Program-made: the position numbers and the translations under genes
Source: Draconibacterium orientale
GTDB lineage: Bacteria > Bacteroidota > Bacteroidia > Bacteroidales > JAIFNL01
Reading direction: 5' to 3'
DNA length: 34,382 nucleotides
NCBI GenBank assembly: GCA_022729915.1
Contig: DZBP01000002.1
Span: 25,039 to 59,420 of the forward strand
Notes under the pieces: model-generated
The model's database searches: none
Seen by the model: the letters and a program-made list of their open reading frames with translations, nothing else
What the model was told of the DNA's origin: nothing
Shown: piece by piece, positions 1-34,382 of the stretch
Position numbering within the stretch: position 1 is the stretch's first letter
Layout: every line of letters begins with the position of its first letter

Positions 1-114
1 AAAAAAACTAATTAACTAACATATTTATAAAACTAAATTCTAACTAATTTACTGCAATAGCATTATTGCTTAATAAAAAACGGTAAAAATAGAATTTTAA
101 AACAACAAAAAATT

Positions 115-2337
115 ATGAAAACATTTTTTAGATTTATTTTTATACTACTTTTAGTGGTAGTAGTTCTTGGCGGAGCCTTATTTGCTTGGTGGCAATTGGG
201 AGGAAAAAGCGGCGGAAACAGAAAAGCCTTTGAAATTATTCCATCTGATGCCATTTATGTATTAGAAACCAACAATTTAACCAAAGCGTGGGACGAAATT
301 ACAACTAGCGATATTTGGCTGCATTTAATTGAAGATGAGTATTTTGCCGAAATTGAGTCAGACATGACTGCTATTGATGGTTTTTTGAAAAACAACAAAG
401 CGATTGATATGTTACTCTCTGACAGAGAGATGTTTGTATCTACACACATGATTTCGGGCAACGACTATGATTTTTTGTTTGTAATCGATTTACAAAAAAT
501 GCAAAAAACATGGACAGTTATCAAAACAGCCTTAAAAACAGTTGACAGCTATGAATTTAACGAAAGAAAATTCGAAAAAACAAAAATAATTGAACTTACC
601 GACAAAAAAACAAAAGATAAATTGAGTATTACTCTCATTGATAATTTGTTAGCAATAAGTTACAACGAAAAAATAATTGAAAATGTTATTACCCAAAAAG
701 ATAACCAATATTGGCAAAAAAACAAACGTTTTGAAAAAGTAAGCTCTGAAATTAGCGACAATCGCCTTTTTAGTTTTTACTTCAATTACAACATGTTAGA
801 ACATTTTTCAAAAGTTTATCTTTCGGAAGAAAATCAATATACCAAAATGTTTGGCACTGCATTAGAATTCACTGCATTGAATGCATTTTTAGAGGACAAT
901 CGCTTAACTTTTGAAGGCTACACTATTTTGGATAGTTTGCCTTCGTATCTAAAAACACTAACCAGTGTTGCGCCTGCTCCTTTCAATGCATACAAGGTTT
1001 TGCCGGCTCAAACTGCGTTCTATATGTCATTTACATTTGCTGATTCTGAACAGTTTTTTGAAAGTTTGCAATCTGAATATGCGTATCAAAACAAAACAGA
1101 ATACGATGAATACAACGAAAATTTATTAAAAGTTACTGATTTTTTGAAGCTTGACCTTAAAAAAGCCTTATTCGGTTGGATTGGCAATGAAATAGCAGTT
1201 GCAAAACTAAGACCCATAGCTAAAAGTAGAATGGAAGATATTGTAATTGCCATACATACAGATAATTTAGCCGAAGCTAAAGCCGGAATGTCTGAAATAA
1301 TGGCGCGTGTAAAAAAACGCACTCCCGCAAAATTTGATAAAAAAGAATATCAAAATTTGCCTTATTTTAATTTGAAACTCAAAGGATTTTTCAATTTATT
1401 TTTAGGAAAAATGTTTAAAGATGTTGAAATTCCATATTTCACTTATTTAGATGATTATGTGGTATTTACAAATTCTGAAGGAGCCATGCAAAAACTGATT
1501 GATAGCTACGTAACAAACGCAACTTTAGCTAAAAACAAAGAATTTGCAAGCCTAAAAGAAGACCTTGAACTGAAAGCAAATCTTACAATGTATGTAAATA
1601 TGCCTCGCATGTATCAAAATTTATATTTCCATTCGCAAAGAGAAACGCGCCAAGATTTAGAAGAAAACAAAGAGTTTATTTTAAGTTTTGAAGAGTTTGG
1701 TTTTCAGATGGTTGCAAAAGATGAAGAACTTCTTACAACTACAATTATTGCCAAACATAACCCTGATGCTGCTTACGACGATTTATTGACTGAACTTGAA
1801 CTTGAAGCTACTGAAGATTTAAATTCGATTGAATATGAAGAAAAAGCCTTTAAAGTAACTCCCGAAAAATACGAGCTTACTTCTGACGGAAATAAATTGA
1901 TAAAATATCCAGACAACAAAACTACATTCATTGAAGGTTCGGTTGTTAATAAAAAAGTTTTCGGATTGTGGAGAATGTATTATGAATCGGGAAATATCAT
2001 GTGCACAATGAATTACAATGAAAATGGCGAACTCGATGGCGACATTACTTTCTATTGGGACACAAATCTACAAACGATAAAAGCACAGATTTTATACAAA
2101 AATGACCAAATGATTAATATTTATCGAGAATTTTATGAAGACGGCGACCGAAAAGCTGAAATTGAATACAAAGATGGAAAAGCTGATGGTGAAGCAAAAT
2201 TTTTCTATTCTTCAGGTCCGCTAAAAATGGAAGGAAAGTATAAAAATGGTGAAAAATCTGGCATTTGGAAGTATTTTACCGAAAAAGGAGAACTCATTAG
2301 CAAAGATAAATTTCGCAAAGGCAAAGAAAAAAGCTAA
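115..2337 (+). CDS. DUF3352-like secreted/membrane-anchored protein with C-terminal MORN_2 (YwqK-like) repeats
   Basis: 740-aa ORF with N-terminal TM/signal (FRFIFILLLVVVVLGGALFAWW), DUF3352-like 'FEIIPSDAIYVLETNN' start, and C-terminal MORN-like repeats (GLWRMYYESGNIMCTMNYNENGELDGDITFYW..., DGEAKFFYSSGPLKMEGKYKNGEKSGIWKYF). Confidence 0.75.
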   Translation: MKTFFRFIFILLLVVVVLGGALFAWWQLGGKSGGNRKAFEIIPSDAIYVLETNNLTKAWDEITTSDIWLHLIEDEYFAEIESDMTAIDGFLKNNKAIDMLLSDREMFVSTHMISGNDYDFLFVIDLQKMQKTWTVIKTALKTVDSYEFNERKFEKTKIIELTDKKTKDKLSITLIDNLLAISYNEKIIENVITQKDNQYWQKNKRFEKVSSEISDNRLFSFYFNYNMLEHFSKVYLSEENQYTKMFGTALEFTALNAFLEDNRLTFEGYTILDSLPSYLKTLTSVAPAPFNAYKVLPAQTAFYMSFTFADSEQFFESLQSEYAYQNKTEYDEYNENLLKVTDFLKLDLKKALFGWIGNEIAVAKLRPIAKSRMEDIVIAIHTDNLAEAKAGMSEIMARVKKRTPAKFDKKEYQNLPYFNLKLKGFFNLFLGKMFKDVEIPYFTYLDDYVVFTNSEGAMQKLIDSYVTNATLAKNKEFASLKEDLELKANLTMYVNMPRMYQNLYFHSQRETRQDLEENKEFILSFEEFGFQMVAKDEELLTTTIIAKHNPDAAYDDLLTELELEATEDLNSIEYEEKAFKVTPEKYELTSDGNKLIKYPDNKTTFIEGSVVNKKVFGLWRMYYESGNIMCTMNYNENGELDGDITFYWDTNLQTIKAQILYKNDQMINIYREFYEDGDRKAEIEYKDGKADGEAKFFYSSGPLKMEGKYKNGEKSGIWKYFTEKGELISKDKFRKGKEKS

Positions 2338-2347
2338 TAATTTTACA

Positions 2348-2381
2348 AAAAAAAACCAACGAATTTTCGTTGGTTTTTTTT
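2348..2381. terminator. Bidirectional rho-independent terminator
   Basis: Inverted repeat AAAAAACCAACGA-attt-TCGTTGGTTTTTTTTT between convergent genes. Confidence 0.8.
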
Positions 2382-2398
2382 TATATAACTTTGTAAAT

Positions 2399-2560
2399 TT
2401 AATACGAATCATTCTTGTTGATGATAATTAATGCTGCAATAACTCCCGGCACCCAACCCGCTAAAGTTAATAAAAAAACAATTAAAATAGAGCCACAGCC
2501 CTTATCTATAACTGAAAGCGGCGGAAATACAATAGCCAAAATTGCTCGAAGAATACCCAT
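2399..2560 (-). CDS. YqaE/Pmp3 family small membrane protein (53 aa)
   Basis: Not in the ORF track (below length cutoff). Reverse-strand translation MGILRAILAIVFPPLSVIDKGCGSILIVFLLTLAGWVPGVIAALIIINKNDSY, with Pmp3 hallmarks PPLxV, KGCG, LTLxGWVPGxIxAL. Confidence 0.92.
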   Translation of the reverse strand: MGILRAILAIVFPPLSVIDKGCGSILIVFLLTLAGWVPGVIAALIIINKNDSY

Positions 2561-2594
2561 AAATTTCTTAATTTAATGTTTAAATTACTACTTC

Positions 2595-3359
2595 TTAATT
2601 CATCTTGTCAAATTCTATTCCTTTTGACGAATTAATTATGTTTTCTTTCTCGTTATCAACAAATTCCTTTATTTCTTCTGGCGACATACGCTTTGCATTG
2701 TTGATAAGAAAATTGAACGACATGAAATTTCCAAACTCATTACTTGCTTCAATTGCACGCTTGAAAAGAATATTTATTGGTGTTTCGAAAGGAATTAAAG
2801 CAACAATTGTTACAAAATTGTTGATAAATTCAATCTCTTCAAGTTTAGCATTGTATTCTTTAAAAATAAAACTGATTTCATTTTTAATAATTTTGCACTG
2901 AAACTCTTCTAATGAGTTTTCTGAATTAGCAAAAAGAACAATAAAATACCGAAAACTGCTACCCGAACCACCTAAACCTGTTGAAATAAATAGCTGATTT
3001 TCGCCAAGTAACTCACCTTCTAATAACATTTTTGCTTCGGCATAAGCCATTCGAGTCCATTCTAATATTTCGCCAGTAGCTATTTTTTCAAAGTTTTCAA
3101 TTGCTCTAAATGCTTTGACATCAGTAAAATGTGAAAGTGCAACCAGTAATTCTTTTTGCCTTTCAAAATCTTGGCTCGAATTCAATTCTTCAATCCTTTC
3201 CTCTAAATCTTCGTCTTTAATTTGAAGACGAACACTTCTAGAAAAATCAAAATATTTTAGTTGAACATGAACATCAATTTCATGATTTACAACATTCACT
3301 TTGCCTCTAAATTTAGTCAAGCCTTCTATTATTTTATTAACGATATCCTCTGGTTCCAT
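2595..3359 (-). CDS. Conserved hypothetical protein
   Basis: 254-aa ORF, ATG start, TAA stop, no recognised motif. Confidence 0.65.
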   Translation of the reverse strand: MEPEDIVNKIIEGLTKFRGKVNVVNHEIDVHVQLKYFDFSRSVRLQIKDEDLEERIEELNSSQDFERQKELLVALSHFTDVKAFRAIENFEKIATGEILEWTRMAYAEAKMLLEGELLGENQLFISTGLGGSGSSFRYFIVLFANSENSLEEFQCKIIKNEISFIFKEYNAKLEEIEFINNFVTIVALIPFETPINILFKRAIEASNEFGNFMSFNFLINNAKRMSPEEIKEFVDNEKENIINSSKGIEFDKMN

Positions 3360-3639
3360 ATTTTTTTAGTATTCGAGCATCAAAGAAAAGAGTTTGATGC
3401 TTGATTTTTTTTATAAAACAAAAATACAAAATTTTTTACTTTTTAAAACAAAAATATATGTTAAAAAGGCATTATATTTTACAATTAATCAAAAAAAAAC
3501 AACTGGATTTCTTACAAATTACCTCAAACACTTGTGTATATCATTGGTTATATGCAATTTACTTAAAACCTAAAATATAATTATTTCCTCTAAAAAAATA
3601 ATTAAACTATAACTAATAGTAAGTTTGTTTAGTACAAAA

Positions 3640-3659
3640 AATACCATAATTAAGGTATT
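3640..3659. promoter_or_regulatory. Near-perfect 20-bp palindrome, candidate metal-regulator operator of feoAB
   Basis: AATACC-A-TAATTA-A-GGTATT (18/20 symmetric), overlapping the putative -33 element of feoAB. Confidence 0.5.
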
Positions 3660-3688
3660 GTGCAGATTTAGAGAAAGCAATAATTTTG
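3657..3688 (+). promoter_or_regulatory. Bacteroidota-type promoter of feoAB
   Basis: ATTG (3657-3660) - N20 - TAATTTTG (3681-3688); fits TTTG/N19-20/TAnnTTTG; ~50 bp upstream of the ATG. Confidence 0.55.
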
Positions 3689-3739
3689 CATTCAAATAAA
3701 GTTGTAAAAAACATATTTTCAAATATTTAGCAAAATCAA

Positions 3740-6262
3740 ATGAAACTTTCAGAATTACAAAATGGTGAAGCAGGAATTATTGTTAAAATTTCGGGTCGTG
3801 GTGCATTTCGCAAACGAATCACTGAAATGGGATTTGTAAAAGGAAAAAAAATAACTGTTGTAAAAAATGCTCCTTTAAAAGATCCAATCGAATACTCTAT
3901 TCTTGATTACGAAATTTCGCTTCGCAGAGTGGAAGCTTCTCTTATTGAGGTAGTTCCAGTTTCTGAAGCTCATGAGATAGAGCTAAATAATTTTAATGGA
4001 ATTTTTACTGATGGTGAATTAAAAAAATCAATTTACGAAAAAAGTAAAACAATTAACATTGCCTTTGTTGGTAATCCTAACGCCGGAAAAACAACTTTAT
4101 TTAATGAAACTTCCAATTCGCAAGAGCATGTCGGAAATTATAGCGGTGTTACAGTGGATTCAAAAACAGCTAAATTCAAGTTCAACGACTACTCATTTAA
4201 TGTAACCGACTTACCCGGAACATATTCATTGTCAGCATATTCTCCTGAAGAACTTTATGTAAGAAAATATATTTTCGACGAAGTGCCTGATATTATTGTA
4301 AATGTAATAGATGCCTCAAACTTAGAACGTAATTTGTACCTAACTACTCAATTGATAGATATGGATATGAAAGTAGTTGTGGCTCTAAACATGTACGACG
4401 AATTAAACAATAAAGGTTCTCGATTCAATTACAAGGAGTTAGCTTCAATGATTGGAGTGCCTTTTGTACCAACAGTTGGTTCTAAAGGAAAGGGAATTAA
4501 TGAACTTCTATCTAAAATTATTGATGTGTATAACGACAACGAGCCGATTGTGAGGCACATACATATCAATTATGGTAAGTCGATGGAAAATGCAATTAAT
4601 GCAATCCAGTCTAAAGTAAATCAATCTGAAAATGCTTGGTTAACGAATAAAATTTCACCTAGATTTATTGCCTTAAAACTTTTAGAAAAAGATGAAGATT
4701 TAGTAAAATTAACAGGTACTTGCACTAATCATACAGATATTGAAAAAACAACAAAGCATTGGATAGAAAAACTAGAAAAACACTGGAGCGACGATAGCGA
4801 AACCATCATTTCCGATGCTCGCTATGGCTTTATTGCCGGTGCTTTGAAAGAAACTTACGTAGAAAGTCCAATTAAAAGAAGACGCAAAACAGAAGCAATT
4901 GATAATTTTATAACGCACAAGGTCTGGGGCTTTCCTATTTTTATTTTCTTCATGTGGCTCATGTTTCAATCGACTTATACTTTTGGTGAGTATCCCATGA
5001 ATTGGATTGATAACTTGGTGATTTTCATTGGAGAAACCATTTCTACTTATATGCCTGATGGTATGTTGAAAGATTTGATTGTAGATGGAGTAATTGGTGG
5101 TGTTGGTGGCGTTATCGTGTTCTTACCCAATATTTTAATCTTATTTTTCTTCATTTCGCTCATGGAAGACACCGGCTATATGTCGCGTGCTGCTTTTATA
5201 ATGGACCGAATTATGCACAAAATTGGGTTGCATGGAAAGTCGTTTATCCCTTTGATTATGGGCTTTGGCTGCAATGTTCCTGCTATAATGGCTACACGAA
5301 CACTCGAAAATAGAAATGACCGTTTACTTACTATGCTTATCAATCCTTTTATGTCGTGTAGCGCGCGCTTGCCTGTGTATGTACTTATAATTGGTGCGGT
5401 ATTTCCTGATAACCCTGGTATAATGCTTTTTGGGTTGTATATTTTGGGAATTGTAATGGCTGCAAGCATGGCAATTCTCTTCAAAAAAACGATTTTTAAA
5501 AGTCAAGAAGCACCCTTTGTAATGGAGCTTCCTCCATACCGAATACCAACTTTTCAGACGACACTCCGACACATGTGGAATAAAGGTGTTCAATATTTAC
5601 AAAAAATGGGTGGAGTTATCTTAGTTGCTTCAATTTTGATATGGGCTTTAGGGTATTTTCCGCGAGAAAGCAGTTATTCTAAGTCATTTGATGTTCAAAT
5701 AGAGCAAAATTCCAAGTTTTATCAAGAAAAAATAGCTCAATTGGATAAAAATGACAGTCTCAGTATCAAAAACCTGGAATCTGAATATTTCCATAATGAA
5801 AATTTATTGCTTACAGAAAAAGAAAATCGCAGGCAAGAAAATTCGTACATCGGACGACTTGGCAAAGGCATTGCCCCTGTTTTAGAGCCACTTGGCTTTG
5901 ATTGGAAAATGGGCGTAAGTATTATTACCGGAATTGCTGCTAAAGAAATAGTAGTCAGCACTATGGGCGTTCTTTATCAAGCCGATTTGGAAGCAGATGA
6001 AAACTCTCAAACACTGATTCATAAAATAAGGGAAGAAAAATACACGGAAGGTAACAAAAAGGGGCAAAAAATTTTTACTCCTTTGGTTTCTATTTCGTTT
6101 ATGATTTTTATCTTACTTTACTTTCCTTGTATGGCTGTAATAGCAGCGATTAAGAAAGAATCAGGAAGCTGGAAATGGGCACTTTTTACTATTGTTTACA
6201 CTACAGCATTGGCTTGGATTATGTCATTTTTAGTGTTTCAAATAGGCAGTTTATTTAATTAA
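3740..6262 (+). CDS. feoB: FeoA-FeoB fusion ferrous iron transporter
   Basis: N-terminal FeoA domain (MKLSELQNGEAGIIVKISGRGAFRKRITEMGFVKG...) then FeoB GTPase (GNPNAGKTTLFN, DLPGTYSL) and TM core with MEDTGYMSRAAF, GFGCNVPAIMATR. Confidence 0.97.
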   Translation: MKLSELQNGEAGIIVKISGRGAFRKRITEMGFVKGKKITVVKNAPLKDPIEYSILDYEISLRRVEASLIEVVPVSEAHEIELNNFNGIFTDGELKKSIYEKSKTINIAFVGNPNAGKTTLFNETSNSQEHVGNYSGVTVDSKTAKFKFNDYSFNVTDLPGTYSLSAYSPEELYVRKYIFDEVPDIIVNVIDASNLERNLYLTTQLIDMDMKVVVALNMYDELNNKGSRFNYKELASMIGVPFVPTVGSKGKGINELLSKIIDVYNDNEPIVRHIHINYGKSMENAINAIQSKVNQSENAWLTNKISPRFIALKLLEKDEDLVKLTGTCTNHTDIEKTTKHWIEKLEKHWSDDSETIISDARYGFIAGALKETYVESPIKRRRKTEAIDNFITHKVWGFPIFIFFMWLMFQSTYTFGEYPMNWIDNLVIFIGETISTYMPDGMLKDLIVDGVIGGVGGVIVFLPNILILFFFISLMEDTGYMSRAAFIMDRIMHKIGLHGKSFIPLIMGFGCNVPAIMATRTLENRNDRLLTMLINPFMSCSARLPVYVLIIGAVFPDNPGIMLFGLYILGIVMAASMAILFKKTIFKSQEAPFVMELPPYRIPTFQTTLRHMWNKGVQYLQKMGGVILVASILIWALGYFPRESSYSKSFDVQIEQNSKFYQEKIAQLDKNDSLSIKNLESEYFHNENLLLTEKENRRQENSYIGRLGKGIAPVLEPLGFDWKMGVSIITGIAAKEIVVSTMGVLYQADLEADENSQTLIHKIREEKYTEGNKKGQKIFTPLVSISFMIFILLYFPCMAVIAAIKKESGSWKWALFTIVYTTALAWIMSFLVFQIGSLFN

Positions 6263-6328
6263 ATTTGAAATAAAAAATAGTAGATTCAATTTAATTTTTT
6301 TTATATAATTAACTTATAAATAAAAAGA

Positions 6329-6508
6329 ATGGTACAAGAAATTATAACTTATATTATCGTATTTTCAGCAGCGAGTTACAGCTTTTTTCATTTTGTAAAA
6401 TTGTTTTTGCCGTCCAAAAATGGACACAAAAAACATTCTTGCTCTACAGGTTGTTCGGGTTGTTCGTTGCAACACAATGCAAAGTTTTCTGAATTGGCAA
6501 AGTTTTAA
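6329..6508 (+). CDS. FeoB-associated Cys-rich membrane protein (59 aa)
   Basis: Not in the ORF track. Translation MVQEIITYIIVFSAASYSFFHFVKLFLPSKNGHKKHSCSTGCSGCSLQHNAKFSELAKF: one TM helix plus CSTGCSGC, directly downstream of feoAB. Confidence 0.9.
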   Translation: MVQEIITYIIVFSAASYSFFHFVKLFLPSKNGHKKHSCSTGCSGCSLQHNAKFSELAKF

Positions 6509-6525
6509 ATCGCTAATTCAGAAAA
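6485..6525. terminator. Hairpin overlapping the 3' end of the Cys-rich ORF, possible 3' stabiliser/terminator
   Basis: 11-bp perfect stem TTTTCTGAATT / AATTCAGAAAA with 19-nt loop containing the stop codon; no clear T-tract on the + strand. Confidence 0.4.
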
Positions 6526-6573
6526 ACAAACAAAAAAAATGCCTTATAAAAAAGCTATTTATGTTGTTTTAAT

Positions 6574-7017
6574 TTATTCAGAAATACCTTTATTTCCGGT
6601 ATCTAAAACAAATTTCCATTTTCCGCTGCTATTTTTTTTCCAAACAGTAGCATAAGTTCCTTTTTCAACAACTGTGTCTATTTTTAGTTCGTAGATGCCA
6701 TAAGTATAACCCAAATCACCAGAAGCTGAAATATCAGCATTTAGTGGTTTCCAAGTGAGCGTATAATTTTGGTCATCTTCAACCGAAAAAAGCTTCGAAA
6801 CTGCTTCTTTTCCTTCAATTGGCAACGAATTTGTTCGCAAAAGGGCTGCATTGTCGTCGATATAATTCAAGAAAGCAAAGTTTCGCCCTTTTTCTTTCGA
6901 TAAATTTGAAAAATCTATATCAATTTGCATTAATTCTTGCTTTGACTGTTCAATATTCATATTTTTAGAACATGAAATTATGAAAAATAATAATATAATA
7001 AGAAAAAATTTATTCAT
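6574..7017 (-). CDS. DUF4440/SnoaL-like (NTF2-fold) lipoprotein
   Basis: Lipobox-like N-terminus FLIILLFFIISCSKN and DUF4440-like body (GKEAVSKLFSVEDD...LTWKPLNADISASGDLGYTYGIYEL). Confidence 0.8.
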   Translation of the reverse strand: MNKFFLIILLFFIISCSKNMNIEQSKQELMQIDIDFSNLSKEKGRNFAFLNYIDDNAALLRTNSLPIEGKEAVSKLFSVEDDQNYTLTWKPLNADISASGDLGYTYGIYELKIDTVVEKGTYATVWKKNSSGKWKFVLDTGNKGISE

Positions 7018-7278
7018 TGTGCATATTTTTTAAAATCTACTTAATTTGCATTCCATTATTGCAAAGATATTTTATAATTTTCTAAAATCAAACAAAAGAA
7101 AACATTTCCAGAAAATAAAATTTCACTTTTTTAAAATAGTACGATATTTAAGTAAAAAAAGTAAAAATTAACACGTTATTGAAGTATTTTAAAACTTCAT
7201 AAAATCCTGAATTTATGCAAAATAGCTAAAATAATCTAAAAATAACGTCAACAAAATGACTTCTTAAATATGCAAAAA

Positions 7279-7310
7279 TTTGAATATTTGAATAGTTATT
7301 TGTTAATTTG
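7279..7310 (+). promoter_or_regulatory. Putative promoter of fabI
   Basis: TTTG (7279-7282) - N20 - TTAATTTG (7303-7310). Confidence 0.45.
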
Positions 7311-7311
7311 C

Positions 7312-7325
7312 ATGTTTTAAAACAT
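7312..7325. promoter_or_regulatory. Perfect 14-bp palindrome at the expected fabI transcription start
   Basis: ATGTTTTAAAACAT immediately downstream of the -7 element, 68 bp upstream of the fabI ATG. Confidence 0.45.
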
Positions 7326-7393
7326 ATTGCAAAGCAATAGATAAAAATAAAAGTTAATTATTTAACTAATTGACAATTAACCCACAAACAAAT

Positions 7394-8242
7394 ATGAATA
7401 ATTTACTAAAAGGCAAAAAAGGTATCATTTTCGGTGCTTTGAACGAGATGTCGATAGCTTGGAAAGTAGCTGAAAAAGCCCACGAGCAAGGTGCTGAATT
7501 TGTTTTAACCAATGTACCTGTTTCTATACGTTTCGGAACGTTGGACGAACTAGCACAAAAGACTGGTTCTCAGATAATTCCAGCAGATGCAACCAGTGTA
7601 GAAGATTTGGAAAATTTGTTCGACAAAGCAATGGAAATTCTAGGAGGAAAAGTGGATTTTGTGCTGCACTCTATCGGAATGTCGCTCAATGTACGTAAAG
7701 GAAAAACTTACGATGATTTGAACTATGAATATTACAAGAAAACACTAGATATTTCGGCACTTTCGTTTCATAAAATGCTGCAAGTTGCCAAAAAGAAAGA
7801 TGCCATTAACGAATGGGGTTCTGTAGTTGCACTTTCGTATATTGCGGCACAGCGCACACTTTACGGTTACAACGATATGGCTGACGCAAAAGCTATGCTT
7901 GAATCAATTGCACGTAGTTTTGGATACATTTACGGACGCGAGAAAAAAATCAGAGTGAATACTATTTCGCAATCGCCTACAATGACTACAGCCGGAAGCG
8001 GCGTAAAAGGCATTGGTGCTTTGATTGATTTTACAGAACGTATGTCGCCTCTAGGAAACGCAACTGCCGATGAATGTGCAGATTACACTATTACTCTGTT
8101 TTCTGACCTCACGAAAAAAGTAACCATGCAAAATTTATTTCACGACGGCGGATTTTCGAGCATGGGTATGAGCGCACGCGCTATGTTTCAATACAATAAA
8201 AGTTTTGACTACCCCGAAGATATTACAGAAACTGATAAATAA
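7394..8242 (+). CDS. fabI: Enoyl-[acyl-carrier-protein] reductase (FabI-type SDR); ORF-track start at 7370 is a TTG upstream of the likely ATG
   Basis: MNNLLKGKKGIIFGALNEMSIAWKVAEKAHEQGAEFVLTN and active-site YNDMADAK (Y-x6-K); internal ATG at 7394 aligns with the usual FabI N-terminus. Confidence 0.93.
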   Translation: MNNLLKGKKGIIFGALNEMSIAWKVAEKAHEQGAEFVLTNVPVSIRFGTLDELAQKTGSQIIPADATSVEDLENLFDKAMEILGGKVDFVLHSIGMSLNVRKGKTYDDLNYEYYKKTLDISALSFHKMLQVAKKKDAINEWGSVVALSYIAAQRTLYGYNDMADAKAMLESIARSFGYIYGREKKIRVNTISQSPTMTTAGSGVKGIGALIDFTERMSPLGNATADECADYTITLFSDLTKKVTMQNLFHDGGFSSMGMSARAMFQYNKSFDYPEDITETDK

Positions 8243-8254
8243 CCAAACAAAACC

Positions 8255-8289
8255 AAAATCCAAAACAATCACAACGTTTTGGATTTTTT
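8255..8289 (+). terminator. Rho-independent terminator after fabI
   Basis: AAAATCCAAAAC - loop - GTTTTGGATTTTTTTT. Confidence 0.85.
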
Positions 8290-8372
8290 TTACTTTAATT
8301 TTTTTAACATTTTTTCAATTCTAAATTAATGATTTTTAACGCTTTAAAAACTTTTTCTGTCGTTTTTTTTTG

Positions 8373-8380
8373 TATATTTG
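8373..8380 (+). promoter_or_regulatory. Putative -7 element for the repeat-protein gene
   Basis: TATATTTG matches TAnnTTTG; -33 element not clear. Confidence 0.35.
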
Positions 8381-8507
8381 CAATACCAATTTTCAGTATA
8401 TTTTCACAAACTAAATTCTCAAATTTTTCAAAAATTAAAACCAAAACTAATCTTAGTTATATTGTTCATTCAAAAAAAATTATTCATAAACTAAAAACTA
8501 CAAAAAC

Positions 8508-9548
8508 ATGAAAAAGTCAATTTTAACAACTTTGTTAAGCTTTGCGCTTATTGTAAATTCATTTTTTTCTATTCAAGCAGCTCAAGCACAAGATGATGGA
8601 AAAAAAATGGTACACATGAAAACTGAAAAAATTATTGACGGAAAAAAAACCGTTAAAGATACAACTTTCTACATAAATTCCGATGAAAATAGTTTTTCGT
8701 GGAATTCTGAAAATGAAAATATAACAACCAACGATTCAAGTCTTTACAGCAAAGTAGAAGTTGAAATTAATTCCGACGGAAAAACTGAAAATCACAAGCA
8801 AATGATTTTTGTTTACAATGATTCTGATTTTCATACAGTTAATGTTTCTGACGCTAAGGGTACTTCGCCTAAAAAAATTATAATTCATTCTAAATCAAGC
8901 GGTAATAATGTTGATTTGAATAATATCAATCCATCGGATATTGAAACAATCGATATTTCAAAAGAATTTAGCAGTGAGTTAAATGATTCAGTAAAAGTGA
9001 TTAAAATTGTAACAAAAGATGTAGTTATTGATAAAAAAGAACTCAAAAAAGAAATTGAAATCAAAGAAGAAAATGGCAAAAGAATTATAAAAACGAAAAC
9101 GACTGATGCCAACGGAAACGTTACAGAAGAAGTAAAAGAGCTAAATAACGACGACCAAAAAGAAATGATTTGGATTGAAACTGACTCAAAATCAGATAAA
9201 AAAGAACTCAAAAAGGAAATTGAAATCAAAGAAGAAAATGGCAAAAGAATTATAAAAATAAAAACAACCGATGCCAACGGAAACGTTACAGAAGAAGTAA
9301 AAGAGCTAAATAACGACGACCAAAAAGAAATGATTTGGATTGAAACTGACTCAAAATCAGATAAAAAAGAACTCAAAAAGGAAATTGAAATCAAAGAAGA
9401 AAATGGCAAAAAAATTATAAAAATAAAAACAACCGACGCTAACGGAAACGTTACTGAGGAAATACAAAAACTTGAATATGACGATATTGAGCAAACCAAA
9501 GGAAACAAAAGTAAAAGAGCAAAAAAAGAGAGAAAAGCTAAAAAATAA
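8508..9548 (+). CDS. Secreted hypothetical protein with 55-aa tandem repeats
   Basis: Signal peptide MKKSILTTLLSFALIVNSFFSIQAAQAQ, then repeats of DKKELKKEIEIKEENGKRIIKxKTTDANGNVTEEVKELNNDDQKEMIWIETDSKS. Confidence 0.8.
   Translation: MKKSILTTLLSFALIVNSFFSIQAAQAQDDGKKMVHMKTEKIIDGKKTVKDTTFYINSDENSFSWNSENENITTNDSSLYSKVEVEINSDGKTENHKQMIFVYNDSDFHTVNVSDAKGTSPKKIIIHSKSSGNNVDLNNINPSDIETIDISKEFSSELNDSVKVIKIVTKDVVIDKKELKKEIEIKEENGKRIIKTKTTDANGNVTEEVKELNNDDQKEMIWIETDSKSDKKELKKEIEIKEENGKRIIKIKTTDANGNVTEEVKELNNDDQKEMIWIETDSKSDKKELKKEIEIKEENGKKIIKIKTTDANGNVTEEIQKLEYDDIEQTKGNKSKRAKKERKAKK
9030..9485 (+). repeat. In-frame tandem repeat, 165-bp unit, two full copies plus a partial third
   Basis: Units start at 9030, 9195 and 9360 (each gataaaaaagaactcaaaaa); units 1 and 2 differ at about 5 positions, units 2 and 3 share first-half variants. 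Confidence 0.95.
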
Positions 9549-9561
9549 TTTTCTGCATTAA

Positions 9562-9614
9562 ATAAAACAAGCCACAAATTCACGAAAACGTGTTTTTGTG
9601 GCTTGTCTGTTTTA
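9562..9614 (+). terminator. Rho-independent terminator
   Basis: Long stem AAACAAGCCACAAA-tt-CACG-aaaa-CGTG-tt-TTTGTGGCTTGT followed by ctgtttt. Confidence 0.8.
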
Positions 9615-9820
9615 TCGAAAAAATCTTTTAAAGTCAGTAAAACAACCAAAATAATTAAACTCTTAATTTATAAGTATTTAATCTAAAAATAGCAAGCTAT
9701 TTCTGCAAAAGTCAGATAGTAATAAATCAATAGTCAACTCCTAATTTCACAAAAAAAGAACTTATTTTACATCTAAAAATAAATCGAATAATTGAAAAAA
9801 AAAAATTAACAAAACCAAAC

Positions 9821-10200
9821 ATGAAAAGACTTGAAAATAAAGTAGCTATAATTACCGGAGGTGCCGATGGTTTAGGAAAAGCTGGTGCCATAAAGTTTAT
9901 TGCAGAAGGCGCAAAAGTAATAATTTGGGATTTAAACGAAAAAAAAGCCGCAGAAACGCTCGCCGAATTAAGTGGAAAATCTATTGAATTTATGAAAGTC
10001 AATACGGCTGACTTTTCAGAAGTAGAAAATGCAACTGCCAAAGTAATAAGTAAATACTGACAAATTGATATTTTGGTAAACAACGCTGGCATTACTCGTG
10101 ATGCGACTTTCAAAAAAATGACCATTGAACAATGGCAACAAGTAATCGATGTAAATTTAACCGGTGTATTTTATTGTACCAAAGCAGTTTCCGAGCATAT
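9821..10200 (+). pseudogene. Truncated FabG-like SDR (3-oxoacyl-ACP reductase type) with in-frame TGA
   Basis: KVAIITGGADGLGKAGAIKF...[54 protein letters not shown]: homology continues in the same frame across the TGA at 10058-10060 (ORFs 9821 and 10073), then ends before the catalytic YxxxK. Confidence 0.88.
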
Positions 10201-10204
10201 GTTG

Positions 10205-10751
10205 GCTTGTAATGGGCTTAATATCAGCAGGTTTATCCACATTAGAAGGCTTAATTCAATCTGTATCTTCTTCAATATCAACAGATATATTAAAACCCCT
10301 TTTTCCAAAATTATTTCAAACTGAAAAAAATGGAATAAAAATAAATAAACTAGCTATAATTTTCCTTTCAATTATCACATTTATAATATCTTACGACCAG
10401 TTATTGTACCCAAAACTAAGTGTAGGAATATTAGCACAAAATGGAGTTTATGCATTCTTTTCGGCAGCATTTGTGCCTGTTTTATTTGGTATTTTTGCTA
10501 AAAATGCAAAACTTTCCGCTGTTTTTCCTGCAAGTTTAGCTGCTATTTTAATCCATTTTTCTGTGTATTATTTTATGCCTTTTTTAGTAGAAAATTATAA
10601 TTTTACATTTGGTTTTTTTACTAAATATTTGATAGGTGCAGTTAAAAATCCAGCAATAGCGTCATCAACAGCCATTGTTATTTCTACATTTTTAGGAATT
10701 ATTTTACAAATATTACCACAAAAAAATCAAAAATATGATTCCAAAATTTGA
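10205..10751 (+). pseudogene. C-terminal fragment of a sodium:solute symporter (SSS family)
   Basis: [31 protein letters not shown] resembles the SSS 'AAGMSTLDSLLQSLSSVITTDIYKP' region; upstream TM segments are absent. Confidence 0.8.
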
Positions 10752-11082
10752 TTGGTTCAACGAATGGGCAAATTATTGCCCCAATAAAATTGCTTTTGAA
10801 GAATATGAGTCGAAAAGAACTCTTACTTTCTTAGAAATAAATAACTTAGCAAATTATTTATCAAACTTTTTTATCAATGAACTGAATTTTCAGAAAAATG
10901 ACAGGATTGCAGTTTTGGCTGAAAATCAGCTCGAATACATCTTGCTTTTCGCTGTGGCTCAAAAAACAGGAATAATCCTTGTGCCTTTAAGTGGAATTTT
11001 AAGCAACGAATTAAAAGAATACTTCCCCGATTTTATTAGTTTGTTTAACAAAAATTTACCACAAGAAGCTTTTATTTTTTAA
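10735..11082 (+). pseudogene. N-terminal fragment of an AMP-dependent synthetase/acyl-CoA ligase
   Basis: FDWFNEWANYCPNKIAFEEYESKRTLTFLEINNLANYLSNFF...NDRIAVLAENQLEYILLFAVAQKTGIILVPL matches the family N-terminus; the ATP-binding motif and C-terminal domain are missing. Overlaps the symporter fragment by 17 bp. Confidence 0.8.
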
Positions 11083-11098
11083 GATAAAATAAAAGCTT
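11066..11098. terminator. Terminator-like hairpin, bidirectional
   Basis: 13-bp perfect stem AAGCTTTTATTTT / AAAATAAAAGCTT with 7-nt loop, covering the last codons of the ligase fragment. Confidence 0.6.
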
Positions 11099-11111
11099 TC
11101 TTTGGAAATAA

Positions 11112-11543
11112 TTATAATGTACTTTGGTATTCTGGAAGCTCACTCAACTGAGAATAAGAGTTTGAATCAGCTTTTTTTTCAAATGCCATTGTGGTTGTTC
11201 CATTAGTGATAATCAGATATTTAGCTCCAAGTTGTAGGTTATAATTTGCTGCTTGTTCAAACGTATCCTTTGTTAGTTTAACTGTTTCTGCTTTGCACTC
11301 AACAACTACTTGAGGCTTAAGATTTTCGTCGAAAACAACAATATCGCTTCGCTTTTCATTCTTATTCACTTTCAGATAGTATTCAACAACCATTCTGCCT
11401 TTGGGATATTTTTTTTGTTCGATTAAAAAACGAATAAAATTCTGCCGTACCCACTCTTCAGGTTGCAAAACAACAAATTTTTTGCGCAAAATATCAAAAA
11501 TATATTTAGTTTTATTTATTTCTTTTATATTAAAATCTGACAT
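11112..11543 (-). CDS. Stand-alone HsdR N-terminal (HSDR_N_2-type nuclease) domain protein
   Basis: EEWVRQNFIRFLIEQKKYPKGRMVVEYYLKVNKNEKRSDIVVFDENLKPQVVVECKAETVKLTKDTFEQAANYN: RxDIVV...VVECK. Confidence 0.88.
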   Translation of the reverse strand: MSDFNIKEINKTKYIFDILRKKFVVLQPEEWVRQNFIRFLIEQKKYPKGRMVVEYYLKVNKNEKRSDIVVFDENLKPQVVVECKAETVKLTKDTFEQAANYNLQLGAKYLIITNGTTTMAFEKKADSNSYSQLSELPEYQSTL

Positions 11544-11595
11544 TTTTTTATAATAACTAACTTCAAATTAACTAAATACTAAAATGCACCGACTG

Positions 11596-12234
11596 CTATT
11601 CTTGAATTGGAGTTCCGGCATTAAAACGTTCTATTGCCGATTTTATTCGTCCAATATTCTCTTTTTCAAATTGAGCTTTGTTTTTAACAAATTCAGAATC
11701 ATCTACATTTTTCAATGACGAAAGCACGGTTGTCTCATCACTTTCTGAAGATTTTTCTTTTGTCAATGCCGAAAGAATCTTATTATCAGATACATATATC
11801 CTTGTTTCTTTATATAAATTATCCATATACGAATAAGCTAAATACATAAAAAATACCTTGCCATCGTTAAAATAATAATTTATTTCAAGATAATAGCCTT
11901 CTTCTCCCATCATTTCAACCAATTTTTTTAATTCTAAATCTTTAAAATAAGCATCGTACAATGACATATCATAATATAATTCGGAATCGGGGTTACGATA
12001 TTCTTTTTTTTCAATTCTGTACAAATGCTTTTCTGCTTCAATGGCTTGAAAAAGAGTTCTAATTTTAGCTATTTTCTCTTTATCTGAGATTTTTATAGGT
12101 GTGTCTAAAGCTATTTCTCCTTTATTTGAAAAAGCAAAAGCAGAATTAGAATTACCAAAATCATTAAACTTTGAAAATGAAAAAAAAGTAATAACAGAAA
12201 AAAAGAAAGCTGATAAAATTATATTTTTTGCCAT
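11596..12234 (-). CDS. Hypothetical secreted protein
   Basis: 212-aa ORF with hydrophobic N-terminus MAKNIILSAFFFSVITFFSF; no recognised family. Confidence 0.6.
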   Translation of the reverse strand: MAKNIILSAFFFSVITFFSFSKFNDFGNSNSAFAFSNKGEIALDTPIKISDKEKIAKIRTLFQAIEAEKHLYRIEKKEYRNPDSELYYDMSLYDAYFKDLELKKLVEMMGEEGYYLEINYYFNDGKVFFMYLAYSYMDNLYKETRIYVSDNKILSALTKEKSSESDETTVLSSLKNVDDSEFVKNKAQFEKENIGRIKSAIERFNAGTPIQE

Positions 12235-12331
12235 AATAGTATGAATAATATAAAATTATTTCAAATTTAAATAAAACATTTCATTAAAAAACGTGTTAAT
12301 CAAAATTATATTTTATTTTTATATGCAAAAG

Positions 12332-12348
12332 AAATAGCATTGCTATTT
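12332..12348. repeat. Short palindrome
   Basis: AAATAGCA-t-TGCTATTT. Confidence 0.6.
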
Positions 12349-12357
12349 TTTAAGAAT

Positions 12358-12392
12358 AAATAATTGATTATAATATTAATAATCAATTATTT
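12358..12392. repeat. 14-bp perfect inverted repeat
   Basis: AAATAATTGATTAT - aatatta - ATAATCAATTATTT. Confidence 0.75.
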
Positions 12393-12469
12393 GTTAAAAT
12401 TTATTTTCGTTTAAATATTTCCTAACTCCAATAAAATTACTCAAAAAACGAAAACGATTTGTAGAAAAT

Positions 12470-12570
12470 AAACGCCAGAGTTATTTTAATTTGAGCAATT
12501 TTTTTTGTAATCAAATTAATTCTAAGCACTTTGCAAAACGATATAGACAATTTAATTTGGTTCATTGCTT
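12470..12570 (-). repeat. Dispersed ~98-bp intergenic element, copy A
   Basis: Reverse complement aagcaatgaaccaaattaaattgtctatatcgttttgcaaagtgcttagaattaatttgattacaaaaaaaattgctcaaattaaaataactctggcgttt aligns along its length with copies B, C and D. Confidence 0.88.
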
Positions 12571-12644
12571 AATCCCAAAAAGGAAAGCAAATTTATTGCA
12601 ATTTCAAAAAAATATTTCAATTAGAAAAAGAATAAACACAAAAA

Positions 12645-12675
12645 TTTGTTTTCTCATTTCGATTTTGTAACTTTG
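12645..12675 (+). promoter_or_regulatory. Bacteroidota-type promoter of the protease gene
   Basis: TTTG (12645-12648) - N19 - TAACTTTG (12668-12675), 22 bp upstream of ATG 12697. Confidence 0.75.
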
Positions 12676-12696
12676 AGAATATCAAAAACCAATTTT

Positions 12697-14355
12697 ATGT
12701 TAAAAAAACTTATACTAATTTATACCATTTTTCATTCATCACTCAGTTCTTTTGCACAAATTAGCGAAGGTGGAATTCCATTAAGCTTCACGCACCAAAT
12801 AAAAGGTACAATTCCTGTAAAAACTATTGATATTGAACTAATTAATAACAAAAAGGAAACTGCAAATAGCTATAGAGCTTATGTTGGAAACATAATAGAA
12901 ACTGACATAACTCTCGAAAATTCAGGTATTTGGCAGAATGTAAAAAATGGAAAACTGTGGCAATTAAAAATTGTAGCACAAAATGCAAAGGCAATTTCAT
13001 TGTATTACAATGCATTTGATATACCTGAAGGGGCAACTTTTTTTATTTATAACCCACAGAAAACTACAATTTTAGGCGCATTTACTTCAAGAAATAACCC
13101 TCAAAAAGGGAAATTTGCTACCGTTTTTACTAAAGGCGATGAAGTAATTTTAGAATATTACGTACCAAATAAAACAACAAATGTGGGTAAAATTTCGGTC
13201 AATGAAATAAATTATGCTTTCCAAAATATTGATTTTGAAGAAACTAAAAATGTTTCAGGAACATCTGGCGAATGTCAAATAAACATTAATTGCAAAGGTG
13301 CCGAACAATGGGAAAATGAAAAAAACGCTACAATCCGCTGGTTATCAAGAAACAAAGATGGTTCGTGGTGGTGTAGTGGCACAATAATAAATAATGCAAA
13401 TCAAGATTTTACGCCCTACATTTTATCGTCTGAGCATAATATACTAGATGACAATTATTTACCTGCTGAAAGCTCGTATTTTCAGCAATTCCAATTTTAT
13501 TTTAATTACGAAAGCACAGAATGTGAAAGCCCAAGTAATATAAATAGTATTGAACTTAAATCAATGATTGGTTGCACATTAAAAGCATCTTCTGGAGCAA
13601 ATGGCGAAATTAAAGGATCCGATTTTTTATTATTGGAATTAATTGAAGATATTCCTGATACTTATAATCCATATTTTGCCGGTTGGAATAGGCTCAATTT
13701 GGCTATCGATTCGGGCTATTGTGTGCATCATCCTCAAGGCGATTTGAAAAAAATTTCTAAATCAGTGCAAACCTTATCGAGTAATAAATATAGTAACGAA
13801 ACAGCTTATTGGTCAACTAGTTGGCAAGCAATAGGAAACAAAATTGGAACTACTGAAGCAGGCTCATCGGGTTCTGCTTTATTTAACACAAACAAAGAAA
13901 TTGTAGGAACACTTACTAGTGGAACGTCAAGTTGCTCAGAACCAACGAAATCTGATTATTTTGGGAAATTTTATTATCACTGGAATTTAAATGGTTCAAA
14001 TCCTAAGAATCAACTAAAAACATGGCTCGACCCCAATTCCACAGGCATTTTTTCATTGAAAGGAAGCTATAAAAATGCGAATTCAATATCTTTACCTAGA
14101 AATCAAAAATTTAGTTTCGCAATAAGTCCAAATCCAGCGAAAGAATTTGTAACAATAGAAATTATTGGCGATTTCAATTCTGTTTTTGAGCTTTCTATTT
14201 TTGATATTTCAGGTAAAAAACTGAAATCTGATATAATTTATGCTTTTGAAAAAACAAAGCAAGTAAATTTAAGTAACATGGCAAAAGGCACTTATATATT
14301 AAAACTGTCGTCGGAAGAATATACTTCTTTTCAAAAAATGTTAAAAATTGAATAA
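12697..14355 (+). CDS. Lysyl-endopeptidase-like (S1-fold) secreted serine protease with T9SS C-terminal sorting domain; ORF-track start 12646 is upstream of the real start
   Basis: Signal peptide MLKKLILIYTIFHSSLSSFAQ; WWCSGTIINNANQDFTPYILSSEHN (His), GSDFLLLEL (Asp), HHPQGDLKKIS, GSSGSALF (Ser); C-terminal FAISPNPAKEFVTIEI...LSIFDISGKKL...GTYILKL...QKMLKIE. Confidence 0.88.
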   Translation: MLKKLILIYTIFHSSLSSFAQISEGGIPLSFTHQIKGTIPVKTIDIELINNKKETANSYRAYVGNIIETDITLENSGIWQNVKNGKLWQLKIVAQNAKAISLYYNAFDIPEGATFFIYNPQKTTILGAFTSRNNPQKGKFATVFTKGDEVILEYYVPNKTTNVGKISVNEINYAFQNIDFEETKNVSGTSGECQININCKGAEQWENEKNATIRWLSRNKDGSWWCSGTIINNANQDFTPYILSSEHNILDDNYLPAESSYFQQFQFYFNYESTECESPSNINSIELKSMIGCTLKASSGANGEIKGSDFLLLELIEDIPDTYNPYFAGWNRLNLAIDSGYCVHHPQGDLKKISKSVQTLSSNKYSNETAYWSTSWQAIGNKIGTTEAGSSGSALFNTNKEIVGTLTSGTSSCSEPTKSDYFGKFYYHWNLNGSNPKNQLKTWLDPNSTGIFSLKGSYKNANSISLPRNQKFSFAISPNPAKEFVTIEIIGDFNSVFELSIFDISGKKLKSDIIYAFEKTKQVNLSNMAKGTYILKLSSEEYTSFQKMLKIE

Positions 14356-14364
14356 ACCTTACAA

Positions 14365-14409
14365 ATTTTGTGGCAAAATTTACAATAAAATGAAAATTTG
14401 CCACAAAAT
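14365..14409. terminator. Bidirectional terminator between convergent genes
   Basis: 13-bp perfect stem ATTTTGTGGCAAA / TTTGCCACAAAAT. Confidence 0.75.
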
Positions 14410-14421
14410 AGTACTTTTTTA

Positions 14422-15597
14422 CTAAACTAATTCAATTATTATAGCAGAAGCTCCACCTCCACCGTTACAAATTCCGGCAGCACCAAGTTTCGCACCGTTT
14501 TGCTTCAAAACATTTACTAAAGTTACCACAATGCGTGCGCCAGAAGCACCTAGCGGATGCCCTAACGATACGGCACCGCCATTAACATTTACGCGTTTTG
14601 GGTCTAAATCCAAACCAACAATTGCTGCCATTGCTACTGCCGAAAATGCCTCATTAATTTCCCAATACTCTATATCTTCCTTTTTTAAATTTGCTTTTTT
14701 CAGAGCTTTGTCAATTGCTTTCAAAGGAGCTGTTGTAAACCATTCGGGCTCGTGAGCTGCATCTGCAAACGAAATAATTTTTGCTAAAGGCTTAATACCC
14801 AAAGCTTCTGCTTTTTCTTTACTCATCAAAATCAAAGCTGCGGCTCCGTCATTTATTGTAGAGGCGTTAGCTGCGGTTATTGTTCCATTTTTTTCAAAAA
14901 CAGGATTTAAGGTCGAAATTTTATCGAATTTCACATTTTTAAATTCCTCGTCAGTATCAACCACAACAGTACTTTTGCGCGAAACAATTTCTACCGGAAC
15001 AATTTCATCTTTGAAGCGGCCGCTTTCACTAGCTGATGCAGAGCGTTTGTACGATTCTACAGCATATTCGTCTTGGGCTTCGCGCGAAAAATTATATTTA
15101 GTTGCACAAAGTTCTGCGGCACTTCCCATGTGATAATTTTTATATACTTCCCAAAGTCCGTCGCGAATCAAACCATCGGTTAATTGTTGGTGCCCAAGTT
15201 TATTGCCTTTGCGCAAAGTTTCGACATAATATGGAATATTGCTCATACTTTCCATTCCTCCGGCAATAACTACGTCATTATCGCCAGTCATAATCGATTG
15301 ACTTCCAATCATTATGCTCTTCATTCCGGAGGCGCAAACTTTATTAATGGTCGTGCAAGGCACTGTATTGGGCAATCCACCAAAAAGTGCAGCTTGGCGC
15401 GCTGGCGCTTGACCCAAATTGGCTGAAATTACATTTCCCATAAAAACTTCATCGATTAAATCGGGTGAAACACCAGACTTTTGTAAAGCCCCTTTTATAG
15501 CGGTAGCACCTAATTTTGTAGCAGAAACTTCTGATAATGAGCCAGAAAAACTTCCTATAGGAGTTCTAACTGCCGAAACGATATATACTTCTTGCAT
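14422..15597 (-). CDS. Thiolase (acetyl-CoA C-acetyltransferase)
   Basis: MQEVYIVSAVRTPIGSFSGSLSEVSA, NKVCASGMKSI (active Cys), NVNGGAVSLGHPLGASGARI, CNGGGGASAIIIE. Confidence 0.96.
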   Translation of the reverse strand: MQEVYIVSAVRTPIGSFSGSLSEVSATKLGATAIKGALQKSGVSPDLIDEVFMGNVISANLGQAPARQAALFGGLPNTVPCTTINKVCASGMKSIMIGSQSIMTGDNDVVIAGGMESMSNIPYYVETLRKGNKLGHQQLTDGLIRDGLWEVYKNYHMGSAAELCATKYNFSREAQDEYAVESYKRSASASESGRFKDEIVPVEIVSRKSTVVVDTDEEFKNVKFDKISTLNPVFEKNGTITAANASTINDGAAALILMSKEKAEALGIKPLAKIISFADAAHEPEWFTTAPLKAIDKALKKANLKKEDIEYWEINEAFSAVAMAAIVGLDLDPKRVNVNGGAVSLGHPLGASGARIVVTLVNVLKQNGAKLGAAGICNGGGGASAIIIELV

Positions 15598-15791
15598 AAT
15601 TTTTTAAATTATTTTATTGTTAGTAATTGGTCTTTAATAATAAATTTTAAATTTTTGTCAAAATAAATTTCAGAGTACCTAAATTTAAAGATACTGGATT
15701 GTTTATGAGAAAATTAAAAAATAGTTTTTCATAAAATTATGAATACAGAAATTCAAAATCAACAAATAAGTTTTGATTTAGTTAATTTATA

Positions 15792-15891
15792 AAGCAATGA
15801 ATCAAATTAAATTGTATATTTCGTTTTGCAAGTGCTTAAAATTTATTTGATTACAAAAAAATTTGCTCCAATTAAAAAAGCACTGGTGCTT
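15792..15891 (+). repeat. Dispersed ~98-bp intergenic element, copy B (left arm of inverted pair)
   Basis: aagcaatgaatcaaattaaattgtatatttcgttttgcaagtgcttaaaatttatttgattacaaaaaaatttgctccaattaaaaaagcactggtgctt. Confidence 0.9.
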
Positions 15892-16029
15892 AAAACAAAA
15901 TACTTTTATTTTGAGTATAAAAATAGGAAAAATTTAATGAAATGAAAAATCTTTTTGAAAAAAAGAGGGTCTGACTTTTAAGCGAAATATTAGGTAAAAT
16001 GCAGAAATTTAGAAACTTATTGCATTGAA

Positions 16030-16074
16030 TTATTGTTTCATTTTTGAGCTATTTCATCAAAAACGAAACAATAA
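16030..16074. repeat. Strong hairpin inside the B-C element
   Basis: TTATTGTTTC-a-TTTTTGA gctatttca TCAAAAA-c-GAAACAATAA: 17 bp paired with one mismatch, 9-nt loop. Confidence 0.8.
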
Positions 16075-16170
16075 GCACCAGTGCTATTTTATTTGGAGCA
16101 AATATTTTTGTTTATAAGTAAATCTTAAGCATTTGGCAAAATAAATACACAATTAATTTTGGTTCACGAC
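16073..16170 (-). repeat. Dispersed ~98-bp intergenic element, copy C (right arm of inverted pair)
   Basis: aagcaccagtgctattttatttggagcaaatatttttgtttataagtaaatcttaagcatttggcaaaataaatacacaattaattttggttcacgac aligns as reverse complement of copy B. Confidence 0.85.
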
Positions 16171-16186
16171 ATAAAACTATCCTCTT

Positions 16187-17839
16187 TTAAAATTGGAAAT
16201 AAATAAAAGGCTGTAAATCAGCTGAACGAACTTGGTATATTACAAAAAATACAATAACTGAAATTGCAGCTTTTGCGTAAATTGATGTATTAATGAACCA
16301 GTCTTGGTATTTTTGTTTGAAACTATCTGATAACCAATGAACTGTCATTCCAAATAAAATCACTGCAAAAATTTCTTTATAAGCCATTATCATAGTCGGA
16401 ATTAAAGAAAAAGTCCAATCATTTGCTATCTTAAACATCAGATTATTAGCTTGTTCCATGGAATCAGCCCGAAACCAAATTCTGGTAAATGAGATAAAAT
16501 TGAAGGTTAAGAAAATGGAATACATACGCACTGCCCACGTGTGATTTCCTTTGAAAGGGCTTATTTTGCGCCAATATTTGTACACAACAAGTCCAATCCC
16601 ATTCAAGCCACCCCAAATTACAAAACGCCAACTTGCTCCGTGCCACAAGCCGCCAATCAACATAGTGAGCATCAAGTTTATATTCGTGTCGATAGTTCTT
16701 CGTAAGCGAGGAGATTTGCTTGACGCAATAATAACAATAATTAATAAAATCAAAAATACCGGAACAACTAACCAGTGTTTAAACAAGAAAGCTATGTAAA
16801 GCATTATAATTGAGAACATTACATAACTAAAAATAGAACCTTTTCTGTTACCTCCCATAGGAATATAGAGATAATCTTTGAGCCAAGTGGAAAGAGAAAT
16901 GTGCCAACGTTTCCAAAATTCAGCTACATGCAAAGCCTTATAAGGTGAATTAAAGTTAGTTACAAGCTGGAAACCCATCAAAAGTGCAACTCCAATTGCA
17001 ATATCAGTATAGCCAGAAAAATCGGCATATACTTGCAATGAATATCCATAAAGTGCCATTAAATTTTCAAAACCTGTATAAGCAAGCGGATTTTCAAAAA
17101 CTCTATCTACAAAATTTACTGCAATATAATCCGAAATAAACATTTTCTTCATCAATCCTTTTAAAATCCAAAAGATAGCTAAGCCAAATTCATAGCGAGA
17201 CAAGTTGTAATCTTTATAAAGTTGAGGAATAAAATCAGAAGCTCTAACTATCGGTCCAGCAACAAGTTGTGGAAAAAAAGCTACGAAAAAGCCAAAATCG
17301 AGCAAACTATCTACCGGTTTCAATTTACCACGAAATACATCTACCGAGTAGCTGATGGTTTGGAAAGTATAAAATGAAATACCAACAGGCAAAATAATCC
17401 TATCAACATCAAAATTACCACCAAAAAAATTAGCCATTTCGGCAAAATAATTGTGCGGTTTTATGTCAGTTCCTAATAAATAATTAAGAGAATCAGTTAC
17501 AAGATAGGAATATTTAAAATAAAAAAGTATGAAAAGGTTAACTGAAATACTAACGATTACCAGAAACTTTTTACGGGCAACTGATGTACTTTGATATATA
17601 AACCGTGCTAGATAAAAATCCATAACGGTTGAAAACAGAAGTATTAACAAAAAAATACCACTTGTTTTGTAGTAAAAAAATAAACTTACAAAAAACAAAT
17701 AAGCATTTCGGAGAGCTTTTCGTTTATAAATTAATGAAAATAATGCAAGTACGATTGCAAAAAATCCCCAAAAATATAACTGAGTAAAAATTATTGGGCT
17801 ATGTGCATCAAAAACGAAAATATTTTTTAAATATTCCAC
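16187..17839 (-). CDS. MBOAT family O-acyltransferase (AlgI/PatA-like)
   Basis: Polytopic; FWKRWHISLSTWLKDYLYIPMGGNRKG and MLIGGLWHGASWRFVIWGGLNG signatures with catalytic His. Confidence 0.95.
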   Translation of the reverse strand: MEYLKNIFVFDAHSPIIFTQLYFWGFFAIVLALFSLIYKRKALRNAYLFFVSLFFYYKTSGIFLLILLFSTVMDFYLARFIYQSTSVARKKFLVIVSISVNLFILFYFKYSYLVTDSLNYLLGTDIKPHNYFAEMANFFGGNFDVDRIILPVGISFYTFQTISYSVDVFRGKLKPVDSLLDFGFFVAFFPQLVAGPIVRASDFIPQLYKDYNLSRYEFGLAIFWILKGLMKKMFISDYIAVNFVDRVFENPLAYTGFENLMALYGYSLQVYADFSGYTDIAIGVALLMGFQLVTNFNSPYKALHVAEFWKRWHISLSTWLKDYLYIPMGGNRKGSIFSYVMFSIIMLYIAFLFKHWLVVPVFLILLIIVIIASSKSPRLRRTIDTNINLMLTMLIGGLWHGASWRFVIWGGLNGIGLVVYKYWRKISPFKGNHTWAVRMYSIFLTFNFISFTRIWFRADSMEQANNLMFKIANDWTFSLIPTMIMAYKEIFAVILFGMTVHWLSDSFKQKYQDWFINTSIYAKAAISVIVFFVIYQVRSADLQPFIYFQF

Positions 17840-17979
17840 TTAACTAAAAAAATAAATGTAAATAACTGCTGTTTACTAATATACGATATGTGTTCTTTTT
17901 CAAATAGTTACACAAACACACACAAATTCTACTTCATTTGTTGGAAATGAAATTTTTCAAATAAAACTGCATAACTTTT

Positions 17980-19278
17980 CTATGGTTGGTTGAGTAATGT
18001 TAAATCTGGAAATTTTATAACATATTCTATTTGGCTGAGTTCTGATTCTTTAAAACCTTCCGTATAATTATCATAGGATTTTAAGAAAGCATTAAAAAGT
18101 AAATCTGCTTGCATAAAATATCCATTTCTACTAAAATGAACTTTATCATTAGCAGTTAAACCAGCTTTATGCCAGAGAGTTACTGAGTTTAAACCTCCCA
18201 TAATATTATAAAAATCCCAAGTTGCTAAATAATGTTTGCCAGCTAGTTTTTTTATTTGCTCGCTTACAAGAGCAGTATTTGGATTTACTTTTTTCTTATA
18301 CAAATAACTATCATTGGGTACTGTCAGCAAAATGGGTACATTGGGTAATACCTTTTTTATACGAGTGATTAGCGAATCGTAATTTGTATAATAATATTCA
18401 GGGTTAAATTTCTTTGAATAAGCATCGTTAGTTCCTAACGTCATTATTATCCAATCAGGTTTTAATGCTTTTAGCTGACTTTCAAGCAAATCGCAACGAA
18501 GAAATGCCGGAATTGTTGAACCATTTACTCCAATTCCATGATAAGTTATTCCGGATTGGTCAGTTTCGAGTGAAATTCCATAAAGAGTAAACTGATTTTG
18601 AAGTGAATCGGTTTTAGTAAAACCCATTTCAAGAAAATCAACTTCTTTTTTAAGCTTGTACAAAGTATATCCTTGTTCCTTATTTACCTCAACAACTTCA
18701 TTTTCAATATTTTGAATCACTAATTGAAATGAAGTCTCACTTACATCGTGTAAAACTCTTACCAAATTAAAAGTATAAGGCAAATAGGCGTCTTCTTTAA
18801 GATAAATATTTAAAGTTGAAGCTGTTGATGTAGTTGTAGTTGATAATCCTGAAACTCCTAAAGTACATTTTTTCTTATACTCAACATTTCGACACGAAGT
18901 CCATGTACCAGTATGTTTAATGTAATAATTTCTTGGAACATTAGTACGAGTAAGGTTATAAGGAAATACAAAACCTCTACTTCCTTGCAAACCTGGGTGC
19001 ATTGTTTGCAAACGCTGCGAAAATCTACCTGGTAGCGCACCTGCTTGTACATGAGAACCTCCAAAATGCACAATATTTATTTGTCCTTCACCACTAAAAA
19101 TTAGTTCGTCAAATTTCTGATACAAATTCATAAATTCAGAACTGTCTTTATAAAATTGTATTTTATTTTTATCGTAATGGATAAAATCATAAAACGGAAT
19201 ATCATAAGGATAATCCTGAGCCTTGACCAAAAAAGAGGTAAAAATAATTAGAACAAATAAAAACGATTTAGATTTCAT
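17980..19278 (-). CDS. SGNH/GDSL hydrolase family protein 1
   Basis: Signal peptide; block I IVHFGGSHVQAG, block III IIMTLGTNDAY, block V DKVHFSRNGY. Confidence 0.88.
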   Translation of the reverse strand: MKSKSFLFVLIIFTSFLVKAQDYPYDIPFYDFIHYDKNKIQFYKDSSEFMNLYQKFDELIFSGEGQINIVHFGGSHVQAGALPGRFSQRLQTMHPGLQGSRGFVFPYNLTRTNVPRNYYIKHTGTWTSCRNVEYKKKCTLGVSGLSTTTTSTASTLNIYLKEDAYLPYTFNLVRVLHDVSETSFQLVIQNIENEVVEVNKEQGYTLYKLKKEVDFLEMGFTKTDSLQNQFTLYGISLETDQSGITYHGIGVNGSTIPAFLRCDLLESQLKALKPDWIIMTLGTNDAYSKKFNPEYYYTNYDSLITRIKKVLPNVPILLTVPNDSYLYKKKVNPNTALVSEQIKKLAGKHYLATWDFYNIMGGLNSVTLWHKAGLTANDKVHFSRNGYFMQADLLFNAFLKSYDNYTEGFKESELSQIEYVIKFPDLTLLNQP

Positions 19279-19320
19279 ATCCTATTTTTTTTAAAATATT
19301 AGCAATTGAATAAGCTAATA

Positions 19321-20841
19321 TTATTTATTTTTTCGTTTCAAATAATCATTATATTCCATAATCAGAGCGTTATAGAATATTTTTGAAATAATTTCTGATC
19401 CAAGTCGAGTAAAATGGATAAAATCTTTGCCTGCTAATGGTGGATCATGATAAACCCAACTTGGCATAGAATTTTTTCCGCCCATTGCTTCGTACATATC
19501 CCAATAAACCGCATTATATTTAAATGCTGCTTTTCGCAAAGTTGCTGAAATATTTGGGATATTTGGATACGAAACATAGGTTCCGCCTTGATTTATAGAC
19601 ATATCTGCTGGTCCGATAACAATTATTGAGATATCGGGTTTTATTTCGCGAATTACCGCAAGTTGTTTTCCAAACATATTGCCGTAATAATCGTAATTAT
19701 CAGTAACATAAGGAGTAACATTTCCACCAAACTCCAAAATCATCAAACGAACATCGAGTTCATTGAGCATGGCTTTAAGTAATTCTTTGTTTTGTGTAGT
19801 AAAAACAAAACCGGCACTTCCACGTTGTGGAACGTTATCCACTGCAATTCCTTTTTCAGCATCTAAACCAATAGCATAAATTTCAGGACTATCGCCACCA
19901 CTGAATTTAAAAACTAGTTTCTCAGGAGAATTTACCGACCACTTTGCAGTCATCAGTTGTTTGTTTGCAGGCAATATTTTCTCTTCAACAAGTTGTTCGT
20001 CAGCATATAAGCCCACTTTTACGGGAGTTTGATTGTAACCATAAAAAACCCTAACTTGTTTGTAAAAATTATTGTTTTTGTACGCCATATCGGAACGTGA
20101 AAAAGTAATGGTTCCCGAATAGCCCGATTTTACAGCAGTATCAGCTAAAATTACACTTGCAGAATCACTTGAAATACCTCGAATTGGAGCAAAACGCGAA
20201 AAACCGGCTAAGATTCCAAAACGTTGTCCTTTGACAGAGTTTGAATGCTCCATCGTATTGTAACGCAGCCAATTACTCGAATTTTTTTGCTTTATCGTAA
20301 TTCCGTAATTATACGGTTGAAGCGCAGGCAAAAGTCCGGGACCACTACCACCAAATTGTTTTTGCAAATTTTGCCTAATTACCGAGGTTATTCTATCGCC
20401 TTCTAGCTGAGAATCACCATAATGAACGATACGAATTACGCCTTCCTTTGGATTTTGTAGGTCTCTAAAAAAATTATCCAACACCGATTTGTCGCCATTT
20501 GGAAATTGTAATCTTTGAATTGAACTAATACTACCCACTTCAATACTCAAAGTATCAACAACTTCCAGAACCACTTGGAAATTTTGTGAATTATTCTTAA
20601 AAACATTTCGATAAATAATCTCATCATAATCAAGCAAATTGGCAGTATCGATAGCATTCTCTCCAATTATATTTGAAATATTTGCATATTGAATACTTTC
20701 CTCAAACAATTGAGATAGCTTTGGCATTTCTAACTTTTTATCACCACTTATACGAATTCCATCTGCTGGAAAAGCCAACATTATCAATGCAATACTTAAA
20801 AAAACACCAACTAAAAATATTAAAGTTTGATGAGGCTTCAC
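19321..20841 (-). CDS. SGNH/GDSL hydrolase family protein 2
   Basis: N-terminal TM; block I IRIVHYGDSQLEGDR, LILEFGGN-like block (LMILEFGGNVTP), block V KDFIHFTRLG. Confidence 0.85.
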   Translation of the reverse strand: MKPHQTLIFLVGVFLSIALIMLAFPADGIRISGDKKLEMPKLSQLFEESIQYANISNIIGENAIDTANLLDYDEIIYRNVFKNNSQNFQVVLEVVDTLSIEVGSISSIQRLQFPNGDKSVLDNFFRDLQNPKEGVIRIVHYGDSQLEGDRITSVIRQNLQKQFGGSGPGLLPALQPYNYGITIKQKNSSNWLRYNTMEHSNSVKGQRFGILAGFSRFAPIRGISSDSASVILADTAVKSGYSGTITFSRSDMAYKNNNFYKQVRVFYGYNQTPVKVGLYADEQLVEEKILPANKQLMTAKWSVNSPEKLVFKFSGGDSPEIYAIGLDAEKGIAVDNVPQRGSAGFVFTTQNKELLKAMLNELDVRLMILEFGGNVTPYVTDNYDYYGNMFGKQLAVIREIKPDISIIVIGPADMSINQGGTYVSYPNIPNISATLRKAAFKYNAVYWDMYEAMGGKNSMPSWVYHDPPLAGKDFIHFTRLGSEIISKIFYNALIMEYNDYLKRKNK

Positions 20842-20866
20842 TTGTTAAAATCTTATTTATTTAATA

Positions 20867-22522
20867 CTATTTTTCTTTAATTTTCAAAACTTGCCCTACA
20901 TTTAATTTGTAATTTTTTGGCAAATTATTCAATTTCATTATTTTTTCTACGCTTGTACCTTCAAATTTGCGCGAAATATCCCACAAATTGTCGCCACTTT
21001 TTACTTTATAATAAACATACGACGACATTTTGTTTACATCATTTGAAATAGCTAAGCCAGAACTCAATACATCTGATTTGTTGGCTGTAGTTGATGAAGA
21101 AGATTTTCCTGTAGTTGAAGCAGTCTTTGTATTCGACGTGGACGTTTTTCCAACTTTTTTTTGCTTTTCAGCAAAAGTCATCGAATTGATTTCTTTGTAC
21201 TTAGCTTCCTCATATTGAGGTACATAAATAATTATTTCTTGACCAGGATAAATTGTTTTCTTCTGTTGTAAATTATTCCACGATTTTATTTCGTTAATAC
21301 TTACATTGTACCATTGCGCAATTAAACCAATATTATCTCCCGATTTTATTTTGTAAGTTAATTTAGCTTTATTTTTTGGAACGACCTCTTCAAAATATTC
21401 GGTACTGGTTTCGCCAGAACTTACCACTTTGGGTGGAATTACTACAGTTTTCGCAACTTGAAAGTAAACAGTTGAATTGTAATTATATATCGAATCTTCC
21501 AAAGCCTTAAAAGCTTTTATTTGTTTTGTAGAAATTCGCAATGAATTGTTGTCATTTATTGGTTGAATAATTCCAACTTTATATTCTGGGTTCAAATCTT
21601 TCAACTCTTGCATCGAAATTTTTAAAACTTCAGCAATTTGTCCAAAATGAACTTTTTGTTTTACTACCAAAGTATCCATATCTTCCGGCATTTTAACTTT
21701 TATCGGAACAATATTGTACTCTTTATAATATTCTGATAAATAAATACTTGCAATAAATGCGGGTAAATATTCGCGCGAATATTGTGGCAAAAAATTATAA
21801 ATTTTCCACACATTTCGTTCACCGTTAGCACGGCTAATGGCTTTGTTTACGTTTGCAGCTCCACAGGTATAAGCAGCAATTGTTAGCTGCCAATCGTGGT
21901 AAATTTCATACATTTCTTTAAGATACTTAGCTGCAGCTACTGTTGATTTGATTACATCGCGTCTTTCGTCGGTGTAGCTGCTGATATTCAATCCATAACG
22001 CTTTGCCACAGGGTATGAAAGTTGCCAGATACCTGAGGCTCCGGTTTGTGAAATTGCGGCTGGAAAAAAAGAAGAACCCGTCATTGCTAAATATTTAAGT
22101 TCCAAGGGAAGCTTATATTTTTTTAGGTTTTCTTCAAACATAGGCTCGTAATAATCAGCTAAACCAAGCATTGCTTCCACTTTTGTTCTATTTAGTGGAT
22201 CTATATAGAATTTAATAAACGAATTTACCTCATTATTAAAAGGTAACCCGACATAGCTCTCTATTTTGCTTAATTTCTTTTTTACTAACGAATCAGAAAT
22301 TACTGGATTTTTTTTAACCGAATTATTTTTTCTATTTGCAATTGCTTTTTCTACATACGAAATTTTTGCCAGGCTATCTAAGTTTGTGATAAACAAATTG
22401 TTTTCAAAACCATAGCCATTTAAAACTAGTCCCGAAGTGCCTCCAGAATTAGTTTGAGCTGGTAAAAAAATAGGTAAAAATATAAATGCAATTATTATGT
22501 ATTTTAAATTCATACGTTTCAT
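20867..22522 (-). CDS. MltD-like lytic-transglycosylase fold protein with two LysM domains; catalytic Glu apparently replaced by Gly
   Basis: LKYLAMTGSSFFPAAISQTGASGIWQLSYPVAKRYGL (SLT-like), AAYTCGAANVNKAI; LysM at YKIKSGDNIGLIAQWYNVS and YKVKSGDNLWDISRKFEG. Confidence 0.9.
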   Translation of the reverse strand: MKRMNLKYIIIAFIFLPIFLPAQTNSGGTSGLVLNGYGFENNLFITNLDSLAKISYVEKAIANRKNNSVKKNPVISDSLVKKKLSKIESYVGLPFNNEVNSFIKFYIDPLNRTKVEAMLGLADYYEPMFEENLKKYKLPLELKYLAMTGSSFFPAAISQTGASGIWQLSYPVAKRYGLNISSYTDERRDVIKSTVAAAKYLKEMYEIYHDWQLTIAAYTCGAANVNKAISRANGERNVWKIYNFLPQYSREYLPAFIASIYLSEYYKEYNIVPIKVKMPEDMDTLVVKQKVHFGQIAEVLKISMQELKDLNPEYKVGIIQPINDNNSLRISTKQIKAFKALEDSIYNYNSTVYFQVAKTVVIPPKVVSSGETSTEYFEEVVPKNKAKLTYKIKSGDNIGLIAQWYNVSINEIKSWNNLQQKKTIYPGQEIIIYVPQYEEAKYKEINSMTFAEKQKKVGKTSTSNTKTASTTGKSSSSTTANKSDVLSSGLAISNDVNKMSSYVYYKVKSGDNLWDISRKFEGTSVEKIMKLNNLPKNYKLNVGQVLKIKEK

Positions 22523-22584
22523 TTAATTCTCTCACGTTATTTAGCGAGAAACAATATAACATAAATAGTTCCGCAAAATTAATC

Positions 22585-24063
22585 TTAAATACGTTTAATT
22601 TTAATTTTATCGCCCGGGTTAATTTTGCTTTCATCGCTCAAATTATTGATTTTCAAAATATCAAAAGTAGTGATATTCTCAAATTGTTGAGAGATTTTCA
22701 AAAAGCTATCGCCTTGTTTCACAGTATAATACAAAAATGTTTCCGATGCTGTTTCCGAACCCGAAATTTTCATATTTTCTTGCAATTTTTGGCTCGAAGC
22801 TAAAGCAGTATTTTCGATAGCATTATTTGGATTGTAAGCATAAATTTCTTTTTCTCTTTGCAAAAAAGCAGTTGTGTGCTCTAATGGCAGACGAAGCGTA
22901 TAACCTTCTGCTACTGCGGGAATTACATCTTTTTTATATTGAGGATTTAACTCTTTAATTTGCTCAATAGGAATACCTAAAACTGCCGAAATTTGACTAA
23001 AAGCAAGTGTTTTGTTTGTAATCATTAATGTATCAGAAGCCAACGGCAATTCGAAAGGAAGTGGTACTATTTTATGCTCTTTATAATAATTCATGATATA
23101 AGTTGCACCAATATAAGCTGGTACATAATTTTGAGTTTCTTTTGGTAAAAATTGAGAAATATACCAATAATCTTGGCTTCCACCACCTTTTTTTATCGCT
23201 CTGTTTACATTTCCAGGTCCACAATTGTAGGCTGCCAATGCCAAAGTCCAATCACCATACGTATCGAATAAGTTTTTCAAATAACGTGCTGCTGCATGAG
23301 TCGATTTTATTGGGTCAAGGCGTTCATCTACTGAAGAATTGATATTCATTCCGTAAGCTCTTCCGGTTGGATAAATAAATTGCCACAAACCTGCTGCTTT
23401 TGCTCTCGACATTGCTACTGGATTCAGAGCAGATTCAATAATTGCCAAATATTTCAATTCCAAAGGAACACCGTAAGCATCAAAAATCTCCTCAAAAATT
23501 GGAAAATAAAATTCGGCTCTTCCAAGTAAGCGTTGAACAGTTATTACCGATTTACGACGTGTATATCGCTCAATATAATCTTTAACTCTCTCATTATAAG
23601 ATAAATTGATAACGGTCGAAAGGTTTTTTAAACGAGCTATATAAACGGAATCGGTACAAGCTATTATCGACGAATCACGAGTCCAATTTTCCTCATAATC
23701 ATATACTTGGGTCTCAATATTTGTAAACCACAACATCGAAAGGCTATCTATTTCGTTCGCATTTCTGCCTACATAATTTGCTCCGTAAGGAATATAAGGC
23801 GCAGGCGCAGGTGCTGAAAGTACTATAAGTTCTTGGTTGTTTGCTTCTTGAATATCGTTCAAGACTTTAGTGTGCAGTTCTGAAATAAAGCTATTTATAA
23901 AATACTTATTTTCAGATTTTTCCATGTAATTAATGAATAAACTGTCGTACTGAATTGCATTAAAATTAAGTTTCAGTTCAGAATCTGTTTTTTCTACTTG
24001 TGCTTTTGTTATATTATTAAAGCTTAATGTTATAACAATTAATAAAAGTACAATTTTTCTCAT
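22585..24063 (-). CDS. MltD-like lytic transglycosylase with C-terminal LysM
   Basis: LKYLAIIESALNPVAMSRAKAAGLWQFIYPTGRAYGM (Glu present), AAYNCGPGNVNRAI; LysM YTVKQGDSFLKISQQFENI. Confidence 0.93.
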   Translation of the reverse strand: MRKIVLLLIVITLSFNNITKAQVEKTDSELKLNFNAIQYDSLFINYMEKSENKYFINSFISELHTKVLNDIQEANNQELIVLSAPAPAPYIPYGANYVGRNANEIDSLSMLWFTNIETQVYDYEENWTRDSSIIACTDSVYIARLKNLSTVINLSYNERVKDYIERYTRRKSVITVQRLLGRAEFYFPIFEEIFDAYGVPLELKYLAIIESALNPVAMSRAKAAGLWQFIYPTGRAYGMNINSSVDERLDPIKSTHAAARYLKNLFDTYGDWTLALAAYNCGPGNVNRAIKKGGGSQDYWYISQFLPKETQNYVPAYIGATYIMNYYKEHKIVPLPFELPLASDTLMITNKTLAFSQISAVLGIPIEQIKELNPQYKKDVIPAVAEGYTLRLPLEHTTAFLQREKEIYAYNPNNAIENTALASSQKLQENMKISGSETASETFLYYTVKQGDSFLKISQQFENITTFDILKINNLSDESKINPGDKIKIKRI

Positions 24064-24138
24064 ATTTAATTAATTTTCAACACATTAGTTCTTAACAAAA
24101 GAACCTCCCGTGTTCGTTTATAATATCTTCTATAAAAA

Positions 24139-24711
24139 TTAAAAATTCAACGAAACTTTTATCCCAAAAGCTGTTGAATTCAATAAATCTATGTTATTTA
24201 TTAGTATTGGCTGCGTTTTAAAACTTAAATTAGGGCTTACATCAAAGGTAAAAAAATGCGCATCTACATTGGCATCAATAATATTTAATGCGTGCAAACC
24301 CATAGTAACCAAAAACATAAGGTCTCGGCTACGTTTGTATGAATCTTTCACATTTTTCAAATATTCTTTGCGACCTGCTCCATACAATTCAAGAGTAGCA
24401 GCATCGCCCTGTACATAAAGTTTATAAATATCCTTTACGTACAAATATTGCTCATTGTTGAAAGAAATTGCATAAATAGAACCAGCGTAAGCTGCCCAAA
24501 TGATAGGAATTTTCCAATATTTTTTATTGTAATATTGCCCCAAACCAGGTAAAATAGCAGAAAAAATAGCTGCTTTTTTGGGCGAGTGAAATTTTACCAG
24601 CGTTGAATCAATTTCAGATTCTACTCGGATAGTATCGCTTTTTTGAGCTTGTACTTTCAAGCTCAAAAAAGCAAAAATAAAAATAATCGTATATGGTAAT
24701 AATTTCTTCAA
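24139..24711 (-). CDS. DUF5683 domain-containing protein
   Basis: HSPKKAAIFSAILPGLGQYYNKKYWKIPIIWAAYAGSIYAISFNNEQY. Confidence 0.9.
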   Translation of the reverse strand: MKKLLPYTIIFIFAFLSLKVQAQKSDTIRVESEIDSTLVKFHSPKKAAIFSAILPGLGQYYNKKYWKIPIIWAAYAGSIYAISFNNEQYLYVKDIYKLYVQGDAATLELYGAGRKEYLKNVKDSYKRSRDLMFLVTMGLHALNIIDANVDAHFFTFDVSPNLSFKTQPILINNIDLLNSTAFGIKVSLNF

Positions 24712-24730
24712 ATAACTTATTTATAAAAAG

Positions 24731-25618
24731 TTAGTTCTCTGACAATTTGTTAAACATTTTCACTAATTCCTCAAACTCTTCGTCGCTATTAAATGGTATG
24801 ATAATTTTACCTTTTCCTTTGGCATCGAGTTTCAAATCAATTTTTTGCTTAACTCGTTGAGCTAATTGCTTTTTAAAGTTAGAAAAATGTTCTGGCAAAG
24901 TTGATACTGGCTTTTTGTTAGGAAGTTTTTCTAACTCCTCTTCACTCGCACCTTTTACAAGTTGTTCGGTTTTTCTAACTGAAAGTTCTTCATTTATAAT
25001 TTTAAAGTAAATTTTAAGCAGTTCATCTGGTTCTTCCAATGCAACGAGAGCTCTGGCATGTCCCATGCTAATTTTTTTGTCGCGAATACCTATTTGAACT
25101 TCTACTGGTAATTTTAAAAGGCGCAAATAATTTGAGATAGTTGCTCTGTTTTTACCAATTCTCTCGCTCATCAAATCCTGAGTAAGCTGGCATTCGTCAA
25201 TCAAACGTTGGTATGAAATTGCTATTTCAATCGCATTCAAATCTTCGCGTTGAATATTTTCAGCCAAAGCCATTTCAAGCATTGCTTGGTCGTCAGCTTC
25301 GCGCACATAAGCCGGAATGGTTTTCAAATCAACCTGAAGTGCAGCTCTGTAACGTCTTTCACCGGAAATTATCTGAAAATAGTCGTCAATTTTTCGTAGT
25401 GTAATGGGCTGAATAATACCCAATTTAGCTATTGATTGAGCTAGTTCCTCTAAAGCTTCTTTTTCAAAATTAGTACGAGGTTGAAACGGATTGGCTTTTA
25501 TTTTGCTCAATTCTACTTCTTTAACAGTACCAAGAGCCTCTATTTCAGATGCTTTTTCATACTTATTATCATCTATTAAAGCTCCAAGCCCTCTTCCTAA
25601 AACACTTTTTTTTGACAT
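24731..25618 (-). CDS. parB: ParB/RepB/Spo0J family partition protein
   Basis: KKSVLGRGLGALI, IKANPFQPR, IISGERRYRAA, ALAENIQREDLNAIE, IGKNRATISNYLRLLKL. Confidence 0.96.
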   Translation of the reverse strand: MSKKSVLGRGLGALIDDNKYEKASEIEALGTVKEVELSKIKANPFQPRTNFEKEALEELAQSIAKLGIIQPITLRKIDDYFQIISGERRYRAALQVDLKTIPAYVREADDQAMLEMALAENIQREDLNAIEIAISYQRLIDECQLTQDLMSERIGKNRATISNYLRLLKLPVEVQIGIRDKKISMGHARALVALEEPDELLKIYFKIINEELSVRKTEQLVKGASEEELEKLPNKKPVSTLPEHFSNFKKQLAQRVKQKIDLKLDAKGKGKIIIPFNSDEEFEELVKMFNKLSEN

Positions 25619-25672
25619 TTATAGTTCTATTTTATAATTTTTTTCAAATACGCTTGCTATTCAAATGATGAA

Positions 25673-26470
25673 CTATTTTGCTGCTTCTAATTCAGCTTGT
25701 TCTCTTTTTACGGCTTTTTCTAATATTTCTTTGGCTAAATTCAAATAGCTAACTGCACCTTTTGAACTTGCATCGTGCAAAATTACGGGTTCGCCAAAAC
25801 TTGGTGCTTCTCCTAATTTTGTGTTTCGTGCAATTATTGTTTCAAAAACCATGTCGGAAAAATGTTTTTGAACTTCTTCAACTACCTGATTAGCAAGCCT
25901 TAAACGTGAATCATACATAGTTAGTACAAAACCTTCGATATCTAGTTTTGTGTTGATTCTGTTTTGAACCATTTTAATGGTATTCAGCAATTTACCTAGT
26001 CCTTCGAGAGCAAAATATTCGCACTGAACCGGAATAAGAACAGAATCAGCAGCACTCAATGCATTCAGCGTTAGCAATCCTAGAGAAGGTGAGCAATCAA
26101 TTAATATATAATCGTAACGATCTCTTAATTTATTAATTATTTTATCTAAAATTTTTTCTCTCTCATCAATATTAAGCATCTCAATTTCAGCACCCACTAA
26201 GTCAATGTGTGAAGGAATTAAGTCAAAACCTTCTGTTTTAGTAGTTAAAATGGTTTCAACAGGGTCCATGCCGTCAATTAAGCAATCATAAATATTTTTC
26301 TCAATACTTTTTAAATCAAAACCAGTTCCTGAAGTAGCATTTGCCTGAGGATCAGCATCTATAAGTAGAACTTTTTTTTCAAGCACGGCTAAACTTGCTG
26401 CTAAATTTATAGAAGTAGTGGTTTTTCCAACGCCTCCTTTTTGATTTGCAATTGCAATTACTCTTGACAT
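25673..26470 (-). CDS. parA: ParA/Soj family ATPase
   Basis: MSRVIAIANQKGGVGKTTTSINLAASLA deviant Walker A; DYILIDCSPSLGLLTLNAL. Confidence 0.97.
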   Translation of the reverse strand: MSRVIAIANQKGGVGKTTTSINLAASLAVLEKKVLLIDADPQANATSGTGFDLKSIEKNIYDCLIDGMDPVETILTTKTEGFDLIPSHIDLVGAEIEMLNIDEREKILDKIINKLRDRYDYILIDCSPSLGLLTLNALSAADSVLIPVQCEYFALEGLGKLLNTIKMVQNRINTKLDIEGFVLTMYDSRLRLANQVVEEVQKHFSDMVFETIIARNTKLGEAPSFGEPVILHDASSKGAVSYLNLAKEILEKAVKREQAELEAAK

Positions 26471-26554
26471 GATAATCTTGTTTTATATTATTAATTAGTA
26501 TGTTACTTATTAAAAAAATTAAGCGTGAACTTTTGTTGAACGATTTTTTTTGCC

Positions 26555-26581
26555 AATTACAACTTTTTTCGGTTTGTAATT
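26555..26581. promoter_or_regulatory. Inverted repeat upstream of parA
   Basis: AATTACAA - cttttttcggt - TTGTAATT, ~85 bp upstream of the parA start. Confidence 0.35.
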
Positions 26582-27267
26582 CAATCGCCAAAGTTAAAAT
26601 TTTTTTATTAAATTCAAGTGCTAATTCTAGTTTTAACAGAAAAATATTAGTTCTATTTTTTTAAGTCTTTATTATAAAATACTATTTTAAAGCTATTTAG
26701 ATACTCTTTTTACTTTCAATTTTTCTAAATATATCAAAAAAAAAGTTAAATTTTCCGGTGTTAATTTAACATTTGAAAACTCAAAAAAAGTCTTTTTTCT
26801 AATATTTAACAAAAAAACAATACTATTTGTTCACCAAAATTCGTTTCATTATCCAAATTTAAAAAAAATGAAAACTTTAGCAAGTTAATTATTTTCACAC
26901 TTGCAGTCAAGCCTTTAATTCTTTTACTATTAAAACTTTACAAGATTTACTTGTGTTTTTTTTTATTTGCTTAAATTAATTTCCTTTTTCTTTGATTACA
27001 GTTGGCTAATTTTCTGAAAAAATGAAAACAAAATTGTACTTAATTTTTGTTTTGCATTAAAAATTTTCTCCTCTCCCAAAATAAAAAATACGCAAATTTG
27101 TTTTCTAAAAATTAGAAATGTGAAAAAGCGTTTATTTTGCAAAATATTGATAATTTTGTAATTTAGAAAATAGTGTAATATAATGATAGAACGTTTATTC
27201 TTTTATCAAATAAATGTTTGTATATCAATAAATTAATAAATTCAAAAAATAAAAAGAAAGGAAAACT

Positions 27268-27564
27268 ATGTTTGGAGATTTTATGAGCAAAATGCAAGAT
27301 GCTCAAAAACAAATGGAAGAAGTAAAAAAAAGATTAGAAAATGTTTATGTTGAAGGAGTTGCAGAAAATGGACTTGTAAAAGTAACAGCCAATGCCAACA
27401 AAAAAATAATCAATATTTCTATCAGTGATGAAATTTTGAACGACAAAGAAACTATGGAAGATTTGCTTATTGTTGCAATAAATAAAGCTCTCGAAAAAGC
27501 TGAAAATGTGAATAATAGCGAAATGGGAAGCCTTGCTCAAGGCATGATGCCCGGTTTATTCTAA
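27268..27564 (+). CDS. ybaB: YbaB/EbfC family nucleoid-associated protein
   Basis: MFGDFMSKMQDAQKQMEEVKKRLENVYVEGVAENGLVKVTANANKKIINISI. Confidence 0.92.
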   Translation: MFGDFMSKMQDAQKQMEEVKKRLENVYVEGVAENGLVKVTANANKKIINISISDEILNDKETMEDLLIVAINKALEKAENVNNSEMGSLAQGMMPGLF

Positions 27565-28170
27565 ATTTTCAATTTGTTGGTAGTTTATTAAGTTTTGATA
27601 GATTTCAAAGCCTACCCAAGCATCGGTAGCTGCATAAATTTGCTGCTCTTTGGTTAGGTTTTGATTTTCCCAATTAGAAAGTTGTTGCGATTTTGAAATT
27701 CTAAAATTTAGCACAATTCCGCTTAATTTCTTTAGCGAAAAATTTTCGATTCCAAATTTTTTCACAAAGGTTTGCAATTCGATAAAACCTGCCGCTTCAA
27801 AGTAACTCAATTTTTGAAGTGCTCTAATATCGTCATGAATAGCAACTCCAGCCTTAATTATGAGTGGATTGCGCAGCAAACGAGTCAATTTTTTTGGCAA
27901 ACCGATTTGCTTTAATTTGAAAAGATACGCTTTTTTTCCTGTAGATAATTGTAAGAGAGCGACTTGGTTTACGTTGCCTTTTTTAAACGAAGGGCGTGTT
28001 TCGGTATCAAAGCCAAGTATTTGTTGTCTTTCGAGCTCAGGCATAATGCGGTTGAAGGTGCTATAATCGCCTATTTCAACTATTTCGCCATCAAAAAATT
28101 TTAAAGGCAACTCACTCAATTCTTCGTTTGATATGGTCTTTTTAAGTTCCAACGTTTTATATTTTATCAA
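27556..28170 (-). CDS. 3'-5' exonuclease domain protein (RNase D/DnaQ-like)
   Basis: ILGFDTETRPSFKKGNVNQVALLQLST (DxE), GVAIHDDIRALQKL, YAATDAWVGFEIY. Confidence 0.93.
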   Translation of the reverse strand: MIKYKTLELKKTISNEELSELPLKFFDGEIVEIGDYSTFNRIMPELERQQILGFDTETRPSFKKGNVNQVALLQLSTGKKAYLFKLKQIGLPKKLTRLLRNPLIIKAGVAIHDDIRALQKLSYFEAAGFIELQTFVKKFGIENFSLKKLSGIVLNFRISKSQQLSNWENQNLTKEQQIYAATDAWVGFEIYQNLINYQQIENLE

Positions 28171-28268
28171 AGCAATATAATTTCACTACAAACGATTTGA
28201 TTACCTAATAATCAACTGTTTATAGTAAAAAGCGCTACTAATTAATTTATTTTTGTGCTTTTATTTTA

Positions 28269-28366
28269 TGTAATGAGCCAAATTTAATTGTCTATTTCAT
28301 TTGCCAAGTGCTTACAATTTATTTGATTACAAAGAAAATTACTCCAAATAAATCAGCACTCGAGTT
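28269..28366 (+). repeat. Dispersed ~98-bp intergenic element, copy D
   Basis: tgtaatgagccaaatttaattgtctatttcatttgccaagtgcttacaatttatttgattacaaagaaaattactccaaataaatcagcactcgagttt aligns with copies A, B and C. Confidence 0.88.
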
Positions 28367-28369
28367 TTA

Positions 28370-29020
28370 TTAATAATCAAAAAAATCAGCTTCTTCGCGT
28401 TTTTGAAAAAAATTATCTACCCAACTATTTTGCTTATTATCAATCGTTTGCAAATTATCCTCTTCATCAGAATCTTCTTCAATTTCGTCTGCTCCAAACA
28501 CGATTTGGTGAAAATTAGAAACAATTGCTAAAACTTTTTGCCCCCACGACTGTTGAAAATTTTGCGAACATTCCCACAAAGCTTCTTCCATACTGTAGGT
28601 AGAACCTAATTGATAGATACTTATAAAATCTTTCAATTCTTGATATACATCTGCAAAACACTCAGAAATACTAAAACTAGAATTTTCCAATAAATTTGGA
28701 GCTTGCAAATCAGATATTTCTACAAACCCGTCATAATTGCCTAGCTTTGTGGCTATGCGCTGTTTTATCAAATTCCAATCGTATTCGGTTACAAATTTTT
28801 CGGCAAAAGAATCTGTCAAAGTATCAATTTTTGGCAAAAGCACAGCTTTTAGATACAGTAATGGCAAAAGTTTTAATGATTTGTTAAAAAACTCATGCTT
28901 ACTATAATTGTCCGATTTTTCTAAAAAACCACAATATTCGCCGGATACTGTTACAAATTCAAGTACTCCCTTTGAATAAATCAGCTCATTTCCTAAATCG
29001 CTATCCAAATAATTATCCAC
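28370..29020 (-). CDS. DUF5063 domain-containing protein
   Basis: GVLEFVTVSGEYCGFLEKSDNYSKHEFFNKSLKLLPLLYLKAVLLP. Confidence 0.85.
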   Translation of the reverse strand: MDNYLDSDLGNELIYSKGVLEFVTVSGEYCGFLEKSDNYSKHEFFNKSLKLLPLLYLKAVLLPKIDTLTDSFAEKFVTEYDWNLIKQRIATKLGNYDGFVEISDLQAPNLLENSSFSISECFADVYQELKDFISIYQLGSTYSMEEALWECSQNFQQSWGQKVLAIVSNFHQIVFGADEIEEDSDEEDNLQTIDNKQNSWVDNFFQKREEADFFDY

Positions 29021-29100
29021 GTACCAATTTTTTTTATAAAAAAATATTCGTATTAAAGTGAATCAGAAAGTTAAAAAAATTCTAATTCCCTTTATTTTGA

Positions 29101-29553
29101 CTACTCTTCTGTTTTATCTATTGATTCTTCTACAGTTTCTTCTTGGTTTTCAGCGTCTTGTGTTTCATCAAATTTGAGTAATTCAAATTTTTGTAGTAAA
29201 TTATACCAAGTGATAAGTCTTTTGATATCTGATACATAAACTCTTTCTTTATCGTAATCAGGTAAAACTTCAGTCATGTACTTTTTCAACATTTCTGGTT
29301 TTTCGCTCGGTTTTACAGAAGCTTCCGCTCCATTTTCTTTATCAAAAATTAGCTTCAATATTTTAGAAAGCTGAACTTCAGAGTCTTGCGTGTACATTGC
29401 AATATCTTCGAGTGCACTAATTTTTGAAGTGGCATAAGCCGGCATACGTTTTTTGGTTTCTAAATGTTCAACTATAATCGCATTTTTAGAATGTGTTATT
29501 AATTTAAACAAACCTGAATGACCTGAAATTGATAAAATTCCTTTTAAATCCAT
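29101..29553 (-). CDS. DUF5606 domain-containing protein
   Basis: MDLKGILSISGHSGLFKLITHSKNAIIVEHLETKKRMPAYATSKISALEDIAMYT. Confidence 0.9.
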   Translation of the reverse strand: MDLKGILSISGHSGLFKLITHSKNAIIVEHLETKKRMPAYATSKISALEDIAMYTQDSEVQLSKILKLIFDKENGAEASVKPSEKPEMLKKYMTEVLPDYDKERVYVSDIKRLITWYNLLQKFELLKFDETQDAENQEETVEESIDKTEE

Positions 29554-29761
29554 AAAAATTTTTATTTTTTTTTAATCGAAACTTATTTTTTTAGCTTACA
29601 AAAATAGAAAAATTATTGTAGCTTAAAAAATATTTATGTAAATAGTGCAGTTTGAAAAATCATATATAAATTTAAAATACTAATTTTAAAAACTTTACAC
29701 TAGAAAATATTTTACTTTTTTTACTTCTTAAAGTCTAAAATTGAGAAAAATGGCAATAGAA

Positions 29762-30469
29762 TTAAAGTTCTTTTAAAAAATTGGGTTTTATAAATTGATT
29801 CCAATTTCCTCTATATGTAGCATTTTCATTGCTTTCATCAAGTAATTTCAAAAAATCAGTCCGCTCAATTTCTTGCGCTCCTAACGAAAGCAAATGCGTG
29901 GTAGTAGTCTGAGCATCAATGTAATGAAAATTAAAGAGCTTTGCTATTTTTACCAAATAATAAAATGCAACTTTTGATGCATCGCTTTCTAAATGAAACA
30001 TCGACTCTCCAAAGAAAGCACTTCCCAGCGAAATTCCATACAATCCACCAACCAAACGCCCATCGTAATAAGCTCCGATGCAGTGTGCAAATCCTTCGTA
30101 ATGCATTTTAATATAAGCATTTACAATATCTAATGTTATCCAAGTTCCGTCTTGCCCCATTCGCTTGGCATCTGAGCAATTTTGTATTATTTGTTCAAAA
30201 TCAGTATCAATTTTAATTTCAAATTTTTGTTTTTCAATTGTTTTTTTTAAGCTTTTAGAAAGTTTAAAATTGTTGAGAAACAAAACCAAGCGGGGATTTG
30301 GCGACCACCAAAGCAAAGGATAACCTTCTGCTGGCCAAGGAAATATGCCATTTGAATATGCTAAAAGTAAACGTTCAAGCGATAAATCTCCACCAATGGC
30401 TAAAAGTCCATCTTCTTCGGCATAATCAGGATTTGGAAAAATTAGATCACGTGTAAGCTGAAAAACCAT
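29762..30469 (-). CDS. aat: Leucyl/phenylalanyl-tRNA--protein transferase
   Basis: FPNPDYAEEDGLLAIGGDLSLERLLLAYSNGIFPWPAEGYPLLWWSPNPRLVLF; GLYGISLGSAFFGESMFH. Confidence 0.97.
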   Translation of the reverse strand: MVFQLTRDLIFPNPDYAEEDGLLAIGGDLSLERLLLAYSNGIFPWPAEGYPLLWWSPNPRLVLFLNNFKLSKSLKKTIEKQKFEIKIDTDFEQIIQNCSDAKRMGQDGTWITLDIVNAYIKMHYEGFAHCIGAYYDGRLVGGLYGISLGSAFFGESMFHLESDASKVAFYYLVKIAKLFNFHYIDAQTTTTHLLSLGAQEIERTDFLKLLDESNENATYRGNWNQFIKPNFLKEL

Positions 30470-30480
30470 AAACTTGTTAG

Positions 30481-31071
30481 CTATAAAATATTGTTTGTGA
30501 GTAAATTATGTATTTTTAATACTTGCGGAAGTACTAATTGAACATTGTCGTTGTAGATAACAAAATCGCTTCGTTTCATTTTTTCTTCATCGGGCATTTG
30601 ACTTAAAATTCTGCGCATAACCTCGTTGTGAGTTATGGATTCTCTGTTTATAACTCTTTGTATTTTAATATCTTGTGGTGCATACACACATATAATTTTA
30701 TCTACTTGTGTATGAGCTCCGCTTTCGAAAAGTATGGCAGCTTCTTTGAGTGTATAGGGAGCTAACTTATTGTTTCCCAACCAATTTTCGTAATCCAATT
30801 TTACCGCCGGATGAATAAGTGAATTTACAAAAGCTAATGCTTCTGAGTTATTAAAAATTATTGAAGATAGTTTTTTTCGGTCTAACATTCCAAATTCATA
30901 AAGATCTTCACCAAATTTAGCTGTTAATTGCGATTTTACTTGTAAATTTTTATTTACAATTACGGCAGCAGAAATATCAGCATAATAAATAGGAATTTCG
31001 AGGGTTTCAAAAATCTTACAAATTGTAGATTTGCCGCTTCCAATTCCGCCGGTTATTCCAATTTTTATCAT
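30481..31071 (-). CDS. coaE: Dephospho-CoA kinase
   Basis: MIKIGITGGIGSGKSTICKIFETLEIPIYYADISA. Confidence 0.95.
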   Translation of the reverse strand: MIKIGITGGIGSGKSTICKIFETLEIPIYYADISAAVIVNKNLQVKSQLTAKFGEDLYEFGMLDRKKLSSIIFNNSEALAFVNSLIHPAVKLDYENWLGNNKLAPYTLKEAAILFESGAHTQVDKIICVYAPQDIKIQRVINRESITHNEVMRRILSQMPDEEKMKRSDFVIYNDNVQLVLPQVLKIHNLLTNNIL

Positions 31072-31119
31072 ATTTAAACTCCTGATTTGTATTTATTTAA
31101 CAAAACAACTCTAAGTAAA

Positions 31120-32121
31120 TTACTTTTCGAGCAAATATTCAACTTTTTTGGGTGAAAATTTCAAATTAAATGCAAAAACAGAATAATTCTCCATATTGAT
31201 TCTCAATGTTTTTGTATTTTCTTTTATGTCTTTATAATCAACAGTAAATCGAAAGTCTTCAGGCTTCACTTTTAAATAATTGCTAGTTGATATATTAAAT
31301 TGAATATAAGCAAATTGTGGAAATAATTGTAACTCATAATTTGGAGGCAAATTGACTACTTCAATTGGAATATTCATCGTTTTTTCGGTGAATTCTTCAA
31401 CTGGAACAAGCACTTTTACTTGCTTTTTCTGATATTTCAATCCTTTTTGAGGCCTCAATTCGCAAGAAATATTCAAATTTTGTTCAACACCTGTAAATTC
31501 ATACTCTTCGGTTGCTACAAAATCAATCGCATCTATCAAATTTTTTCTTCCCGAAACGAATATACTATCGGGTGTAATTATTTCTGGAGCAGTCTGATAA
31601 AATTGCTGTTTAAATTTTAATTTTAAATTTGGTTTTATCGGAACTTTTTTTGAAACCGTATTCTCATAATAAAATATAATTGAATCAGGCTCAATAGTTA
31701 GAATTTTAAAATCTTCACCTAAATGCCCCGATACTAAATTTTTAAGTTTATAGGTTTGCAAAAGTAACGTTAAACTGTCATTTTTAAGCCGTTTCACGTA
31801 CTTCGAGTCCGATTTAATTTTAATGCTATTTCTAAATATTGTGGAATTATATTCGAATATACGGAAACCACGCGAATTTATTTTTACCAAAAGTTCGCCT
31901 GTATAGTTTTGTCCGTAAGTAAAAGTCTTATTTTCAGAAGCATTAACAAATTCTATAGGTACATGAATATAACTAGTATATTCTTTATCAAGAGCATTTA
32001 GAAACCAAAAAACCGTTGATAAAAAAAGAAAAAACAGAAAAATCAAATATTTTTTTTGAAATTTGAAATTTCTGACTTCTTTTAGTGTTAAAAGATAAAT
32101 TATTTTTAATCTTTTCTTCAC
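31120..32121 (-). CDS. YbbR-like (CdaR-like) domain protein
   Basis: One N-terminal TM; FWFLNALDKEYTSYIHVPIEFVN start, YbbR-like repeats; sits between coaE and yajC. Confidence 0.8.
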   Translation of the reverse strand: MKKRLKIIYLLTLKEVRNFKFQKKYLIFLFFLFLSTVFWFLNALDKEYTSYIHVPIEFVNASENKTFTYGQNYTGELLVKINSRGFRIFEYNSTIFRNSIKIKSDSKYVKRLKNDSLTLLLQTYKLKNLVSGHLGEDFKILTIEPDSIIFYYENTVSKKVPIKPNLKLKFKQQFYQTAPEIITPDSIFVSGRKNLIDAIDFVATEEYEFTGVEQNLNISCELRPQKGLKYQKKQVKVLVPVEEFTEKTMNIPIEVVNLPPNYELQLFPQFAYIQFNISTSNYLKVKPEDFRFTVDYKDIKENTKTLRINMENYSVFAFNLKFSPKKVEYLLEK

Positions 32122-32145
32122 TTCTACAATTTGTTATAAAATAAA

Positions 32146-32195
32146 AAATGTAAATTAAATTTTGTTAAAAAAAAACAAAAATCTAATTTACATTT
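32146..32195 (-). terminator. Terminator/attenuator between yajC and the ybbR-like gene
   Basis: 12-bp perfect stem AAATGTAAATTA / TAATTTACATTT with nested ATTTTGTT...AACAAAAAT; followed on the minus strand by TTTTTTAT. Confidence 0.7.
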
Positions 32196-32205
32196 AATAT
32201 ATCAA

Positions 32206-32541
32206 TTATTTATTTTGTCCCAAAAGATTGGTACTGTCTAAATTAATGGCTGATTTATCAACGCGTATTTTAACATCGTTATCTAAATCTAAAATTACAA
32301 TATTTTCTTTAATATCGGCAATTTTTCCGTAAATACCACCAATTGTTATTACTTTATCGCCTTTTTTTAATTCCTCTCTAAACTTTTTGAGCTCTTTTTG
32401 TTTTTTTACTTGTGGTCTTATCATAAAAAAATAAAACACTACAATAATAAGTATTAATGGCAAAAAGGTCATTAATGGATTTGCGTCTTGACCTCCCTGC
32501 GGCGAAGTCATTAAAAAAATTGTTAATAAATTATGAATCAT
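32206..32541 (-). CDS. yajC: Preprotein translocase subunit YajC
   Basis: [49 protein letters not shown]. Confidence 0.97.
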
Positions 32542-32609
32542 CTTGTTGAATTTATATTAAGTTATAATTTTAAAATAAAAAGTAATTTTTTTTTTGAGTG
32601 AATTGAATA

Positions 32610-33059
32610 TCAATTATTTGCTAAAACTTCGGCAACAAAATGTACTTCTACAGTTTTATCAACCGAATTAGTTATAAGTACAACACTTTTTTGTTGCTTT
32701 CCTAAACGTCCTGAACTATCGAAAGTTACTTCCAATTGTCCTTCACCACCTTTTGCAATAGGTTCTTTTGTCCATTTTGGCACAGTACAACCGCAACTTG
32801 CTCTTGCTGATTTAATTATGAGCATATCTTCACCTTCATTTTTAAATTTCATGGTATATTTAACAATCTCACCTTGCTGAATTTTGCCCAAATCATACGT
32901 TTCTTTCTCAAATACACATTTTGAATTAGCTCCTGCTTCTTCAGCATATTGAATAGATTTATTTTCAGGCATTTGCATTTCATTTCCGGCAGGTTCAGAT
33001 TCTGAATTGCACGATGAAACAATTATCGAAAAAAGAAGAAAATAAACAATTTTTTTCAT
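32610..33059 (-). CDS. DUF1573 domain-containing lipoprotein
   Basis: Lipobox-like IIVSSCNSE; FEKETYDLGKIQQGEIVKYTMKFKNEGEDMLIIKSARASCGCTVPKW. Ends in TGA. Confidence 0.95.
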   Translation of the reverse strand: MKKIVYFLLFSIIVSSCNSESEPAGNEMQMPENKSIQYAEEAGANSKCVFEKETYDLGKIQQGEIVKYTMKFKNEGEDMLIIKSARASCGCTVPKWTKEPIAKGGEGQLEVTFDSSGRLGKQQKSVVLITNSVDKTVEVHFVAEVLANN

Positions 33060-33126
33060 ATTCCTATTTTATATATTTTTATTAAAACAAGTTACTTTTT
33101 TGATAAAAAGAAATCATTTGAGTAAT

Positions 33127-34074
33127 TTATTCTTTCAAACCTCTACCTACTTTTTTAATTTTTTCGGCTTTTTTTAGTTCTTCGATACAATTTTCGAGTA
33201 CTCCATTTATAAATTCACTGCTTTTTTCAGTGCTATAAAATTTTGAAAGTTCAATGTACTCATTCATACTCACTTTGATAGGAATTAATTCAAAATTAGA
33301 AATCTCGGAAATCGCCATAAGCAAAATCAAAATATCCATTTGAGCTATTCGCTCTAATTCCCAATTGTTTATATGTTTCTCTACAAGATCTTCGTATTGT
33401 TTTTTATTGAGTAATGTTTTGCGAATAATGTTCTTTGCAAAGTCAATATCTTCCTCATTACTAAATGTTTGCACAATGCGTTTCATGTGAGTATTGCCTA
33501 TTTTCATGCCCTCAATACTCTTAATAAGCATGCTCAGAACAAATTCAAAATCATCGTTCCAATAAATACTCATTTCCTCTAAAGCTTGCATTAAAAACTC
33601 GTTTTCAGCAAATACATTTTCAATTATTTGAATTACAAATTCTTGATCTTCACTATATTTTGAAGGCTCCGCAGCAGACATATATTTTTGATATATCTCA
33701 CTTTCCATCAGAGTATTAAATACACTTCTTACCAATTCTTCATTATTCGACCAATTTAATTTCTGACGCTGCACATATTCAATATACTGCTGGCTATCAG
33801 TCAATTGTCTAATAATCTTGTTATCAACAAACCTTCTATTGGGATTTAAATCTTCTTTCGTAGGCAGACGTTTGTTTTTTGCTTTTTCAATTTTCTCTTC
33901 AGCCAACTTCACCATTTCGGAGAGCAAAGCAATGTGTAAGAAAAATAAATCGTAGGATTTGCTGATGCTAAAAAATAATTCCTTTTCAGCCTGATTTATT
34001 GATTTTTCGGTGCTTTGCATGTACGAATATAGTACTTGCATTGCTTTAATACGTAGAAGTCTTCTACTAACCAT
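33127..34074 (-). CDS. nusB: Transcription antitermination factor NusB (long Bacteroidota form)
   Basis: RRLLRIKAMQVLYSYMQS N-terminus; NWELERIAQMDILILLMAISEISNFELIPIKVSMNEYIELSKFYSTEKSSEFINGVL. Confidence 0.95.
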   Translation of the reverse strand: MVSRRLLRIKAMQVLYSYMQSTEKSINQAEKELFFSISKSYDLFFLHIALLSEMVKLAEEKIEKAKNKRLPTKEDLNPNRRFVDNKIIRQLTDSQQYIEYVQRQKLNWSNNEELVRSVFNTLMESEIYQKYMSAAEPSKYSEDQEFVIQIIENVFAENEFLMQALEEMSIYWNDDFEFVLSMLIKSIEGMKIGNTHMKRIVQTFSNEEDIDFAKNIIRKTLLNKKQYEDLVEKHINNWELERIAQMDILILLMAISEISNFELIPIKVSMNEYIELSKFYSTEKSSEFINGVLENCIEELKKAEKIKKVGRGLKE

Positions 34075-34359
34075 GTAATTATATATAGTTAATAATGAAT
34101 AATTTACAAATTTTCTTTGTAATACCTAATGCTTTAATCTTATTTTGAGACTGCAAAAGTAAAAAAAATACTCAAACGAATAAGTTAAAATATCAAAATT
34201 AATATTCTTGCAGCTCCTTTTCACTTTTAATTTACTTAAAATAAAGTAATTAAGTCGCAAAAAAAGTTTTGTTTTTAAATTCACTAGGCTTTAGTTTTTC
34301 AATTTGTAATCATATGCGTATTTTGCTAAAATTTAGTTTTAAAATAATAAAAAAAAGTA

Positions 34360-34367
34360 TAACTTTG
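34360..34367 (+). promoter_or_regulatory. Putative -7 element firing out of the window
   Basis: TAACTTTG with TTTT 19 bp upstream (34337-34340). Confidence 0.4.
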
Positions 34368-34382
34368 TACAAAATACTAACT

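What the first reader, a model, noticed from the sequence alone, without database searches (positions are those of the whole stretch)
22076..22078. Lytic-transglycosylase paralog with the catalytic glutamate replaced by glycine
The adjacent paralogs align as [27 protein letters not shown] (22585..24063, Glu210 present) and LKYLAMTGSSFFPAAISQTGASGIWQL (20867..22522). The Glu position is GGT (Gly149) in the second, while the surrounding SLT fold motifs and two LysM domains are intact. This suggests an inactive peptidoglycan-binding pseudoenzyme paired with an active enzyme.
Basis: partly seen in the sequence, partly recalled or inferred. Interest (0 to 1): 0.62.

Follow-up and report, generated by a model that had tools for sequence, protein, structure and literature searches.

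The report
Dead cell-wall cutter in acetylation operon
A protein built like an enzyme that cuts bacterial cell walls has lost its cutting residues but is still kept by selection, and it sits first in a conserved gene set that looks made to add or remove acetyl groups on the cell wall, so it probably works as a wall-gripping part of that machine rather than as a scissors.

Summary
Codon 22076..22078 (-) is GGT, so Gly149 lies where MltD-type lytic transglycosylases (LTs) have the catalytic Glu. The alignment is ungapped and no acidic residue is nearby. The substitution is fixed in three congeneric genomes, and the gene is under purifying selection (dN/dS 0.05-0.12). The second catalytic motif (AYN, here AYT) is lost too.

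The gene leads a conserved cassette: LT - SGNH1 - SGNH2 - MBOAT. The MBOAT has the invariant His and the C-terminal FXYXXF acyl-shuttle motif of PatA-type acyltransferases. Both SGNH proteins match Ape1-type O-acetylpeptidoglycan esterases best among solved structures. The cassette is widespread in the order. Its LT keeps Glu in 29 genomes and has lost it in 12 (Gly, Leu, Ile, Lys, Met) from 8 families, plus two genomes outside the order. All 12 also encode a separate active-type MltD.

Most likely it is a non-catalytic, LysM-bearing peptidoglycan-binding subunit of a PG O-acetylation/de-O-acetylation machine, comparable to Neisseria LtgA-Ape1. Inactivity and retention are well supported by sequence; partner and substrate are inferred. 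Pairing with the adjacent active MltD is real here but is not the conserved association.

The parts
20867..22522 (-). MltD-like lytic transglycosylase pseudoenzyme (P0001, 551 aa; signal peptide, SLT domain, two LysM domains)
22076..22078 (-). GGT = Gly149 at the catalytic Glu position
21866..21868 (-). ACC = Thr219 where 53 of 53 Glu-containing relatives have Asn (AYN motif)
21854..21856 (-). GCA = Ala223 where 53 of 53 Glu-containing relatives have Gly
21821..22138 (-). SLT domain (residues 129-234)
   Evidence: PF01464, 80.5 bits
21227..21361 (-). first LysM domain (about residues 388-432)
   Evidence: two LysM stretches; first located by PF23473 match 388-426 and by the model
20876..21010 (-). 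second LysM domain (residues 505-549)
22585..24063 (-). active-type MltD paralog (P0002, 492 aa; Glu210 at 23434..23436, Asn280 at 23224..23226)
19321..20841 (-). SGNH1: SGNH hydrolase with N-terminal hydrophobic segment (P0003); Ser144, Asn374, Asp473, His476
17980..19278 (-). SGNH2: secreted Ape1-like SGNH hydrolase (P0004); Ser75, Asn284, Asp378, His381
16187..17839 (-). MBOAT O-acyltransferase (P0005); His400
16190..16207 (-). C-terminal FIYFQF, matching the FXYXXF acyl-shuttle motif of bacterial MBOAT-SGNH systems
24139..24711 (-). DUF5683 protein upstream of the two LT genes
24731..25618 (-). ParB
25673..26470 (-). ParA

Best explanation
P0001 is a catalytically dead MltD-family protein kept as a non-enzymatic periplasmic subunit of a peptidoglycan O-acyl-modification machine encoded by the genes just downstream. 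Proposed mechanism: the MBOAT (P0005) loads acetyl from the cytoplasm onto the Tyr of its C-terminal FIYFQF. The membrane-anchored SGNH1 takes it up on its Ser and passes it to MurNAc O-6 (PatB-like). SGNH2 removes it (Ape1-like), or the two share these roles. The pseudo-LT, secreted to the periplasm with two LysM domains and a substrate groove without its acid, holds the glycan strand and docks or stimulates the SGNH enzymes. The strand is then modified or de-modified without being cut, which controls where active LTs such as P0002 can act. Shown by sequence: loss of the catalytic motifs, retention under selection, the conserved operon, and intact acyl-transfer signatures. Inferred: physical docking, peptidoglycan as the substrate, and the roles of each SGNH protein.
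For: Glu is lost together with the AYN Asn and the following Gly: kept in 53/53 Glu-containing relatives, but in 0/10, 1/10 and 1/10 of the Glu-less ones, while W166, Q167, D185 and R187 stay invariant. Purifying selection: dN/dS 0.045-0.116. All Glu-less proteins found lie directly upstream of SGNH1 and SGNH2, usually with MBOAT after them. Of 67 SGNH1 loci examined, 42 have an LT immediately upstream: 29 with Glu, 12 without, 1 cut by a contig end. MBOAT FXYXXF is present in 46 of 46 complete genes, with the WHG His; this motif is the acyl carrier in PatA (PMC12148441). SGNH1 and SGNH2 hit PDB 4k3u (E 2.9e-19 and 4.5e-31) and 8gkd. Precedent: Neisseria LtgA forms a complex with Ape1 and enhances its activity (PMC7083599). 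PatB has no carbohydrate-binding domain of its own (PMC12148441). All 12 Glu-less genomes also carry a separate Glu-containing MltD, against 13 of 28 genomes with an intact cassette LT (Fisher p 0.001; genomes not independent).
Against: No interaction or biochemical evidence exists for these proteins. Peptidoglycan as the modified polymer is inferred; MBOAT-SGNH pairs also modify other envelope polymers. About 25 of 67 SGNH1 loci have no LT next to them, so the cassette can work without one. Where the cassette LT keeps Glu, the partner is presumably an active enzyme, so a purely structural role is not general.
Confidence: 0.6

Rival explanations
1. One reading: P0001 is an inactive partner, decoy or regulator of the adjacent active MltD (P0002), as the inactive LytM factors are for amidases and other autolysins.
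For: The genes are adjacent and co-directional in all three congeners (62 bp apart in the window) and in G036. Every Glu-less genome has a separate active-type MltD. Catalytically inactive LytM proteins such as DipM regulate several autolysins, LTs included (PMC10336132, abstract).
Against: In G050, G087 and G188 no active MltD lies next to the Glu-less gene, while SGNH1-SGNH2-MBOAT does. P0001 and P0002 are not a recent tandem pair: they fall in different parts of the LT tree.
Confidence: 0.2
2. The cassette acylates another envelope glycan (exopolysaccharide or a surface polymer), and P0001 only anchors the machine to peptidoglycan through LysM.
For: MBOAT-SGNH pairs are used on several polymers (PMC12148441). 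The MBOAT profile is closest by sequence to DltB among solved structures.
Against: The SGNH proteins are closest to Ape1-type esterases. An LT is the gene next to SGNH1 at 42 of 67 loci. No polysaccharide biosynthesis genes were seen next to the cassette in the window.
Confidence: 0.2
3. P0001 is still an enzyme, using another acid or a different chemistry.
For: The groove residues W166, Q167, D185 and R187 are kept. Glu126 is an acid gained in five of the ten Glu-less proteins, the window genus among them.
Against: There is no acid in the motif region. The AYN Asn and neighbouring Gly are lost as well. The replacements at the Glu site are chemically unrelated (Gly, Leu, Ile, Lys, Met). Glu126 is not shared by most of the Leu-type proteins.
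Confidence: 0.07
4. Decaying pseudogene or assembly error.
For: Single substitution at a catalytic codon.
Against: The full-length ORF is intact in three species, with dN/dS of 0.12 or less and the same Gly in independent assemblies.
Confidence: 0.01

Closest known systems
MltD (family 1 lytic transglycosylase, SLT plus LysM), PDB 8rhe/8rhf/8rhi
   Same: Same domain order (SLT then LysM), best match by sequence and by fold, G-x-W-Q motif kept
   Different: Catalytic Glu and AYN Asn are missing; one gene of an MBOAT/SGNH operon
PatA-PatB-Ape1 peptidoglycan O-acetylation operon of Neisseria and Campylobacter
   Same: One MBOAT with FXYXXF and His plus two SGNH hydrolases in one operon
   Different: Both SGNH proteins look Ape1-like rather than PatB (DUF459)-like; an LT or LT pseudoenzyme is part of the operon
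Neisseria LtgA-Ape1 complex (PMC7083599)
   Same: An LT associated with an SGNH O-acetylpeptidoglycan esterase, whose activity the LT enhances
   Different: LtgA is a catalytically active LT of another subfamily, and is not part of the patA-patB-ape1 operon; here the LT has lost its catalytic residues
Catalytically inactive LytM factors (DipM and relatives)
   Same: Works like: a cell-wall hydrolase fold without active-site residues, kept as a regulator or adaptor, with LysM domains in DipM
   Different: Different fold and family (M23 peptidase, not SLT)

Membership tests
MltD / SLT lytic transglycosylases | SLT domain followed by LysM domains | tested here: met
MltD / SLT lytic transglycosylases | catalytic Glu in the ES motif | tested here: not met
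   Gly149
MltD / SLT lytic transglycosylases | AYN motif Asn | tested here: not met
   Thr219; 53/53 Glu-containing relatives have Asn
MltD / SLT lytic transglycosylases | release of 1,6-anhydro-muropeptides | not testable with these tools
   needs purified protein
MBOAT-SGNH acyltransferase systems (PatAB kind) | MBOAT domain with invariant His | tested here: met
   P0005 His400 in GGLWHG
MBOAT-SGNH acyltransferase systems (PatAB kind) | C-terminal FXYXXF acyl-shuttle motif | tested here: met
   FIYFQF; 46 of 46 complete MBOATs; motif defined in PMC12148441
MBOAT-SGNH acyltransferase systems (PatAB kind) | partner SGNH protein with Ser, Asn, Asp, His blocks in the same operon | tested here: met
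MBOAT-SGNH acyltransferase systems (PatAB kind) | PatB (DUF459) family membership of the transferase | tested here: not met
   P0003 has no DUF459 match; P0004 scores 24.2 against a cut-off of 27.2
MBOAT-SGNH acyltransferase systems (PatAB kind) | peptidoglycan O-acetylation in vivo | not testable with these tools
   needs peptidoglycan analysis
Ape1 O-acetylpeptidoglycan esterase | homology across both halves, with an insert between the Ser block and the rest of the SGNH domain | tested here: met
   SGNH2 and SGNH1 match 4k3u in two stretches on either side of an insert; identification of 4k3u as N. meningitidis Ape1 is from memory, the table gives only a generic name
Ape1 O-acetylpeptidoglycan esterase | esterase activity on O-acetylated peptidoglycan | not testable with these tools
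   needs assay

The most novel reading that the evidence does not exclude
A family of lytic-transglycosylase pseudoenzymes, arisen several times, serves as a dedicated non-cutting glycan-strand clamp of a Bacteroidota peptidoglycan O-acetyltransferase/esterase complex. The same operon position holds either an active cutter or a dead one, so the operon can couple acetylation to strand cleavage or separate the two.
Probability: 0.4. Interest if true: 0.75.

Novelty: new variant of a known kind. Interest (0 to 1): 0.58.

Why it matters
Peptidoglycan O-acetylation controls lytic transglycosylases and lysozyme resistance. How the acyltransferase finds its strand, and how it is coordinated with the cutters, is open. 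A conserved operon in which a cutter is repeatedly replaced by its own dead version gives a natural experiment. It predicts an O-acetylation system in Bacteroidales, of which I found no description in the papers searched, and a non-catalytic role for the LT fold that can be tested by deletion and pull-down.

Tried and rejected
Lone mutation or sequencing error: rejected by three species with Gly and by dN/dS. Recent tandem duplication of P0002: rejected, as the two LTs fall in different parts of the tree. A strict DNA motif scan of 396 genomes across the phylum gave two hits, both chance (one not an SLT sequence, one with an in-frame stop); the profile search later found two further Glu-less cassettes outside the order (G578, G437), so the strict scan under-counts. 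Single ancient loss or several: the LT tree puts nine Glu-less proteins in one clade (99/99, catalytic column masked), but the SGNH1 partner tree splits them into four groups and rejects one clade at p 0.027. Shared relaxed evolution or long branches may pull the LT sequences together, so this is left open, leaning to several losses. Literature searches for LT pseudoenzymes and for PatB/Ape1 in Bacteroidota found no description of this cassette; most subscription papers are not in that library. The promoter scan was at chance level (49 found, 49.2 expected) and not used. A residue-level 3D overlay was not done, because no model coordinates appeared in the script folder; only fold matches were used.

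Full report
OBSERVATION. The codon at 22078..22076 (minus strand) is GGT, residue 149 of the 551-aa ORF 20867..22522. The protein has an SLT domain (80.5 bits) and two LysM domains and is closest to murein transglycosylase D. Its neighbour 22585..24063 is 36% identical over 395 residues, without gaps around the motif, and has Glu210. Solved P. aeruginosa MltD also has Glu in this column and is the best match of the predicted model by fold (E 1e-15; the active neighbour gives 5e-18).

THE RESIDUE IS FIXED AND THE GENE IS MAINTAINED. The two other genomes of the genus (88% and 73% identical) keep Gly. Between species, dN/dS of the gene is 0.045 and 0.116, against 0.077 and 0.128 for the active paralog and 0.03-0.09 for the downstream genes (synonymous sites are near saturation, so these are rough). 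Beyond Glu, the gene has lost Asn of the AYN motif (Thr219) and the Gly four residues on (Ala223). In 53 Glu-containing relatives all three residues are invariant. In ten Glu-less ones they survive in 0, 1 and 1 cases, while W166, Q167, D185 and R187 are invariant in both groups. This is what loss of catalysis with retained fold and groove looks like.

THE OPERON. On the minus strand the order is parA, parB, DUF5683, P0002, P0001, P0003 (SGNH), P0004 (SGNH), P0005 (MBOAT), with gaps of 62, 25, 42 and 140 bp between the last five genes. P0003 has an N-terminal hydrophobic segment that reads as a membrane anchor and P0004 a signal peptide (my reading of the sequence). P0005 has the MBOAT His (His400) and ends in FIYFQF, which fits the FXYXXF acyl-shuttle motif of bacterial MBOAT-SGNH systems, whose Tyr carries the acetyl group in PatA (PMC12148441). 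P0003 and P0004 have Ser, Asn, Asp and His in the SGNH blocks. Their profiles match PDB 4k3u best, then 8gkd/8gld, with 4k3u in two stretches on either side of an insert. I recognise 4k3u as Neisseria meningitidis Ape1 from memory; the table gives only a generic name.

DISTRIBUTION. A pattern scan for LT motifs with another codon at the Glu found four genomes in 393 of the order, and Gly/Ala/Val forms only in the window's genus in 295. The downstream gene SGNH1 is in 103 of 198 genomes of the order. I read 67 SGNH1 loci: 42 have an LT immediately upstream on the same strand, of which 29 keep Glu, 12 lack it and 1 is cut by a contig end. Glu-less states are Gly (3 genomes, the window genus), Leu (6), Ile (1), Lys (1) and Met (1), in 8 families. 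Two of these (G042, G178) have a strongly degenerate SLT domain. Ten of the 12 have SGNH1, SGNH2 and MBOAT all detected downstream; G036 and G042 lack a detected MBOAT. Outside the order, G578 (Leu) and G437 (Ile) have Glu-less LTs before SGNH1-SGNH2. At most of the other loci no LT is next door.

RELATION TO ACTIVE LTs. Every one of the 12 genomes has a separate Glu-containing MltD, either adjacent (window genus, G036) or elsewhere. Among genomes whose cassette LT keeps Glu, 13 of 28 do (one further genome has an interrupted copy; Fisher p 0.001, without correction for kinship). So Glu seems dispensable at this operon position only where another MltD covers cutting.

HISTORY. In the LT tree (catalytic column masked) the Glu-less proteins form one clade (99/99), and P0002 belongs with the non-cassette MltDs. 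In the tree of the partner SGNH1 the same loci fall into four groups, and one clade is rejected at p 0.027. Either Glu was lost several times and relaxed evolution draws the LTs together, or dead LTs moved between cassettes. I lean to several losses.

MECHANISM. Most likely a periplasmic peptidoglycan-binding subunit that presents strands to the SGNH enzymes fed by the MBOAT. Steps shown by sequence are the loss of catalytic motifs, the maintenance, the operon, and the acyl-transfer signatures. Docking, substrate and division of labour are inferred. The closest experimental precedent is LtgA, an LT that complexes with and enhances Ape1 (PMC7083599). PatB itself lacks a carbohydrate-binding domain (PMC12148441), a gap that a LysM-bearing partner could fill. 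In C. jejuni the patA-patB-ape1 genes set peptidoglycan O-acetylation (PMC5077204).

VERDICT. I rate it a new variant of a known kind.

Noticed in passing
L005 and L006, about 9812-12857: Bacteroidales loci with a Glu-containing LT directly followed by an SGNH1 homolog (31%) but no SGNH2 or MBOAT next to it: a reduced form of the cassette.
   Followed up: partly
L109:4035-4433 (G170): A small HEPN-like gene (by eye) is inserted between the LT and SGNH1 of an otherwise intact cassette; the same genome has a second MltD split in two pieces (G170:C137).
   Followed up: no
G024:C23, G137:C155, G096:C132: MltD-like matches with three to five in-frame stops: decayed LT copies, or matches joined across two frames.
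   Followed up: no
L151:3514-4533 and L137:5919-7007: Cassette-leading proteins with a strongly degenerate SLT domain (Glu to Met or Leu, WQ replaced by WA) and a LysM domain: a further stage of loss of the LT character.
   Followed up: partly
window 22486..22803, + strand: 105-aa ORF antisense to the start of P0001 and the end of P0002; no evidence that it is a gene.
   Followed up: no
window 10164..10751, + strand: 195-aa piece of a sodium:solute symporter (profile positions 302-395 only), possibly a truncated gene.
   Followed up: no
window 12646..14355, + strand: 569-aa protein with a type IX secretion C-terminal sorting domain and no other Pfam match.
   Followed up: no
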